Positions 1 through 64,000 of a stretch of DNA of 64,000 nt are shown here, piece after piece. Positions within the stretch are counted from its first letter, which is position 1, and every line of letters starts with the position of its first letter. Made by a program: the position numbers and the translations under genes. Source of the DNA: Candidatus Poribacteria bacterium (GTDB lineage Bacteria; Poribacteria; WGA-4E; WGA-3G); the NCBI GenBank assembly GCA_028820845.1, contig JAPPII010000037.1:1-64000 (forward strand). The letters are read 5' to 3'. Below the pieces are notes generated by a model. It made no database searches. It was not told the origin of the DNA and worked only from the letters and a program-made list of their open reading frames with translations.

Positions 1-23
1 TATCAAATTTGCCGCTAACAAGG

Positions 24-53
24 ATTTAACCAATCCCAAAACTACTTATTGCG
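24..53. repeat. Dispersed repeat, copy 1
   Basis: This stretch carries the core CCCAAAACTACTTATTGCG preceded by ATTTAACCAAT. Near-identical copies lie at 28186-28220, 28323-28344 and 29301-29334. It ends exactly where the serine hydrolase reading frame begins to look like its family, so it may mark the breakpoint that removed the 5' part of that gene. The nature of the repeat is unknown. Confidence 0.6.
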
Positions 54-977
54 TTCAATTTTGAGCCGGGGACAGAATATCTATACAGCAACACAGGGTA
101 CAATCTACTGGCAGAAATCGTCGAAAGGGTAACGGGAGATTCGTTTCGCGAGTGGACGGACATTCATATCTTCAAACCCCTCGGCATGATTCACAGTCAC
201 TTTCACGATGATTATGAAATGATTCTGAAGAACCGAGCGTATTCATATCAAGCCGTTGAAAGTGGTGGGTTTAAACACGCCGTTAACAATACGACTGCCC
301 TCGGTTCAAGTTCCCTCTACTCAACAGTGGAAGACTTGGCGAAGTGGATTTTGAACCTTGAGACTGCAAGTATCGGTGGACGAACAGTGCTTGCGCAGAT
401 GTATCAGCGCGGTGTGCTTAACAATGGAAAACACATTAGTTACGCCTTTGGGTTGAATATCGACGAATACAGAGGGTTGAAAACGGTTGGACACAGCGGA
501 TCATGGCGCGGATTTCGGAGTCATTTGATTCATTTTCCAGATCAGAAATTTGGTGTTGTTATCTTATGCAATCTGGATACCTTTAACCCACTCCGTTTGG
601 CAGAACAGGTTGCGGATATCTATCTTGCCGATGCCCTTGCCCCTATAGAAACATCTGAGTCAGATAAAACGGAAGAATCTGCTGAAGATACCAAGTCTGA
701 ACCGCTGGCACCAGAACAGTTGGTAGAATTCGAGGGTGATTATTATACCGACGAACTTGATACAACGTATACCATTCGTGTGTGTGGGAATCAACTTGTG
801 GCACAACACAGGCGGCATGATGATATATTGCTGACTTATGCCGACGATCATTTCGTTGGGGATGTGTGGTTTTTTCCAGAGGTGCGTTTTACACGGGATG
901 ATACCGGACGCGTTGCGGGATTTAGGCTGACTGGCGGCCGAGTTAGAAACTTATACTTTGAGAAAAAGACACATTAA
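54..977 (+). pseudogene. Serine hydrolase (class C beta-lactamase-like), 5'-truncated
   Basis: The readable frame starts near position 54 and gives FEPGTEYLYSNTGYNLL, the segment around the YxN catalytic tyrosine motif of the beta-lactamase/PBP4-like family (YSN here). Downstream it has a conserved SSLYST segment and an HSG motif in the place of the KTG triad. It ends in an extra C-terminal domain of about 120 residues like that of many esterase-type members. The N-terminal SxxK nucleophile region is missing, because an in-frame TAA at 27-29 lies inside a dispersed repeat joined to the gene. The first ATG (186) lies after the YSN motif, so a product from it could not be catalytic. I read it as a remnant, although the missing part could lie beyond the window edge if the repeat is an insertion. 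Confidence 0.75.
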
Positions 978-1300
978 TAGAAGGTTTGGCTCATGTCAAG
1001 ACTAAGTGCGAACGGAAAATTAAACCAGCGTGTTTACTGACTTCGTTAGAGCAATAGCACGTACTTTTTACATGAGCCGAAGGTTTTCAAGAATAGAAGG
1101 TTTTCAAGGGTGACACCAATTTATGACCAGACCTCAAGATGATTCCCAACTCAAGTCCTACAATGCCCTGATAGTTATTTAGCGGATATTCAAATATAGT
1201 GGCAAAATTGCCTTTCAAATCATCTTTGGTTCCTTTTTTCTTGACATCTGAACAAAATGTTATATAATGAAAAAATTAAACGATATGTGGAATTTAACCC
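978..1300. other. Intergenic region with a spaced inverted repeat
   Basis: No gene is seen. A 9-bp inverted repeat (GGCTCATGT at 988-996, ACATGAGCC at 1070-1078) encloses about 73 bp, and GAAGGTTTTCAAG-type words are repeated near 1080-1110. The right part holds the promoter of the next gene. Confidence 0.5.
1241..1268 (+). promoter_or_regulatory. Sigma70-type promoter for the antitoxin-like gene
   Basis: TTGACA (1241-1246) and TATAAT (1263-1268) are both exact consensus hexamers with a 16-bp spacer. They lie 33 bp before the ATG at 1301. Confidence 0.8.
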
Positions 1301-1501
1301 ATGAAAGCAGAATATGATTTTTCAAAAGGAGAGCGCGGTAAATTCCACCAACCCAAAGCCGTTTTCAGTCTCCCGATCTATTTAGAGAAAGACGTTGATG
1401 GGTTCATGCGCAAACTAGCTGATGAGAAGGGTAAAGACGTTAGCGAACTGGTCAATGAATGGCTGCGCGGTAATATGCAACTGATTCAAAGCATTCAATG
1501 A
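1301..1501 (+). CDS. Small antitoxin-like protein (MKxEYDFSKGxRGKF family)
   Basis: This 66-residue protein begins MKAEYDFSKGERGKF and continues with FSLPIYLEKDVDGF and SELVNEWL. That is the layout of a widespread family of small predicted ribbon-helix-helix antitoxins: a short beta strand (FSLPIYL), then two helices. It has its own consensus promoter. No recognisable toxin follows. Downstream there is only a 29-codon open stretch (1502-1591) and then the restriction-like gene at 1612, so the toxin is either missing or replaced. Family placement rests on the N-terminal motif; function is inferred. Confidence 0.65.
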   Translation: MKAEYDFSKGERGKFHQPKAVFSLPIYLEKDVDGFMRKLADEKGKDVSELVNEWLRGNMQLIQSIQ

Positions 1502-1611
1502 ATGCCCCAAACCGATCCTTTCGCTTTGAGGGGATTTGAGGCCGCGGGTTTTGGTAAACCCTACCGTAATCGAATTTTTCGTTGGAATTGAAAGGAATGA
1601 TTTGCTAAACA

Positions 1612-2664
1612 ATGACACTTCAGGAACATATTGACGACATACGCGACAATCTGGAAAAAAGTTTGTTTACAAGTGAAGCAGCACGTTCTACTGGGATTGT
1701 ACTTAGACTGCTTGATGCCCTAAATTGGCCGACATTCAATCCACAGGTTATTATGCCTGAATATTCGGTAGGCGGAGGGAGGGTCGACTTTGCCCTATGC
1801 CATCCATCATCAAAACCTCTTATTTTTATTGAAGTGAAGCAGCCAGAAACATTGGAAGGTGGGGAAAAACAACTCTTTGAATACGCTTTTCACGAAGGAG
1901 TGCCAATCGTTATTCTGACTGACGGTCAAAAATGGAGATTTTTTCACCCTATAGGAGAAGGGGATTACCGTGAACGCAAAGTTTACGAACTGGATCTGAT
2001 AAAAAATAACATTGAGGAAAGTGTAGAGCGTCTTAACAGATACCTCAACTACGAGTCAATACGCACGGGCGAAGGAGTTGAGGCAATCAAGGCAGATTAT
2101 GAGGAAGTTGTTCGCCAGAGACAAGTTACAACGCGATTACCAGAGGCATGGAGCAAATTGGTAGAGGAAACAGATGAATTTCTGATAGATATCGTAGCAG
2201 AAAAAACTGAAAGTCTATGTAAGTATAGACCAACCGATGAACAAGTGTTGGATTTTCTGAAAAGTCTAAAAAGAGAAACCGAACTGGACAGGCGAGAAAC
2301 CTCCGCTCCATCTGTGCAACCGACACAACCCAGGCCGCGTAGAAAACAGACTCGTCTTGTTGTTACCATGCCCAATAGACACAAGATTGAGGATCGTAAC
2401 GCAAGTAATACTTTCTGTGAAGTGATCGAAGAGATAGGTATAGAGATCGTAAGCAGTTTTAACCTCAGACTTTGTGCAGCTTCTCTCATAACCCCTATAG
2501 GAGATTGGCAAGAAAAAGGATATAAACTACAGAAACGTAAGTCTAAATGCGGTAGGTATTACATAACAACACATGGTAGTGTAAAAACTTTAGCAGATAA
2601 ATTAAAAGAAATCGCCGAAAAACTTGAGGGCAACATGACAGTAGAAATAATTGCTAAATCATGA
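1612..2664 (+). CDS. Stand-alone type I restriction R-subunit N-domain-like nuclease
   Basis: This 350-residue protein opens with a domain like the N-terminus of HsdR. A helical start is followed by VDFAL and FIEVKQPE, which supply the D and ExK of a PD-(D/E)XK nuclease core (about residues 55-85), then a GVPIVILTDGQKWRFF strand pair typical of the family. There is no helicase part. From about residue 225 there is a basic, Pro-rich linker and then an unidentified C-terminal domain of about 100 residues (TMPNRHKIED to VEIIAKS) that could bind DNA. Predicted proteins of this kind are common in defence islands. No methyltransferase or specificity gene is adjacent, so a restriction role is not shown. 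Confidence 0.7.
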   Translation: MTLQEHIDDIRDNLEKSLFTSEAARSTGIVLRLLDALNWPTFNPQVIMPEYSVGGGRVDFALCHPSSKPLIFIEVKQPETLEGGEKQLFEYAFHEGVPIVILTDGQKWRFFHPIGEGDYRERKVYELDLIKNNIEESVERLNRYLNYESIRTGEGVEAIKADYEEVVRQRQVTTRLPEAWSKLVEETDEFLIDIVAEKTESLCKYRPTDEQVLDFLKSLKRETELDRRETSAPSVQPTQPRPRRKQTRLVVTMPNRHKIEDRNASNTFCEVIEEIGIEIVSSFNLRLCAASLITPIGDWQEKGYKLQKRKSKCGRYYITTHGSVKTLADKLKEIAEKLEGNMTVEIIAKS

Positions 2665-2727
2665 AATTGGCAGACATATTACCCTTGTTTATTTCCTATA
2701 TTCACACTCTCCCTGAGGAATATAACG

Positions 2728-3807
2728 ATGGCCCAAACAGAAACTTTTAAATATCACCAGAAACCGTCCGTTATCGACTGTGATATTCATAACACTCTTG
2801 CCTCTGAGACGGTGTTGTATCCGTATCTCTCTGAACGGTGGCGGAAGCATCATGGGATGGTAGGGACAACAGATCGCGTCGGGGCATATATCCCTCGCGC
2901 TCACCCCTTCGGTGCGAGATACGACGCGTGGACTCCCTCTGGACACCGTCCAGGATCTGATCTCGACTTTTTGCGTGAGCAGCTACTGGACGCATTCAAC
3001 ATCGAATATGGTATCCTTAACTGCTTGACACCGGTCTGTGAGATGCCTAACCTTGCTTTTGCAGCGGCATGGGCAAGAGCTGTGAACGACTGGCAAATCG
3101 AAGAGTGGCTTGAAAAAGAACCGAGACTCCGCGCCTCAATGATCGTCGCGTGTGATGACGCTGAATTCACGACTGCGGAGATCAAGCGACTTGCAGAGCA
3201 TCCGGGATTCGTGCAAATACTATTGCTTGCCCGAACGATGGAACCGTTGGGACGACGTAGGTACTGGAAGATGTACGAGGCGGCGGTGGAACACGACCTG
3301 CCCATCGGGATTCACTTCACGGGTGTCGGTGTGGGCCCGATTACTGCTGTCGGTAGACCCTCACACTATATCGAAGACCACGCAGGAATGACACAGGCGT
3401 TTCAGACACAGGTCACCAGTCTCGTTTGTGAAGGCGTTTTTGAAGAATTTCCGACGTTAAAAGTCGCCCTCATTGAAGGCGGTTTCGCTTGGCTGCCACC
3501 GCTGATGTGGCGACTCGATCGGTCATGGAAAAAACTACACGACGAAGTGCCTGAACTGAAACGGCTGCCCTCCGAGTATATCCGCGATCACTTTTGGATT
3601 ACGACACAGCCGATTGAAGAACCTCCGAAACAAGAATACTTCGATCAACTTCTCGCGCAGCTGGACTTAGATGATAAGTTGATGTTTGCGACTGACTATC
3701 CACACTGGGACTTTGACTCACCCGAACAAGCACTTCCGAAAAATCTTGCGCCGTCTCTGAAACGGAAAATCATGGCGGAAAATGCGCGTGCCTTTTATCG
3801 ATTTTAA
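2728..3807 (+). CDS. Metal-dependent amidohydrolase (amidohydrolase-2 family)
   Basis: This 359-residue TIM-barrel hydrolase of the ACMSD/amidohydrolase-2 type carries the expected metal-ligand motifs in order: DCDIH near residue 18 (the D-x-H signature), IGIHFTG near 190, the ALIEGGFAWLP segment near 250 and ATDYPHWD near 330. The family decarboxylates or hydrolyses aromatic or acyclic acids with one divalent metal; the substrate cannot be told from sequence. GAGGA about 9 bases upstream supports this ATG. The next gene follows after 11 bases in the same direction, which suggests co-transcription. Confidence 0.85.
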   Translation: MAQTETFKYHQKPSVIDCDIHNTLASETVLYPYLSERWRKHHGMVGTTDRVGAYIPRAHPFGARYDAWTPSGHRPGSDLDFLREQLLDAFNIEYGILNCLTPVCEMPNLAFAAAWARAVNDWQIEEWLEKEPRLRASMIVACDDAEFTTAEIKRLAEHPGFVQILLLARTMEPLGRRRYWKMYEAAVEHDLPIGIHFTGVGVGPITAVGRPSHYIEDHAGMTQAFQTQVTSLVCEGVFEEFPTLKVALIEGGFAWLPPLMWRLDRSWKKLHDEVPELKRLPSEYIRDHFWITTQPIEEPPKQEYFDQLLAQLDLDDKLMFATDYPHWDFDSPEQALPKNLAPSLKRKIMAENARAFYRF

Positions 3808-3818
3808 GAGGCGAACCA

Positions 3819-4559
3819 ATGGCATCCCAATCCTCAAAAATTGAATGGACCGAGTCTACATGGAATCCTATCCGTGGCTGCACACGTGTATCAGATGGCT
3901 GCCGGTTTTGTTACGCCGAACGGATAGCGGCACGATTTTCGGGTAAAGGTATGGCTTATGAAGGTTTGGCAGAAAATACTAAATCGGGACCGCGGTGGAC
4001 CAACGAGGTACGCCCTGTTCCGGAGCTGCTTAACGAACCGCTGAAATGGAAAAAACCACGGCGAATTTTCGTCAATTCCATGAGCGATATGTTTCATGAA
4101 AAAATTGAATTGTCCTACATTCAAAAAGTCTTCTCCGTCATGGAACAGGCACATTGGCATGAATTCCAAGTTTTAACAAAACGGGCGGAACGCTTGCTGG
4201 AATTCAGTCCGAAGCTGCCGTGGCCGTCAAATGTTTGGATGGGAGTTAGCGTCGAAGACAGTCGCGTAACACATCGGATTGATGCTCTCAGCCAAACCGA
4301 TGCCTATATCAAATTTCTCTCACTGGAACCACTGCTTGGCGCACTTCCAAATTTAGCGTTGGACGGAATAGATTGGGTGATTGTAGGTGGAGAATCAGGT
4401 CCCGGCGCACGTGACATGAAAAAAGATTGGGTGATCGATATCCGTGAACAATGTGCAGATGCTAAAGTGGCATTCTTCTTTAAGCAGTGGGGCGGCAAAC
4501 GCAAATCGAAAACAGGACGGGAATTAGACGGACAAACTTATGACGAAATGCCGGTTTGA
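3819..4559 (+). CDS. Phage Gp37/Gp68-like (DUF5131) Cys-motif protein
   Basis: The N-terminus IEWTESTWNPIRGC followed by C-x6-C-x2-C (CTRVSDGCRFC) and YAERIAARF is diagnostic of the Gp37/Gp68 (DUF5131) family. These proteins resemble radical-SAM enzymes in their cysteine cluster and barrel-like body (FVNSMSDMFHE, FQVLTKRAERL, LEPLLG, VIVGGESGPGAR). At 246 residues it is full length. The biochemical role is unknown. Family members often sit beside a three-Cys-motif partner (TcmP), which is not seen here. AAGAGGCG lies before the ATG. No phage genes surround it. Confidence 0.85.
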   Translation: MASQSSKIEWTESTWNPIRGCTRVSDGCRFCYAERIAARFSGKGMAYEGLAENTKSGPRWTNEVRPVPELLNEPLKWKKPRRIFVNSMSDMFHEKIELSYIQKVFSVMEQAHWHEFQVLTKRAERLLEFSPKLPWPSNVWMGVSVEDSRVTHRIDALSQTDAYIKFLSLEPLLGALPNLALDGIDWVIVGGESGPGARDMKKDWVIDIREQCADAKVAFFFKQWGGKRKSKTGRELDGQTYDEMPV

Positions 4560-4596
4560 GTTATCCCAAAATCCGGCACTTCAGGACAGCATCATC

Positions 4597-5040
4597 TTAG
4601 ACTCTTGGCAAATCATCAGAAAGTAATGCCTCAGAGACAGATTTTTTTGTTGATTCGCGTTCTGGACGCTCAACATGAAAATAACGGAACCAATCTTTGA
4701 AATCTTCGGAGAGGAAATTGCCTTCATACTCTTCTTTGAACCGATCATGGAACTCTTCCATATAGACTCGCAGATAAGCACTGGCACGCTCAAGTGCTTT
4801 CCAATCAAAAAGGTTTGAGGGCATCTCAACTACCCCACCTTCAAGCATATTTCGCCGCATCTCTAAGTAGTAGGCATAGCGAGCCCCCATTACAAAATCA
4901 ACCAGTCTGTCAATAATCTTTGCGGGAATCTCAGTGAGGCGTCCTTTAAGAAATTTACGCTGAACTCCCATCTCCCTTTCCAGATCTCGGTTGAGCATAA
5001 ATCCGATAACAACATCAAAAATTTTGTCTACTGCTTTCAT
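4597..5040 (-). CDS. Hypothetical protein
   Basis: This is a 147-residue soluble protein, mostly helical and rich in charged residues (ERASAYLRVYMEEFHDRFKEEYEGN; ends in SDDLPRV). No signal peptide or membrane segment is visible, and I do not recognise the family. It converges on the Gp37/Gp68-like gene with a 37-bp gap. Codon use is regular across the frame, which favours a real gene over a shadow. Confidence 0.55.
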   Translation of the reverse strand: MKAVDKIFDVVIGFMLNRDLEREMGVQRKFLKGRLTEIPAKIIDRLVDFVMGARYAYYLEMRRNMLEGGVVEMPSNLFDWKALERASAYLRVYMEEFHDRFKEEYEGNFLSEDFKDWFRYFHVERPERESTKKSVSEALLSDDLPRV

Positions 5041-5061
5041 TCGTTTTCGTTTGTCCTTTAC

Positions 5062-5429
5062 TGTATAACATGAGTTTGATAAAAGTGGAATGTCGGGTTT
5101 CGCTACCGCTATTTAGGCAGAAAATGCCTTTAAAAAAACGACATATTTGTCCAAATTATAGGGTTTTTCATGTGTATCTACCGCTCTACCCGACCTACGA
5201 TTTTATTTTCAAACTCACGTTGTATAAGAAATTATAAACGCAATATCCGATTGGGGACCCAATTCGTGCGAATTTTCATTTTTGTGGATACCAATTCTAA
5301 CATTAATGTGCAAATCCGTCAACCAGAAAATTAAATTTTACAGAACTCATGTAAAATTGAGGCGAGACTCCTATCTTTGGATAACACAAGTACTGACCGC
5401 GATACGATCCGTGCGGTTAGAAACCGCAC
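5062..5429. repeat. Intergenic repeats: MITE-like inverted repeat and GCGGTT hairpin
   Basis: The 521-bp gap before 5562 has no gene. It holds a spaced inverted repeat (about 17 bp, GTATAACATGAGTTTGA near 5063-5079 and its approximate complement at 5209-5226). Inside that pair is a GTCGGG/CCCGAC pair, which together resemble a small non-autonomous element of about 165 bp. At 5411-5429 lies the perfect hairpin GTGCGGTTAGAAACCGCAC followed by CTACC. The same hairpin recurs at 34656 and 46699, with GC-swapped forms at 37904, 48720 and 49006. Confidence 0.55.
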
Positions 5430-5561
5430 CTACCAGTAGCGTGCGTAAACCGTTATTTTAGTAAAGAACATAGACAGAGAGTCTATTTTAACGATGCCTT
5501 ATAAATACGCTTTCCCCGAATTTCGATTGCACTCCAATCCGAATTCTGCTATAGTTATACT

Positions 5562-6296
5562 ATGCTTATATTTTATCTGGCAATTGCGGTGGTGACAGTC
5601 CCACTCGGTGCCGGTATCGCTTTTGTATCCCAGGGGCAACAAAAACACTTTGGAAATGTTTTCGGGGTAATCGCCGGTTCAGTACTCGGTGTCGTTTTGG
5701 TAATGATGCTGCACCTCTACACTGAAGTAGGATACGTTACAATCCTCGTGATGTGGGGTGGATTCTTTCTAATTTCAGCGATCGAACACCTAACACACCG
5801 AGGCGATGAAAACGAGCAGAATACTAACAGTAGATGGGGCATCAACCTAACAGTGCTGGGTTTATCGCTCCACTCGCTTGCAGACGGTTTCAATTTGGTT
5901 ATCGCAGCAAGAGAAGAGATACTCGGTGGTGCGCTTGCATTCGGTATATTAATGCATCGCTTGCCAGTCGGGACACTTATCACTGTCGCGCTTCTCCGAA
6001 ACCAGAGTGTTGGTAAGGTATTTGTGCAATTGAGTCCGCTGATATTTGGACCGGTTGTCGGTGCGCTACTCGGCGAACAATTGCTTCAAGGTACTTTTGA
6101 AGCACTGATCCACTATCTGACAGCATTCGCTGCGGGGACGCTCTTGCACGTTGTAATGGACGGGTTTCGCGGGAAGTATACCGCCGAAAGTACTGATTTG
6201 AGTCGCATTGCGAAAGTTCTGTTTGTCATCGGCTTCGTCCTGACCTTTTGCGCGATCTATTTTTTGCAGGAATTTGAGAGTGGACATGTTCACTAA
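5562..6296 (+). CDS. ZIP-family-like metal transporter
   Basis: This 244-residue membrane protein has about seven or eight hydrophobic segments. The paired signature helices LGLSLHSLADGFNL and GILMHRLPVGTL match the histidine-bearing helices IV and V of ZIP transporters, where HxxxDG and H(R/E)xP line the metal path. A short charged loop (HRGDENEQNTNSRW) separates the two halves. It is expected in the cytoplasmic membrane for divalent metal uptake; the ion is unknown. No Shine-Dalgarno sequence precedes the ATG, and a TATACT-like box overlaps it, so the transcript may be leaderless or the start may lie slightly downstream. The next gene follows 26 bases later. Confidence 0.75.
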   Translation: MLIFYLAIAVVTVPLGAGIAFVSQGQQKHFGNVFGVIAGSVLGVVLVMMLHLYTEVGYVTILVMWGGFFLISAIEHLTHRGDENEQNTNSRWGINLTVLGLSLHSLADGFNLVIAAREEILGGALAFGILMHRLPVGTLITVALLRNQSVGKVFVQLSPLIFGPVVGALLGEQLLQGTFEALIHYLTAFAAGTLLHVVMDGFRGKYTAESTDLSRIAKVLFVIGFVLTFCAIYFLQEFESGHVH

Positions 6297-6322
6297 AAGG
6301 TGCTAAAAGGATAAAACGCCTG

Positions 6323-8830
6323 ATGTCTGAAAACAAAACAGCATATAAAAGCGGCGTTCCTGTTTTCATCGCTGCGCTCTGCCTCCTGATATTCGCCGCG
6401 CCCGTGAGAAGCAACGAGATTCCGATTGCAGTATCAGGGCAACCGAGGGCAACGCTTCAGATTGGGGCGAACGCTTCGGCACAAGAGGTTTTCGCGGCTG
6501 AGGAGATCCAAACCTTTATCGAGCAATTCGCGGGTGCTAAACTCGACATCCGCACCAATCGACAACAGACAGAAACCCCGACGGTGATTGTGTTAGGCAC
6601 CCCAAAATCGAACCCGACAATTGCACAATTACAGGCAGACACAGGACTTTCATTAGGGGCAGCACTTGGAGATGAAGGTTATCATATCAAAACAATAGAA
6701 GTCGGGACTGAAATCGTTATCGTTGTCACTGCACATACGGAAAGAGGGGTCCTCTACGGTGCGTACGGTTTCATCGAAAACTGTATTACAGCGTTGACGG
6801 GTTTGATACCGGTGCATCCAGAGGTAGCGGTTGCCGAGGCGCGAGCCCTACTTGTGCCGTTTATAGATGAGACATCGGCTCCGTTTTACCCTGTGCGCGC
6901 TGTGTTAGAGATAGAGGACCCGGACTGGCTGGCGCGTCATCGCGTCAATATGAGTGGTGGCGAAGGCGTATGGACGGGTACTGGTATTGAAGACGGGTTT
7001 GGAACGGCGTTCAAATATGTTGACACGCCTGCATTTGAGGCGTTGCAAGATGAACCGATAGAACAACGCCGAGAACGTATTGCGATCCTACAAGATCGGT
7101 TCGATGCCCTGAAGCGGCGCGGAATTGATGCCTATCTCTTTATGTATGTAACGGGTGAACCGACAGAGGCATTGATTCAACAACGTCCCGATGTTCTGGG
7201 ACCTGCGGTAGCCTATGGGGCATCTCGGAACGAAGTGTCTTATCGTCCGTTTTGCTGGTCGAAACCTGAATTTCATACGCTTGCGAGGGAACTCATTCAG
7301 GCGATTGTGCGTACCTATCCTGCGCTTGGTGGCTTCCATCTCCGTTCTTGGGGACACGAGACGCGGGCATGCGATTGCCCAGATTGTGGCGACAGAACAG
7401 AACAAGGACAAGCAAAACTCTGGCAGGTCTATTTCACAATCATTAACGCTGCGCGGCAGATACGCCCGGATTTCAAATTCTATATCTCTGGATATGACAG
7501 CAGCTGGCTTAAGGACGCAGCGGGTATTTACGCCCGGCAGTTACCGAAAGGTACGATTTTCTCGCGGAAATGGGGTGCGGATGGCGAACCGGTCGCTGAT
7601 GCAGGTGTGCCTATCCCGCAAATCAGAGCACTGGGTGAAATGGGACATCGCTTCATCATCCTCTCACACGAAGTGGAAGAAGTGATGCCGCTCTGGATGC
7701 TGGAAAGCGATCTGTTTGTGCAAGGCGTTCGGCAACTCGCCAATAATCCAGAAGTTATCGGTTTAAGTGGATTCACTGTTCAAGGTGCCACACAAGGGTT
7801 GGGATATCTTGATCGACTGGTCAGTGCCCGTCTCAACTGGGATATCGAACTCGACCATTTTCAACTCCTTCAAAACGAATTGACAGCCCGATATGGTCGC
7901 GAAGCGGGATCCAACATTCTGAACGCCTTGCGGGTAAACGGATGGAACATGGCGAGTTACTTTTCGGATTACGCTGGGTCTTTGACCATAGGTGGTACTT
8001 ACGGCAGCGGTTCGGCTGGACTCGCAACACGATTTTGGAATCTGATAGGACCGCGGGCGGTTGAGGATACGTTGGCTATTCCTGAATTAGAGATCGCAAA
8101 AGTTGCGGTGAACCGGTTTACGGCACTTTTGGCACCACAACAACAAGCCGCCAACGAGATACGGGCAGCACGTGAGATCGCAGAACCGTTTGACTCGGAA
8201 GCCACTGAGGACCTACGCGATGCCGTTCATTTGATGGAGTTATGGGTGCTACTTTTTGAGAGTCGTGCTAAATTAGTAGAGGCGATCGCACTCGGCTACG
8301 AACCGGGGACGGAAGAGACAGTCCGTGCGAAACTTACGAGTGCAATAGAGTTTTCAAAATCGATACAACCGCACATAAAAGGGATTGAGGAGTTCGTTCC
8401 GCTTTTCGGATACTCACATCGGACGATTGAAGCGGAACTGTTAAGTACTTTAAACGCGGAAGTCGCTTGGTTGACGAATTTCGATTCCCAGACGCTTCAG
8501 AAATACGATGCGGATTTCTCACCAGAGGAAACCCCCTTCAGCATCTGGGACGTTCACAACTATCCGAACCCCTTGAAGCGAGAAACGACCTTTACCTATC
8601 AGTTATCATTGGATGCAGACGAAGTTTCTATCACAATTTATACGACATCAGGACGAGTCGTAAATGTGCTGAGAGAGGTTTCAGGGAACGAAGGCTACAA
8701 TGAAATAATGTGGGACGCACGAGATGCTGATGGCATGTTGCTTGCCAATGGGGTCTATTTTTACAGAATACGGGCGGTTGCTGGAGAACAGACAACGCAA
8801 ACACTTGGACGTTTAGCAGTGTTAAGATAG
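6323..8830 (+). CDS. Secreted alpha-glucuronidase-like glycoside hydrolase with C-terminal sorting domain
   Basis: This is an 835-residue secreted protein. Residues 1-33 form a signal peptide (VFIAALCLLIFAAPVRS). Residues about 35-150 match the GH67 N-terminal or GH20b-like domain found before glycan-degrading barrels (AAEEIQTFIEQFAGAKL, GDEGYHIKT, GVLYGAYGFIE). The middle is a probable TIM barrel (DAYLFMYVTGEP, GGFHLRSWGHET, a CDCPDC cluster). The last 95 residues are an FlgD/Ig-like sorting domain with NYPNPLKRETTF, EIMWDARDADG and LLANGVYFYRI, as in type IX-like or related surface sorting. The substrate is probably a uronic-acid-containing polysaccharide, by inference. Confidence 0.75.
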   Translation: MSENKTAYKSGVPVFIAALCLLIFAAPVRSNEIPIAVSGQPRATLQIGANASAQEVFAAEEIQTFIEQFAGAKLDIRTNRQQTETPTVIVLGTPKSNPTIAQLQADTGLSLGAALGDEGYHIKTIEVGTEIVIVVTAHTERGVLYGAYGFIENCITALTGLIPVHPEVAVAEARALLVPFIDETSAPFYPVRAVLEIEDPDWLARHRVNMSGGEGVWTGTGIEDGFGTAFKYVDTPAFEALQDEPIEQRRERIAILQDRFDALKRRGIDAYLFMYVTGEPTEALIQQRPDVLGPAVAYGASRNEVSYRPFCWSKPEFHTLARELIQAIVRTYPALGGFHLRSWGHETRACDCPDCGDRTEQGQAKLWQVYFTIINAARQIRPDFKFYISGYDSSWLKDAAGIYARQLPKGTIFSRKWGADGEPVADAGVPIPQIRALGEMGHRFIILSHEVEEVMPLWMLESDLFVQGVRQLANNPEVIGLSGFTVQGATQGLGYLDRLVSARLNWDIELDHFQLLQNELTARYGREAGSNILNALRVNGWNMASYFSDYAGSLTIGGTYGSGSAGLATRFWNLIGPRAVEDTLAIPELEIAKVAVNRFTALLAPQQQAANEIRAAREIAEPFDSEATEDLRDAVHLMELWVLLFESRAKLVEAIALGYEPGTEETVRAKLTSAIEFSKSIQPHIKGIEEFVPLFGYSHRTIEAELLSTLNAEVAWLTNFDSQTLQKYDADFSPEETPFSIWDVHNYPNPLKRETTFTYQLSLDADEVSITIYTTSGRVVNVLREVSGNEGYNEIMWDARDADGMLLANGVYFYRIRAVAGEQTTQTLGRLAVLR

Positions 8831-8849
8831 TTAGTAAAGGAGGCTAACG

Positions 8850-9953
8850 ATGCTTCGTGTATGTATTCTATGCCTGACGGTTTTACTTTTAATAATGGGT
8901 TGTCAATCACAGACTTTGCAGGAACACCTTTTAGAACCGCCCCAGCCTCTCACGAATTTCGCACTGAGTCGGAATGGGGCAACTGCGGAAGCCTCGCAAT
9001 CTGTTCCAAATCACCGTCCAGAAGAGGTGATTGATGGCGATACCACTTCTGAGACCTGGGATGAAGGCAGCGGTTGGGGCAGCAGTTTAGAACATCTACG
9101 GACTTCGGATCTGAACAAGCGTCCTTATATCTCCGTGACGCTTGCCAAACCGGTTGACATTCGCAAAATTGTCATGTGGACAATTGACTCTGAGCAATAT
9201 CCGGCACCGCAATTCGGGTTGAAGGACTATCGGATTGAGTATTGGCACGGTACGGGTTGGGGACTTATCCCTTCAGGTGACACGAAAGATAAGCAGTATA
9301 CAGCACGAGATAACACCAAAGGTAAACGCGTTCATGAGGTCCGTCAACGTCTCATTGCCAGCAAAATACGACTGGTGCCAGTCTCTTCAAATGATACGGT
9401 GCGCAACTACCAACACATGGCGGGCAGTCGTCCGGTGTATGAAGTGGACGGTATCGCGCGTGTGATAGAATTAGAGGTCTGGGGGTATGCAGCACCAGAA
9501 GTGCATACGCTCAAGCAAATCGCACAGGGTATACCGCCAGAAGCGATGGCGCGTCCTATCCCGACAGAGGCGCAGGTAAGCAAAGAGCAAGGCGAACCGA
9601 CGATTAAGGAGATTATCCAAGGGGTCTTAGACCGATATGAACTGGGATACGATATGGCGGATTTGGCACAGGTTATGTCCTGTTTCTCAGAGGCATACTT
9701 GTCCAATGGACGTACATATCAAGATGTCGAAACAAAGGCATCACAGTTCTTTGAGGTTTATCATCAGATTGACATGACGTTGTCTAATATTGACATCCAC
9801 CCGAATATTGCCGACGATACGGCAATTGTAACGGGTGGGTACACATTACAATACAGCCCGAAGGCGAACGGGAGAGTCGAACAGACATCGGGCAAACTGA
9901 CGTTGGTTTTCGCGAATGAAGCGGAAACGTGGCGGATTATTCGCGCAGAATAA
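8850..9953 (+). CDS. Lipoprotein with discoidin-like (F5/8-C) domain and NTF2-like domain
   Basis: The protein (367 residues) starts with a lipoprotein signal (CLTVLLLIMGC; Cys near residue 18). Residues about 35-215 look like a carbohydrate-binding discoidin domain: ATAEASQSVPNHRPEEVIDGD, YISVTLAKPVDIRKIVMW, RIEYWHGTGW and a final VIELEVWGYA strand. Residues about 245-367 form a SnoaL/NTF2-like domain (LDRYELGYDMADLAQVMSCF, AETWRIIRAE). AAGGAGG lies 7 bases before the ATG, 19 bp after the glucuronidase-like gene. The pair probably forms an operon for binding and cutting glycans at the cell surface. Confidence 0.75.
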   Translation: MLRVCILCLTVLLLIMGCQSQTLQEHLLEPPQPLTNFALSRNGATAEASQSVPNHRPEEVIDGDTTSETWDEGSGWGSSLEHLRTSDLNKRPYISVTLAKPVDIRKIVMWTIDSEQYPAPQFGLKDYRIEYWHGTGWGLIPSGDTKDKQYTARDNTKGKRVHEVRQRLIASKIRLVPVSSNDTVRNYQHMAGSRPVYEVDGIARVIELEVWGYAAPEVHTLKQIAQGIPPEAMARPIPTEAQVSKEQGEPTIKEIIQGVLDRYELGYDMADLAQVMSCFSEAYLSNGRTYQDVETKASQFFEVYHQIDMTLSNIDIHPNIADDTAIVTGGYTLQYSPKANGRVEQTSGKLTLVFANEAETWRIIRAE

Positions 9954-9999
9954 AGGCATGGCATTCGGAATTTGAAGGGTATTTAAAAAAGGTTTGAAA

Positions 10000-10863
10000 A
10001 TGGCACAAGATCAGTCTAACCCATGTAAAGCAAAGTCAAATTCTGCCGACGCAGGCAGCGTTTGGGCAAAGTCCTATATCAACGACGGCTATTTAATGCT
10101 TCCAGAAGTCATCACATCAGAAGAATGCGACGCGTTGAAAACAGAGATGTTGAAAATCTTTCGCGGGGATTACCCGTGCGAAGCAATTCCACCGATGCCA
10201 GAGACGGCGAGCGACATGGAAGTATTGGATAGAATCATGTGCGTTGGTGAACCACATGTTTTCAGTCCGTTGGTACGACGTTACATTGAGCATCCAAAGA
10301 TCTGTGAAGTGCTTCGCGTAATTGTGGGCGCACACATTCCATTTTGGGATGGTGGTGTGAAGTGTATGCAGTCGATGATGTTAAGCAAAGTCCCGGGACA
10401 TACGGGTAACCCGTGGCATCAAGATGAACACCCGATTCCGACCCGGGATAGATCACTCATTGGCGTATGGATCACGTTAGACGATGCGACAGTTGAAAAT
10501 GGATGTCTCTGGGTCTTACCGAATAGCCATCGCTCTGGTGTCATTTATGATCGGTTTCCACACGATAAACGCCATGAATTTGATAGTTGTCACGAAGCTT
10601 CGGGTTTTGATGACACAGACGAAATCCCGATTGAGATGCCAGCCGGTAGTGTTCTGTTTTTCAACGGCTACCTTTTACACCGCTCTAAAAAGAACCGTAG
10701 CGATAAATTTCGGCGTATACTTGTGAGTCACTACTGTTCGACGGCATCGTGGTTAGGCTGGAAAGGAGAGCGGAATTATCGGGGTGTCATCACCGTTGCA
10801 GGAGAGGACCCATATATCGATGAGGGGTATGTCGCGCCGAATGTATGGGCGCGATGGGAATAA
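10000..10863 (+). CDS. Phytanoyl-CoA dioxygenase (PhyH) family protein
   Basis: This 287-residue 2-oxoglutarate/Fe(II) dioxygenase has the metal triad visible as HQDEHP (HxD, about residue 137) and a distal LLHRS histidine (about 225). An FRRILVSHY segment holds the basic residue for 2-oxoglutarate. The N-terminus (YINDGYLMLPEVIT, ECDALKTEML) and GVWITLDDATVENGCLWVLPNSH are standard PhyH blocks. Substrates in environmental bacteria are largely unknown. I prefer ATG at 10000 to the TTG at 9994, because AAAAAAGG ends 7 bases before it. Confidence 0.88.
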   Translation: MAQDQSNPCKAKSNSADAGSVWAKSYINDGYLMLPEVITSEECDALKTEMLKIFRGDYPCEAIPPMPETASDMEVLDRIMCVGEPHVFSPLVRRYIEHPKICEVLRVIVGAHIPFWDGGVKCMQSMMLSKVPGHTGNPWHQDEHPIPTRDRSLIGVWITLDDATVENGCLWVLPNSHRSGVIYDRFPHDKRHEFDSCHEASGFDDTDEIPIEMPAGSVLFFNGYLLHRSKKNRSDKFRRILVSHYCSTASWLGWKGERNYRGVITVAGEDPYIDEGYVAPNVWARWE

Positions 10864-10870
10864 GAGAACG

Positions 10871-10911
10871 GAAGGTTGGAAGACTGGGGGTATCTACCCT
10901 TCCAGTCTTCC
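10871..10911. terminator. Hairpin between convergent genes
   Basis: GGAAGACTGG (10878-10887) pairs perfectly with CCAGTCTTCC (10902-10911), and the flanks extend the stem. It sits between the convergent genes ending at 10863 and 10935 and probably terminates both. A diverged version of the same repeat occurs inside the coding region at 50647-50740. Confidence 0.6.
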
Positions 10912-10934
10912 ATTTAAACACCAAGCACTGATGG

Positions 10935-13712
10935 CTACTTCAAGATTACCATGCGGCGGGTGCGTTGATAATCACCAGCGGTGAATGTATAGAAATAGAC
11001 GCCGCTTGCGACAATTTCTCCAGTACCATCCCTACCATCCCAGTATGCCGCTTTTTCTCGGCTGCGGTAGCTGCCGGGTTGCTGCGTCCCGAAATCTAAG
11101 TGGCGCACCAGTCTTCCATGGACATCGTAGATTTTCACCGTGACCCCCGCCTGCTCCGCCAAGTTATAGGGGAACCAAGTTTCGGGATTAAACGGATTCG
11201 GATAGTTCTGGAAAATCGTCGTCTGTTTAATATGTCCGAATGTCGTAAGCGTCTTCGATGTCGGGTCAATAGAAAAAGGGACATCAGCAGAGCGGAATCC
11301 GAGATCAATTGGATTATAGATAAAAGCGGATCCGGAGTTCCCTCCTGCACTATCATTACCTTTAGCACCGATGATAGCGAACGCGCCGCCGATTGCAACC
11401 GATCCCCCAAATAGGTCGGATTGGTTTGTACCCGCCGAGACGATTCGGCGTTTTTCCACCCAAGACAATCCATCGCGTAGAAAAGAGTAAGCGGAACCTT
11501 TGTCGGCTTGTACCGAAGGGTCTTCGTCGGGGTCAACGAGTGGATGATCGTCCTTCCATGCGCCGATGATTGCCGTATCTTCGTGTAGTGCGACCGCTGC
11601 GCCGAACTCGTCGCCCGCTGCCGCATCAGTTGCAGTGAGTTTTGCCTGTTGGACCCAATCCTCTTGCGTCTCAACAAAAATATAAGCCGCACCCATGTTT
11701 TCCAGACTTCGATTCTCTTTAGGCGATCCGATAAGCGCGGTTCTTTCGCTAAGATCCACTGAATAGCCGAATTCATCACCAACACCGATATCGTTCGGCA
11801 GCAGTAGGACCTCTTCCGTCCAGTTGTTACCGTTACGTATAAAGAGATAGGCAGCCCCTGAGTCGGGTCCCGCTGCGTCGCTGAGATGTGCACCCACAAG
11901 CGCGTTATCGCCATAAACAGCGACAGCGGATCCAAATTCATCTCCCAATACCGCGTTTTGGTGCGTCAGTTTTGCTTGTTGTGTCCAAGAAGTCCCACTT
12001 CGGACAAAAATGTAGGCAGCCCCGGAATCCGTCCCGACCTCATCTTTTCCGTACGCACCGATTATAACCGTATTCTCATGCACAGCAACAGTTGCTCCGA
12101 ACTTATCGAACATTCCGATATCTGTTCCGATTAATTTCGCCTGCTGTACCCACTCCTCGACCGCCCGGACGAAAACATAAGCTGCCCCAGCCTCCGGTCC
12201 GGCATCATCAACACCCGGCGCACCGATAACTATGGTTTCACCACTAATCGCAGCAGCATTCCCGAAGAGATCTCCAGCTTTTCCGTCTTCAGCAGTGAGT
12301 TTTGCTTCTTGTAGCCAAAGCGGGCCGCTCCGCTCAAAAACATAGGCAGCCCCGGCATTCGGTGCGAGGTCATCGTTTTGTTGTGCGCCCGAGACAGCAA
12401 TATTAGCACTGATAGCGACAGCCGTTCCAAACTCATCATCAGAGGCAGTTTCGCCGTCACTCAACTTAGCAGTCTCCATCCAAGCAGCCTCTTCATTCTG
12501 CTGGAAAATATACGCAGCACCCGAACTGGGTCCACCGGCACTATGCCTCGGTGCTCCGGCGATAATTTCGTTCCCTGCAATCGCGACAGCAAATCCCAGC
12601 TGATCACCGCCCTGTCTATCACCTGCGACTAACTTCGTATGTTGGTTCCAAAACGGCGGTTCATTTCGTGTAAAGACATAGGCAGCACCAACCTCCTCCT
12701 CACCCACTATAGCCCCAGTGGCTCCGATGACAGCGGTTTCACCACTGATAGCCACAGAAATACCGAAAGAGGTAGCACCGTCATGGTCAATAGGTATCAT
12801 ACGGATCCGAATGCGATTTCTTTTCTGCTCCCATCGGGTGCCCTCGCGTTCATAAATGTAAGCCGCGCCGGTTCCCCTATTGCGAGGCGAGGTCACGACA
12901 GCGAAATCCCCATGTATAGCGACAGCATATCCGAAGTTATCTTCTGCCTTCGTATTGTTGCCAATAAGTTTCGCCTGTTGGGTCCATCCAAATTGGTCGC
13001 GTACAAAGACGTAGGCGGCACCAGCATCATTACCGGCTTCATCATCGCGAGTCGCTCCGATGATGGCGGTATTCCCATTAAATGCGACGGAAAAGCCGAA
13101 GTATGAGAAGTTAGCACCATCTGGTGCGAGGATCTTGGCTGTTTGATACCAGCTGGCTCCGATCCGTTCAAAAACATAGACGGCACCCCCATCTGCAAAT
13201 GCTTCATTCCCACGATGCGCTCCAACAAGCGCAGTATCCCCATCAATTGCTACGGAGATACCAAAATAATCACCCTCCGTTTCGTCAGATGCAACGAGTT
13301 TCGCCTGTTCCACCCATTCCGTCCCCTGCCGTGTAAAGATATAGGCAGCACCTGAGTTCGTCCCGACTCCATCTTTCCCCGGAACACCCACAATGACGTA
13401 ATCGCCACTTACCGCGAGTGTTGTGCCGAGTTGATCGCCACTTGTTGCGTCGCTGGCAGTCAGTTTTTGATGTTGCACCCACCCCGTTTCAGTACGAAGA
13501 AAGATTTGAAGCGAACCCGTATTTGTACCGACATCGGTGTCATCCTTGGGAACACCTATCAAGGCATAATTACCGCTGATCCCGACACTTGCGCCGAGAT
13601 TGTCCTGGAGGACAGCAGCCGTTGTGTTGAGCTGCACCCGATCAGCACTGCTCTGCATGACCACCCCAATTCCAAGGAATAAGGTTAGCATGATTACTTG
13701 CAATTTTCTCAC
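10935..13712 (-). CDS. Secreted FG-GAP repeat protein with C-terminal sorting domain
   Basis: The protein has 925 residues from a GTG start at 13712, which is preceded by GGGAGAAAAAAA and gives a good signal peptide (VIMLTLFLGIGVVMQSSA). Its body is 14 tandem units of about 55 residues with the pattern FGxxVAIxGDxAxIGAxxDD, SGAAYVFxR and WxQQAKLxAxD. These are integrin-alpha-type FG-GAP repeats that build a beta propeller or a longer array. The final 90 residues are an FlgD-like sorting domain (NYPNPFNPETWFPY, VTVKIYDVHGRLV, ASGVYFYTF). A cell-surface or secreted binding or adhesion role is inferred. A longer TTG start at 13802 is open but lacks a signal peptide at the right place. Confidence 0.85.
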   Translation of the reverse strand: MRKLQVIMLTLFLGIGVVMQSSADRVQLNTTAAVLQDNLGASVGISGNYALIGVPKDDTDVGTNTGSLQIFLRTETGWVQHQKLTASDATSGDQLGTTLAVSGDYVIVGVPGKDGVGTNSGAAYIFTRQGTEWVEQAKLVASDETEGDYFGISVAIDGDTALVGAHRGNEAFADGGAVYVFERIGASWYQTAKILAPDGANFSYFGFSVAFNGNTAIIGATRDDEAGNDAGAAYVFVRDQFGWTQQAKLIGNNTKAEDNFGYAVAIHGDFAVVTSPRNRGTGAAYIYEREGTRWEQKRNRIRIRMIPIDHDGATSFGISVAISGETAVIGATGAIVGEEEVGAAYVFTRNEPPFWNQHTKLVAGDRQGGDQLGFAVAIAGNEIIAGAPRHSAGGPSSGAAYIFQQNEEAAWMETAKLSDGETASDDEFGTAVAISANIAVSGAQQNDDLAPNAGAAYVFERSGPLWLQEAKLTAEDGKAGDLFGNAAAISGETIVIGAPGVDDAGPEAGAAYVFVRAVEEWVQQAKLIGTDIGMFDKFGATVAVHENTVIIGAYGKDEVGTDSGAAYIFVRSGTSWTQQAKLTHQNAVLGDEFGSAVAVYGDNALVGAHLSDAAGPDSGAAYLFIRNGNNWTEEVLLLPNDIGVGDEFGYSVDLSERTALIGSPKENRSLENMGAAYIFVETQEDWVQQAKLTATDAAAGDEFGAAVALHEDTAIIGAWKDDHPLVDPDEDPSVQADKGSAYSFLRDGLSWVEKRRIVSAGTNQSDLFGGSVAIGGAFAIIGAKGNDSAGGNSGSAFIYNPIDLGFRSADVPFSIDPTSKTLTTFGHIKQTTIFQNYPNPFNPETWFPYNLAEQAGVTVKIYDVHGRLVRHLDFGTQQPGSYRSREKAAYWDGRDGTGEIVASGVYFYTFTAGDYQRTRRMVILK

Positions 13713-13891
13713 TTTTTTTCTCCCATTTAATGTTCCTTCAGGTTCCCCAAAATAAAAAACAGATAATTTGCTCGGAAATTTCTTTTTCCCGTTTGCTAAC
13801 AAAGACTCTATTTATTAATGACACAATTTTCGGGCGAAAAGGGTGCATTATTTTAGCGGAATTCTGAAAACGCTACGCTCTACGCTCAACC

Positions 13892-14512
13892 TCATTCGGC
13901 TACACTGAGTCTACAGATTGTTTTCGCCGCGTCATCGCCGTACCAGAGTGCAGTGCCATCCCACGTAAGCCCATGCGGTTCGCCGGGACATGTGACAGTC
14001 CTAAGAACCTCACCAGATTCAGGGTGGATTCGGTAAATGATACAGTCATTTGTATCAGCGTTCCAAAGTGCCTCTCCATCCCAAGCGAGTCCGTGGGCGC
14101 GACCACCGGGTGTCGGCATTTCAGCAAGGATTTCACCGGTTTCGGGACACTGCTTCACGAAACGACTGGTGTTCATGTCAACACTCCAGAGGTGTTCACC
14201 ATCCCACGCCAATCCGTGTGGTCCTTCACCTGGCGATGAAAATTGTGTAACGACTTCAAGTGTTGGCACCGTGAGTTTGTAGAAAGTCTGCTGCCAGATG
14301 CTATTATACCAGAGATACTCACCATCCGCCTCTAAACCAGAAGAACCCGGGAAAGAGGGTGAAAGTGTTAATTCAACTTCCCCTGTCTGAGGGTGAATTT
14401 TGTGAATAGGACCGGGACCTTCAACACTCCAAAGTGACGTTCCCTGCCATGCGAGCCCATTTGTGCCAGCACCGGGAGCCGGTATTTGATGTTCAGATGT
14501 TACTTCACGCAT
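13892..14512 (-). CDS. Beta-propeller (SMP-30/NHL-like) repeat protein
   Basis: This 206-residue protein is made of about five units with the motif HGLAWDGExLW (TNGLAWQGTSLW, SGLEADGEYLW, HGLAWDGEHLW, HGLAWDGEALW, HGLTWDGTALW), each followed by a short strand and TGE. That is one incomplete or five-bladed propeller. No signal peptide is present. Its ATG overlaps the end of queG by 8 bases, so it is translated from the pheA-queG transcript. Ligand and function are unknown. Confidence 0.7.
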   Translation of the reverse strand: MREVTSEHQIPAPGAGTNGLAWQGTSLWSVEGPGPIHKIHPQTGEVELTLSPSFPGSSGLEADGEYLWYNSIWQQTFYKLTVPTLEVVTQFSSPGEGPHGLAWDGEHLWSVDMNTSRFVKQCPETGEILAEMPTPGGRAHGLAWDGEALWNADTNDCIIYRIHPESGEVLRTVTCPGEPHGLTWDGTALWYGDDAAKTICRLSVAE

Positions 14513-15665
14513 TTTTTTCGTTTCTCCGCGATGATCGTTCTGTTTCTAAAAGTGCGTCCTGAATTTCAGTCATAACCTCTGTTTGCGTCTCAACAGTTAA
14601 TCGCGTCCGTAATATTCGTCTGGCAGTATCGCCTCCGATTTTCCCTAACGCCCATGCGGCATGGCTTCGGATTAGTGGTTCGTCATCGGCTAATGCGCCT
14701 TTGAGTGCCGGAATAGCACGCCGTTCTCCCCAATTACCGATGGCAACAAGTACGTTTCGCAAGAACCCACGGCGTTTGGCGCGTTTGATAGGACTCCCTT
14801 TGAAACGACTGCTAAACTCTTGCTGCGTCATGCCAATAAGCGACAGCAGCTTCGGGGCAAGGTTTCCGTCGCGTGGATGGAACCCTGGCTCGGTTGTCGG
14901 AACAGCTTTACTGTTCCATGGACAAACCTCTTGGCAGATGTCGCACCCAAAAATCAGGTTCCCCATTTTAGGACGAAGCTGCTTCGGAATGCTCTCCTTT
15001 AGTTCGATGGTGAGGTAGGAGATACAGAGCCGAGAATCAAGCAGGTTCGGCTCAACAATTGCATCTGTCGGGCATTCCTCAATACAGCGTGTACAAGTGC
15101 CGCAACTTCCGCGGAGCGCCGGTCCCTCTGATTCCAAGACAGCACCCACAAGAATCTCAGAGAGAAAATACCACGAACCCGACCGCCAATGAATCAGGTT
15201 CGTATTCTTACCAATCCAACCGATACCTGCCTTTTGGGCATACTCTCTTTCGATAACGGGAGCGGTATCCACACAGACCCGGGTCTTTAATTCACCTTCA
15301 GCAGCCTGCTTAATAAATTCAACGAGTTCTACAAGCCGTTCACGAATAAGTTCGTGATAGTCATCGCCCCAAGCATACCGAGAAATCTGCCCGCGTCCGG
15401 GATCCTCAGCAAGTGCTTTTGGTGGATCCAACGTATAATAGTTCATTGCGAGACTAATAACAGATTTTGCCTCTGCAAGGAGTTGACGGACATCCGTTTT
15501 GAGAGGAAGATGCTTCTCAAGATAGTGCATCTCCCCGGCATATCCGTTTTTCACCCACTGCTGGTAGCGTGCGATTGTTTCACTGTGTGCTGCGGGTATA
15601 ATTCCGACGAGTTCAAATCCGAGTTCATGTGCGCGCACTCGAATTTGTTCCGTTAGCGTTGCCAT
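14505..15665 (-). CDS. queG: Epoxyqueuosine reductase
   Basis: This is a 386-residue enzyme of the last step of queuosine synthesis, reducing epoxyqueuosine in tRNA to queuosine with a cobalamin cofactor and two [4Fe-4S] clusters. Evidence includes the N-terminal GFELVGIIPA, DTAPVIEREYAQKAGIGWIG, and the ferredoxin motifs CGTCTRCIEECP and CDICQEVCPWN. A HEAT-like C-terminal region (AIPALKGALADDEPLIRSHAAWALGKIGG) is usual for the family. The ATG at 15665 overlaps the pheA stop (TAATG), so this start is preferred to upstream ones and translation is probably coupled. Confidence 0.95.
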   Translation of the reverse strand: MATLTEQIRVRAHELGFELVGIIPAAHSETIARYQQWVKNGYAGEMHYLEKHLPLKTDVRQLLAEAKSVISLAMNYYTLDPPKALAEDPGRGQISRYAWGDDYHELIRERLVELVEFIKQAAEGELKTRVCVDTAPVIEREYAQKAGIGWIGKNTNLIHWRSGSWYFLSEILVGAVLESEGPALRGSCGTCTRCIEECPTDAIVEPNLLDSRLCISYLTIELKESIPKQLRPKMGNLIFGCDICQEVCPWNSKAVPTTEPGFHPRDGNLAPKLLSLIGMTQQEFSSRFKGSPIKRAKRRGFLRNVLVAIGNWGERRAIPALKGALADDEPLIRSHAAWALGKIGGDTARRILRTRLTVETQTEVMTEIQDALLETERSSRRNEKNA

Positions 15666-16732
15666 TACAGAGTCCCGCGCGGATAAGAGCCGAGAACATT
15701 GACCTCCCGACACAATTCTTTAAGCTGCGCAAGTGCGACGATGACGCGTTCATCGGCAATATGCCCTTCCATCTCAGCAAAGAAGATATACTCCCAAGGT
15801 TTGGTTCGCGATGGCAGAGATTCCAGATAACTCAGATTCAACTGTGCTTGGTCTAAAATACCGAGGGCTTGGTGTAGTGCCCCAATCTTGTCAGGAATTG
15901 CGAAAAAGAGCGATGTCCGATCATAGCCACTTGGGTCTGGCATACACTTTCCGATGACGAAGAATCGGGTTGTGTTATCAGGTTCATCCATAATGGAGTT
16001 TGCAACGATTGGGACCTGATAAATTTCGCTTGCGAGTTCACTTGCGATTGCAGCAGCGGCGGGTTCTTGTGCAGCCCGTCGCGCCGCCTCAGACGTACTC
16101 ACCACCTCGACCTGTTCAGCGTTACTGAGATAGCGACTCAGCCATGTCTTACACTGTGCGAAAGGTTGGGGGTGTGAGTAGACGCACCGAATTTCTGTGA
16201 GGGATGCCTTCGACAAAAGGTGCTGTTTTATGGGCTGGAATGTCTCTGCACAAATCCACAACGGCGTGCGTTGGAAACGTTCCAAAACATCGCGAACGGT
16301 CCCTTGTACTGAATTTTCAATAGCCACTACACCGTAGTCGGCTCTACCGGTTTCGACCTCTGTGAAAATGTCAGCCTGTGGACGGACCGGGACCAACTCA
16401 GTTGATGCCCCGAAATGAGAGAGTGCTGCCACGTGTCCGAAACTGCCGACGGGACCGAGGAAAGCGACACGCTCTGATTCCTGCAAAGAACGGGAAGCAG
16501 ATAAAATCTCCGTCCAGATTGCTTCCAGCGCGGTTTCAGGAAACTCACCTTGATTCTGCGCTTTCAAACGTTCAATAATCATCTTCTGCCGATTCGGAAC
16601 GTAGACTTGCGCGCCTCCTGTTTCCGCTTTCGCCGCGCCGACCTGCTTGGAAATTTTAGCCCGTTTCTGTAGAAGGCGTAAAATCTGGTCGTCAATCTCG
16701 TTAATCTGGTCACGGTACTTTGTCAATTCCAA
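15665..16732 (-). CDS. pheA: Bifunctional chorismate mutase / prephenate dehydratase (P-protein)
   Basis: The protein has 355 residues with three domains. Residues 1-85 are an AroQ-type chorismate mutase (YRDQINEIDDQILRLLQKRAKIS). Residues about 88-270 are prephenate dehydratase (VAFLGPVGSFGHVAAL, VVAIENSVQGTV, and the catalytic TTRFFVIG). Residues about 275-350 are an ACT domain with GALHQAL and a variant of the ESRP motif (ESLPSR) that binds phenylalanine for feedback inhibition. It converts chorismate to phenylpyruvate in phenylalanine synthesis. It is first in an overlapping pheA-queG-propeller set. Confidence 0.95.
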   Translation of the reverse strand: MELTKYRDQINEIDDQILRLLQKRAKISKQVGAAKAETGGAQVYVPNRQKMIIERLKAQNQGEFPETALEAIWTEILSASRSLQESERVAFLGPVGSFGHVAALSHFGASTELVPVRPQADIFTEVETGRADYGVVAIENSVQGTVRDVLERFQRTPLWICAETFQPIKQHLLSKASLTEIRCVYSHPQPFAQCKTWLSRYLSNAEQVEVVSTSEAARRAAQEPAAAAIASELASEIYQVPIVANSIMDEPDNTTRFFVIGKCMPDPSGYDRTSLFFAIPDKIGALHQALGILDQAQLNLSYLESLPSRTKPWEYIFFAEMEGHIADERVIVALAQLKELCREVNVLGSYPRGTL

Positions 16733-16740
16733 AGAAATGG

Positions 16741-16822
16741 GTCTCCGTGTTATCGCTAATCACTAATCGCTGACCGCGGTTCGCGAAGAGCGGTTTGCGG
16801 TCAGCGGTTCGCGAAAAGCCAA
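16741..16822. repeat. Dispersed intergenic repeat (AGTCAGC / TAATCGCTA type)
   Basis: The gap holds words such as CGCTAATCACTAATCGCTGA and GCGGTCAGCGGTTCGCG. Related low-complexity runs occur at 17089-17113, 20340-20450, 23402-23485 (coding), 24879-24950, 40665-40702, 53464-53491 and 56941-57010. They appear almost only between genes. Confidence 0.55.
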
Positions 16823-17068
16823 CTAACGATCCAATTTTTTCATAGCAGCGATCATCTCATCGTCTGAGGGGTTATTTTGCACCATCTCAACGAACTCCTC
16901 AGCACTTACCTTGTGTTCCTCCAGGAACAACTTATCTTGGGGTCACGGATAGATATACTCACCGATAATGCCCTGCAGCTTCGCATTGGCTTTATCGGCA
17001 ATTCTGGCTAACCACGGGATATCCCCGATAATCATATCCCGGTGCCGTGGTTTCCAATCAAGAGCCAT
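16823..17068 (-). CDS. Small DUF5069-like protein with one in-frame TGA (possible selenocysteine)
   Basis: The frame runs from an ATG at 17068 with a perfect AGGAGGTG seven bases upstream to a TAG at 16823. Conceptually it makes 81 residues: MALDWKPRHRDMII, PWLARIADKANAKL, GEYIYP, then TGA (codon 42, 16945-16943), then PQDKLFLEEH, SAEEFVEMV and DDEMIAAMKKLDR. Both halves read as one DUF5069-like protein (WLaRxxDKAxAKL, SaEEFxexV). I recall a cysteine at the TGA position in relatives (YPxP context), which would make it a Cys/Sec site. A hairpin with features of a bacterial SECIS element follows the TGA. The alternative is a recent nonsense mutation (TGC or TGT to TGA) or a sequencing error. 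The family's function is unknown. Confidence 0.7.
16914..16929 (-). promoter_or_regulatory. Candidate bacterial SECIS-like hairpin after the in-frame TGA
   Basis: On the minus strand, TGTTCC and GGAACA form a 6-bp perfect stem around the tetraloop TGGA. The loop starts 19 bases after the TGA, and a G is among its first two bases. Both fit the published general model of bacterial SECIS elements (loop 16-37 bases downstream, early G). The stem is short, so this is suggestive only. Confidence 0.4.
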
Positions 17069-17157
17069 GAGTTTCACCTCCTTTTTTTAGCAATTAGCAG
17101 TCAGCAGTCAGCAAGAGTGTGTAACTTTACCGACGGCCGATGGTTTCCGATAGACAT

Positions 17158-20100
17158 TTACTGTGTATTTCCCTCAAGTTGACGTAAAGTGTCCTCTAAA
17201 AGTTGAAGGACGCGTCCATATTCTGCCCAGTCGCCAGCGCGTTGTGCGTCTTGTGCTTGATTAAAATAGCGACTGGCTTGTTGAATAAGACCTATCAGTG
17301 AAGTCTGATTTGTACCGGTGTCAGTTGCGATTTCAGTCATTGGTGTCGTAGTAGTGGCTTGAAGCGTCGTTCTCTGTCCGAACATCTTGACGAGTGCTTC
17401 CTCCAGACTCTCACCCCAGACGACTTCATTGCCGTATCCAATAACGACTCTCCGCAATTCGGGAATAGCGGTTTTCTCATCTTCAGATTGTATGTAGATA
17501 GGCTCAACATAAAGCAGAGAGTCATTCATTGGAAGAATCAGGAGATTACCGCGTAAAACCCGGGAGCCTTGCGTATTCCAGAGACTAATCTGTTGAGAAA
17601 TATCGGGTTCTTGGCTAATAAAGTTCTCAACTTGCATAGGTCCAGCGACCTGTTTTCCCTTCGGGAAGCGGTAAACGAGGAGTTGTCCGTATTGGGGCAG
17701 ATCACACCGAGCGGCGAGCCATGCTGTCAAATTCGGTTTATTGAGTGGCGTGTAGGGCAACATCAACATGAATTCGGCTCTCTCTTGCCCGGGCAGTCTG
17801 ATAACCACATAGTAAGGCTCAACGGGTTGCCCATTTACGCCGGAACTTTGTGGTACCTGTTGTGGTAGAAACGGGTTCCTTTGCTGCGGTTGGACAACTT
17901 GCCGCGTCTGTGCGTCTGTATTGTCATAGAGTTCCCTGCCGATCTCCCATTTATCTTCACCCGCATAAAAGGTTACAGGGTCTTTCATGTGATAATCTTG
18001 GTAGACGCGCGCTTGGATGAGGAACATAGAGGTCGGATAGCGGATATGCGTTTTGAGTTCCTCCGGCATGTCTTCAAAGGATTTGAAAAGGTCTGGGAAG
18101 ATTCTGCGATAACATTCTGCAATAGGGTCTTGTTCTCGTTCCATGACGTAAAAATCGACAGAACCGTCGTAAGCGTCTACAACGACTTTAACAGAATTTC
18201 GGATATAGTTACCCCAGGGTTCAGCATTTCGCTGCGTATTTGCAATCTGTCGTCTTCTTTCGCTAACGAATTCTTCCATAGAAACGGCATAGGGATAGCG
18301 ATGTGTAATGGTATAGGCATCAATTAGCCAAACAAGCCGTCCCTTATAGATAATGACGTAGGGATCACCGTCATAGCGCAAGAAGGGTGCGATTTTCTGT
18401 ACGCGTTCCCTGATATTCCGATCATAGAGAATTTTACTTGTTGATGAAATTTCACCCGGTAAGACGAAGTTAATCTCGTTATTGAATTTGAGCATATACA
18501 CGAGTTTTCGCCAGAAAGAACTTAGCGGCACGCCGCCTTGCCCTTGATAGGCATATTCGGCATACTGCTGTCCCTCTTGGGGATAATCAAATTCAAGCCC
18601 TTGGTTCCGATTTGGGTGTACGATAACGTAACGATTCGTGCGTTCACCATAATAGATACGGGGTCCTGGGGTTTCACCAAACCGGTGTTGCCACTGTTCA
18701 TCGTAGTCAATAGGCGGCAAGCCTTGAATATACATGTGCGGTTTCCCGTCAACAATTTCGTTAACAGGGCTGACGACTGCGCCGTATCCGTGTGTATAGG
18801 TATAGGTTTGCTTATACCAATCATTTCTGATTTCCACGGGGAGTTCGTTGATGTTGAGTTCCCGTCCGGCGAGCATCACCTGTCGAATTTCACCATCAAC
18901 GGTATAACGATCGATATCCACATCATTGAAGTCGTATTGCGATCTTAATTCTTGGAGTTGACGGAAAGTTCTGCGTAAGGGTCGCCAATCCCAGAGACGG
19001 ATGCTGTTAAAAACAGGGGCGTTCTCCTGACTCCTTATGTCCTCATAACTGAGTTGCTCCGTGAGAGGATATTCCTGTTCTGTCACGGTGTTTTCAGCCA
19101 AGCCGTAAGCTTGAAGCGTCGCTTTGATATTATAGTTGATGTAATCCGCTTCCAACACCTGTTTTCTGGGTTCTACCTGCCATCTTTGTATAGCGACAGG
19201 GTAGGCTTGTCCAAGGAAACCGGCAATTAGGAATACAGCGAACCCACCGAAAGCAAGCGTGTTGCTTTTGAGAAAGACGCTAACAATAAAAACCAATGCG
19301 CAAAGCACTGTGATACCGAGCATAATCCACAATACTGGAAGCCGTGCTTGTATCGCGGCGTATCCACCGCCCCCCCGTACCACGTCATTAGAGGTATACA
19401 GCAGATCATACATGACAAATTGATAGTTCCACGCTCGACAGAGGAGCGTTATCCCGACAAGCGTGAACAGATGCGCTTTGACATTGAAAGGTGGGCGGAA
19501 TCGAAACTGGCTGGTATCCCCAGTGACTAGCCCGTGGAAAAAGTAGATGACGAGTGCGAATATGGTCACCAACAAGAAAATCCCGAAAAGCGTTCCACAA
19601 ATGTAACGCCAGAACGGCATTTCAAAAACGTAGTAGGTGACATCCTTGTTGAAAATTGGGTCGCGTGCGGGTGAAGTGAAAAACGCTTTTTGCCCGGCTT
19701 CTATCTGAACGGACGTATTTAATCGAATCGCGCTGCTCAACACAGCCTCAACGCGGGCTTCCTGATTTGTGCCATCAACCTGAACATTTATCGGATCCCC
19801 AACCTTTATATTTTTCGCTTGAAGTTCCAAGGGTGTGACGGGAATTTCGTTAGAATCCAAATTTGCTTCTACAATAATAGGTGTAGCAGCGGGAAAAACG
19901 AGTTCATCGGCGTTTTGAAAACGTAGATAAATTTCCCATCGGTCACTGGCTGTGTAGCCCATCAAGATACTAAACAGTACTGCGAGAAGCGTTAGCCCCC
20001 CATAAATTAACCTTCGCGTAGCACCCGGATCGTCTGTGGCACCGTCTGTGAAGTCTGCGCCTCCCATAAAAGCCGGGCTGAGATAGGCGGGTGTGAATCG

Positions 20101-20322
20101 GTAGATGATGAAAAGATTCGTTAAGAGGATTACCAAATAACAGAGCCCAACAACTGCCCCGACACCGATTTTTGTTGTGAGAATTTTAGCGTAAACGCCC
20201 CAATAGTCAACTACCTTAAACCATAGGTAATCCGGGTAAAGGTTCACCCAGGTAGCAACGAGTCCTCCGATAATTGCGAGGACGACGACAGTGGGAATCA
20301 AGCGTTTGGTTCGTGAATCCAT
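17158..20322 (-). CDS. UPF0182 family membrane protein
   Basis: This 1054-residue protein matches the UPF0182 (COG1615) family in length and layout. The first 330 residues hold about seven transmembrane helices (LIPTVVVLAIIGGLVATWV, LCYLVILLTNLFIIYRF, LFGIFLLVTIFALVIYFF). A large extracytoplasmic region follows, with family blocks such as IRLWDWRPL, DIDRYTVDG, YTHGYGAVVSPVN, GLPPIDY and YGERTNRYVIV. The tail is acidic and Gln-rich. Function is unknown throughout the family. AAGGAA lies before the ATG. Confidence 0.92.
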   Translation of the reverse strand: MDSRTKRLIPTVVVLAIIGGLVATWVNLYPDYLWFKVVDYWGVYAKILTTKIGVGAVVGLCYLVILLTNLFIIYRFTPAYLSPAFMGGADFTDGATDDPGATRRLIYGGLTLLAVLFSILMGYTASDRWEIYLRFQNADELVFPAATPIIVEANLDSNEIPVTPLELQAKNIKVGDPINVQVDGTNQEARVEAVLSSAIRLNTSVQIEAGQKAFFTSPARDPIFNKDVTYYVFEMPFWRYICGTLFGIFLLVTIFALVIYFFHGLVTGDTSQFRFRPPFNVKAHLFTLVGITLLCRAWNYQFVMYDLLYTSNDVVRGGGGYAAIQARLPVLWIMLGITVLCALVFIVSVFLKSNTLAFGGFAVFLIAGFLGQAYPVAIQRWQVEPRKQVLEADYINYNIKATLQAYGLAENTVTEQEYPLTEQLSYEDIRSQENAPVFNSIRLWDWRPLRRTFRQLQELRSQYDFNDVDIDRYTVDGEIRQVMLAGRELNINELPVEIRNDWYKQTYTYTHGYGAVVSPVNEIVDGKPHMYIQGLPPIDYDEQWQHRFGETPGPRIYYGERTNRYVIVHPNRNQGLEFDYPQEGQQYAEYAYQGQGGVPLSSFWRKLVYMLKFNNEINFVLPGEISSTSKILYDRNIRERVQKIAPFLRYDGDPYVIIYKGRLVWLIDAYTITHRYPYAVSMEEFVSERRRQIANTQRNAEPWGNYIRNSVKVVVDAYDGSVDFYVMEREQDPIAECYRRIFPDLFKSFEDMPEELKTHIRYPTSMFLIQARVYQDYHMKDPVTFYAGEDKWEIGRELYDNTDAQTRQVVQPQQRNPFLPQQVPQSSGVNGQPVEPYYVVIRLPGQERAEFMLMLPYTPLNKPNLTAWLAARCDLPQYGQLLVYRFPKGKQVAGPMQVENFISQEPDISQQISLWNTQGSRVLRGNLLILPMNDSLLYVEPIYIQSEDEKTAIPELRRVVIGYGNEVVWGESLEEALVKMFGQRTTLQATTTTPMTEIATDTGTNQTSLIGLIQQASRYFNQAQDAQRAGDWAEYGRVLQLLEDTLRQLEGNTQ

Positions 20323-20458
20323 AGTATTCCTTTTCTAAGGGTTATTAGTTTTCAGTTTTTAGAGAGAATCTTGTGGCAGTAAAAACGTTCTCACCTGCCA
20401 CAACGAGTTACTGACAACCGATAACTGAAAGTGAGCGTAGCGAACGTCCTGACAACCA

Positions 20459-23400
20459 TTAAAAGGCTTGTCCGAGTCCGAGGTGGTACTTGATACCGGG
20501 TTCTAATCCGGTGAGATCGGTCAATCGTGCTGCGGCGAAATCTACCGAAAACACACCGAGTTGCAGTCGAAGCCCAATTCCGATGGAGGCTTTAACATCG
20601 TCAAGCCGCAGTCGATTGTTTTCCCAAACAAAGAGCGTGAAGGGGTTCTCTGGTCCGTACTGCCAATCCGACCATGCGCCTCCCATATCGGCAAAGAGGA
20701 TGCCGCGAATGCCGCCGAGGGTCCATGGAACGGGCCATCCGAAGTGCAGTATATCTATGAAGGGAATACGGACTTCCAAGTTGAGGAGCCCGATGCGCGT
20801 GCCGACTAAGGCTTCATAATCATAACCCCGTATTGTGTCAATGCCGCCGAGATAGAAGTAGGATTGGTCAGCACCAAAGTTACTGCCGAGCAATAACCGC
20901 GCTGCAATAGTGGAACGTCTTCCGAGTCCGAAGTAGCGGCGTGCGTCAAAAATAACGTTTGTCAGTGCGAGTTCGCTTCCAAGTGCGGGGAAGGATTGCT
21001 CAAGTTCGATGCGGTAGCGTGAGCCGGTATAAGGTTCCCACTCCCGCCACATCGTTGTGTCCCCAACAAAGGCGAGAGAGCCAACAGTGAGTAGCCCTCT
21101 ATCGTCCTCATAGGGATCGAGAGGTTCCCTTGTTTGGAAGTTAAAGGAAAACGGTTTCGAGTACATCGAGAATGCCAAATCGAGGCGGTGGTATCTGTCA
21201 AATGGATAGTTGAGATACGCGCCGAGCCCAGTAATCCGCTGTAAAATGCCGCGTCTGCTCTGGATACCGCCTAAAATATGGTATTCATGATAGTTATAAA
21301 TCATCGCGCCAATATCGGTTCGGTGTGTCAGAAATCCGTACTGTGCGATGAAATCCGGTGCGAGATAGCTGGACTGATTCATTACACTGACCCCAACGCG
21401 ATGGTTGCCGAGCATATCACTACCGACGATTTGTACCGAGCTTCTCAGGATACCGTCGGCACCGAAAGTAAAATCTGGAAAGATTGCATCCAAAACGAAA
21501 GAGGATCGTGTACTGTACTTCCGCTTAGCAATCCTATAATTCTCTGGTTCTTCAGCCGTCAAAATCGCGGAGGGTTCCTCGACATCTGCGACTTCAATTT
21601 TCTCCTCAATGGTTTTGGACGTGTCCATGAGACAGACGTCATATTTTCCGTTCTGGTATGCACTAAAGAGCAGGTGGTCTCTATCCGGTGACAGACTCGG
21701 ATTAAAACAGCCCGTCATGATGTTGGTAAGACGTGTAAGTTCAGCCTTTAAAGATGCGTCTGCAGATTTCTGCGTTTCCTCTGGGGATACGAGTAACTCG
21801 GCATCTGCGGGACTATCAGTCTGCTGGACATCGTGCGTTTCTTGTGTGGTATCCGTGTTTTCCTGTGCGCTGGTTTTCTCCACAATCTTAAGTTCATAGA
21901 CATCGTAAATCCCTTGGGCATCCGAGCAGAAAAGGATTGATTCCGTCCCTGGTGTCCACGTTGGACTGATAGCGTTATAGGTATTATCGGTCAGGACGCG
22001 TTCGGTTTCGCTATTAAGGTCTATAAGGACGAGCCTATTTTTCCCGCCGCGCTCAGAGGCGTAGAGGATCTTATCAGCTGTTGGATGCCATGAGGGGTGT
22101 GTGTCGTTGAAAGGATCGAAAGTGAGCCGCCTGATTTCACCGGTCAACAATTCAATAATATAGAGGTCTGTCTGTCCGTCTTTGAGTGCAGCAAAGATGA
22201 TACGCTCCCCGCTCCCATCATAGTCTGGAGACGTAGCGTTATCAAAATCGAGTTCAAAGTATTGCGTCAGCTCCTCTGTCAAAATGTTGACTTCAAGGAG
22301 ATAGTTTGCATCGTGATATTTAGCGATGAAGGCAATTTTGTCCCCATCGGGTGCCCATGCGAGGCTTCTGCCAAACCCCCCGAAATCCGTACGGATCTCC
22401 TCATACTTCTCGCGGAAAAGTCGCTTGGTGACCCGTTTGATGCGTTCACCGGTTTTTGCAGACATGAGGACAATCTCAAGGAATCCTTCATTTCCTGTGA
22501 CATAAGCGATAATATCGCCGCTTGGGGACCAGATGGGTTTAATATTATGCGAGTATTTCGATTTCTCGGTCAAATTCTTCGAGACGAGGTCTGGCAACTC
22601 CCTATCCTCAATAAGGGGCCAGTAGCGCTTTCGTACCGTCTGTCTCCACGCCTTATCAAATTCCTCAAGTTCTATACCGAGTACTTCTATGAAAACCTGG
22701 TTGATATCCTTTGTCCGACTTTGTCGTAAGCCTTGCAAAATTTCAGCGATTTTTTCTCGTCCATAGGTCTCCGTGAGATACGCTACCGCCAATTGCCCCA
22801 ACTTATATCCAACAAACGGTGAGCTGAGTCGATTGAAGTTGTGGAGCTGCGGCAAGGGTACAATATTGTTATTCATACTTGCGTCGCGAATCACCATTTC
22901 GCCGATGGCATCGTTATCTTCGGCAAAGTAGTCTGCCATTCCTTCTATGAACCAGATCGGTGCGGAATAGAGAAACTCGCCGCTATAGATACGGGCATGC
23001 GGTTTCTGATAGATGATGTCGTACTGGAAAATATGGATGAGTTCGTGGAAGATCACTTCTCGAAACGCTTCAAGCGAACCGGTGAAAGGTATAACGATGC
23101 GATGTTTAAAGAGTTCAGCGAATCCGCCGATGCCTTCGTGGAGTTCTTGGAGGATTATGTTGGTTTCCTGAAAATCTTTGTGGGATTTGTAAAGGATCAG
23201 AGGCGTTCTGTCTCGGAGCTCATGTTCAAAATCAGCACTGTGTTGCTCGTAAGCCTCCTCAGCAATCGCGGCCATGATCGGAACAAGTTTTGCTTCACTC
23301 GGATAATAGTAGATATCAAAATGCTCTGTTTTATGGATGTGCCACTCGAAACGTTGTGCCGTAATTTTATTTTTTCCGAAACTTTGTGCCCACGTGACAC

Positions 23401-23515
23401 ACGGAATAGCGAATAGCAGACCGCAAATAGCAAATAGCAAATAGCAAACTGCTAACCGCCAACTGCTGACTGCTGACTGCCAATTGTTAATTTGAGTTTT
23501 TTTCTTACCACTCAT
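20459..23515 (-). CDS. Outer-membrane protein: zinc peptidase-like domain, WD40-like propeller and Omp85-like barrel
   Basis: The protein has 1018 residues in three parts. Residues about 50-290 form a peptidase-MA-like domain with the zinc motif HELIH (in VIFHELIHIFQYD) and a downstream FIEGMADYFAE glutamate. Residues about 300-610 are TolB/PD40 propeller blades (PIWSPSGDIIAYV, LAWAPDGDKIAFIA, PSWHPTADKILYASERGG, PTWTPGTESILFCSD). Residues about 690-1018 resemble a BamA/D15 barrel (YFYLGGIDTIRGYDYEAL, ending in F). The signal peptide (residues 12-43, ending VTWA) is written in a dispersed repeat. A role in processing or assembling surface proteins is inferred. Confidence 0.85.
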   Translation of the reverse strand: MSGKKKTQINNWQSAVSSWRLAVCYLLFAICGLLFAIPCVTWAQSFGKNKITAQRFEWHIHKTEHFDIYYYPSEAKLVPIMAAIAEEAYEQHSADFEHELRDRTPLILYKSHKDFQETNIILQELHEGIGGFAELFKHRIVIPFTGSLEAFREVIFHELIHIFQYDIIYQKPHARIYSGEFLYSAPIWFIEGMADYFAEDNDAIGEMVIRDASMNNNIVPLPQLHNFNRLSSPFVGYKLGQLAVAYLTETYGREKIAEILQGLRQSRTKDINQVFIEVLGIELEEFDKAWRQTVRKRYWPLIEDRELPDLVSKNLTEKSKYSHNIKPIWSPSGDIIAYVTGNEGFLEIVLMSAKTGERIKRVTKRLFREKYEEIRTDFGGFGRSLAWAPDGDKIAFIAKYHDANYLLEVNILTEELTQYFELDFDNATSPDYDGSGERIIFAALKDGQTDLYIIELLTGEIRRLTFDPFNDTHPSWHPTADKILYASERGGKNRLVLIDLNSETERVLTDNTYNAISPTWTPGTESILFCSDAQGIYDVYELKIVEKTSAQENTDTTQETHDVQQTDSPADAELLVSPEETQKSADASLKAELTRLTNIMTGCFNPSLSPDRDHLLFSAYQNGKYDVCLMDTSKTIEEKIEVADVEEPSAILTAEEPENYRIAKRKYSTRSSFVLDAIFPDFTFGADGILRSSVQIVGSDMLGNHRVGVSVMNQSSYLAPDFIAQYGFLTHRTDIGAMIYNYHEYHILGGIQSRRGILQRITGLGAYLNYPFDRYHRLDLAFSMYSKPFSFNFQTREPLDPYEDDRGLLTVGSLAFVGDTTMWREWEPYTGSRYRIELEQSFPALGSELALTNVIFDARRYFGLGRRSTIAARLLLGSNFGADQSYFYLGGIDTIRGYDYEALVGTRIGLLNLEVRIPFIDILHFGWPVPWTLGGIRGILFADMGGAWSDWQYGPENPFTLFVWENNRLRLDDVKASIGIGLRLQLGVFSVDFAAARLTDLTGLEPGIKYHLGLGQAF
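23402..23485. repeat. Dispersed repeat that encodes the signal peptide of the barrel protein
   Basis: Read on the minus strand, this contains GGCAGTCAGCAGTCAGC followed by repeated GCTATTTGC units, the same words found in intergenic repeats elsewhere in the window. In frame it supplies codons 12-38 of the downstream protein, including the hydrophobic core of its signal peptide. Confidence 0.7.
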
Positions 23516-23634
23516 CTTTTTTTCCTATTTATTTATTTTTCCACAAGTTTTCTATAGACATATCACCCCGCTGGGGTGAGGAAAGTTCTGAAAACACTTT
23601 GTTAGAACGTTTAAAATTCGTTAAGCAACTTGAG

Positions 23635-24345
23635 TTATTTTACCAGATATCTATCTTCGCGCTCATAGTGTGGGGAAATTTGACGTGTAAACTCTGATAC
23701 TGCACGCTTGCCGAGTTCCCTAATAGTGTTCTCCCTGGGACCGACCTGCGAAAAAATAAAAGAACCGATGGTATGTGCCTCTGCAGTGCTCCGCCGGTAG
23801 GACTCATCCCAAATAATCTGCTCGGTTTCAACATCAATAATCATCACACGCAGCGCGAGCAGATAAGTCTTCTGCATATAGTCCTGATAGTCCATCACGT
23901 AACGTTGGCGCTGTATGGAATATCGCTCCCCATAATAGCGTCTTGGACGGCTATCTGAATAAAATCGGAAACTCCCGACGATAACACCTTTCACTTCAAA
24001 GTACTCGCCGAGTTGACTGAGATGCTTTGTATCAGAGAGCCACTCTTCTCCGAGGGTTTCGCCGGTAAGGAGTCTTGTGGTTTCTTGTGTACTGACGACC
24101 TTGAAACTTTTTTGGCGTGCTAACCCTCTACGGAGTATGGCGGCGATATCCTCACCGACCTCCGGTGGCAGTTCTTCGTTGCGCTCCGCCTGCTTTTCAC
24201 TGATAAACGGCAAAACGGCGAAGTTGGAATACCGGCTAACGTCGATTTCAGATTGGATCTTCACGGGAATAGAGACCCGCGTGACCGTGCTACCACACCC
24301 ACAACACGTTAGGATTACTAAGAGAATTACTATTTTTTTCGGCAT
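23635..24345 (-). CDS. Lipoprotein, CsgG/penicillin-binding-protein-activator-like
   Basis: This 236-residue protein is taken from the ATG at 24345, because AGAGGTG precedes it and it begins with a lipoprotein signal (KIVILLVILTCCGCGS). The body shows FAVLPFISEKQ, IAAILRRGLARQKSFKVVS and GVIVGSFRFYSD, the pattern of small periplasmic lipoproteins that resemble CsgG or TolB-N domains. The late part has VMIIDVETEQIIWDESYRR, which is common in this group. Partners are unknown. The upstream tetratricopeptide lipoprotein ends 19 bp before the ATG, so they probably share a transcript. Confidence 0.7.
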   Translation of the reverse strand: MPKKIVILLVILTCCGCGSTVTRVSIPVKIQSEIDVSRYSNFAVLPFISEKQAERNEELPPEVGEDIAAILRRGLARQKSFKVVSTQETTRLLTGETLGEEWLSDTKHLSQLGEYFEVKGVIVGSFRFYSDSRPRRYYGERYSIQRQRYVMDYQDYMQKTYLLALRVMIIDVETEQIIWDESYRRSTAEAHTIGSFIFSQVGPRENTIRELGKRAVSEFTRQISPHYEREDRYLVK

Positions 24346-24364
24346 CTGTGCACCTCTATTTCCA

Positions 24365-24796
24365 TTACTCCCTGTGTGGAGGTTCCCCTTCTTCCAAGTG
24401 TAGTGCATCTTCATCAAGGAGCGGTGCGTCCTCATCATCAGCCCCACTCCGCCGAATGTGTATACGGCACCGACGATAGTTGAGTCGATAGTATTTGTTA
24501 CCGGGTTCTAATCCGGTTGCGCGCTCATAGGCAGCGACAGCCTCATCGGTGTTTCCGAGTGCTTCGTAAGCGACACCGAGGTTATTATACGCTTTAGCGT
24601 TCTCTGGGTCAACCGCAATCACTTGTTTCCATCGGAAAACTGCCTCGTTCCAGAGTTGCGCTTGTGCTGCTTTTATCGCGAATTGGTTGTAAGCCTCAAT
24701 CTGGTCAACATCGCGCGATAAAGTACATCCGGACAGAATCAGGCAGATAAGTATAGCAATAGCCGCGAGTTGATTGGTCCTTCGCACGTTTATCAC
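24365..24796 (-). CDS. Tetratricopeptide-repeat lipoprotein
   Basis: The 143-residue protein starts with a lipobox (LICLILSGC, Cys near residue 24) and has two TPR units in the middle (AIKAAQAQLWNEAVFRWKQV, AKAYNNLGVAYEALGNTDEA) plus a third helix pair. The tail is acidic (ADDEDAPLLDEDALHLEEGE). TPR units mediate protein contacts, so it could be a small scaffold for the CsgG-like lipoprotein encoded just downstream. It is the first gene of the minus-strand cluster. Confidence 0.8.
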   Translation of the reverse strand: MINVRRTNQLAAIAILICLILSGCTLSRDVDQIEAYNQFAIKAAQAQLWNEAVFRWKQVIAVDPENAKAYNNLGVAYEALGNTDEAVAAYERATGLEPGNKYYRLNYRRCRIHIRRSGADDEDAPLLDEDALHLEEGEPPHRE

Positions 24797-25922
24797 CTCA
24801 GAATTTATAATATTGGGTCGCTAAACTACGCATATATACTACATTGTATCCGCCTTTCGTGTCAAGGGAAAAATGCCGATCGTTAATCGCTATTCGCTTA
24901 TCGTTAATCGCTATTCGTTATTCGCGGTATGTGGTTTACGGTTCGCGGGTAATTGTCTGAATAACGGATTCGGCGGATGGCGCGGATTTTTTAGGTGCTT
25001 GGTTGGTGTGCGATTTTGTACGGATTCATAGTTTTCATAGTGATTCATAGTGATTCATAGTAACGTTTTGAAGATTGTGCCTTTAAAACCCTCATGAAGT
25101 CAGGTGTGACGTGGGTTCGTAGGCTATCTATGAAAGGTGTGTTTTTTTCTGTTACTATGAATCCGAATTTTTCGCCTCTCGGAATTATCGCTGTAACGCC
25201 AATGGTGGCGTGGGTTTAGACGGCTTTGTACTTTTAGTACATTTGGGCGGGTTACTATGAAAGTGGTGCGCATCTGTTTTTCAGAATCAGGGTTTGCAGA
25301 TAAACGCATTCTCTGTGGACATACAAGCGCGAGTATTATTTTAACTTAATGGTATGTTTTAAGTAATTTTCGTTAAAAATGTTACACTGGTGTAACATTT
25401 TGTGTAAGTGTGTAACGTTGGACAAACCCAGTCACTGTAAGGGTTTGTGGGCGTTTTTTTATGCGTCTCCGTTATGAAAAAAAATGCCAAAAGTGTAACA
25501 TTTTCAATGTCCTGATTGTTGATTTTCTACCATCTCTGAAAATAATTATTTTAAGTATAGCATATATAAATCGGAAAGTCAAGGAAAATATTGATTTTTT
25601 TTGTTCTGATGCGGTGCTGGATCGCAGTTCGCGGTTAGTGGTTAATTGTCTGAATCGCGGATTTTCACGGATTCGGCGGATTGACGCGGATTAGATGCTC
25701 TTCTCAATAACGCTTTTTGTTAAATCTGTCTGGATCGCGGATTTACCCTGATTTTTAGGTAGGTTACTGAAAAAATATCCACGAGATCGCTGCATCTTGG
25801 TCTGCCTGTGTTAGTAAAGACTGCTGGTTCTGTTTCGGACGGTTCTCTATTCCGTAAATGCTGCATGAGTTCATCGTCCCTATCGTCTTCGTCTTCATCT
25901 CTGCGAAAGAATAGCATTAGAT
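24797..25922. other. 1.1-kb repeat-rich region without a convincing gene
   Basis: It contains TAATCGCTATTCG-type repeats (24880-24950); three copies of a dispersed word like TCTGAATCGCGGATT (24954, 25657, 25728); tandem GATTCATAGT units (25025-25066) with an inverted counterpart GTTACTATGAATCC near 25150; and a TGTTACAC palindrome cluster (25376-25500). Short open frames at 25461-25694 (+) and 25720-25953 (-) show no domain, ribosome site or coding bias that I can support. Confidence 0.55.
25376..25401. promoter_or_regulatory. Perfect palindrome with extra half-sites, possible operator
   Basis: AAAATGTTACAC and GTGTAACATTTT are exact inverted 12-mers separated by two bases. Further half-sites follow at 25408-25417 (GTGTGTAACG) and 25493-25504 (GTGTAACATTTT). 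The spacing and repetition resemble a repressor-binding region, but no regulator gene is adjacent. Confidence 0.45.
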
Positions 25923-26114
25923 GTGATGTTGTGTCGTGTTCTTGCACCATCATTTCCTTTAATTACATATTGTGCTAAATGTGGGTCAGAAATACTTAGT
26001 CAATATCCCTCATGTAGTAAGGTATTAGAAAGTCCATATAGCGTCTCAAATATTCAGAGTTTCCAGCGTTGTAAGGATTGTGGCAAGCCTTACCTATGGC
26101 ATAATCAGCAATAA
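25923..26114 (+). CDS. Small zinc-ribbon-like protein (uncertain)
   Basis: This open frame of 63 codons ends with CAKCGSEI (CxxC), then CKDCGKPY (CxxC) 30 residues later. That is enough for one zinc ribbon. The true start may be nearer YCAKCG, since the first 15 residues are hydrophobic and untypical. A strong hairpin follows at 26148. It could be a small gene or the remnant of a larger one cut by the adjacent insertion sequence. Confidence 0.4.
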   Translation: MMLCRVLAPSFPLITYCAKCGSEILSQYPSCSKVLESPYSVSNIQSFQRCKDCGKPYLWHNQQ

Positions 26115-26147
26115 AATTGTAGTATCTTTAGGCTTCATAGTCAACAA

Positions 26148-26179
26148 AAACCGCAACACCAGTTGGGGTGTCGCGGTTT
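26148..26179. terminator. Hairpin terminator
   Basis: AAACCGCAACACC and GGTGTCGCGGTTT form a stem with one mismatch. T-rich runs on either side make it usable in both directions. It resembles the terminator at 28102-28141. Confidence 0.65.
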
Positions 26180-26189
26180 GCAGATTTTC

Positions 26190-26218
26190 TTGACACGGCT
26201 AAATGGATATAGTATAAT
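26190..26218 (+). promoter_or_regulatory. Consensus sigma70 promoter facing the insertion sequence
   Basis: TTGACA (26190-26195) and TATAAT (26213-26218) are exact hexamers with the ideal 17-bp spacer. The only sequence downstream on this strand is the insertion sequence, whose transposase runs the other way. The promoter may have served the gene now beyond the insertion, at 27380. Confidence 0.65.
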
Positions 26219-26229
26219 TTTAAGTAGTA

Positions 26230-27350
26230 GAGGGCGTTTCATAAATCGTTAATTTGTTATCGAAAGACGGTTTTGATATGGGTAACGTTTCGTATGGGTA
26301 GCCCGTATCTGACGTTCATTAGCATTGCGAGTTGCAACAATAGGATGCCAATGCCCAAAAAGGTGGAAACATAAGCGAGTCCTCGTATGGGTAAAGGTTT
26401 ATGTGCCCCTGTGATAGATAGGAGTTTGCTCAGCAAATCAAAGACGGGTTCGATTGCGGTTTTTCGTGCTTTTTGCCACGAGTTGATCTGTGTTGCGGTA
26501 TACAAGGGGTCTGCCCCTAAGAGCGGGTTGGCTTGGGCATAAGTCGTTTGTGGGGTGAGCAAAAGCACATCGGCTTCCGCAAAAGCGGCTTGGCGTTTTT
26601 TATCCACATGGTTTCCGTTATCTGCGACGATACACCGCACGCCTTTTTCAAGCAATCGGTCTTTTTTCGTATCCAAGACCTTGCGTTCATTGACGTTGGC
26701 AGGCAGGAGATCAAACATCACGGGAAAGCGCGGATACTCGTGAAATGGAGCCCGTAGCCATAGACCCACCCGTGATACCCGCTCTGAGACCACGTGGCAG
26801 TTGTATCAACACCGCGTAAGCCTTTGGGTATCTCATTGTTGTGGCGGTCCTTCTGATGCTAGACGGGCCCCCGCGGCTTTGAACAAACTTTTATCTTCAT
26901 AAACGACGGCTTGCCGAAACCCGGCTGCCCTGGTAAACCCTGAAGCGGCGATGTGTTCGGTGAAGGCTTGGAGTTTCGGGGTCAAGGTTTTATATCTCCG
27001 ACCCAAGGTCACATGAGACGGACACCCCGGCAACCGACAGGCTTCAAGGTAGAGGGGGTGATGAAATAAGTAAGTTTGCTGGGCACGCATAGAAGTGATC
27101 CCCTTCAGCGTCATCACGGTGTAAAAGACGATCAGCGAAGCATCCGAATACGTCTGGGGTCTCCCGCTTTTTGAAACTTTTTCCGCAGGTGTTGAAAACT
27201 CATCTAACAGGAAAAAAAGAAATCTGATATACTCTTGCATGTCAGGATATTTCATGGGTATCTCCGCGAATCTAATTTCTTAGGGATAAAAAAATTAATT
27301 CAAAGAGTACTATCCTGACTTTTCGCAACTATTATTTCTGAAACACCCTC
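26230..27350 (-). mobile_element. Insertion sequence, decayed, about 1.12 kb
   Basis: The ends are imperfect 17-bp inverted repeats: GAGGGCGTTTCATAAAT at 26230-26246, and at 27334-27350 the complement of GAGGGTGTTTCAGAAAT (15 of 17 match). They enclose one DDE-type transposase gene with frameshifts. No clear target duplication is seen (AAGTA occurs close to both ends but not exactly adjacent). Length and single-gene layout fit IS4/IS5-type elements. Confidence 0.75.
26257..27255 (-). pseudogene. DDE transposase, broken by frameshifts
   Basis: The first part (27255 down to about 26833) reads as a helical N-domain and start of the catalytic core (SGRPQTYSDASLIVFY, RAAGFRQAVVYEDKSLFKAAG). It then stops, while the expected continuation (WHQKDRHNNEIPKGLRG, WSQSGYHGWVYGYGLHF) is in another frame. 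A second shift leads into the C-terminal half (MFDLLPANVNERKVLD, RCIVADNGNHVDKKRQ, ending HIKTVFR). At least two frameshifts separate the halves, so no active product is expected. Confidence 0.8.
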
Positions 27351-27379
27351 AAGTAATTCAGGTTAATAGGAATTAACCA

Positions 27380-28087
27380 ATGTCCAGTCAACATGACGAT
27401 TATGTAACTTATCATAATACAGTCAATGCTCAAAATCGCTCTAACTATGAAGTTAAATACCGACTGATTGGGCAAATACCTACAGCTATTATTGCTATAT
27501 CCAGTCTCTATAACGTTTTCGTCAAAGACAACTGGCATTGGGGTATTGGGGTATTATCATTGGGGGCTATAATATGCTCACTCATAACCTATATCCTTCT
27601 TTATTACCTATTGGAATCTTCCAATTCTGTCAATGAACAATTGCTGGATATCTCCGCTAAAAATCAGAATTTGCCTCCTGACAAGCAATTGGAGGTAATG
27701 CCTGCGGATAAAAAGAGGTATGATCGACTTAGTAAGTACACGCGCCGCGTGTGTATAACCTCAATTTCTTTGTGTATTTTACTCACATTTACCACAGGAG
27801 GTACTTTCATGTCAGCAAACGATACAAAGTCCAAAATAACGAAAGTTATACCCCCTCGAACTGACACTCACAAAGGAGGCATTGTTAGTAGACCTATAGT
27901 GCCCGTAGCCCCAGAACCTAATACTATAGATGAAGGGGTTGTTACTCAACCTATAGTACCAGAGATAAGTAACCCTGATACTACACCTCCACCAGAGCAG
28001 CCAACAGAACAACCAGCCCCAAATCCTAATCCTCAACCGGAAGCACCGAAGCCAGAACCGCCTCCAGCAGATAAATCAACAGAATAG
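27380..28087 (+). CDS. Hypothetical membrane protein with proline-rich tail
   Basis: This 235-residue protein has two hydrophobic helices at about residues 34-80 (LIGQIPTAIIAISSLYNVF, GVLSLGAIICSLITYILLYY) and a third near 125-143 (VCITSISLCILLTFTTGG). A long Pro/Glu/Thr-rich tail follows (VSRPIVPVAPEPN, PPPEQPTEQPAPNPNPQPE). The tail is probably extended and outside the membrane. A small hairpin (GGTTAAT/ATTAACC) sits directly before the ATG, 13 bp from the insertion-sequence end. I do not recognise the family. It ends with a strong terminator and is a single-gene unit between mobile DNA and a repeat. Confidence 0.6.
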   Translation: MSSQHDDYVTYHNTVNAQNRSNYEVKYRLIGQIPTAIIAISSLYNVFVKDNWHWGIGVLSLGAIICSLITYILLYYLLESSNSVNEQLLDISAKNQNLPPDKQLEVMPADKKRYDRLSKYTRRVCITSISLCILLTFTTGGTFMSANDTKSKITKVIPPRTDTHKGGIVSRPIVPVAPEPNTIDEGVVTQPIVPEISNPDTTPPPEQPTEQPAPNPNPQPEAPKPEPPPADKSTE

Positions 28088-28101
28088 GTAGTTTCAAGGA
28101 A

Positions 28102-28141
28102 GAAAAAACCGCGATACCTCAATAGATGTCGCGGTTTTTTC
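28102..28141. terminator. Rho-independent terminator
   Basis: AAAAAACCGCGA and TCGCGGTTTTTT form a strong stem with a short loop, followed by TTTTTT on the plus strand. It ends the membrane-protein unit. Confidence 0.8.
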
Positions 28142-28169
28142 TTGACTATAGCGATGAAAATGCTATACT
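28142..28169 (+). promoter_or_regulatory. Sigma70-like promoter
   Basis: TTGACT (28142-28147) and TATACT (28164-28169) have a 16-bp spacer, directly after the terminator and about 190 bp before the next start codon. It probably drives the L12-NTD fusion gene. Confidence 0.55.
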
Positions 28170-28185
28170 ATTTACTGTGAAAATG

Positions 28186-28220
28186 AATTTAACCGATCCC
28201 AAAACGACTTGTTGCGAAAA
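28186..28220. repeat. Dispersed repeat, copy 2
   Basis: AATTTAACCGATCCC followed by AAAACGACTTGTTGCGAAAA differs from copy 1 (24-53) at about three of 30 positions. It lies downstream of the promoter at 28142. Confidence 0.6.
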
Positions 28221-28322
28221 ACTTTAGAAATGCTGATGAAAGCCCAAGGCGTGAAAAAGTTCCAATAAATATCGAGAGAATTCCAGATGGATCACTCATT
28301 GCTACCGAAATTTTCTAAAATT

Positions 28323-28344
28323 AAAACTACTCATTGCGAAAATC
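28323..28344. repeat. Dispersed repeat, copy 3 (partial)
   Basis: AAAACTACTCATTGCGAAAA repeats the right-hand part of the unit just before the ribosome-binding site of the L12-NTD fusion gene. Confidence 0.5.
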
Positions 28345-28360
28345 AAAGGAAAAGGTAAAC

Positions 28361-29290
28361 ATGGCTGCAGACATAAAAGCAATGGTTGAAAAAATTAGCA
28401 AACTGACCGTTCTGGAACTTTGTAAACTGATTAAAGCCTTAAAGGATAAATTTGGACTTAGGACATCAGGCATAGTTAGAGGGAATACCAACGAAGTTAC
28501 AGAGGTAGAAGCAGTCGTGGAAGAGTCTGAGGATGCCAAACCTGAAAAGGAATCAAAACGAGCCCCTATTGAAGTGCCTACGGAAAATGTCCCCGTTGAT
28601 GGACCTGTTGACGAACCTAAAGACGAAAAAGAATCAGAACCAGTTCCTGACCCTTCGTCTGCTGAAGTGCCTGACGCGGGAGAAGATCCTGCTGATAAGA
28701 TTGAAGATGAGTCAGAAAATAAAAAGGAATCAGAACCAGTTCCTGACCCTTCGTCTGCTGAAGTACCTAACGCGTCAGATGAGCCTGAGGATAAGCCTAA
28801 TGATGAGAAAAAGGTAGAGACAGATCAGAAAGAAACTATCAAAGTGAAACCAGGGTTCAATCCTGACCTCACCAACTACGATTCCAATTGGACTCCGACT
28901 AACCCGAAATCAAACAACTCATCGTCTCCACCACCTCCTATGCCTAAAGGTGAAGACTATGATTTGGTGTATGCGTGGAGATATTCTGATAATAAAAAGT
29001 TCGCTAAAATCGGTGAAAGTACAAAGCACTTGTTGCATACTCGGATGCCTGTAACGTATTATCCTACAGGTGATCCGGTATTGATTGGTATCCGAAAGTG
29101 TAAGCATAAAGCACACGCCATAGCCGTTCAGAACTATATCCTAGACGGACTAGGACGGACGCTCCCTCGTCGTGAATGGGTAAAAATTGACGAGGTGTTT
29201 AATGAGATGATTGATAAGTCATTTATATCGGATCCTGATGAACTGAAGAGAATATTTGGCAGAAATATGAAAACAGAGAAAATCGTATAA
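28361..29290 (+). CDS. Fusion of ribosomal L7/L12 N-terminal domain, acidic linker and GIY-YIG-like (T5orf172) domain
   Basis: The protein has 309 residues from the ATG at 28361 (AAAGGAAAAGG upstream). Residues about 1-36 read MAADIKAMVEKISK then LTVLELCKLIKALKDKFG, which matches the dimerising, L10-binding N-terminal domain of ribosomal protein bL12 (LTxLELxxLxKALExKFG). Residues about 50-190 form an acidic, Pro-rich linker containing two copies of KESEPVPDPSSAEVP (DNA repeats at 28631-28678 and 28727-28774). Residues about 205-290 look like a T5orf172/MUG113-type GIY-YIG domain (LVYAWRYSDNKKFAKIGEST, RMPVTYYPT, PRREWVKIDEVF). There is no L12 C-terminal domain. It could dock on the ribosomal stalk and act there as a nuclease; that is inference. 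It sits next to a restriction-modification gene and between copies of a short repeat. Confidence 0.75.
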   Translation: MAADIKAMVEKISKLTVLELCKLIKALKDKFGLRTSGIVRGNTNEVTEVEAVVEESEDAKPEKESKRAPIEVPTENVPVDGPVDEPKDEKESEPVPDPSSAEVPDAGEDPADKIEDESENKKESEPVPDPSSAEVPNASDEPEDKPNDEKKVETDQKETIKVKPGFNPDLTNYDSNWTPTNPKSNNSSSPPPPMPKGEDYDLVYAWRYSDNKKFAKIGESTKHLLHTRMPVTYYPTGDPVLIGIRKCKHKAHAIAVQNYILDGLGRTLPRREWVKIDEVFNEMIDKSFISDPDELKRIFGRNMKTEKIV

Positions 29291-29300
29291 CGAAAATTCT

Positions 29301-29334
29301 CAAGCCCAAAACTACTTATTGCGAAAATATTTAG
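29301..29334. repeat. Dispersed repeat, copy 4
   Basis: CAAGCCCAAAACTACTTATT followed by GCGAAAATATTTAG lies 10 bp after the L12-NTD fusion gene. With copies 2 and 3 it brackets that gene. Confidence 0.6.
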
Positions 29335-29394
29335 CGAATCGTTAAACAAAGGTCAGAATTAAATTGTGCCAATATGACAGGGCAAGTGAGGATA

Positions 29395-32300
29395 TTAGCC
29401 TGTAGTTATTTCTGTAGACAAATTATCAATAATCAGCGCAGACTCCACACTTACATAAACAATCCGTTCAATCGCCGCAACGAGATCGCGGGGATCTGCA
29501 AACCAGCCATTGGGGTCGTTGACGATACCGCTGTCTTTGTCCGTTGTGATTTTGTAGCGGTCAATAAACCACTCCAAAGGGGTTCTGCCGTTGACGACAT
29601 ACCGGTGCGCTGCTTCTGGGATGCCAGATAGACGAACATGCTCATTGATGACGAGGGTTGTCTTGGTCTCTTTATCGGTGAAACGCATTGCTTTTTCGGT
29701 CAACCGAAAATGGATCGGTTGCGGTTCGCCTTGATGGGAGAAGATGCATTCCAAGGGGTATTGTTCGCAGGTTTCGTAATTGAGATGGAGTTCTGCAAGG
29801 GCAACGCCTGCTTCTGCAAAGGCGTGAAAATCTGGGGCATAAGGGATGCGCGGTATCATTTTGGATAAATCATTTGCGAACTGTTCTCGATAACTCGGGG
29901 CGTGTAGAACCCCATAGACGTAATCGAAGATGTCGTCTTTGGTGATAACATCATCGCGATAATGTTCACGGAAGGCGTGCAGTGCGGTGTTAGAGATATT
30001 GTCAATACGATCAGGTGCCTCGTCAATACCGTCAAATGTACCTGTTGCGTCTGATGTATCTACAGGTTTCGGGTATTGGTAGCGTGGGAAACACTGTGAG
30101 GCATTATTGAACCCGAGATCTGGCATCGTGTCGGTTATAAGGGCAGAAAACGGCTTTTTGCTGCCGAGTCCGGGGACACATATCACATGATTTTCGCTGG
30201 AATTGTCAGGAAAAATTCGATCCAGCTGATATTTCATCTGCACAAATGTATAGTCGGCATAACAGTTCGTTGCTACAAACGGCCGATACGCGACTTTTCG
30301 GATATAGCCGCTTTCAAATCGAGGCATTTTCCTTCTGCGTAGATTGTTTTCAAGTTCACGATCCCACTTAATACCTGAGGTATGCCGGCGAACTACTTCC
30401 TCCACTGTGATTATAGGATTATTCTCTCGCTCTTGTAGAGCATTGAGATAACCCTCCGTCATTCGCTCCGCATTCTCAGTACAGGTATCACGCGAAAAGT
30501 TATAGATGTATGTGTCTTTACCTGTTGCTAATCCTCTTGAGTACAACCCAAATATCGCGTTGTCTGCTTTGCCTGCCCTCGCCTCCATTGATCCCATCGG
30601 GTAGAATTTTTGGAAAACCTTACTGCGTTGTCCTATCCAGTCGTGGTATTCATTAGGGATGATTATTTGCCAATCGCTGAAACCTTTCATGGATATTGCT
30701 TCGTGCAGTGTATCCAATTTCTCCTCGCGTGTGAGATAGTCGCCAATATCGCGATATTGAATTTTACACCCCTTGTGTGTCGCATTTGGGTTCTTAACGA
30801 GAATTGTAATAGCGACAGGGGCGCGGGAACCGCTCCCAAACACCTTTCCGCCCTCACGACGTGACACCTCTCCTTGAGTACGTTGATTTCCTCTCAGGTT
30901 CAGGACATGGATTGAACTGAACTCCTCTGCTAAACATGCCCGGACTCCTGAATCAACGTTCCCGTCAATCCATGAACCGTTGGTGACAAATGCAATGATT
31001 CCCTGTTTTTCAATTCTGTCGGATGCCCATCGGATTGCCATCTTGTAGGTGTCATAGAGACTATTTTTGTTTGTCACCGTAGAGTATTCAGTGTAAGTTT
31101 TACTGATGTGTTCTTCAAGCTCAGGATACTCTACATTCGGATTGTCGTCCGCTGCACTTCGTTGTCCTGCAGACCATGGCGGATTACCGACGATAACGCC
31201 GATAGGAAGCTGCTGTTGACGCTCGGCGCGCTCGTTGTTATCAGGTAGCCAGTCTCTTGGGAAAAGGGTTCTGTTTTTGTTTAGGTTGAACGTATCGGTT
31301 AAGACGATGCCGTTGAAGGGCTCGTAGGTACTGTCTTGTCCGCGCTGTCCTCGGAAGGCTTCCTCAATATTGACAGCGGCAATGTAGTAGGCGAGGAGGA
31401 CGATCTCGTTGGCGTGGAGTTCGGCGCGGTATTTGCGTTCGCGGTCATCAGGTTTAATAAGTCCGGATTGAATAAGACGTGCAAGGAAAATACCGGCACC
31501 GGTGAACGGATCCAGAATATGAACGCCTTCATCGCTAAGGCTTTTTCCGAATTCGTCTTGTAAAACTTCGTTTGCACTATGCAAGATAAAGTCCACGACT
31601 TCAACGGGGGTATAGACGATACCGAGGCGTTCCGCGTCCTTTTTCAGTGCGGTGGCAAAGAATTTCTCGTAGAGTTCTAACAAGACGCGTTGTCTGCCTT
31701 CACTATTGTCAATACCACGGGCGCGTATTCGGACGCTTTCGTAGAACTTCTCCAAATCCCGCGTCTCGTCCTCAAGACCGAATTCCGCAAAATCGTTGCG
31801 GAGTCTGTCAAGGGCAATTGCGACAGGGTTGCCGGAAGCGAAGTCGTAATTCTCGAAGAGTGCTTCAAAGACCGGACGGGTCAAGATATGCTGCGCCATC
31901 ATATCAATGGCATTGCTCCGCGTGATTGCGTCGTTTATAGCACTTTTCAATTCCGAATGGAAATCGTCAAACCATTCACGGAGTGCATCGTTTTCGGGGG
32001 TGTCCAGTAGGCTCTCAATGCGTCCGACGACCCGAAGGAAAATATCGGCGACATCCTTTGCCCAGCTCTCCCAGTATTTTCGGTCTCCGCACTTTTCCAC
32101 GATTTTAGCGAATATCGCATCGGGTGGGAGATCCATGGGTAGAAAGAGTTGTTGACCGTTTGCAGCATAAGATCCGATACCCTCCCCGTCCTCGTTGAGT
32201 CCTGTAAAGATAATCCGATCGGGTGTTGCGGTGTTCAGGTCGATTCTGTTGATTTCGGCGTTGAGTCTGTCGTCGTGAGAACGGAGGGCGCGGAGGACAT

Positions 32301-34197
32301 TCCACACGGAAGCAAAACGTTCATTATCATTGAGAATATCGGCGGGGTCGGCACCTGAGGGGATTGCAACTGGGAGGACGATATAGCCGTACTGCTTGCC
32401 TTCCGCTTTCCGCATGACGCGGCCGACTGCCTGAACGATGTCAACGTGTGAGTTGCGCGGACTCATGAAAAGCACGGCATCGAGTGCTGGCACATCAATC
32501 CCTTCCGAGAGGCAGCGTGCATTGGAGAGGATACGACACACACCGTTAGAAGTGCCCTTCAACCATTCAATCCGTTTCTTTCGCTGGAGTGCGTTTGTCT
32601 TCCCATCCACGTGATCGGTTTCGCATGTGAAATCAGCGGGCCGTTGGTCTTCCGGCATGCGTTCAATCGCACTTTCAATAACGCCGTTCCAGTGATGCAC
32701 AAGATTCTTTGAGGCGGCGATGGTATTCGTGAATGCGATGGCGCGGGTCAACGGTTTTATCTCTGGATCGTCAGCGGATTTCCTTTCAGGATTTTGGAGG
32801 GCACGCCAGCAGCCGACAATCTTTGTGGCATCGTTGATGTTGATTTCTTTTCCACCGGCGGTGCGATAGGTCTGTAGTGCCGCGTCCGTGCTCTGTTCCG
32901 ACATAGCGAGTACGACAACCTTGTAGTCAGAAAGCAGGTCTTGCTCGACGGCTCTGGAGAAGGGGAGTCGATGGAATTCGGGTCCGTAGGTTTCGGGATC
33001 GTCCATAGAGAAGACTTCGATGTCGTGGCGTGCTGCTTTTGCCTTCGCGCCTTCCGTATAGAGTCGTGCGGTAGCCGTCATATAGAGACGTTTCTTGGCA
33101 CGGACACGATCGGCATTGTGGACGAGAACGAAGGGTGATGTTTTGTCTCCGTTGTCTTCAATACCGGTGGTTCTGTGTGCTTCATCACACAGAATGAGAT
33201 CAAACGGGGGCGCGCCTGCGTCTTGTGCTGCCTCGACAATCGGGAGAGAGTGGTAGGTGCAGAAAACGACCTTCATATTGTTAGCGTCGGTTTTCTGGAG
33301 TGCTTTGGAGATGTCGGCGGGGTCAGTGGTAACAGGAATTTCGAGTTCCAAAATAGATGCGTCTTCAGCGGTTTTACCTGCTTTTGTATCCGAGCAGATA
33401 CCGATATAGCGGTGTGGCACACTTTGTTGTTCTGACCATTCACGCATTGCCTGTGCAAAGAGTCCGATGGAAGGGACAAGATACAGCACCCTACCCCCAA
33501 CACCCGCAAGATACTCAGCGATTCGGAGTGCTGCGAAGGTCTTACCCGTGCCGCATGCCATAATCAGTTTGCCGCGATCGGATTCTTTGAAGCCGTTAAT
33601 AACGTCGTTAAACGCCTCTCTCTGATGTTCGCGTAGGCTGAAGGTCTCTTGTTGGTAGTCGAGTTGCTCGGCCTCTTGAATGCTGAGATCGGGCCATGCT
33701 ACCGGTCGGCTGGCGAGGTCGGCGGCACTGATACGTTGGCATGGCGGTTGCAATCCGTCAAGGGTTCTGTGGAGGTTGGCACTCCAGTCGTGTGCCGTGT
33801 CTACGAACATTCGGGAGGTGAAGGGTTCACGTGCCGAAGCGGAGATGAATGTATCCAAGTCTTTTTTTGAAATGCGTGTGGTCTCGGCATAGCACTTACA
33901 CTGAATCGCGCAGTAGCCGCCATCGCGTTCTGCTGCGACGAGATCGATGCCTATATCAACGCCGTCGAATTCTGGACGGAGTGCTGCCCATTCCGACCAG
34001 AGGTAGACTTCGGAGAATCGTTTTTGGTAGAAAGGATCTTCAAGGAAATATGTTCTGATGAGTCGCTCGAAAAGTTTGCCTTTTCCGTAGTGTGTATTGG
34101 CGTTTTCTCGGATGTAATTGAGGGCGGTGTAGAATCCGTTATCTGTTTTTTCGGTTTCGGTTCCCAAGGCGAGATAGGTTTGTGTTGTTTCTGACAT
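29395..34197 (-). CDS. Type ISP restriction-modification enzyme (single polypeptide)
   Basis: This 1600-residue protein has all parts of LlaGI/LlaBIII-type enzymes in order. An Mrr-like PD-(D/E)XK nuclease (about 40-170) carries GIDLVAAE and IQCK. An SF2 helicase/translocase (about 195-700) has Walker A ACGTGKT, DEAH and a C-half ending ARCLSEGIDVP and QAVGRVMRKAEG. An N6-adenine methyltransferase (about 880-1150) has motif I DPFTGAGIFLARLI and motif IV NPPW. A C-terminal target-recognition region (about 1250-1600) includes VAYRPFVATNCYADYTFVQ. One protein therefore methylates and restricts by DNA translocation. I start at the ATG at 34197. The frame is intact. Confidence 0.93.
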   Translation of the reverse strand: MSETTQTYLALGTETEKTDNGFYTALNYIRENANTHYGKGKLFERLIRTYFLEDPFYQKRFSEVYLWSEWAALRPEFDGVDIGIDLVAAERDGGYCAIQCKCYAETTRISKKDLDTFISASAREPFTSRMFVDTAHDWSANLHRTLDGLQPPCQRISAADLASRPVAWPDLSIQEAEQLDYQQETFSLREHQREAFNDVINGFKESDRGKLIMACGTGKTFAALRIAEYLAGVGGRVLYLVPSIGLFAQAMREWSEQQSVPHRYIGICSDTKAGKTAEDASILELEIPVTTDPADISKALQKTDANNMKVVFCTYHSLPIVEAAQDAGAPPFDLILCDEAHRTTGIEDNGDKTSPFVLVHNADRVRAKKRLYMTATARLYTEGAKAKAARHDIEVFSMDDPETYGPEFHRLPFSRAVEQDLLSDYKVVVLAMSEQSTDAALQTYRTAGGKEININDATKIVGCWRALQNPERKSADDPEIKPLTRAIAFTNTIAASKNLVHHWNGVIESAIERMPEDQRPADFTCETDHVDGKTNALQRKKRIEWLKGTSNGVCRILSNARCLSEGIDVPALDAVLFMSPRNSHVDIVQAVGRVMRKAEGKQYGYIVLPVAIPSGADPADILNDNERFASVWNVLRALRSHDDRLNAEINRIDLNTATPDRIIFTGLNEDGEGIGSYAANGQQLFLPMDLPPDAIFAKIVEKCGDRKYWESWAKDVADIFLRVVGRIESLLDTPENDALREWFDDFHSELKSAINDAITRSNAIDMMAQHILTRPVFEALFENYDFASGNPVAIALDRLRNDFAEFGLEDETRDLEKFYESVRIRARGIDNSEGRQRVLLELYEKFFATALKKDAERLGIVYTPVEVVDFILHSANEVLQDEFGKSLSDEGVHILDPFTGAGIFLARLIQSGLIKPDDRERKYRAELHANEIVLLAYYIAAVNIEEAFRGQRGQDSTYEPFNGIVLTDTFNLNKNRTLFPRDWLPDNNERAERQQQLPIGVIVGNPPWSAGQRSAADDNPNVEYPELEEHISKTYTEYSTVTNKNSLYDTYKMAIRWASDRIEKQGIIAFVTNGSWIDGNVDSGVRACLAEEFSSIHVLNLRGNQRTQGEVSRREGGKVFGSGSRAPVAITILVKNPNATHKGCKIQYRDIGDYLTREEKLDTLHEAISMKGFSDWQIIIPNEYHDWIGQRSKVFQKFYPMGSMEARAGKADNAIFGLYSRGLATGKDTYIYNFSRDTCTENAERMTEGYLNALQERENNPIITVEEVVRRHTSGIKWDRELENNLRRRKMPRFESGYIRKVAYRPFVATNCYADYTFVQMKYQLDRIFPDNSSENHVICVPGLGSKKPFSALITDTMPDLGFNNASQCFPRYQYPKPVDTSDATGTFDGIDEAPDRIDNISNTALHAFREHYRDDVITKDDIFDYVYGVLHAPSYREQFANDLSKMIPRIPYAPDFHAFAEAGVALAELHLNYETCEQYPLECIFSHQGEPQPIHFRLTEKAMRFTDKETKTTLVINEHVRLSGIPEAAHRYVVNGRTPLEWFIDRYKITTDKDSGIVNDPNGWFADPRDLVAAIERIVYVSVESALIIDNLSTEITTG

Positions 34198-34422
34198 ATT
34201 GGTTTTCTCCACTAGGCAGATTCCTTCGGTTGGATGCACAGGCTAACAGCCTATGCTACATAGGATATCTGATGGTGAGGGAAAAGTCAAGTTTTTTGTT
34301 GCGGTTGGAAAACTGTGAAGAAACGCCTAAGCAACACCCTATTGGGCAGTGGGTCAAAAACGCAAAAAAAAGTTTTGTGCGTTGAATAAATGCCGAAAAT
34401 CTGATAGAATATCTCTCAGGCA

Positions 34423-34544
34423 TAGGACTTACGCAATTTTGACTGCAGCCCGTTCTGTTTGATGCGAATTTTCGGAAAACACAGTGTTCTCATGCCACAA
34501 ACTGGGAAGTTTGTGCTACAAAAGAGCAGCATCCGTAAGTCCTA
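34423..34544. mobile_element. MITE-like element A
   Basis: About 122 bp with terminal inverted repeats TAGGACTTACGC (left) and CGTAAGTCCTA (right), and an internal CACAAACT/AGTTTGTG hairpin. It has no coding capacity. Confidence 0.6.
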
Positions 34545-34608
34545 AGGCAGAAAAGGAGTGCCATTTTACAGGATGCCTATTTTTTTCCTTTTGGTTATCT
34601 TAATTCAT

Positions 34609-34700
34609 CAGGACTTACGCAAAATGACGGAATTCTGCTACCTATCACGTGATTCGGTGCGGTTAGAAACCGCACCTACCAGGGGTGTGCGTAAGTCCTA
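34609..34700. mobile_element. MITE-like element B containing the GCGGTT hairpin
   Basis: About 92 bp with the same ends as element A (AGGACTTACGC and GCGTAAGTCCT). Inside, at 34656-34676, lies the dispersed hairpin GTGCGGTTAGAAACCGCAC followed by CTACC. So one repeat family is nested in, or carried by, the other. Confidence 0.6.
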
Positions 34701-34749
34701 TTTATAAAATTGTCCAAACTTTAGTCATCTATATCCGGATGAAAATACG

Positions 34750-36267
34750 ATGAACAGAATAGAAGTACCACTTAAAGTTACGATTCGCGATAATCCACAT
34801 AGGGACACCGTTGCCAAACAACCGTTCAGTGCCGAAATTAACGTTGCAAATTTTGGACCTATTAAAGCGAGTTGTGTGGATTTACGACCACTGACAGTGT
34901 TTGTCGGTCCTAGCAATACGGGGAAAACCTATCTTGCAACTTTGGTATATGCTTTGCACGGTGCTTTTAACAGTTTGACGCATCCGAGTCTCCTTTCGCC
35001 GCTGGGGTCAGGAAAAGTTATGGATCTACTGAAACTTATGATGAACAGCACGACAGCAGCGACAGCGGAAATTCAAGAAATGCTCAACAGATTAGGAAAG
35101 CATGAACAGCCTTTTAAACTGTCGGATATGCCAGTAGAGATGCGCGAGCATCTGTTTTCGCTGCTCAAGGAGGATACAGGGCTTTTTAAAGGCGTGCTGC
35201 AGCAACTTCAGGATGAACTCAAAAATTGCTTTGATCTCGGTTCTATCGCAGAGCTAAACCGATTGACTGACGAACAATCGAATCAATTTAACATCGGACT
35301 CAAAATAGGTAGCAAAACGGATAAATATTGGGATATCCGGATGACACACGCCGAATCAGCAGCAATTGATATGGATGTTTCACATTTTTTCGACGATCCG
35401 ATGCCAGATTCTTTAGTGCTTCTACCCTCAGGGTGGTCCGTATATGGTAGATTGGATGATAATACCGTCACGATGGGAAGTATCGGCTATACGATCCGAG
35501 ATAGGTACTATCTACCGGCATCTCGGAGTGGCATTATGCAAAGTCACCGCATCATAGCAAGTTCACTTATCACGCGCGCCACCCGGGTTGGATTAGAACG
35601 GTTACCTGAAATGCCAACACTATCTGGTGCCGTCGCGGATTTCATGCAAAAAATCATCCAGTACACTGAAAAGGGAAATGGGAACCCGGAAATGCAAAAG
35701 ATCGCTGAAAGTTTAGAGAGCAACGTGCTTGGTGGGCAAGTCCGTTTAGAACCTTCCCTCAGCGGTTATCCAGACTTCCGTTATGCGCCAAATGGTGCAG
35801 CGACCGAACTCCATCTGAGCCAATCTTCCGCAATGGTATCCGAGCTTGCTTCGTTGGTTTTATTTCTGCGGAGTGGTGTTAAACCTGGAGACATGCTCAT
35901 CATTGAAGAACCCGAAGCACATCTACATCCCGGTGCCCAAGCAGATATGGCAGTTATTCTGGCGAGTTTAGTTCGTGCAGGTGTGAGCGTGATTGCAACA
36001 ACACATAGCGACTGGTTGCTTGAAGAAATAGGAAACCTGATTCTTGAAGGGCTATTAGCGGAGCAAACCGACGCGTCAGCGAGCTGGTTGTTACCAGAAG
36101 AAGTCGGAGCATGGCACTTCCAAAGAGACGAACCTGTCAAGGAAATTCCTTTTAAACCCAGAGAAGGTATTTCTCCAAAAGATTACGAGGATGTTGCTGA
36201 AGGACTCTACAACCGATCGGTGAATCTCCAACAGAGATTTGAAAAAAAGAAAGGTAAGCGCGCGTGA
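34750..36267 (+). CDS. AAA-type ATPase (OLD/RecF-like), partner of the next gene
   Basis: The protein has 505 residues. The N-terminal half begins INVANFGPIKA and LRPLTVFVGPSNTGKT (Walker A, about residues 50-60), typical of ABC/SMC-type AAA_15 ATPases. After a coiled or helical insertion (about 75-330) come the signature region LSQSSAMVSELASLVLFL, Walker B LIIEEPEAHLHP (about 385) and the H-loop VIATTHSDWL. The last 80 residues lack a TOPRIM domain, unlike OLD nucleases. The stop overlaps the next start (GTGA), so the two are translationally coupled. Such ATPase-nuclease pairs are typical of phage-defence modules. Confidence 0.8.
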   Translation: MNRIEVPLKVTIRDNPHRDTVAKQPFSAEINVANFGPIKASCVDLRPLTVFVGPSNTGKTYLATLVYALHGAFNSLTHPSLLSPLGSGKVMDLLKLMMNSTTAATAEIQEMLNRLGKHEQPFKLSDMPVEMREHLFSLLKEDTGLFKGVLQQLQDELKNCFDLGSIAELNRLTDEQSNQFNIGLKIGSKTDKYWDIRMTHAESAAIDMDVSHFFDDPMPDSLVLLPSGWSVYGRLDDNTVTMGSIGYTIRDRYYLPASRSGIMQSHRIIASSLITRATRVGLERLPEMPTLSGAVADFMQKIIQYTEKGNGNPEMQKIAESLESNVLGGQVRLEPSLSGYPDFRYAPNGAATELHLSQSSAMVSELASLVLFLRSGVKPGDMLIIEEPEAHLHPGAQADMAVILASLVRAGVSVIATTHSDWLLEEIGNLILEGLLAEQTDASASWLLPEEVGAWHFQRDEPVKEIPFKPREGISPKDYEDVAEGLYNRSVNLQQRFEKKKGKRA

Positions 36268-36755
36268 ATCTGCATAGACATCTTGAGGAGATTCGTCGAT
36301 GGATAGGGCACAGAAGAGCAACATCCTATACCAAAGAAGGCTGTCGCGTTTCCATGGCAAGTATACCGTCTGAACGTGTTGTATTGGATGTAGACCTTGC
36401 TTTTCCAACAGACAGAGCAGATACAAATCAATGTGACTTTGTTCTTTTTTACATTGACACTTCCAAAGAATGTCTCGTCGGGGTTCCAATGGAACTTAAA
36501 GGCAGCACTGATGCCTCAAAAATAATTCAGCAATTGCAAGAGGGGGCACGCATCATTGATAGGTTGGCTTCAAACACTGTCAAAACGGTTTGCATTCCTA
36601 TCGCATTTCACCGCAGAAAGATTCACAAAGCACAGCTCAAAAAGCTTAAAACTTCCAGAGTGACATTCCGAGGCGAGGAATTTCCAATTAATACAACGCG
36701 ATGCAGTTATGAAGGAAACTTAGCACAGGCTTTGTCGAAATCGACGCAACGTTGA
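36264..36755 (+). CDS. Putative PD-(D/E)XK-type nuclease partner
   Basis: This 163-residue protein starts with GTG inside the ATPase stop. The core shows CDFVLFYID (candidate metal-binding Asp), a turn, then VGVPMELKG (ExK) followed by a helix (ASKIIQQLQEGARIIDRL) and a strand (VKTVCIPIAF). That is the order expected for a small restriction-type nuclease. The C-terminus is basic (HRRKIHKAQLKKLK). I do not recognise a named family. The catalytic assignment is inferred from motif order only. Confidence 0.6.
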   Translation: MNLHRHLEEIRRWIGHRRATSYTKEGCRVSMASIPSERVVLDVDLAFPTDRADTNQCDFVLFYIDTSKECLVGVPMELKGSTDASKIIQQLQEGARIIDRLASNTVKTVCIPIAFHRRKIHKAQLKKLKTSRVTFRGEEFPINTTRCSYEGNLAQALSKSTQR

Positions 36756-36796
36756 CTTTGCGCGTCTCGGAAACAGTATAAGAAGGAGCATACTGA

Positions 36797-37897
36797 ATGT
36801 CTAATACAACCCCAGTTCGGACGGTGATTGTTGGGTGTGGGATGATCGCAGCGGGGGGTTACCAGCCGCGCTGTCAGGCATATCCACATCGGATTGAACT
36901 TGTTGGTTACTACGATCAAGATGAGGCGCGTGCCTCGGCATTGGCAGAAAAAGATGGGGGTCGCGTCTACAAGTCGCTTGAGGAGGTGCTGAACGATCCG
37001 AATGTAGAAGCGATTGTGAATTTGACGATTCACATCTCTCACTATCCCGTTTCGTTGGCGGCACTGAAAGCGGAAAAACATGTCTACTCTGAGAAACCGA
37101 TCTCTATCCGAACCGACGAAGCGAATGAACTCGTCGAAACTGCGGAAGCGATGGGTCTGAAATTGGCGTGTGCGCCGTCTGCAATCCTCGGTTACGTTCA
37201 ACAGAACGTCTGGCAACGGATACGGGAAGGCGAAATCGGCGATGTTATCTCTGCGATTGGTAATTTCGGCGGTCCGTTGGAACACTGGCATCCCAACGCT
37301 GATGCGTTTTTGATGCATGCGGGTCCCTTCCGCGATGTCGCGCCTTATCCACTCACTGCGATGACGACGATGATTGCCCCCGTTAAGACGGTACACGGTT
37401 TCGCACGGCTCGCTGTTCCGAAACGAACGCTAACCCAAGGACCACGGAAAGGCACCGAGTTTGAGGTGAATGAGAAGGATCACGGATTTGGTGTACTGGA
37501 GTTCGAGAACAATGCACACGGACTTATCTATCACAGTTTTACGGTTGCTTCTGGGATTCCGCCTTACGAGATCCACGGCACAGCGGGTGGGTTCTCTCTG
37601 CAAGCGCACGATGATGGACGCGGCATCCAAAAATTTACGCCGCAGGACGGGTGGCAGGACGAACCTTCGCCGTCGAAATCCTTTACCGGATTAGATTGGG
37701 GGAAAGGTGTCGCCGATTTTGCAGATGCGATTAGATCCGATCGAAACCCGCGTTGTAATGGTGCGCAGGCACGGCATGCGTTAGAGGTGTGCGAGCGGAT
37801 CATTGAATCGTCCGATGTGGGTAGACCTATTGATGTTGTGAGTCGCTTCCCGGCACCACCGCCTGTTGGGGAAGTGGCACCGTGGGAAGCGGAGTAA
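36797..37897 (+). CDS. Gfo/Idh/MocA-family oxidoreductase
   Basis: This 366-residue NAD(P)-dependent sugar dehydrogenase-like protein has a Rossmann nucleotide site at VIVGCGMIAAGGYQPR (about residues 10-25), the EKPIS catalytic-lysine motif near residue 99 (HVYSEKPISI) and a C-terminal alpha/beta domain with WHPNADAFLMHAGP. The family oxidises or rearranges sugars and inositols; the substrate is unknown. AAGGAG precedes the ATG. It shares direction with the ATPase-nuclease pair (41-bp gap) but looks like ordinary metabolism. Confidence 0.92.
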   Translation: MSNTTPVRTVIVGCGMIAAGGYQPRCQAYPHRIELVGYYDQDEARASALAEKDGGRVYKSLEEVLNDPNVEAIVNLTIHISHYPVSLAALKAEKHVYSEKPISIRTDEANELVETAEAMGLKLACAPSAILGYVQQNVWQRIREGEIGDVISAIGNFGGPLEHWHPNADAFLMHAGPFRDVAPYPLTAMTTMIAPVKTVHGFARLAVPKRTLTQGPRKGTEFEVNEKDHGFGVLEFENNAHGLIYHSFTVASGIPPYEIHGTAGGFSLQAHDDGRGIQKFTPQDGWQDEPSPSKSFTGLDWGKGVADFADAIRSDRNPRCNGAQARHALEVCERIIESSDVGRPIDVVSRFPAPPPVGEVAPWEAE

Positions 37898-37903
37898 GTG
37901 GAT

Positions 37904-37924
37904 CGGCGAGGTTAGAAACCTCGC
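37904..37924. repeat. GAGGTTAGAAACCTC hairpin between convergent genes
   Basis: GGCGAGGTTAGAAACCTCGC is a GC-swapped member of the GTGCGGTTAGAAACCGCAC family, again followed by CTACC. The compensating base changes keep the stem intact. Placed between genes ending at 37897 and 37933, it may also stop transcription. Confidence 0.6.
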
Positions 37925-37932
37925 CTACCAAG

Positions 37933-40641
37933 TTAGGGTTTAAGGGTGAGCATGTTGATGAAAAGCCTGTATGCGCCTGCGACGCCTGCGGGGAGTTGTC
38001 TATAGAACGCATAAGCGGCGTAGGTATAGGTGCCTTGTCCGTACTTGGCATAGAGGAACCCACCGTGTTGCGGTTCTTGTTCGCGGTCGTTACACGTGAG
38101 GAGTGCCTGATAGTTTGCGTCCCACTCAGTGAGGAACTTTGAACCGCGCTCCTCAACCCACCCGTTGAAATCAGCCTCCGTAATTTGATTGGGATGCTGG
38201 AAAATCGGATTTTCTGGCATCAAAATGCTCACTTGTGCGTCCTCTTCGGAGACCTCCTCCGGTCGCCTACCCATTGTATAGGGATAGGGACCAAAGGGGG
38301 CTGCATCAAATTCTGGGGTCTGATATTGGACGATGAGGTTGCCTCCGTTATAGACATAATCGAGAAGTCGCCCGTTATAGGAGATGAGATCCTGTCGCAC
38401 GGCGTACGCCCGGATGCCGATCAAGATGGTATCGTATCGACTCAGATCACCGGTGCGGAGTTCTTCACGATCCAGCATTTGAACGTCGATCCCAATCTGT
38501 TGGAGTGCCTCAGGCACCCTATCACCGACCCCCATGATGTAACCGACTTCCATCTCCCCTGGCAGTTCAATTGAAATGCCGTGAAGTGTCATCGTAGCAG
38601 GACGGTATAGGTGGCGGGGTTCGAGATCTGTATGGTCAATCGCTTGATAACCGGTGGTATATTCCTCGCCATTATAAGTAGCAACGGCTTGAATTGTGTA
38701 ATCTCCGCCTGCCTCTACACCCGCAGCAGACACATCGAAAGTAAAGGTCTTGCTGGCACCTTCGTGTGTGAAATCAAAAGACGCGCTTTCAGGCGACGAA
38801 TGCCACCCATCGGGTAACGTGAGCGCAAGCGTGCCTTCCGCTTCACCTTTCACATTATTTAGCACCTCGACTGTGGCAGTAAATGTGGTTTCCTCATCTG
38901 CTGTCGCAGATTGAGATATCGGAACAACACCGATACGCGGCGACATAGATAGACTGATAGCGGGAGCCACCGATAGTAGCCGCCGTCTTTCACCCCATGG
39001 TCGGTTGATTGAAACGGTTTGTGCCGGTCGCGCCAGTGTGAAGTCTACGCCATCCACGCGATAGGTTATAACACCGTGCACTTCAGGCGGTGCGAAGGGC
39101 AAGAATCGGAATTCTGGACGTTTTAGTGTATAGACAGCGTCGTGATATTCAGAGGCGCGCGTCCAATAGGGTTGGGTATATGCGGCATCCTGTGGCACCT
39201 CCACCTCAAACGTGAGAGAGACAGGTTCGTTTGCATTTATGATGATTCCCTCTTTCTGGTCTGAGTTTGTTGGCGTTTGACGTACGTTCCAGCCTTCTGG
39301 CGTGCGGAGCGATGCATCAACAAGTTTAGCAGCAACGGGTGAGGGGTTCACCATCCGCATTCCGATTGAGAACGTTTGCCCCGGAATTGCGACAGTAAAA
39401 GTTTCAGGGGATCGGAAGAATCCCTCTTGTGCGCCTTCGGGTTGGACGAGCACCTCCAGTGAACACCCGAGTGCGGCGTTCGCAGCACCCATCAACTCCT
39501 GTTCTTTGTTTTGAAGCAGGAAAAGCAGATGTGCGCGCGTCGCGTCCTCAAGGTCTATGCTTTGGACATCCTCAATGAGGCTGCGAGCAGTTTTTAAAGC
39601 GGCAGCAAGGTGAGGCACAATTGCCCAAGGGTACCGGGCATCATAGTCATGGCGCGCAGCGTCGACACTCTCCTGAAATTGTGCAAAGGCTGCATTCAAA
39701 TCAGGTGCGTTGGCGAGCCCTGCCATCCCCATAATCGTGGTATCCAGCCCATCAAAAAGGCTCTGTTCGGGTTCCGCTTGCTTGGGAAGTGTTGTATCGA
39801 CTAACCGCAATTCGGTGAGCGAAGAACCCTTAGACGCACGGGTCTGCCCAACGCCCTGCGAACGTTGGTAACTGAGTCCTTGACGTGCGATTTGTGCATA
39901 AGAAAGCCCTAATAAGGCGTTGTATTCACCCATATCAATTTTCAGCAGGGGTGCATCGCCGGTTTGGGTCTCACTGCGTCGCCATCTGGAACGCGAGATA
40001 TAGAGTTTCTTGGGTTGCCAAGGCTGTAATCCGTCTGCGAGGTGTTCTGGGAATTGACTTGGGTCGCCGGCAGCACGAAATGCCTCTAATGTTACGACCC
40101 CCGATACTTGATGGTGTCCGTGTCCATCTTGACGATTTCCCTGAAATCGGGAGATGATGACATCGGGTCGGTAGCGTCGGATGATACGCACCATATCCTC
40201 AAGGAGCATTTGGTAATCCCATTTTTCTAATGTCTCGTCGAGTCGTTTGGAATAGCCGAAATCGACGGCACTGGAAAAAAAGAGGTCTATGCCGTAGTAG
40301 CGGACAGCAGCGAGGTGTTCTTCGGTGCGGACAATACCGAGTGCGTCAAACAATTCGGGTCCGATAAGATTTGCGCCGCCTTCTCCGCGTGTGGTGGAGT
40401 ATAATCCGGTTCTGACCCCGCGTCCTCGACTGAGCCACGTTAGCAAGGCACCGTTTTCATCGTCAGGGTGTGCGACAGTATGTAGAACGGTGGCAGTTGT
40501 CTGTATGCGCTGTAAGGCGCGCCACACCTCGGAAGCGTTCGTTGCTCCCGCCATTTCTCCGGTCTCTGCCATTGTCGTGCTACCTCCTATTGTTGTGAGC
40601 AGTGCGAAAGCCAAAATTGATATTGTGATTTTTTTTAGCAT
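37933..40641 (-). CDS. Secreted PIG-L family deacetylase with accessory domains
   Basis: The protein has 902 residues from the ATG at 40641 (GGAGGACC upstream), with a signal peptide (ISILAFALLTTIGGSTTMA). Residues about 50-250 are a PIG-L/LmbE zinc deacetylase: AHPDDE supplies two metal ligands, and RPDVIISRF and GHGHHQVSG supply the rest. A helical region and NEW3-like Ig domains follow (SPVAAKLVDASLRTPEGWNV, EGTLALTLPDGWHS). The last 200 residues contain LIGIRAYAVRQDLISYN and GGNLIVQYQTPEF, resembling a glutamine-amidotransferase-like fold. It probably removes N-acetyl groups from extracellular amino sugars. Confidence 0.85.
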   Translation of the reverse strand: MLKKITISILAFALLTTIGGSTTMAETGEMAGATNASEVWRALQRIQTTATVLHTVAHPDDENGALLTWLSRGRGVRTGLYSTTRGEGGANLIGPELFDALGIVRTEEHLAAVRYYGIDLFFSSAVDFGYSKRLDETLEKWDYQMLLEDMVRIIRRYRPDVIISRFQGNRQDGHGHHQVSGVVTLEAFRAAGDPSQFPEHLADGLQPWQPKKLYISRSRWRRSETQTGDAPLLKIDMGEYNALLGLSYAQIARQGLSYQRSQGVGQTRASKGSSLTELRLVDTTLPKQAEPEQSLFDGLDTTIMGMAGLANAPDLNAAFAQFQESVDAARHDYDARYPWAIVPHLAAALKTARSLIEDVQSIDLEDATRAHLLFLLQNKEQELMGAANAALGCSLEVLVQPEGAQEGFFRSPETFTVAIPGQTFSIGMRMVNPSPVAAKLVDASLRTPEGWNVRQTPTNSDQKEGIIINANEPVSLTFEVEVPQDAAYTQPYWTRASEYHDAVYTLKRPEFRFLPFAPPEVHGVITYRVDGVDFTLARPAQTVSINRPWGERRRLLSVAPAISLSMSPRIGVVPISQSATADEETTFTATVEVLNNVKGEAEGTLALTLPDGWHSSPESASFDFTHEGASKTFTFDVSAAGVEAGGDYTIQAVATYNGEEYTTGYQAIDHTDLEPRHLYRPATMTLHGISIELPGEMEVGYIMGVGDRVPEALQQIGIDVQMLDREELRTGDLSRYDTILIGIRAYAVRQDLISYNGRLLDYVYNGGNLIVQYQTPEFDAAPFGPYPYTMGRRPEEVSEEDAQVSILMPENPIFQHPNQITEADFNGWVEERGSKFLTEWDANYQALLTCNDREQEPQHGGFLYAKYGQGTYTYAAYAFYRQLPAGVAGAYRLFINMLTLKP

Positions 40642-40664
40642 TAGGTCCTCCAAGAGTCTACAGA

Positions 40665-40702
40665 TGGCAGTCAGCCGTCAGCCATCAGCGGTCAGCGGTC
40701 AG
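40665..40702. repeat. Dispersed AGTCAGC repeat
   Basis: GGCAGTCAGCCGTCAGCC and GGTCAGCGGTCAGG are members of the same dispersed family as the repeats near 17089, 23402 and 53464. Confidence 0.55.
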
Positions 40703-40764
40703 GATTGGAAATCTTGCCTTTAGAATTGCACAGACTATAGAATTGCACAGACTAACAGTCTATG

Positions 40765-41589
40765 CTACAAAAAGAGTGCGTCACGGAGCATTTGGACGCT
40801 CTGTGGGACACCGATGTGTGCGTCCGCTTTGCCCTCAAATTCAATGGACACGTATCCCTGAAATCCGGCATTTTTTAGAATATCGCCGATTTTAGCATAA
40901 TCGAGATCCAATGTATACCATTCGCCGCCCCCGTAGTAGGTTTTGGCATGAACGAGTACCGCCTCATCTGCAATCTGCGTCAATTTTTCATAAGGATTCG
41001 AGAGGAAATTACCACAATCCATCGTCACTTTCAACCATTCCGAGTCAATAGCCGAGACGATGCGATTGACTCCCTCCGGTGTGCATGTTAATCCCCAATG
41101 ATTTTCGAGTCCGAGGACGACCCCGTATTTTTCAGCGTCTGGGAGACACTTTTCAATGGCAGCGATGACCCACTCAAACGCCTCATCTTCTGTGTGTCCG
41201 GGGAGTGCCGGTTCTTGTCCCTCGACTTCCATCAATTCAGTGAAAGAGGGGACAGTCCCCCATCTCCCTGAGTTGAGACGAATTGAAGGGATGCCGAGTT
41301 CGTGTGCCAATCGGATGCAGTGAACGGTGTGATTGATATTTTTTTGTCGCGTCGCTTCATCTGGTGACACGAAGCCTTGATGGATGGAGAGTGCGTAGAG
41401 ATCAAGTCCGTGAATGAAGGCGTGCCGTTTTAGTTTTTGGAGATAGGGGTTCGCTTCGGATGCCATCTGTTGGTGTAAGATTTCGACCCCATCGAGTTCC
41501 AGCCGTGCGGCTTCTTCGATGACGTGCTCAATCGGTATGCGTTCGGGTTTGAAATGCCAGTAAGAATAAGTGGATACACCGAGTTTCAA
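40765..41589 (-). CDS. Sugar phosphate isomerase/epimerase-like TIM barrel
   Basis: This 274-residue xylose-isomerase-like barrel protein has a TTG start at 41589, supported by GAGGTGA five bases upstream. Metal-site segments are visible: DGVEILHQQ, YGVVLGLENHWG, WLKVTMDCGNF, VLVHAKTYYGG and YVSIEFEGK. Enzymes of this group isomerise or epimerise keto sugars or inositols with a divalent metal. Two similar genes occur at 53509 and 63284. The substrate is unknown. Confidence 0.9.
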   Translation of the reverse strand: MKLGVSTYSYWHFKPERIPIEHVIEEAARLELDGVEILHQQMASEANPYLQKLKRHAFIHGLDLYALSIHQGFVSPDEATRQKNINHTVHCIRLAHELGIPSIRLNSGRWGTVPSFTELMEVEGQEPALPGHTEDEAFEWVIAAIEKCLPDAEKYGVVLGLENHWGLTCTPEGVNRIVSAIDSEWLKVTMDCGNFLSNPYEKLTQIADEAVLVHAKTYYGGGEWYTLDLDYAKIGDILKNAGFQGYVSIEFEGKADAHIGVPQSVQMLRDALFL

Positions 41590-41695
41590 TTTATCACCTC
41601 AAATAGAGCGTTTATTGCGGTATGATAACATAACTCGGATGTGAAATCCAGTTTTTTCTCAGTGTTTTGTAAAGAGACGCGGGAGAAATAAAAAT

Positions 41696-41735
41696 AGGGC
41701 TGTTCAGTTGCCCTTGGAGGTAACCAAACAGCCCT
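41696..41735 (-). terminator. Rho-independent terminator
   Basis: AGGGCTGTT pairs with AACAGCCCT, with an inner GGTTACC/GGGCAAC stem, and TATTTTTATTT follows on the minus strand. It lies 22 bp after the stop of the DUF4159 gene. Confidence 0.8.
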
Positions 41736-41757
41736 ATACTTAAGTATGATGTAAGTT

Positions 41758-43236
41758 CTATTCAAAACCGCTGACTTTTGCGGCTTCAGGTGCGCTTGTC
41801 GGGAGTTCCTTCTTGGCTAACGTGTCTTCAGGCACATAACCGGAGTAGTCGGAAATCGAGCCGTGGGTCAACGCATACACCACAACGTTTGTCATGAAAC
41901 GATAGACGCCGGGTGAATAGTGGACACTACGGGTTGGGAGACTGACAGACTCCATTGCGCACATGTAATCACGACGGACCATGATAACCGACAACCTTTC
42001 ACCGACGGAGATACCTTCGAGGAAGTTCCGTTTCGGCGGACGTGTGCCCCACCAGAAGATGTCGTATCCGACAGGGGGACCACCCATTTCATAGAAGTTA
42101 TCGTAAATCTCGTGATCGTTCGCGATCCGCTCAATCTGATATTCAGGCATGACGTAGCGCATCTGTGCGAGGAAGAGACGAATCATCGCCTGTGCGGGAG
42201 CGTTCACACCACAGTCGTCAAAGACGAGGAATCCGCCTCTTTCGACGAGGTAGCGACGCATACCGGCGGCTTCAGTCTCGGTGAGACGGCTATCCATTTT
42301 ACCGCCACCATACTGCCGTCCGAGCAAGTTACGCGAACGGGTGAGTGACGGATCGTGTCCTGTCATAAAGACGAACGGTGTTTTGAAGAGGTTGGCATCC
42401 GTAAACTTCAGGGCGCCACCTTCAACGTTCATGTCGGTTTTAATTTTCGTACGCTCGTTGAGCCACTTTGTCAATGCGTTGAGGGAAGAAGCATCAGCCC
42501 ACCAGTCAGAGAGGGAGTGACGGATCCGTGTGAAACGGAATACGCCGCGGATGTCCTTACCTTTACCGATAACACGTCCACCGGGTTCGCCTCTGGGCAG
42601 GGGTGGCACTTCAACGTTACCGAGGGTAATGTTTTCAACGACATCGCCGAGTGCGTCGCGTGCGGCACCGACGTTCTCAACCATTGCGAGTCCGGGTGGA
42701 CGTTCAAAAGCGACTTTGACCTGTACGGCACCGCCTGCGACACCACGACCGATGTTAGCCGGTCCCGCGGAGGGGGCAGTTGCGACAGGGGCTGAGAATG
42801 CCAAGGCACCGGGTGCGTCCGAGACGGGGAGATCGGCGTGTGTTACGACCGTTGGCACGGGTGCGTTAGGCGTAACGACTCGCGGAACGTTCGGATTAAT
42901 CGGTGCTTCTACTTTAACATTTTGGTTAGAAAACTCAAGAACCGTCTGCGGTTGGAAGTTCGACTTAGCGACAAACGCGGTTGTTACACGAGGTTGTACT
43001 TGCACCTGTTCAACAACGACGGTGTTCTGTGTCGGGACAGTCGGCTTAATAACCGGCTTGACGACGGGTTTCCGTACCTTAGGCTTCGGTGGCTCCTTGG
43101 GTTGGAGCACTTCGGCACCGACGAGATCCTTGAACTGTTCGGTTTGCGTGACAAGATAAATGCCAGCAATGAACGCAATGACCGCGTGGAGTACCAAAGA
43201 AGTCATAAAGGCACCTGAGGTTCGTTTTGCACTCAT
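41758..43236 (-). CDS. DUF4159 protein with TonB-like N-terminus
   Basis: The protein has 492 residues. An N-terminal membrane anchor (FMTSLVLHAVIAFIAGIYLV) is followed by a Pro/Lys/Val-rich spacer (EPPKPKVRKPVVKPVIKP), the arrangement of TonB and GldM-like energisers. From about residue 245 there is a DUF4159 domain: FRFTRIRHSLSDWWAD, FKTPFVFMTGHDP, RYLVERGGFLVFDDCG and a final FMTNVVVYALTHG. This fold resembles a periplasmic GATase-like domain, usually found with BatA/VWA-type proteins. GGAGGTAAT lies before the ATG. Function is unknown. Confidence 0.85.
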   Translation of the reverse strand: MSAKRTSGAFMTSLVLHAVIAFIAGIYLVTQTEQFKDLVGAEVLQPKEPPKPKVRKPVVKPVIKPTVPTQNTVVVEQVQVQPRVTTAFVAKSNFQPQTVLEFSNQNVKVEAPINPNVPRVVTPNAPVPTVVTHADLPVSDAPGALAFSAPVATAPSAGPANIGRGVAGGAVQVKVAFERPPGLAMVENVGAARDALGDVVENITLGNVEVPPLPRGEPGGRVIGKGKDIRGVFRFTRIRHSLSDWWADASSLNALTKWLNERTKIKTDMNVEGGALKFTDANLFKTPFVFMTGHDPSLTRSRNLLGRQYGGGKMDSRLTETEAAGMRRYLVERGGFLVFDDCGVNAPAQAMIRLFLAQMRYVMPEYQIERIANDHEIYDNFYEMGGPPVGYDIFWWGTRPPKRNFLEGISVGERLSVIMVRRDYMCAMESVSLPTRSVHYSPGVYRFMTNVVVYALTHGSISDYSGYVPEDTLAKKELPTSAPEAAKVSGFE

Positions 43237-43451
43237 TCGTTATTACCTCCAAAGGGTATTTCTGTATCCTACTAAAAAACAAAAGTTGTTGATGCAAGGA
43301 TATATGCAATTTCCGTGCCAATGCGAAAAGGTCTGAATTTGCGGTTAATCTCTGCATCAAACGAGTTAAGCTGCACAAAAACGGGCAATTTGTTTTTCAA
43401 AGCTGCACAAAAACGGGCAGTTTTTAGCAACCGTGTGCACCGAAATTGGAC

Positions 43452-44129
43452 TTATGGGGCTTTGTCGGCATCTGTGCTAAAGAAGCGGCCTGCCTCCTTA
43501 AGCCGCGGTTTGCCTTTATGGAAACCAAAGATTCCGAGGTTGTTTTCCGTGCTGCTGTCCAGTTCGTGAATCTTCCACCCATCCTTCTCCTCTTTCATTA
43601 AATAGAGGTGGGTTTCCCCGGGGAACGCGCCTTTGTAACAATTGTAGCCTATGGCACTGGCTTCAATTTTGCTGCCTTTATAGCGAATCCAAAAATCTGA
43701 CAACTGATCGTTTTGTCCCCATCTGGAACCTTTCGTACCAATACCGATCCATAAACCTTCGATAGCGATTTCAACATTCCGCCACCCGAAGGCGATTGGC
43801 ACCGGTTCATTTCCTGCAAAGATTGTCCCGAAGGCAACTTTGTTGTCACTCGTCCGAAAGGTCTCCCCAATGGCTCTCATATCGTTATCGTTAAAGGCTT
43901 CGTAGAAGTCACTATACACCTTTTGAATCGCTGCTTTCTCTGCGGCAAAGTCAATAGGGGGTTTCGCGGCAACTACGGGTTCGTCAGTCGTAGACGTTGT
44001 TGAAGAACTTTCCGTCGGCTTTTCAGCAGAGCCTTCATCTTCAGAATCGCTACCGCAACCCACAATGCCGATACTCATGATGCTCACTGCGAAGAGGGCA
44101 AACACGAGCCACATTAATCTCGATTGCAT
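43452..44129 (-). CDS. Lipoprotein with SnoaL/NTF2-like domain
   Basis: The 225-residue protein begins with a signal ending in IGIVGC (lipid-modified Cys near residue 25). A Ser/Thr/Glu linker (KPTESSSTTSTTDEP) follows, then an NTF2-fold domain from about residue 58 (AAIQKVYSDFYEAFNDNDMR, FRTSDNKVAFGT, KDGWKIHELDSS), the pattern of calcium-dependent or SnoaL-like stress proteins. It is anchored outside the cytoplasm. GGAGG precedes the ATG. The ligand is unknown. Two direct copies of AAGCTGCACAAAAACGGGCA lie downstream, at about 43369 and 43401. Confidence 0.75.
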   Translation of the reverse strand: MQSRLMWLVFALFAVSIMSIGIVGCGSDSEDEGSAEKPTESSSTTSTTDEPVVAAKPPIDFAAEKAAIQKVYSDFYEAFNDNDMRAIGETFRTSDNKVAFGTIFAGNEPVPIAFGWRNVEIAIEGLWIGIGTKGSRWGQNDQLSDFWIRYKGSKIEASAIGYNCYKGAFPGETHLYLMKEEKDGWKIHELDSSTENNLGIFGFHKGKPRLKEAGRFFSTDADKAP

Positions 44130-44269
44130 TTTCTAAATTCCTCCTTTAGGTTCATCACATCGCTTGCAAATAAAGATCGCAAGCCACTCACGTCCAAAAA
44201 TCACGTTTTAATACTGTTTAAGACATTATAACCACTTTTCAAAAATATGTCAAGTTAATTTGTCTAATG

Positions 44270-45403
44270 TTATCCGTTGCGATTTTCCGATGGCAAATAC
44301 TGTGCATCCTCAAGCACCTGGATTACATCGGTAACCTGGATTTCGGACATGCATCCATTTTTTCCGAATCGACAGGTCGTCCCCAAACAAGGCGGACAAT
44401 CCAGTTTGCGTCGAATCGTTTGACATTGTATTCCGATTGGGGCAAAACGGGTTGGGTCTCCAGGTCCGTAAAGTCCGATTGTCGGCGTGCCAACTGCTGC
44501 AGCGAGATGCATTGGACCGCTATCGTTCCCGATAAACACATTACAATTATGCAAGATTGATGCCAATTGCGTCAAGGTCGTTTTACCAGCAGTATTAATC
44601 GCCTTTCGCTGCATAAGTTGTTGGATTTCGGTGATTATTGGGACTTCATCCTTCACGCCAACAAATAGAACTTGCGTTCTTTTTCGTGCAATTAGCCAAT
44701 CTGCTAATTCTGCGTACCGTTCAGGGAGCCACCGCTTTAGCGGGATTGGGGACCCTGGATGGATTGCAATCAGTGGGCATTGTTTATCGATCTTATAGGT
44801 TGCCAAAAAATCGGATGCCCACTTTCCATCCGCTGTTGTCACTGAGAAAGTAGCAGTCTGGATGGATGTTGGAATGCCAGCATGTCTTAAAACATCAAGG
44901 TTGCGGATCGTTTCATGCGTTCCGTTGAACCGCGAACGCCCTAACTTGTTTTCAATTTGTAAAGCGGCACGACTGAGACGATGCGGTGTGAGTTGCAGAA
45001 GCGAGAACCAAGTTGTTCGCCAATCTCCGCGGAGTTCTATTATCAGGTCGTATTTTTGACGATGCAATTCTCGGTAAAGCTGGAATGCCTGCTTTAGTGT
45101 AGTCGATTGCCCCGTCCGAGAAAAAGCGGGAGAATTATAGTCGAAAATGGTACTGACATCAGGATGTCTCTCTAAAATGACGCGACTCCACGTCCCTGTG
45201 AGTGCGTGCAGTTCGGCGTTTGGATACGCTTGACGGAGATTGGAGAAGACTGGCGTTGCTAATATGACATCACCGAGGTGGTCGAGTTTGACGACGAGAA
45301 TGCGTTTTGGAACGAAGTCCTTGGGTAAGTGTTTTGGGTAAAAGAGCCACTGCACAAGGGCAGAAGCGATTAAAGTGAGGATTTCGGTTGCGTTCTGAAA
45401 CAT
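44270..45403 (-). CDS. Glycosyltransferase family 9 (heptosyltransferase-like)
   Basis: This 377-residue cytoplasmic enzyme has the GT9 signatures: ILVVKLDHLGDVILATPVF at the N-terminus, LIAIHPGSPIPLKRWLPERY in the middle, and FIGNDSGPMHLAAAVGTPTI and LYGPGDPTRFAPIG in the nucleotide-sugar site. These enzymes add heptose or related sugars to lipopolysaccharide cores, suggesting a Gram-negative envelope. Acceptor specificity is unknown. It begins 73 bp downstream of the threonine aldolase stop on the same strand. Confidence 0.92.
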   Translation of the reverse strand: MFQNATEILTLIASALVQWLFYPKHLPKDFVPKRILVVKLDHLGDVILATPVFSNLRQAYPNAELHALTGTWSRVILERHPDVSTIFDYNSPAFSRTGQSTTLKQAFQLYRELHRQKYDLIIELRGDWRTTWFSLLQLTPHRLSRAALQIENKLGRSRFNGTHETIRNLDVLRHAGIPTSIQTATFSVTTADGKWASDFLATYKIDKQCPLIAIHPGSPIPLKRWLPERYAELADWLIARKRTQVLFVGVKDEVPIITEIQQLMQRKAINTAGKTTLTQLASILHNCNVFIGNDSGPMHLAAAVGTPTIGLYGPGDPTRFAPIGIQCQTIRRKLDCPPCLGTTCRFGKNGCMSEIQVTDVIQVLEDAQYLPSENRNG

Positions 45404-45475
45404 ATCTCCAGTTTAATCACGTTGGCGAGATTTGTCAAGAGATATAGGAAAAAGAACATACAGTGCCCTATGGGT

Positions 45476-46618
45476 TTATCGTTGACTCTCTTGGATAGCG
45501 CGTTGAAAGGCACAGAATAGATCTGGGATATCCTGACGTAATACCGTTGGGTTAACAGTAAGCATGATACGTCGATCGTGATCGCCATCTGGTGAGGATA
45601 CAGCTACTGCATGCGCCTCAAGCGTCTTGACAAAACACTTACTATCAATACTTGATCCTAATTTCAGTGGGAATATATTAGAACCGTGCTCAAAAGGTTC
45701 AACCTTGATACCCTCCAGGGCGTTGATTTTATTAAAAAGTGCTGTTGCGTGTGCCATAGCCCGATTGAAACGCGCCTCAAACCCATCTATGCCCTGAAGT
45801 GCTAACGCTGCCGCAAAGTTTGCAGATGCCAATCCTCCGCCAAACATACGACGGTCGTGATACAACCCCTCCGTGAACTCAGCCGTGCCTGCCAATACTG
45901 CTCCGAAGGGTGCTCCAAAATACTTGTACAACGATACATAGACCGTATCAAACAACGCAGCATAATCAGCAGGTGGGATGCCGGTCGCACCTGACATCAT
46001 GTAGAGGCGTGCACCGTCAAGGTGAGTCCTAATCTGTTTGTCTCGGCAGTAGTCCGTTACTGCCTTCATCTCATCAAACGGCATAATTTTGCCGAATTGG
46101 CGGCGGACAGGACTTTCAATCATCACTGTACCCACCGGATTGATGACCCTTCCGCTTTCTGACTGCTCTACTGCGGTTTTCAATGCTTCGAGTGTGAAAT
46201 AGGGACATTCCTTTGCTAAGGGTATGAGATTTATATTGCTGAGTCGCGTTGCGCAATCCCCACTGTCCTTGTAGAGATGGCTTTGCTCCTGAACGATTGC
46301 GCGCGGTTTGACTCCACAGAGTTTTCGGATGGCAAGATGATTGGCGAGTGTCCCCGTCGGCATAAAGACTGCCGCCTCTTTGCCCAACATTTCGGCACAT
46401 TTTTTCTCCAGCTGCTCGAGATTGCCACCGAGAGAATAACTGTCAGCCTCAAGTGTAAATTCTTGGTCGAATTCAGCAAGTCGCTGTAGCATCATTGAAG
46501 GCGTTTTCGGTTCTCCATCGCCGCGAAAGATAACGGTATTGTCTGGCGAAACATCTGGGATAAGAGACGGATCTGATTGGGGCGATTGGGAAATATGCCG
46601 GTTTGTTGTCTGCATCAA
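45476..46618 (-). CDS. Threonine aldolase family PLP enzyme
   Basis: This 380-residue enzyme of the low-specificity L-threonine aldolase / beta-eliminating lyase family has a PLP-binding lysine in VYVSLYKYFGAPFGAVLAG and family blocks EAAVFMPTGTLANHLAIR, HLDGARLYM and MFGGGLASANFAAALAL. It cleaves threonine or allo-threonine to glycine and acetaldehyde, or acts on related beta-hydroxy amino acids. AGGAGATC lies before the ATG. The N-terminal 30 residues are an extra low-complexity segment. Confidence 0.9.
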   Translation of the reverse strand: MMQTTNRHISQSPQSDPSLIPDVSPDNTVIFRGDGEPKTPSMMLQRLAEFDQEFTLEADSYSLGGNLEQLEKKCAEMLGKEAAVFMPTGTLANHLAIRKLCGVKPRAIVQEQSHLYKDSGDCATRLSNINLIPLAKECPYFTLEALKTAVEQSESGRVINPVGTVMIESPVRRQFGKIMPFDEMKAVTDYCRDKQIRTHLDGARLYMMSGATGIPPADYAALFDTVYVSLYKYFGAPFGAVLAGTAEFTEGLYHDRRMFGGGLASANFAAALALQGIDGFEARFNRAMAHATALFNKINALEGIKVEPFEHGSNIFPLKLGSSIDSKCFVKTLEAHAVAVSSPDGDHDRRIMLTVNPTVLRQDIPDLFCAFQRAIQESQR

Positions 46619-47158
46619 AGTTGATCTCCTTCAGGTATATTATACCAATTCTAATTGATAATTCCTCTTAAAAGGTTGACTATTTTTCAGCGATGCTCGG
46701 TGCGGTTAGAAACCGCACCTACCGGGTGTGGTGTGAGTGGGTTCGGGTAATGCGAGATAAACTTTTAGAAATGGTATTATATCACTTTTCTGCGATGTTG
46801 AGGACTCTTTTCTTTCACTCTCGACTTTTCAGAGATCTTGATTGAAAAATCAAGAGCGGGAGATTGACGCGTTTTCTAAACTTTCTCCCAAATCCATCAC
46901 AAATTCCGTCATTTTGTCCATTTTTTGAACAGGTCTGTCCATATTTTTTCAGAAAAATCGGAATTAACCCAGAAAATAAGGCATATTCTGCGATTTTTAG
47001 CATTGGCATTGTACTTGCTATCTATCTTGAAGTTAAGATTAGGGAGGATTCTAAAGACTAAAGCGTATTGAGTGTGAAATGGCTCTGGCAATTCTCAGTT
47101 GAGCAAACGCTAAAGTCTTGACCCGACAGACCTATCAAACAATAAAGGACAATTACAC
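46619..47158. other. Intergenic region with one dispersed hairpin
   Basis: No gene is seen in these 540 bp. The GTGCGGTTAGAAACCGCAC hairpin lies at 46699-46719, followed by CTACC. The rest is AT-rich with no clear promoter that I can defend; TATACCAATTCTAATT near 46640 resembles a word near 5290. Confidence 0.5.
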
Positions 47159-48544
47159 ATGAAAACAAACACAAGTATATACTTCTTATTCACTCTTGGC
47201 TTACTCTTTCTTGCCCTCGGTTGTGGGCCTGATGGGAGTGATATCCTACGCTCCTCTGACATACTCGATCTCACACAGACCTTGCTTGGGGAAACGAAAG
47301 AGTCCACTGACGATAAGCCTGAGAGCCAGGTCTCCGTTTCGCTGGATACGCCCGATGCAGTTGAAATCACCCACTACAGCGATCAGAAACTCACAAAACA
47401 AATAGCCTCAGAGGTGCGTGAAGGAATAACGGTATTCACAAAAGTGGTATTTATTAAAGACGCGCCTTATGTTGTTGCCGATGATTCCACTGCGCGTCCG
47501 GACATTAGATACGTATTATCGAGAACTGACGGAAGCAAAGTGGAGAGGCGTTATAATGTTGTCGCGCGCGGTGCTGCTGACGACTTTTTAAGTGCCGACT
47601 GCCGGCCTTTGGAGGGCACAAAAGTATTTGTATGCAAGTACACGCTTCCTGTTTCTGATTTCACAGAATTTTCTGTAAATGTCCTCGGTATTGTCCTGGA
47701 TGGTACTTCGTTGAAGATCGACTCAAAAGAAGTTGGGGAACAAGAAGCCCGCCAACAACCATCAGTGCAACAACTCACTACGCCCCAGGGTGTCTCCTTT
47801 GAACGCGATCTTTTGCCTATTCTGAGAAGCCGGTGTGCTTTTGCTGGTTGTCACGTTGCTGGGGGCCCAAAAAACTTGGATTTCAGCACATACCAAAGTT
47901 TCCTCAATGGTGGCGATACAGGTTCCGTCTTCGTTGCGGGGGATGCTGCAAGTAGCGATATTATAGAAGAGATTGTTTCCGGGAGAATGCCACCCGGAGG
48001 GCCACCGTTGACGGATTCTCAAGTCCAACTTTTCCGAGATTGGATCAATCAACAGCCCTCGACATCACCACCGATGCGACCACAGCAACCCTCTACACAA
48101 CAACCGCAGCACCCCGGCAATACAACAGAACCCGAAACATCCTTTAATCAAAATCTCTTACCGATTTTGAGAGCGAGATGTGCGTATTCGGGGTGTCACG
48201 ATGCCAATGGATACGATGGTCTCGATTTCAGAACATATCAGTCTTTTATCAGGGGTGACTACGAAGGCGAATCCGTTTTCATCCCTGGAAATGCCCGAAG
48301 TAGTGATATTATTGAGGAAATTGTTTCGGGGAGGATGCCCCTTGGTGGTCCCCGGTTAAGTAACGCTCAAATTCAACTCTTCAGAGATTGGATTAATCAG
48401 CAAGACCCTGCCGATTTTCCTAACATCCGTTATGATGACGACGATGACGACGATGATGACGATGACGACGATGATGACGATGACGATGATGACGACGATG
48501 ATGACGATGACGATGATGACGACGATGATGACGATGATGATTGA
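47159..48544 (+). CDS. Lipoprotein with two CX4CH cytochrome-like domains and a 36-residue polyaspartate tail
   Basis: The protein has 461 residues with a lipoprotein signal (FLALGC, Cys near 22). Residues about 35-200 are an unidentified beta-rich domain. Two similar domains follow at about 210-300 and 325-420. Each has SFERDLLPILRSRC-like sequence, a C-x4-C-H motif (CAFAGCH, CAYSGCH), LDFxTYQSF, SDIIEEIVSGRMPxGGP and QLFRDWINQ. This is the layout of planctomycete-type cytochrome c domains with a longer heme spacer; heme binding is not proven. After INQQDPADFPNIRY comes a run of 36 Asp. The paralogue at 49041 has a different low-complexity tail. Confidence 0.75.
   Translation: MKTNTSIYFLFTLGLLFLALGCGPDGSDILRSSDILDLTQTLLGETKESTDDKPESQVSVSLDTPDAVEITHYSDQKLTKQIASEVREGITVFTKVVFIKDAPYVVADDSTARPDIRYVLSRTDGSKVERRYNVVARGAADDFLSADCRPLEGTKVFVCKYTLPVSDFTEFSVNVLGIVLDGTSLKIDSKEVGEQEARQQPSVQQLTTPQGVSFERDLLPILRSRCAFAGCHVAGGPKNLDFSTYQSFLNGGDTGSVFVAGDAASSDIIEEIVSGRMPPGGPPLTDSQVQLFRDWINQQPSTSPPMRPQQPSTQQPQHPGNTTEPETSFNQNLLPILRARCAYSGCHDANGYDGLDFRTYQSFIRGDYEGESVFIPGNARSSDIIEEIVSGRMPLGGPRLSNAQIQLFRDWINQQDPADFPNIRYDDDDDDDDDDDDDDDDDDDDDDDDDDDDDDDDDDDD
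48434..48541 (+). repeat. GAY codon run encoding 36 aspartates
   Basis: 108 bp consist only of GAT and GAC codons in an irregular order, ending directly at the stop. The mix of GAT and GAC means it is not a simple trinucleotide slip product. Confidence 0.9.
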
Positions 48545-48600
48545 CGACAGTGACGCTCATGATCAATAGCGATTCCAATGTCTTCGTTATCTCGGATCCT

Positions 48601-48629
48601 ATAGAGGTTGGTTTGATACCAGCCTCTAT
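48601..48629 (+). terminator. Hairpin after the polyaspartate lipoprotein gene
   Basis: ATAGAGGTTGGT and ACCAGCCTCTAT form a 12-bp stem with one wobble. An almost identical hairpin and flank follow the paralogous gene at 49641-49667, so the two units were duplicated together. Confidence 0.65.
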
Positions 48630-48898
48630 GCTTGTGTTCTCGCCTTCGTATCATTCTCAAGCAGGTCCAAATCAGGGCTATTTATGGTAAACTTTAGAAG
48701 TAATTGGACACTCTACACCGGCGAGGTTAGAAACCTTGAAGAAACACCCCAGCAAAAACCCTACCAGGGGAGGGTCAAAGGTCTATTTATTTTTCACGTT
48801 TACCATAGTTTTAGGCTTTTTGCGCCTCTGGAGCGGAAAGTCGCGAGCGGGAGCTCGCTCCTACAAGAAGAACTGAATGATCGTGAGGCCAAATACTT

Positions 48899-48927
48899 TT
48901 GCGTTAATCGGCAGATGCTGCTATACT
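48899..48927 (+). promoter_or_regulatory. Promoter of the second cytochrome-like lipoprotein
   Basis: TTGCGT and TATACT have a 17-bp spacer. The surrounding CAGATGCTGCTATACTAT recurs at the promoter near 49719, which suggests duplicated promoter sequence. Confidence 0.55.
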
Positions 48928-49040
48928 ATTTTTCCAATGCTTCTGCCTGTCCTACAAGGCTGTTTATCGTAGATTTTAAGATAAAAAAATTAGACATTAC
49001 CACCGGTGAGGTTAGGAAACCTCATTAGAAAGGAATTATT

Positions 49041-49604
49041 ATGTTTGTAAATAGTCAAAGGTTTTTCTTACTGGTTATCGGATTGCTGTTTTGTATGCTC
49101 GGATGTAACCGCGATCGCGATAATGTGCTAATACCTGACCATATTTCACCACCTACAGAAGTCCACGAAACTGTTGATGCTGAGTTTTCCTTTGAACAGA
49201 ACCTTTTGCCTATCCTCACGGCGAGATGTGCGCTTGCTGGATGTCACGTTGCTGATGGCCCTCACGGTTTAGATTTCAGGACCTACGAATCCTTCATAGC
49301 GGGTGGAGAACATCCTGCATTCATCGCTGGAAATGCTGAAGAGAGTGAAGTTGTTGAACAAATTGTTTCAGGTAATATGCCTCCTGGGGGGCCACCACTG
49401 ACGGATGCCGAGATTCAACTTTTTGTTGATTGGATTAATCAGCAAGAGGCACATGGTGATACTATCCTGCCTGACGATGGTCATGATGTCCACGATCACA
49501 TGGTTGATGATCATGACGACGATGACGATAATCACAATAATCACAATAATCACAATAATCACAATAATCACGATAATCATGCTGACGATAACGATGATAA
49601 CTAA
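49041..49604 (+). CDS. Lipoprotein with one CX4CH cytochrome-like domain and Asn/His-Asp tail
   Basis: This 187-residue paralogue of the upstream lipoprotein has a signal ending MLGC, then one domain with FEQNLLPILTARC, CALAGCH (C-x4-C-H), GLDFRTYESF, VEQIVSGNMPPGGP and QLFVDWINQQ. The tail turns to His/Asp (DGHDVHDHMVDDHDDDDD) and then NHNNHNN repeats. Such a tail could bind metal ions; that is inference. AAAGGA precedes the ATG. Downstream sequence and hairpin copy those after the first gene. Confidence 0.75.
   Translation: MFVNSQRFFLLVIGLLFCMLGCNRDRDNVLIPDHISPPTEVHETVDAEFSFEQNLLPILTARCALAGCHVADGPHGLDFRTYESFIAGGEHPAFIAGNAEESEVVEQIVSGNMPPGGPPLTDAEIQLFVDWINQQEAHGDTILPDDGHDVHDHMVDDHDDDDDNHNNHNNHNNHNNHDNHADDNDDN
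49527..49580 (+). repeat. 9-bp tandem repeat AATCACAAT encoding NHN units
   Basis: About five exact or near-exact units produce Asn-His-Asn repeats in the C-terminal tail. The unit length of nine keeps the frame whatever the copy number. Confidence 0.85.
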
Positions 49605-49640
49605 CAGCAATTCCAATATCTTCGTTATTTCAGAATATTG

Positions 49641-49667
49641 TAGAGGTTGGTTTCATACCAGCCTCTA
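49641..49667 (+). terminator. Hairpin after the second cytochrome-like gene
   Basis: TAGAGGTTGGT and ACCAGCCTCTA form an 11-bp stem, a copy of the hairpin at 48601. Confidence 0.6.
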
Positions 49668-49718
49668 TGCTTTAAACCCACCTTCTTTCTCTTCTCTAAC
49701 AAGCAATCCCAAACGTAT

Positions 49719-49748
49719 TTGCATTCAGCAGATAGATGCTGCTATACT
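49719..49748 (+). promoter_or_regulatory. Promoter of the PEP-synthase-like gene
   Basis: TTGCAT and TATACT have an 18-bp spacer. Transcription would begin near 49755, downstream of the ATG at 49736, so it argues for the ATG at 49790 as the real start. Confidence 0.5.
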
Positions 49749-49789
49749 ATCTTCAATCGCTTCTACCCTTCGCAGACCAATCTGGACTT

Positions 49790-52381
49790 ATGCAATTTAT
49801 CAAACATTTCTCAGAAATTAATGATGGCGATCTTTCGCGTGTCGGTGGAAAAGGTCTAAATCTTGGCAAGTTGACACGGGCTGGATTTCGGGTGCCGCAA
49901 GGTTTTTGTGTTACGACGGATGCCTATCTCTTTTCGGTTCAGAGTCTGTCGGGACAGAATGCAGACAACATTAAAGACCTTATGTTGGCACCAGAACTTG
50001 TTTCAGAAATCCGTGCAGCGCATAAAAAGCTCCAAACAGCCACGGTCGCTGTACGTTCCAGTGCGACCGCTGAGGATTTAGCAGAGGCGAGTTTCGCCGG
50101 GCAGCAGGACACGTTTTTGAATGTCCAGTCTGATGAATTGTTAGATGCTCTCAAGGCGTGCTGGGCATCGCTCTGGTCGGAACGGGCTATCGCCTATCGA
50201 GAAGCACAAGGCATTGTGGATGATGGATTGGCAATGGCGGTTGTAATTCAGGAGATGTGTAATTCGGATGTCTCTGGTGTGCTTTTCACTGTGAGTCCCT
50301 TTAATCAAAGTATCTCTGTTATTGAATCGAATTGGGGACTGGGTGAATCGGTTGTATCGGGTGCTATCACGCCTGATAGTTTTCAGGTATCACGAGAGAC
50401 AGGCGAGATTTTGGAAAAGACGATTGCTACAAAACGGGAAATGGTAACCGCTGCGGGTGTCAACGCAGTATCTGCTGCGCAGCAGGATGTTCCGAGTTTG
50501 ACGGACGCGGAATTGAAAGAACTTACGGCACTCGGTTTAGGCATCGAAAATCACTACGGACAGCCGATGGATATTGAGTGGGCACTGGCGGATGGGGAGT
50601 TTATCCTGTTGCAGGCGCGCCACATTACGACATCAGTTAACCAGGGAATGGAAGCGAGGAAGACTGGAAGGAGGGACACCCAATCTTCCGCCCTTCCGCC
50701 CTTCCAGCCAAGTGCTGAAAGTCAGGAGCCGAGAGTCGAGAAACTCCGTCACGAAGAGATCCAACGGTTGAAGGCATGTATTGATAAACAGGGTAGTGTC
50801 TGGTGTCATTATAACATCGCTGAAGTGTTGCCTGCACCGCTGCCGATGACCTGGTCGATTATTAGCAAATTTATGTCGGGTGTAGGTGGATTAGGTGAGG
50901 CGTACCGAAGTCTTGGATTTTATCCGAGCGCGCGGGTAGATAGCGAGGGGATCCTGGACTTAATCTGCGGACGCATTTACGTTAATTTGAACCGAGAAGC
51001 GGAACTCCACTTTGAGGGTTTCCCGTTTGCACACGACTTTAACGCTTTAAAGCAGAACCCACAGCAGGCGATGTATGCGCAAGCGGCACCTGATATTACC
51101 CGAAGCCGTGCGTCGTTTTGGCTGAAACTCCCGCTCCACATCGTCCGTATGAGTAAAGCAGAGATGCGGCTAAGACAGTGCCGATCCGATTTTGACCAAA
51201 TTCTGACAGCAGAAGTATTCCCAGCGTTCCGGTCAGAAGTTGAGGTGGCGCGCGATATTTCATATTCGGATTTATCGGATGCGGAATTAGTCGAGAAATT
51301 TCAGACATGGTGCATCAAAACATTGGACGACTTCGCGCCGAAGGCACTCACTGCCACGCTTCTTGCGGGGTTTTCGCTCCAAAGATTAGAGGCAGCACTC
51401 CAGAAATGTATGGATGAAGCAGGAACAAAATCCATTGTAAGCAGGCTTATCAGCGGACTTTCTGGCAACCTTACTGTCGAAACCAATGAGAAACTACAGG
51501 AGATAGCGGCTGGCGATTTAGTACTTAGCGACTTCCTGAAAGATTATGGGCATCGCGCAGTCAACGAGTTTGAGTTAGCAGCACCGCGTTGGCGTGAAGA
51601 TACGACCTATCTCGAACAGGTCCTCTCTTCACTGATTGCTGAGAGTGAAGTGCAGCGGAACGACCCGACTGCTGACCGCTACTCGGCAGAAGCGGAACTC
51701 ATCGAGTTGGTAAAAAGCAAAGGTAGTTTACGAAAACAGATTGAGAGTGAATTGGATTTCACAAGACGTTACATGCCTTTCAGGGAGACAGCAAAATTTT
51801 ATCTCATGCTCGGCTACGAACAGATGCGACGCGCCTTGCTCGAATTGGATTGTCGTTATGGACTTGATGGTGGTATTTTCTACTTGGTACCAGATGAATT
51901 ACAACACCTGATTGATGGGAAGGAAACTTTTAGTGATGTTATCGCCAAACGTAAGATGGAACGAGACCTTATGCTACAGATTGAGGTGCCGGATGTTATT
52001 TTCAGTGACGCCTTGGAACAGATCGGTGCGCCGATGGTAATCGAGGCAGCGGAAACATACAGGGGTGTAGGCGTTTCCGCCGGCATCGCGTCGGGCAAAG
52101 CACGTGTGCTTCTGAAGCCGTCGGAGTCGCGCCTATCCGACCGAGATTATATTCTGGTCTGTCCATCAACGGATCCAGCGTGGACACCGCTTTTCCTACA
52201 TGCAGCGGGACTGGTGATGGAGCGTGGTGGAATTTTGTCGCACGGTGCAGTCGTTGCAAGAGAGTATGGTGTTCCTGCTGTTGCGAATATCCCGAATGCA
52301 ACTCGGCATATCACTGATGGACAGATGCTCCAAATTGATGGAAATACAGGAACGGTCTCAATTTTAACCGAAACGTTGTAG
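49790..52381 (+). CDS. PEP synthase / rifampin phosphotransferase-like enzyme
   Basis: The protein has 863 residues from ATG 49790. Residues about 5-300 are the PPDK/PEP-synthase ATP-grasp domain (GGKGLNLGKLTRAGFRVP, VRSSATAEDLAEASFAGQQ, SDVSGVLFTVSP, MDIEWALADG, ILLQAR). The middle, about 330-760, is a helical domain unlike the PEP-binding barrel, similar in layout to rifampin phosphotransferase. The C-terminal swivelling domain has the phosphohistidine in GGILSHGAVVAREYGVPAV. It would transfer phosphate from ATP through histidine to an unknown acceptor, perhaps an antibiotic or small metabolite. The first linker (about residue 287-318) is encoded by a dispersed repeat. Confidence 0.85.
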   Translation: MQFIKHFSEINDGDLSRVGGKGLNLGKLTRAGFRVPQGFCVTTDAYLFSVQSLSGQNADNIKDLMLAPELVSEIRAAHKKLQTATVAVRSSATAEDLAEASFAGQQDTFLNVQSDELLDALKACWASLWSERAIAYREAQGIVDDGLAMAVVIQEMCNSDVSGVLFTVSPFNQSISVIESNWGLGESVVSGAITPDSFQVSRETGEILEKTIATKREMVTAAGVNAVSAAQQDVPSLTDAELKELTALGLGIENHYGQPMDIEWALADGEFILLQARHITTSVNQGMEARKTGRRDTQSSALPPFQPSAESQEPRVEKLRHEEIQRLKACIDKQGSVWCHYNIAEVLPAPLPMTWSIISKFMSGVGGLGEAYRSLGFYPSARVDSEGILDLICGRIYVNLNREAELHFEGFPFAHDFNALKQNPQQAMYAQAAPDITRSRASFWLKLPLHIVRMSKAEMRLRQCRSDFDQILTAEVFPAFRSEVEVARDISYSDLSDAELVEKFQTWCIKTLDDFAPKALTATLLAGFSLQRLEAALQKCMDEAGTKSIVSRLISGLSGNLTVETNEKLQEIAAGDLVLSDFLKDYGHRAVNEFELAAPRWREDTTYLEQVLSSLIAESEVQRNDPTADRYSAEAELIELVKSKGSLRKQIESELDFTRRYMPFRETAKFYLMLGYEQMRRALLELDCRYGLDGGIFYLVPDELQHLIDGKETFSDVIAKRKMERDLMLQIEVPDVIFSDALEQIGAPMVIEAAETYRGVGVSAGIASGKARVLLKPSESRLSDRDYILVCPSTDPAWTPLFLHAAGLVMERGGILSHGAVVAREYGVPAVANIPNATRHITDGQMLQIDGNTGTVSILTETL
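50647..50740 (+). repeat. Dispersed hairpin repeat inserted in frame in an enzyme linker
   Basis: GGAAGACTGGAAGG and a later CCCTTCCAGCC form an imperfect inverted repeat related to the intergenic hairpin at 10871-10911. It encodes a Ser/Pro/Arg-rich linker (MEARKTGRRDTQSSALPPFQ) between the ATP-grasp and middle domains. Confidence 0.55.
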
Positions 52382-52395
52382 CGGAGAGATCCAAT

Positions 52396-53463
52396 ATGCT
52401 GCTCGAAACCTATTCATACACACGCCAACAAAAACGCAGGAAAACTCAGAAAGCGTTTCTGCTTTCGTTGATTCTGCATGCTATTACGATAACGATCATG
52501 GGTCTTGGTTATATTCGGTGGTATCGTCCGCAGCTGCCTTCGGAACCGCTCGTTTCGGAAGCGATTTCGGTAACCGCCCTCCAACGTTTTCACATAAACA
52601 GTATGCGCAAGCGCACAATGCCGACTCGGCGTTCAACGCCTGTCAAGGCCTCACCGACCCCTAATCAAACTGTTGCCAAACTGGCGCGCGCAACCCCGGC
52701 ACCCTATATGTCAATGTCGGTACCAAAAACGTCGGCGCGCTTACCGATGGCTGAAACGACTTTACAGGAACAAACAACAGAAACACCCTTGTGGAAAACG
52801 ATTGCGACAGCACACGCGCAAGCTCCCACAATTGCGCCGAAACCTAAAACTGTGCAGGGTGAAAATAGAAGCCAAACGGAGGGAGATAGAAACAGTCCAG
52901 CACCCCCGATTGACAGAGATGGACAGATGGGGGAAGCACTCGAAGGCATTGCAGAAAGCGTTGCTGATGGGAAAAACGAGGAGGCGGTTGACATTGTTTT
53001 TCTCCTTGACATCAGTGGGAGTATGATAGATAATATCCGTGCAGTCGGTAGACAGCTGAATCGGATGGTAGAAGTCTTTGAAGAGAAGGGTATTGATTTC
53101 ACACTCGGCATCGTTATCTTTAGGTATCTTGAAGACGATACAATTATCCATCCACAAACACGGGACAGTGAGAGGTACAAACGGTTGCTGACCTCACACG
53201 TTGTCGCTGCTGCAGGTGATGAACGGGCACACAACGCCATCATAAAAACAATTCGTCGTGTCAATTTCCGAGAAGGTGTGGAGCGTCGATTTGTTCTGGT
53301 TACCGATGAGGCGAGCAAAGGTTCTTATACACTACCGGAAGTCTTGAAGCAGTGTTTTCAGAATAATATCACCGTGGATGTCATCGGGATTAACCACACC
53401 ACGCATAGAGCACTCACGACGAAAACTGGTGGACTTTGGTTTCCCATCCCAATACAACAATAA
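52396..53463 (+). CDS. Membrane-anchored VWA-domain protein
   Basis: The protein has 355 residues. One N-terminal helix (AFLLSLILHAITITIMGLGYI) is followed by a long Pro/Thr/Ala/Gln-rich spacer (about 60-185) and a von Willebrand A domain (about 195-350) with a complete MIDAS start (VDIVFLLDISGSM) and the later LVTDEASKG. The anchor plus spacer resembles TonB-type N-termini, like the DUF4159 protein at 41758. VWA domains bind protein ligands through a metal ion. The gene starts 15 bp after the PEP-synthase-like gene with GGAGAGA upstream, so they are probably co-transcribed. Confidence 0.85.
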   Translation: MLLETYSYTRQQKRRKTQKAFLLSLILHAITITIMGLGYIRWYRPQLPSEPLVSEAISVTALQRFHINSMRKRTMPTRRSTPVKASPTPNQTVAKLARATPAPYMSMSVPKTSARLPMAETTLQEQTTETPLWKTIATAHAQAPTIAPKPKTVQGENRSQTEGDRNSPAPPIDRDGQMGEALEGIAESVADGKNEEAVDIVFLLDISGSMIDNIRAVGRQLNRMVEVFEEKGIDFTLGIVIFRYLEDDTIIHPQTRDSERYKRLLTSHVVAAAGDERAHNAIIKTIRRVNFREGVERRFVLVTDEASKGSYTLPEVLKQCFQNNITVDVIGINHTTHRALTTKTGGLWFPIPIQQ

Positions 53464-53508
53464 CGATTAGCGGTCAGCGATCAGCGATCAGAAAGGAAAA
53501 CTAAAAGA

Positions 53509-54276
53509 ATGAAATGGTCATTGAACACCTATCAAATCTGCCAAGAATGGGAATTAGGACGGATACTTAACACCGCGGAGGCTACCGGCTATCACGGTGT
53601 CGAATTGTTAATGGATTACGAGCAGAAGCACGGCTTTGAGTGGGATACGCCAAGAGAAGCCTGGGACGGGTTAAAAGCACAAGTAGATGCGAGTGGCGTT
53701 GTTATCTCCTCACTCACAAGCTGCCAAAATTTCCACTCTGAAAACGCCGCTGACCGCGAGGAAACCGTCCGGCGCGTTACGCGCGTGATTGATATGGCAG
53801 AGTTCATGGACTGCGATCACGTTCGAGTCCTCGGGGACCGGTATACCGAAGAGAACCGTGATGCGATTGTCGGTTACGTCACAGAGGGACTGAAAACTTT
53901 GGGGACCTATGCCGGCGAGAAGGATATCACTGTCTCTATTGAGATGCACGGCTCTTTCACAGATCCAGATTCGGCGATGTCGGTCATAGAAGGTGTAAAT
54001 CTTCCAAACGTCGGTTTTGTCTTCAACTCGCAATTCGTCGGTTGTGATGCGGGAAGTATTGAACCGCTTTTTTCACGTGTAGGGTCTCACATTACAGCAG
54101 TGCACACACATCGGGCAGAGGAACCAGAGACCTTCGAGCTCTACCGTCAGATGTTCCAGTGGCTGGATCGGATCGGTTTTTCAGGTTACATCTCCAACGA
54201 ATGTGCGTATACGGGACCTGACCCGGAGAAGGTGCTTGCGCTCTACGTTGGACTCTTCAAAGCGTTTGTTTCTTAG
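53509..54276 (+). CDS. Sugar phosphate isomerase/epimerase-like TIM barrel
   Basis: This 255-residue xylose-isomerase-like barrel has motif segments GYHGVELLMDYE, DCDHVRVLGDRYT, ITVSIEMHGSFTD, VGFVFNSQFVG, ITAVHTHRAEE and GYISNECAYTGPD, giving the usual metal ligands (Glu, Asn/Asp, His, Glu). AAAGGA lies before the ATG. A short TCAGCGATCAGCGATCAG repeat separates it from the VWA gene. The substrate is unknown. It is followed by an FG-GAP protein and a sulfatase-fold enzyme in the same direction, forming a probable three-gene catabolic unit. Confidence 0.88.
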   Translation: MKWSLNTYQICQEWELGRILNTAEATGYHGVELLMDYEQKHGFEWDTPREAWDGLKAQVDASGVVISSLTSCQNFHSENAADREETVRRVTRVIDMAEFMDCDHVRVLGDRYTEENRDAIVGYVTEGLKTLGTYAGEKDITVSIEMHGSFTDPDSAMSVIEGVNLPNVGFVFNSQFVGCDAGSIEPLFSRVGSHITAVHTHRAEEPETFELYRQMFQWLDRIGFSGYISNECAYTGPDPEKVLALYVGLFKAFVS

Positions 54277-54312
54277 AAGACTGAAAAATGAGGCATAATG
54301 TAGGGTGCCAAC

Positions 54313-55668
54313 ATGTCACAATCCGCACATCTTTATAAACGGGTCGCAATTCCAGAAGCGTTCCTAAACGAGACGGACGGAAGGACGTGGGGTGGCGATA
54401 TCCGCATCGGCGATTTAACGAGTGATGGGACCGTTGATTTATTGGTGTACAAGTCGCTCGGCGGCATTCACCCGTGTTTCCTCGGTGCATTCACACTCGA
54501 AGGTGAACCTATCTGGTCGCTTGGTGATAAGCACCTCGAAATCAGAGACGCAGATGTGAAGGACACATCGCTAACAACTCTCTCGCCTGACCGACCGGGT
54601 CCTGTTGCTATTCACGACATTGATGCAGATGGACAAGCAGAGGTTATCTGTTTCTGGGTAGATCCAGACGCTTCTGAGGTGAGTAAGTGGGATTTGTCGG
54701 CAATTCGTTTGATGATTTTAGACGGTGCTACGGGTGCTGTTAAACACACGCTCGCGCCGGAAGCGTTGTGCCGGTGTAATGCGTACGCTGAAGGTGAACT
54801 TCATATTCCTAATTATGTCCATCAACGATTGATGATTGCCAACTTCTCTGGCAACGCGCGCCCTCAAGATTTCGTGGTGAAGGTCGGCGTGGACGTGCTT
54901 GCGTTTAATCACAAACTGGAGCTGCTCTGGCAATACACGGATAAGTGGTTTCGCTATCCAGAGCATTCCGCATATATTCCGGCAGTTGGCGATTTTAATG
55001 GCGATGGACTTGATGAAGTTAACGGTGGTAATTTTGGGATCGCTGCCGACGGCGCGGTGCTCTGGAATCGCTACTTCGGCGCGAACATGGACTCGGTCTT
55101 AGTTTCGGAGTGGGATGGCACTAAGCGCGCTATCCTTTCTGGTGGTGGACAGGTCGTTGATGCTGAAGGGAGTCCATTGCTTTCACTCGGTTTTGATACT
55201 GTTCCACACGGGCAAGAGATCCGATGCGGTAAATTGCTGTCAGATATATCCGCGAACGCCTTGGTTATTCGCTATAACGGCCACCACCCAGATCTGATGG
55301 TGGTAGACAACGATGGACAGATTAGAAATCGGTTTCGCGTTGATGAAACGCCGAACAATACAGGCTTAGAGGTTATCCGCTGGCGCGGTGGGGAAACCAC
55401 TGAATTGATTTACAGTCCCGCTGCGCTCTACGATAGTGCTGGCAACAAGGTCGTCACATTTCCTGAACTGCCCCCGCCTACTGGCGGCAAGATGGGGTGG
55501 TATCACTGCTTCCCTGCGGATGTCTGTAGCGACGAACGTGATGAGGTTATCCTTTACGATCCTTATAGCGATGCCGTCTATATCTATACGTCTACGCCTT
55601 TTCAACCCGACCTGTTTGGCGGGTATCAGCACACCGAACGACAATACAACACACGCCTAATGGATTAG
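54313..55668 (+). CDS. Cytoplasmic-looking FG-GAP/VCBS repeat protein
   Basis: The protein (451 residues) has no signal peptide but carries calcium-binding FG-GAP or VCBS-type turns: IGDLTSDGTVDLLVY, IHDIDADGQAEVICF, VGDFNGDGLDEVNGG and VDNDGQIRNRF. It is probably a seven-bladed propeller. Similar proteins are frequent next to sulfatases and isomerases in marine polysaccharide or compatible-solute loci. It ends 5 bp before the sulfatase-fold gene. Function is unknown, and the lack of a signal peptide is unusual for this repeat type. Confidence 0.75.
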   Translation: MSQSAHLYKRVAIPEAFLNETDGRTWGGDIRIGDLTSDGTVDLLVYKSLGGIHPCFLGAFTLEGEPIWSLGDKHLEIRDADVKDTSLTTLSPDRPGPVAIHDIDADGQAEVICFWVDPDASEVSKWDLSAIRLMILDGATGAVKHTLAPEALCRCNAYAEGELHIPNYVHQRLMIANFSGNARPQDFVVKVGVDVLAFNHKLELLWQYTDKWFRYPEHSAYIPAVGDFNGDGLDEVNGGNFGIAADGAVLWNRYFGANMDSVLVSEWDGTKRAILSGGGQVVDAEGSPLLSLGFDTVPHGQEIRCGKLLSDISANALVIRYNGHHPDLMVVDNDGQIRNRFRVDETPNNTGLEVIRWRGGETTELIYSPAALYDSAGNKVVTFPELPPPTGGKMGWYHCFPADVCSDERDEVILYDPYSDAVYIYTSTPFQPDLFGGYQHTERQYNTRLMD

Positions 55669-55673
55669 GAAAA

Positions 55674-56939
55674 ATGACAACACCTCCTGTCAATAAGTTT
55701 TTGCTTATCTCAATTGATTGTTGGCGGTTTGATGCACTCAGTCGGACGAACTCGCTCTTTAACACCCCGAAGTTCGATCTGTTGACGCAGGACTTTTCGC
55801 TTGCTGAAAAGTTCTTCGTGCCGGCACCGGCGACGCGTCCATCTCATACTTCCTACTTTACCGGACTCTATGCGTTTGAACACGGTGTTTATGGGCAGAC
55901 CTATCTCAAGATGTTCGAGGATATTCCAAATCTGTTTCAGGTATTTGACGATGCTGGCTACCATATTACGGGACGTTCCGAACGTCCAGAGGTGTTCCGA
56001 TTCCTCGACTTTGAACCGTTTATCACAGCAATTGACCCGAATGCGGAAGCACAACATCTCGGTTCGCTTGAAGATTTGATGCGCCAGCTGAAGCAGCCCG
56101 CAAACGTGCCACAATTCTGCTTCCTGCACTTCTGGTACACGCACGGTGGCTACGGCATGAGCGGGATTCCGGGCGCGCCGAGTCTTAAGTGGCTCGTTGA
56201 TAACGGTAGGATAGATGAGGCGTTGCGTATTTACTACGCCGCTGCGACGCATATATTGGAATTCAAGTTGGTTGAAATTCTCAAACAACTCCAACTCTCG
56301 GATTGGGCAGTCTTTATTTTCGGAGACCACGGCGAGGGTATCTGTAAGGAGATTACCGATCACGGTGGCACGCTTAATCAGAACGTGCTACACGTGCCAC
56401 TATTGGCACATATTCCGGGTGTGTCAGACCTTGAATTCCCGAACCCACCGATTTCAGCGATAGATTTGTTTCCAACGATTACGAACCTTGCGGGTATTGA
56501 TGTGGATTATCACGGATATGGGCAAGATTTACTTTCTCCATCGGAGATTGATGCAAACCGATTGGTTCTGTCGGAGTTGGACAGTCTCTACGGCATCGGG
56601 TTTCTGAGTAAAAACAATTTAGAGATGCCACACCATCGCGTGACCTCTCGGACAACGGTTGACAACGTAGAAATCAACAGGTATTCGGAAGGTGTGAGGC
56701 TCTGGTCACTCACAGACGGTGAATATCTCTATCGTGAAGATGAGGAGACGGGTGAGTTTGTGTATCGGGACGTGCTGAGCGGTGAAGACCTCACCTGCGA
56801 AGATCCAGACCGTTTCCGGGACGCTTACGACGACATCCTGATGAATTCCAACTATCAGCACTTGCAAGCGCGAGAATCTACGGCTGAGGAGACAGAGATT
56901 TTGGAAGGCAGGTTGCGGGATTTGGGGTACGTTGAATAA
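55674..56939 (+). CDS. Sulfatase-fold (alkaline phosphatase superfamily) hydrolase with Thr at the nucleophile position
   Basis: This 421-residue protein has the sulfatase/phosphodiesterase fold: LLISIDCWRFDAL (metal Asp), PAPATRPSHTSYFTGLYAFEHGV, FLHFWYTHGG, FIFGDHGEGI (metal Asp-His) and PLLAHIPG. True sulfatases have Cys or Ser (CxPSR) as the formylglycine precursor. Here the aligned residue is Thr (TRPSH), so formylglycine cannot form. It is more likely a phosphoesterase, phosphonatase or transferase using Thr, as other superfamily members do. It has no signal peptide. AGGA precedes the ATG. Confidence 0.8.
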   Translation: MTTPPVNKFLLISIDCWRFDALSRTNSLFNTPKFDLLTQDFSLAEKFFVPAPATRPSHTSYFTGLYAFEHGVYGQTYLKMFEDIPNLFQVFDDAGYHITGRSERPEVFRFLDFEPFITAIDPNAEAQHLGSLEDLMRQLKQPANVPQFCFLHFWYTHGGYGMSGIPGAPSLKWLVDNGRIDEALRIYYAAATHILEFKLVEILKQLQLSDWAVFIFGDHGEGICKEITDHGGTLNQNVLHVPLLAHIPGVSDLEFPNPPISAIDLFPTITNLAGIDVDYHGYGQDLLSPSEIDANRLVLSELDSLYGIGFLSKNNLEMPHHRVTSRTTVDNVEINRYSEGVRLWSLTDGEYLYREDEETGEFVYRDVLSGEDLTCEDPDRFRDAYDDILMNSNYQHLQARESTAEETEILEGRLRDLGYVE

Positions 56940-56940
56940 A

Positions 56941-57010
56941 TTAGCGGTCAGCTAATCAACGGTATGAATGCCGTATGGCATTCCCCGAGCAGTCAGCAGT
57001 CAGCGGTTGG
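56941..57010. repeat. Dispersed AGTCAGC repeat
   Basis: TTAGCGGTCAGCTAATC and AGCAGTCAGCAGTCAGCGG lie between the sulfatase-fold gene and the lipoprotein gene. An upstream open extension of the lipoprotein frame runs through it and is not used. Confidence 0.5.
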
Positions 57011-57080
57011 GAATCGGAGTTTTCTTCTACAAGCGAAAATTAATACGGTCCCGGATTTTAAGCACCTGCGGTGTTTTGTG

Positions 57081-57890
57081 ATGAGACTTTTTGCACTCTT
57101 AATTGTCTGCTTTGCTATCATTGTCTTTGGCGGTTGTGCAAGATTCGGTTTAAAACCCGTCACTGCCAACCCGATTTCGCTTGCCGACATTGTCAATGAT
57201 GTCGAAATAAACGGCACCCACTCAGTATACAAAGGACAGCAGGTCACGATTACCGCTGCTGGCAGAATCCATCCGAGTGCTGATGGGGACCCTGCGACGT
57301 TAGAAATATTTACCCACCACCATAACGTTTATTTTTTCATAAGGGACTCGGACGCTACGTCTGCGCTCAATCACTACTATTTGAACTACATGGAGAGTGA
57401 TTTGGCAGGCATTCGGGGTCACACAACTTACACCTTCACACTTCTTATAAAAGACATCTCCGAAGACACAACCACATACGGAGAGCGTTTCTTCATTATT
57501 TGGGCGGACGTCCCTGAACACACCGTCAAGGCTGATATTGAAGTCATTGATACGACACTTGAACAGATCGTGGCTGGTGATCAAAGGTATGCAGGAAAAA
57601 CGGTGCGCCTTCAAGCGGCTGTTTTACTTGATAGACTCAATGAGATGCTGGGGATTCAAGCGGGTGTAGACCCGGAATTGGTAAAGACTTATTCGGGTAC
57701 AATGATGCTTGCCACAGATAATAGAAATGTGACCTTTTGGATTGTAGATGATGTTGCAGGAGATGGGCTTTTTCCTTCAAACCTCGAAAAATACAAGAAT
57801 CATCAGACGTATACGTTTACACTCTACGTTGAAAGAATCGTGACAGAAGGAGAATTGGTCGAGATTACGACGGGTATTGCTGACGATTAG
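57081..57890 (+). CDS. Lipoprotein of unknown function with two related beta domains
   Basis: The protein has 269 residues from ATG 57081, the start that gives a lipoprotein signal (LLIVCFAIIVFGGC). Two domains of about 110 residues resemble each other: each begins SLADIVNDVEING or TLEQIVAGDQRYA, has a GKxVxIxAA or GQQVTITAAG strand, and ends with TYTFTLLIKDIS or TYTFTLYVERIV. This suggests tandem OB-like barrels of an outer-surface lipoprotein. The family is not recognised. Confidence 0.65.
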   Translation: MRLFALLIVCFAIIVFGGCARFGLKPVTANPISLADIVNDVEINGTHSVYKGQQVTITAAGRIHPSADGDPATLEIFTHHHNVYFFIRDSDATSALNHYYLNYMESDLAGIRGHTTYTFTLLIKDISEDTTTYGERFFIIWADVPEHTVKADIEVIDTTLEQIVAGDQRYAGKTVRLQAAVLLDRLNEMLGIQAGVDPELVKTYSGTMMLATDNRNVTFWIVDDVAGDGLFPSNLEKYKNHQTYTFTLYVERIVTEGELVEITTGIADD

Positions 57891-57907
57891 TGCAACTGCA
57901 ATGTTTC

Positions 57908-58207
57908 TCAATCCTGATTGACCGGAAAGACGCTTTCGCTTTCAGGTTTGAAAGGGTTGTTGTTTACTAACGGAATGCTCCCTTTCTTTTTTTCAACGAG
58001 CTCCCACTTGTCTGTTTTCCAGTGCTTTTCGTAGGCGTAGATGACATCAAGACCTTCAAACTCCAACCAGACGCATTTCGCCTGTAGGTGAATCTCGTCG
58101 CCTATGGAGGCAACAGCGTGTTCGTGGTTTTCAGACCAGATCAGGCATTTCTGTTTGAGTTTTCCTACCCCTGTGTCTGGTGGTGTGAATAGGTCGCTAT
58201 ATTTCAT
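57908..58207 (-). CDS. Hypothetical small protein
   Basis: This 99-residue protein is rich in Lys, Glu and Trp (IWSENHEHAVASIGDEIHLQ, YAYEKHWKTDKWELVEKKK) and has no signal or membrane segment. The ATG at 58207 is preferred to GTG 58210; AGACAGG lies just upstream. It starts 10 bp after the phosphodiesterase stop, so it is the second gene of that operon. The family is not recognised. Confidence 0.55.
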   Translation of the reverse strand: MKYSDLFTPPDTGVGKLKQKCLIWSENHEHAVASIGDEIHLQAKCVWLEFEGLDVIYAYEKHWKTDKWELVEKKKGSIPLVNNNPFKPESESVFPVNQD

Positions 58208-58216
58208 CACCTGTCT

Positions 58217-58702
58217 CTATAGTTCATGAATCGTTGCCTCAAGTGTTGCGAGATCCACAACGGCAACAGTTGCCTTTCCTGTCGTCCAACCGCCTGTTTC
58301 ACCGGGATTGAGGAGTAGAGATTGACCCTTCTGGATATCTATCTGGTGGGTGTGCCCGTAGATAACAATATCGTAATCGCCGCTTTTAGCAATTGGGATA
58401 GCAAGTTCAGGATAGTGCATGACGGCAATTTTTTTGTCACCGAGGGAGACCTCCGCAAGATTCGGGTGTACCTCGCCGCCGATGGTTTCAAATCGTTTTG
58501 CGACGACCACGCGTTCGCCGTCATTGTTTCCAAAAACACCGACGACGCGGCAGTTTAAATCCCCTAACGGGTCAATCGCAAACGGTGCGATAAAATCACC
58601 GGCGTGGCCGACGAGGTCTACGCCGATTTCGTTGAACAATGCGACAGCGCGTTTGACGTTTGGGATATTGTCGTGGCTGTCAGACATAACACCGAGTTTC
58701 AT
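58217..58702 (-). CDS. YfcE/MJ0936-type metallophosphodiesterase
   Basis: This 161-residue calcineurin-like phosphoesterase has all five motifs: DSHDN, GHAGD, GNND, MHYP and YGHTHQ. It binds two metal ions, and relatives hydrolyse phosphodiesters with broad substrate range. Length is exactly that of the short YfcE-type family. A downstream small gene (57908) is probably translated from the same message. Confidence 0.95.
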   Translation of the reverse strand: MKLGVMSDSHDNIPNVKRAVALFNEIGVDLVGHAGDFIAPFAIDPLGDLNCRVVGVFGNNDGERVVVAKRFETIGGEVHPNLAEVSLGDKKIAVMHYPELAIPIAKSGDYDIVIYGHTHQIDIQKGQSLLLNPGETGGWTTGKATVAVVDLATLEATIHEL

Positions 58703-58792
58703 ATTTTTAAGTCCTTTCTATTCAGGGGACTATAGTAAATCCCATAATTACCTATACATTACTGAATGACCCTGACATATTTTTCGGATTTA

Positions 58793-60067
58793 TTATATTG
58801 AGATAGGCACCCTGTGAATGACGTTTCCAAGGTAGCCTTTCGGATTCCACGGTTGTGTGAAGGGCTGTGCGGCACCTGTATCATCATAAGCGCGTGCCCA
58901 GATTTCATAATAGCCTCTGTTTGCAAAGGTGAGTTCGGTCTCCCAATGGGACCATGCGTATCTGTTTGACGGCGGAATCAACTCCGTTTCTTGCCACTGG
59001 ATACCGAAGTCTGTGGAGATAAGCACTTTCTCAATTTGATTTTCTCCTGCCCAGGCGTGTCCACGGACCTTTATAGGCATACCTTCGCTGCGTTCAAGAT
59101 AGGGTTCGGGCCGGGTGATGAGGGATTTAACCTGCCATGCTGTCGCAATCTGCATATCCTCGACCGGTGGTGTATCTCCGGGTGCTATCGGGTAAGTCGG
59201 AATGCGATAGGCATATCCACTCATTTTCTCGGAATCGTGAACCGTATCCCTTACCCAAATACGGTTGAGCCATTTTTGCATCGCACTACCGATCCATCCG
59301 GGAACGATTAACCTCGCTGGAAACCCGTGTGCTGCGGGCAACACCTCTCCATTTATTTTAAGTGCGATGAGCGTGTGCTCGTCCATCGCTTTTTCAATCG
59401 GAATTCCACGTGAGAAAGGCTCACTGCCGTCATCGGGGACATCTTCCCCGTAGTTTCCGGTATAGATGGCACTCGGCTTTAAACCGGCGGCTTGCAAGAC
59501 ATCGCGTAAACGGACACCCGTCCATTCACTACAGGCGACGGCACCGCGTTGCCAAGGTGTACCGCTGACCTCTGGCGAGAACAGGCTTCTCCCGTTGCCT
59601 GCGCATTCTAACACCACTTCCATGGTGACCTGCGGAAAATTCAATAAGTCGTCCATTGACAGCGCAAGTGCTTTATGGACTTCGCCGTCTATGATCAGTT
59701 TCCAGCCATGGAGATCTTTTTTTACGGCTCGTTCTGGTACCCCACTGTTATTACGGACGAAGTGTCGGTCAGTGGGGGTAACGTCGTCGTTGAGTAGGTG
59801 TGGGGCAAACTCACCGTTAAAAGGGTTTTCGGAATGGACGAGCATGCCGGGTTTTGGGAGTCCTGCTTCTTGGGCATCTAACAGGGCAACGGGCATGAGC
59901 CCTCTGCCCAGTAGTCCTTGATCGACGGCTTGGCAGCCTGCGCCGAACATTCCTAAACTGGCGAGTAATGCGCCTTTGCCTATCTTGGCAAGGAAGTCTC
60001 GCCTTGATGGGTTTGGGACAGTTTTAAGGCTATTTGTAAAGTTGAGTTCATACCTCATTTTTTGCAT
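58793..60067 (-). CDS. Tat-exported molybdopterin enzyme of the sulfite oxidase family
   Basis: The protein has 424 residues with a twin-arginine signal (SRRDFLAKIGKGALLASLGMF) and a possible lipid-modified Cys in GAGC. The molybdenum ligand Cys sits in VLECAGNGR (about residue 153), with PWQRGAVACSEWTGVRLRDVL and HGFPARLIVPGWIG completing the sulfite oxidase/SoxC domain. A C-terminal Mo-co dimerisation domain follows (IKVRGHAWAGENQIEKVLIS, RAYDDTGAAQP). It probably oxidises sulfite or a related sulfur compound in the periplasm. The exact first ATG (60067 or 60058) is uncertain, with no clear ribosome site. Confidence 0.9.
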   Translation of the reverse strand: MQKMRYELNFTNSLKTVPNPSRRDFLAKIGKGALLASLGMFGAGCQAVDQGLLGRGLMPVALLDAQEAGLPKPGMLVHSENPFNGEFAPHLLNDDVTPTDRHFVRNNSGVPERAVKKDLHGWKLIIDGEVHKALALSMDDLLNFPQVTMEVVLECAGNGRSLFSPEVSGTPWQRGAVACSEWTGVRLRDVLQAAGLKPSAIYTGNYGEDVPDDGSEPFSRGIPIEKAMDEHTLIALKINGEVLPAAHGFPARLIVPGWIGSAMQKWLNRIWVRDTVHDSEKMSGYAYRIPTYPIAPGDTPPVEDMQIATAWQVKSLITRPEPYLERSEGMPIKVRGHAWAGENQIEKVLISTDFGIQWQETELIPPSNRYAWSHWETELTFANRGYYEIWARAYDDTGAAQPFTQPWNPKGYLGNVIHRVPISI

Positions 60068-60113
60068 TAAAGGTTTAGATTCTCATAATTCGCACCGATG
60101 CGACTGTACCAAT

Positions 60114-60378
60114 TTAATCTGGTGGATCCAAAAGTTTTGATTGGTTGACAGGAAATTGGAATCCATACCTCTTAACTATCAATTTAAGCGTGCCTGCAAC
60201 CCATTTTTCAGCGTGTGGTGATACAATTACTTCACTATTTTCATCAATCAGCGTTTTAACATTGATTTCAAAAGATTTGCCGAATTCATAAGGATCATCA
60301 TGTAAAAATGGTTCAACATCAATGATCGCACGTACTTCGTGTTCATACTTAAAAGGTGTTCTCTTATAGAAATAATGT
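60114..60378 (-). pseudogene. C-terminal fragment of a DUF2971-like protein
   Basis: An open stretch without a credible start reads THYFYKRTPFKYEHEVRAII, then HAEKWVAGTLKLIVKRY, and stops at 60114. The FYKRxxFxxExEVRAI pattern is familiar from the C-terminus of DUF2971 proteins. A TAG lies just upstream in this frame, so the N-terminal part is missing; I treat it as a remnant. Confidence 0.45.
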
Positions 60379-60379
60379 G

Positions 60380-60742
60380 TCAGTCTCTACTGCCATGAAA
60401 ATCTTTGAATGCATCACGGGTTTTCATGGCTATAGATTCAATAGTTCCAAGATCAAGAGTCATCATATCAGTCTTTTCAAATTTAGTCTTAACACTTTTG
60501 GACATCATGGCATATATGAACTTATGAGATCTGAACCAATCATCTATATTATCCATATCAGGAATTTCAGTTTCTACCACCCTCATTCTCACCTTGTATT
60601 TATCAAGCGTCATAGGGAGGTCAGTCAGTAGTGTGGACTGATAGCATATAGATTTGATGTCCACTAATGGCCAATCTATGTCAAAGCCTTTTGATTCTTT
60701 TATCAAAACTTCTTTAAATTTCTCCTCAAACTTAACTTCCAT
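60380..60742 (-). CDS. Hypothetical protein
   Basis: This 120-residue protein is read from an ATG at 60742 with a good ribosome site (CAGGAGAGG). The protein is soluble and mixed helical (VKFEEKFKEVLIKESKGFD, IPDMDNIDDWFRSHKFIYAM, SKSVKTKFEKTDMMTLDLG). The family is not recognised. It abuts the DUF2971-like fragment in another frame. AT content is higher than in its neighbours, which suggests recent transfer. Confidence 0.5.
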   Translation of the reverse strand: MEVKFEEKFKEVLIKESKGFDIDWPLVDIKSICYQSTLLTDLPMTLDKYKVRMRVVETEIPDMDNIDDWFRSHKFIYAMMSKSVKTKFEKTDMMTLDLGTIESIAMKTRDAFKDFHGSRD

Positions 60743-61026
60743 GGTTACCTCTCCTGTATATGGCAAAAGAGTAAACTTTAAATTTGTATGTATCCCCAGA
60801 CTTTCCGTGAAAAAGTTCTGATTCTTTCTTATCATTCCTGTCTGGCTTTCCCAGTTCCAGTTTTTTTAGTTGTCTGTGAAGGTAGGAAGATGGCAGACAC
60901 ATCGTGCAATATGCTTTGCAGTGCTCCGTGAATGGTTTCAAATAGACTATCATATAAACGGGCAAAAATGCAAGGGTCAAGCAATAAACATACGCACAAC
61001 CTAAAAGGTTATGCTACAACAATAAC
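60743..61026. other. Intergenic region with a weak reading frame
   Basis: A minus-strand open frame (60980-60732) reads HCKAYCTMCLPSSYLHRQL and overlaps the next gene's ribosome site. With no start context or domain it is probably a remnant or noise. Nothing else is seen. Confidence 0.35.
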
Positions 61027-61869
61027 CTACGCAAATAATGCCGCGTCGGGTTGACCGCGATAGAGGACGACATTATACTGTAGTTTCAAGGTTTCGTCCG
61101 AGGCGAGGTGAAGCGGTTCGTAGTAAACGAGCGAGGGATGGATTAAGCAGTAGTTCTCATGGTTGCGGACCCACCACGTCGTTGGATAACGTGGATTATC
61201 GGGATGATCGACGATGGCAACGCCGTAGGTTTCGTTGTCACTGGGATGTTGGGAAGTGAAACTGCACCAACGGCTCTGTTTGCCGAAGATGTCCATCGGT
61301 TCGGTACGCCCATCGGCATCCAACAATTTACCGGGTGTGATGATATTATCGAATCGGATTGCCATGCCGCTGTAGAATCTGCCGTCTGCACCGGGTTCAC
61401 CGCGTCGTAAATCTAAGACGACTTCACGTTGGTTCGGTTGAAGCGTTAAGGACACAGATATCCGCATTGTATCCGTTGTCGGTGGATAGACGGTTATCTG
61501 TCGCCGCTCTGTTAGATGTGTTGTGCCTTGCCAATCTATCCATGCGTTTTCTGTTGTTAGACTCGCGCTCTCGGCATCCGCGCTCTGTGCAACAATCCGC
61601 TGATGGACGATTTTGCCGAATCCAGTTGGATCGCTACCGGGTCCCGGTTGTTCCCAAAAGTTGACTTCGTTCACCTTTTTCCACGCGACCCATAGCCCTT
61701 GGTGATGTACGTGGTCGCCGGGTTCGTTCATTGTGAGCGGTGGCGCGCCGGGCAGGTTTAAGGGGTGGCAGAACGGACGGTTGCCGTCTTCTGGGAAGTT
61801 ATAACCGAGGACGTGTTGTCCGTCCCAAGCAACTGTTAAACTGTTTTGTGTGTGTGATAATGAAAACAT
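61027..61869 (-). CDS. PmoA-like (DUF6807) protein
   Basis: The 280-residue protein has family blocks GYNFPEDGNRPFCHPLNLPG, TMNEPGDHVHHQGLWVAW, VNEVNFWEQ, RFYSGMAIRF and NPRYPTTWWVRNHENYCLIHP. Despite the PmoA label it is not a methane monooxygenase subunit: it is a soluble beta-sandwich protein found in carbohydrate-related loci of Planctomycetes and similar bacteria. Histidines in DHVHHQG may bind metal. Function is unknown. Confidence 0.85.
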   Translation of the reverse strand: MFSLSHTQNSLTVAWDGQHVLGYNFPEDGNRPFCHPLNLPGAPPLTMNEPGDHVHHQGLWVAWKKVNEVNFWEQPGPGSDPTGFGKIVHQRIVAQSADAESASLTTENAWIDWQGTTHLTERRQITVYPPTTDTMRISVSLTLQPNQREVVLDLRRGEPGADGRFYSGMAIRFDNIITPGKLLDADGRTEPMDIFGKQSRWCSFTSQHPSDNETYGVAIVDHPDNPRYPTTWWVRNHENYCLIHPSLVYYEPLHLASDETLKLQYNVVLYRGQPDAALFA

Positions 61870-61893
61870 ATCTTTATCTCTAAGGTTAAGAAA

Positions 61894-62691
61894 TCATAGG
61901 TCTTTCTCTATATGATAACCGTGTTCTGCGAGCGCGGTAGATACAGATGTCCAGATGGATCGTGCTTGTTCAACAGCCTCGGTCGCCTCTGCTTTGGTGG
62001 CTCCTTGTATGTCCTCTGGATAACGGGCTTCAACTGCCCATCGGGTCAAATCCGAGAGGTCTGGATGCGTGGTTTTGAGTTGCCAACTCTCAGGCAACAA
62101 ATCCCGTAGAACATTCAAATTATGTGTTCTCCGAAAATCGATCTGTAAGAAAATTAATGCTGCTTTTAACGCCTTTTCAGCAGCTTGTTGCGCGTGCCAA
62201 CAGGATTGGCGAGGCGGTACGTGTAATTGCCTTAAAAGGGTTTCAGCAGTTATCAAGTCTTCTTCTGCATGGCGGAGCCAGCGGGCGGTGTCTGCGAGTC
62301 TATCGGCTGTTTGCATAGAAGACTTTACCTCCGCGTTGGATACGCCGCAACACTGATCCGATCCGCGTGCGGCTGCATTCAAATTCTTCCATAGGATTTT
62401 ACCCTCTTGTTGAGCATACCGCAGCACCGATCCGATCCGCGTGCGGCTGCGTGCCAACTCTTCGGGCGTTGATACAAGGATGTCCTTTGCCACAGGCACA
62501 TCAGAGAGCGCACGCCCAATGTCAATGGCGGTTTTCCGTTTATCCGTGAGTTCTGCGAAAACCACGAGGAGATCTATGTCGCTACCCCGATCTGCGTCGC
62601 CCCGTGCTTGTGAACCGAAGAGGATAATCTGGAGTGGGTCAAACTCACGTACAATGCGGTCTGTCATGATTGAAATAAAATCGCTATTCAT
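61894..62691 (-). CDS. Nucleotidyltransferase-HEPN fusion (MntA-HepT-like)
   Basis: The protein has 265 residues. Residues about 1-100 are a minimal nucleotidyltransferase (ILFGSQARGDADRGSDIDLLVVF: GSx10DxD active site). Residues about 130-260 are a HEPN domain (TARWLRHAEEDLITAETLL, SCWHAQQAAEKALKAALIFL and the RRTHNLNVLRDLL basic motif). Elsewhere these are two genes, a toxin and its AMPylating antitoxin. Here one frame joins them through a Cys/Ala/Ser linker. The linker DNA contains a 26-bp copy of the upstream coding sequence in a different frame. AAGGAG lies before the ATG. Confidence 0.85.
   Translation of the reverse strand: MNSDFISIMTDRIVREFDPLQIILFGSQARGDADRGSDIDLLVVFAELTDKRKTAIDIGRALSDVPVAKDILVSTPEELARSRTRIGSVLRYAQQEGKILWKNLNAAARGSDQCCGVSNAEVKSSMQTADRLADTARWLRHAEEDLITAETLLRQLHVPPRQSCWHAQQAAEKALKAALIFLQIDFRRTHNLNVLRDLLPESWQLKTTHPDLSDLTRWAVEARYPEDIQGATKAEATEAVEQARSIWTSVSTALAEHGYHIEKDL
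62351..62450. repeat. 26-bp direct repeats at the MNT-HEPN junction
   Basis: Copies at 62351-62376 and 62425-62450 share GATCCGATCCGCGTGCGGCT plus flanks with one mismatch. Their 74-bp offset is not a multiple of three, so the first-translated copy gives SRTRIGSVL and the second gives AAARGSDQC. Confidence 0.8.
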
Positions 62692-62774
62692 TGCCCGCTC
62701 CTTTTATTTGCGTTTTTTGGAAAACACAAATCGGAAAATTTCCGGTTTTGTGATTGTCATTGAATAGGTTAACA

Positions 62775-63038
62775 TCATCCAAAAAAGCGTTCATAATCAT
62801 CATGGTGCCCTATCCAGAACCATGTTACCGTATCATCATTTAGGATGCCAACTGCCCGATAACCCTGAGTGATCCTTACAGACCAAATATTTTCTCTGTT
62901 ATTAATACATTTGAAACGTAAAGATCTGTGAAAAGGGTTAGAAATCCATAAGCGATAAGCCTTCTTGGTTTGACTTCTGAGTGTTTCATCAAGAGTTTGA
63001 TAAGCTCGCCAGAACGAAGGCAGTGTTACCGATTTCAT
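62775..63038 (-). CDS. RelE/ParE-type toxin
   Basis: The 87-residue toxin-fold protein has TLPSFWRAYQTLDETLRSQT, AYRLWISNPFHRSLRFKCI, IWSVRITQGYRAVGIL and a TVTWFWIGHHDDYERFF end. This is a common mRNA-interferase-like or ParE-like family with a conserved WFWIGxHxxY C-terminus. Its ATG overlaps the antitoxin stop (ATGA), so the pair is translated together, antitoxin first. Confidence 0.85.
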   Translation of the reverse strand: MKSVTLPSFWRAYQTLDETLRSQTKKAYRLWISNPFHRSLRFKCINNRENIWSVRITQGYRAVGILNDDTVTWFWIGHHDDYERFFG

Positions 63039-63265
63039 AACCGATCCAAATCCATTGGTTCAGCTTTTCCTGCAGCAATTTCCTTTTTAGCACGGCGGGC
63101 AGCCTCAATAAGTTGGTCTTGCGTATTGTTGAAGGAAATTTCCCAACGAAGTTCGTCCTGCAACTCCGCAATATACTCACGCAAATGTTCTACAACCTGA
63201 TCTTGTAACGTTTCAGGTAGTGCCTCCATCATCTGGGTAATCGTGGTAACAGCGTTAGAAGCCAT
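63035..63265 (-). CDS. Antitoxin of the RelE/ParE-type pair
   Basis: The protein has 76 residues from ATG 63265, with GGAGGATC placed correctly. It has a helical N-terminus (SNAVTTITQMMEALPETLQD) and a linker helix (VEHLREYIAELQDE), and ends with RRAKKEIAAGKAEPMDLDRL. The tail is typical for a toxin-neutralising segment. It directly precedes the toxin with a 4-base overlap and would repress its own promoter by family analogy. Confidence 0.8.
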   Translation of the reverse strand: MASNAVTTITQMMEALPETLQDQVVEHLREYIAELQDELRWEISFNNTQDQLIEAARRAKKEIAAGKAEPMDLDRL

Positions 63266-63283
63266 CTTTAGATCCTCCAAATC

Positions 63284-64000
63284 TTAGTTGAGGTATGGGT
63301 TGACGACCTCACGTTCCAGTGCCAAGCCTTCCCATTCATCGTCACCAGGTCCGTCGTAGATTAAGGTATGCGGTCCGGCAAAACCGGCTTTCTGGGTGAG
63401 TTCGAGGCATTGCACGTAATCTTCCTTGTCCATCTCTCGTGGTGCTGCGAAATGTGCTTTCGTGTGACACGATTCTGCCCGCGGCGCGATTGCAGCGAGG
63501 TTTTCGTATTTTGTATCACCGCGCCAGTTACCAAAGTCGAGACAGAGTCCCACTTTGTTGTCTAACCCGCCTAAAATGGTGTTAACATTTTCAGGCGTCG
63601 AGAAAATAGAGAACCAGTTTTCGCTCATCAATCGGATGCCTGCGGTGTCGGCGCGTTTGGTGAGTTGACTGAGAACATCACGGCTCTGTGCAAGTGTTTC
63701 TTCAGAGGGTTCTGCTTTTCCGCCGATGACACGTGCACAGCTTGCACCGAGTTCACCGGCAATGTCAATCCATTTTTCAATCCACGCGATATCGCGTTCC
63801 GCCTCCGATGCATGGGTGATGTCCCCATCGTCAATTAGCAGAGAGAAAAGTTCTACGTCCGCATCTGCGAGTGCGGTGCGGAGTTCGGAGAGGTAAGACT
63901 TCTCAACAGATGGGAGATGGAAGTGACAAATCTCTAAGGTGTGAATGCCGAATTCGGCAATGCGTGCGGGGAGTTCAAGAAGCGAAATGGGTCCTTTATT
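63284..64000 (-). CDS. Sugar phosphate isomerase/epimerase-like protein (partial, start beyond window)
   Basis: The frame is open without interruption from the window edge (64000) to a stop at 63284, giving 238 residues of a xylose-isomerase-like barrel. Segments include FGIHTLEICHFHLPSVEKS, ASCARVIGGKAEP, GIRLMSENWFSIFST, VGLCLDFGNWRG, ESCHTKAHF and PHTLIYDGPGDDEWEG. The N-terminus lies outside. Its stop is 18 bp before the antitoxin start, so the toxin pair may be read from the same message. Confidence 0.88.
   Translation of the reverse strand, partial: NKGPISLLELPARIAEFGIHTLEICHFHLPSVEKSYLSELRTALADADVELFSLLIDDGDITHASEAERDIAWIEKWIDIAGELGASCARVIGGKAEPSEETLAQSRDVLSQLTKRADTAGIRLMSENWFSIFSTPENVNTILGGLDNKVGLCLDFGNWRGDTKYENLAAIAPRAESCHTKAHFAAPREMDKEDYVQCLELTQKAGFAGPHTLIYDGPGDDEWEGLALEREVVNPYLN

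Follow-up and report, generated by a model that had tools for sequence, protein, structure and literature searches.

A bL12 N-terminal domain joined to a T5orf172/GIY-YIG-like domain in a Poribacterial accessory island: a chimeric gene between IS1595-family ends

What kind of protein is encoded by a bacterial gene that starts as ribosomal protein bL12 (L7/L12) and ends as a member of a nuclease-like family, and how could such a gene have come about? To our knowledge, bL12 is normally met only as a stalk protein; its N-terminal domain (NTD) is the part that binds L10, and its own hinge displays the C-terminal domain at the factor-binding site of the ribosome. The gene was found in a genome (5.69 Mb, 95.5% complete) of Candidatus Poribacteria, a sponge symbiont, within a stretch of 64,000 nucleotides that is part of contig 37 and is called the window throughout. 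The ORF is intact across 309 codons and starts with ATG at 28361; an in-frame TTG at 28334, if used as the start, would lengthen the protein by 9 aa. The joining of an L12 NTD to a T5orf172-type domain was confirmed as a real fusion; the gene, its parts and its upstream region are as follows (basis of the assignment in brackets):

28361..29290, plus strand: fusion ORF, 309 aa; L12 NTD, acidic linker and T5orf172/GIY-YIG-like domain (ORF scan, Pfam, model).
28345..28360, plus strand: rplL-like leader with ribosome-binding site (blastn against native rplL loci).
28361..28468, plus strand: bL12 N-terminal (dimerisation) domain, aa 1–36 (PF16320 at aa 5–33; two-helix model).
28469..28936, plus strand: acidic linker, aa 37–192 (156 residues), low confidence (charge; model).
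28581-28772: tandem 96-nt repeat inside the linker coding region (repeat search).
28937..29287, plus strand: T5orf172/GIY-YIG-like domain, aa 193–309 (PF10544 in a paralogue; model, pLDDT 87.4).
29129..29131, plus strand: Gln257 codon, aligned with the catalytic residue E180 (Glu) of Odn (alignment).
28142..28169, plus strand: promoter-like site ahead of the fusion, TTGACT-16-TATACT, 10/12, extended -10 (consensus scan only).
28100-28143: inverted repeat ahead of the promoter-like site (consensus-level observation only).

The N-terminus of the fusion protein matched PF16320 (Ribosomal_L12_N) at residues 5–33 (E 1.3e-8; 34.8 bits, curated cut-off 25 bits), and the profile search thus bore out the sequence-only reading, in which this segment had been taken for the bL12 NTD. 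TIGR00855 was aligned with residues 1–57 at 22 bits, under its own cut-off; the full-length model gave two helices (residues 2–13 and 17–31; pLDDT near 81), and the top PDB matches of the N-terminus were L12 NTDs. The C-terminal factor-binding domain of L12 gave no match in the protein, a T5orf172-type fold standing in its place; the protein is therefore not a bL12. In the 85 genomes of the phylum (PF16320 and our own alignment), one native L12 was found in nearly every genome, and beyond these exactly two places matched the L12 NTD, the window gene and a gene on contig 70 of another genome (G049:C70), after which the scores fell to noise at E about 0.003; the match is thus more than chance.

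At the DNA level (blastn), similarity to rplL spans from 28345, ribosome-binding site included, to about codon 36. Over 99–108 nt the NTD segment and the rplL of its own genome share 71–72% identity, and the closest native rplL compared reaches 79%; the segment is therefore not a recent rplL duplicate. The same divergence makes an assembly chimera, which was also considered, unlikely. An extra segment in the host L10 for binding L12 was likewise considered and discarded; the L10 tail is the same genus-wide and not particular to this genome.

Native NTDs of the genus (n = 24) are nearly invariant in sequence and carry a net charge of -5 in all cases, versus +4 in the fusion. The charge was raised by D6K, E11K, N14K, E22K, E28K and S34R, with K7A in the opposite direction; E11, E22 and E28, all Lys in the fusion, are acidic and invariant in native Poribacterial L12. 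All 14 hydrophobic positions of the NTD stay hydrophobic, versus 10.5–11.5 of 14 retained on average in neutral simulations (P 0.02–0.05). The outcome of the synonymous/nonsynonymous test varies with the assumed donor: against the closest native (G083) the counts fit neutrality (P 0.54), and against the genome's own rplL they indicate purifying selection (P 0.002). The NTD thus seems to retain its fold, with some of the constraint on its surface gone.

The linker that follows (aa 37–192) has a net charge of -26, in agreement with its earlier description as acidic, and its pLDDT in the full-length model is mostly below 60. For the C-terminal domain no match to Pfam T5orf172 (PF10544) was obtained in the window protein itself at E up to 1; a 49% identical paralogue on contig 106 (G000:C106) passes PF10544 (E 2.1e-5), and so does a G067 relative (E 1.9e-6). 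The domain model (13 sequences) reached pLDDT 87.4 and pTM 0.81, and its best structural matches were the GIY-YIG structures Slx1 and UPF0213 (Z 4.4–6.7; next unrelated chain 3.2); Foldseek on this model by itself was weak, and its matches to blasticidin deaminase and similar structures were discarded (Foldseek probability < 0.1). A GIY-YIG fold is supported for the predicted structure, and the T5orf172/GIY-YIG-like assignment of the sequence-only reading was retained.

Delivery of an active nuclease, which that reading had also proposed, was weakened by the alignment. In Odn, the characterised T5orf172 nuclease of phage ICP1, the E180A substitution abolishes activity (PMC8263062); the E180 column is occupied by Gln257 in the window protein, so that the third-helix glutamate of active GIY-YIG nucleases is absent. 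Among the nine closer Poribacterial members this column holds Glu in seven, His in one and Gln in one, the window protein; other GIY-YIG residues (Y204, G218, R228) and the REW motif were kept. The paralogue G000:C106 has Glu. Since the catalytic Glu is replaced, an impaired or non-cleaving domain is the most economical reading of the sequence. A more distant T5orf172-like branch (n = 4; L062-L065 in G059, G084, G070 and G060) has Tyr in the same column, and RAW where the others have REW; catalytic loss thus happened more than once in T5orf172-like proteins.

Three right ends of IS1595-family elements lie around the gene:

28187..28216, plus strand: first IS1595-family right end, tip 28216 (motif scan, DNA similarity).
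28308..28338, plus strand: second IS1595-family right end, tip 28338, 22 nt upstream of the ATG (motif scan).
29294..29323, plus strand: third IS1595-family right end, tip 29323, just after the stop codon (motif scan, DNA similarity).

The motif AAACTACTTATTGCGAAA, one mismatch allowed, was found in 24 copies in the genome versus 0 in the reversed control, and copies often sit just inside contig ends. On contig 8 it stands just upstream of a PF12762 transposase; in G084 inverted copies enclose an IS1595-family transposase together with an HTH-T5orf172 gene (L066:5327-7975) in which the catalytic Glu is present. From these two arrangements the motif was assigned as the terminus of an IS1595-family element. 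The three right ends of the window share one orientation, with no transposase between them, so that the fusion lacks the layout of an IS1595-family passenger gene, which shares the space between the two inverted ends of a single element with the transposase; around the other T5orf172 relatives inverted ends are clear only in G084 and partial or absent elsewhere. The similarity to rplL starts 7 nt past the second tip; the T5orf172 part ends just before the third tip, as in G084, and there the DNA similarity runs through the end. The fusion looks transposon-born, because IS1595-type right ends bracket the gene and its T5orf172 relatives, one of which is carried within an element of this kind, have other N-termini. 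Insertion and rearrangement of an IS1595-family element near an rplL copy would have joined two pieces, namely the 5' end of rplL (ribosome-binding site and NTD codons) and, via the acidic linker, a T5orf172 domain supplied by a transposon-associated gene.

Two further observations concern these elements. At 28217-28338 of the window the 3' end of another ORF (terminating in IPDGSLIATEIF and a stop codon) directly precedes an IS1595-type right end, and 3' ends of passenger genes seem to be stacked in tandem there. In L093:1501-3017 (G000:C8) an N6/N4 DNA methylase gene comes next after a transposase gene of the IS1595 family and is perhaps carried by the element as a passenger.

The gene lies in an accessory region of the following composition, which also includes a transposase remnant:

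24876..36780: accessory insertion, about 11.9 kb (flanks adjacent in other genomes).
27380..28087, plus strand: 235-aa ORF neighbouring the fusion, without family match (Pfam/PADLOC search).
29395..34239, minus strand: type ISP/IIG restriction-modification enzyme (PF18135, PF22240, PF13156; PADLOC REase_MTase_IIG).
34750..36267, plus strand: AAA ATPase resembling PD-T4-4_A/PDC-M47A (Pfam, PADLOC).
36264..36755, plus strand: small partner gene overlapping the AAA ATPase gene (weak PDC-M47B match, E 0.003).

In G067, G073, G080, G081 and G084 the two flanks are separated by 82–560 bp, and the segment of about 11.9 kb is therefore an insertion in this genome; G056, of the same species, stood outside this comparison, its contig ending at the island border. 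An accessory island with a restriction-modification gene next to the fusion, as read from the sequence at the outset, is thus present. No PADLOC family matched the fusion protein at E 0.01, in contrast to its neighbours in the island, which were hit by defence models. At 34424-34546 of the window lies a dispersed repeat, about 120 nt long, that recurs many times in this genome and in the genus.

The full fusion was found in one copy in the 85 genomes of the phylum, with no orthologues among them, and is not a conserved system. Relatives of the full protein or of the C-terminal domain were not found in phages, plasmids or viral contigs, and a scan of genome contigs turned up nothing beyond four T5orf172 relatives, all Poribacterial and none with L12; the NTD alone gave chance-level matches or ordinary L12 only in phages and plasmids. 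The N-termini of the Poribacterial T5orf172 relatives differ from the L12 NTD and are mostly HTH-like, which makes the N-terminus a swappable module; in other genomes these relatives adjoin ordinary genes. In G067 a T5orf172 gene opens with 13 rplL-like codons (L067:6992-7030, G067:C19; 26/39 nt, a similarity that none of 2056 other 39-mers beginning with ATG attained), and its upstream context is similar too; beyond these codons the sequence is different and the second NTD helix is missing. A G000 relative of this gene, 80–90% identical, has another start.

The second place outside native L12 is a gene of 599–613 aa in G049 (L061:5868-7667, minus strand) with a full L12 NTD (PF16320, E 3.2e-6), a spacer related to giant Ig-like proteins and a C-terminal end that is the CxxC region of TmtA-like proteins. 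Its neighbours on either side, a DrmD-like helicase gene and a TmtA-like gene, lie on the same strand. Both genes were inspected in nine other genomes and occur there without L12; in G074 the middle place is held by a TmtA-like gene of 1210 aa. The NTD of the G049 protein departs from neutrality against every native tried (P 0.001–0.01), in the direction of purifying selection. No IS1595 ends were found at this locus, and the G049 fusion is independent of the window fusion; both were joined at the NTD end. Neither this second fusion nor the IS1595-family ends and the HTH-like N-termini described above figured in the sequence-only reading. The occurrence of the same NTD with two unrelated C-terminal domains in two defence-type settings makes coincidence less likely, though two cases are few.

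The setting of the G049 gene is a shared Poribacterial operon in which a DrmD-like SNF2 helicase is accompanied by one or two TmtA-like (sacsin/GHKL) proteins that have a C-terminal CxxC region in common (L097-L105); in the G049 version (L061:2502-10814, G049:C70, minus strand) the L12-NTD protein is in the middle. In several genomes (G049:C3, G000:C15) a giant Ig-like gene matching the G049 spacer is found at a distance of about 15 kb from rplL, a possible clue to the assembly of the G049 fusion.

Among known systems, the fusion groups with the T5orf172 proteins by fold and modular build. Odn (Gp88 of Vibrio phage ICP1) and T5orf172 homing-type nucleases likewise have a C-terminal T5orf172 domain, an exchangeable N-terminal module and a chimeric origin (PMC8263062, PMC10448857); Odn combines a RepA_N DNA-binding N-terminus with the catalytic Glu, whereas the window fusion combines the bL12 NTD with Gln. 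The T5orf172 domain of Poribacterial HTH-T5orf172 genes is 43–54% identical to that of the fusion, and in both an IS1595-type end follows just after the stop codon; the N-terminus is HTH-like in the former and an L12 NTD with an acidic linker in the latter. With bL12 the fusion shares an NTD followed by a flexible segment; unlike bL12, it is without the C-terminal factor-binding domain, has lost the acidic surface and lies outside the rplJ-rplL operon. The G049 protein is similar in its N-terminal L12 NTD, long spacer, C-terminal domain common to another protein family and accessory defence-type locus, and different in its Ig-like-related spacer, TmtA-like CxxC C-terminus and DrmD-like/TmtA-like neighbours. 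No description of an L12-NTD fusion was found in the open-access literature, which was the scope of the search; the earlier remark that no system of such architecture had been described agrees with this.

We favour, tentatively, a chimeric gene of IS1595-family origin in which the NTD serves as a self-association module on a flexible arm with a probably non-cleaving GIY-YIG-like domain. The NTD would be a folded two-helix module forming a homodimer or possibly a mixed dimer with native L12; the dimer would hold two GIY-YIG-like domains on long flexible arms, and these domains, with Gln for the catalytic Glu, would bind nucleic acid without cleavage or with poor cleavage. Dimerisation and nucleic-acid binding are proposed by analogy with the parent families; cleavage was presumably lost, and any selected function of the fusion is putative. 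The PF16320 match, the two-helix model and the full retention of hydrophobic positions while surface charges changed argue for this reading, as do the GIY-YIG fold, Gln257, the exchangeable N-termini of relatives, and the G049 fusion, joined at the NTD end and with its NTD under purifying selection; the neutral counts against the closest native (P 0.54) argue against it. The chimeric transposon origin is favoured by the IS1595 ends on both sides, by the start of rplL similarity 7 nt after one of them and by the G084 arrangement. A reading not far behind in probability, though itself unlikely, is that transposon rearrangement simply joined a well-expressed rplL start to a T5orf172 gene, the NTD having no specific role or the gene being a decaying by-product. 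The similarity covering the ribosome-binding site, the G067 gene with its 13 rplL-like codons only, the singleton status, the loss of the catalytic Glu and the same neutral counts are consistent with such a capture; the joint at the domain end in both full fusions, the kept hydrophobic core, the purifying selection on the G049 NTD and the intact ORF speak against it.

Docking on the stalk is an unlikely alternative of nearly the same probability, in which the NTD dimer would sit on the C-terminal helix of L10, replacing native L12 or mixed with it, and the acidic arm would display the GIY-YIG-like domain at the factor-binding site. It draws on the L10-binding nature of the NTD, its intact hydrophobic core, the predicted long flexible arm as in bL12 and the retention of exactly the NTD in two independent fusions. 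The Lys residues at E11, E22 and E28 and the shift in net charge suggest relaxed constraint on a stalk-L12 surface, E28 being Lys in the G049 fusion as well; as Thermus L12 has Gln at position 22 and Lys at position 28, Lys at these two positions alone is compatible with L10 binding and not by itself prohibitive. An active ribosome-directed nuclease of a defence system is very improbable: the architecture, the island context and the conserved Y204, G218, R228 and REW would suit it, and it is opposed by Gln257 (compare the inactive Odn E180A; PMC8263062), by the lack of a PADLOC family and by the ordinary neighbours of T5orf172 relatives elsewhere.

The anchoring domain of L12 occurs here in two accessory loci, each time with a different, unrelated partner domain. 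One may speculate, at a low probability, that the bL12 NTD is used repeatedly by Poribacterial mobile and defence-island proteins as a stalk-docking or stalk-mimicking module that replaces the usual DNA-binding or ATPase N-terminus and suspends an effector domain on the stalk; the proteins of the window and of G049 would then be two independent cases. If the NTD docks on L10, it would give mobile or defence proteins a new route to the factor-binding site of the ribosome; even as a dimeriser or a captured start, it is a clear example of a ribosomal-protein gene fragment recruited, apparently via transposon activity, into a modular nuclease-like family.
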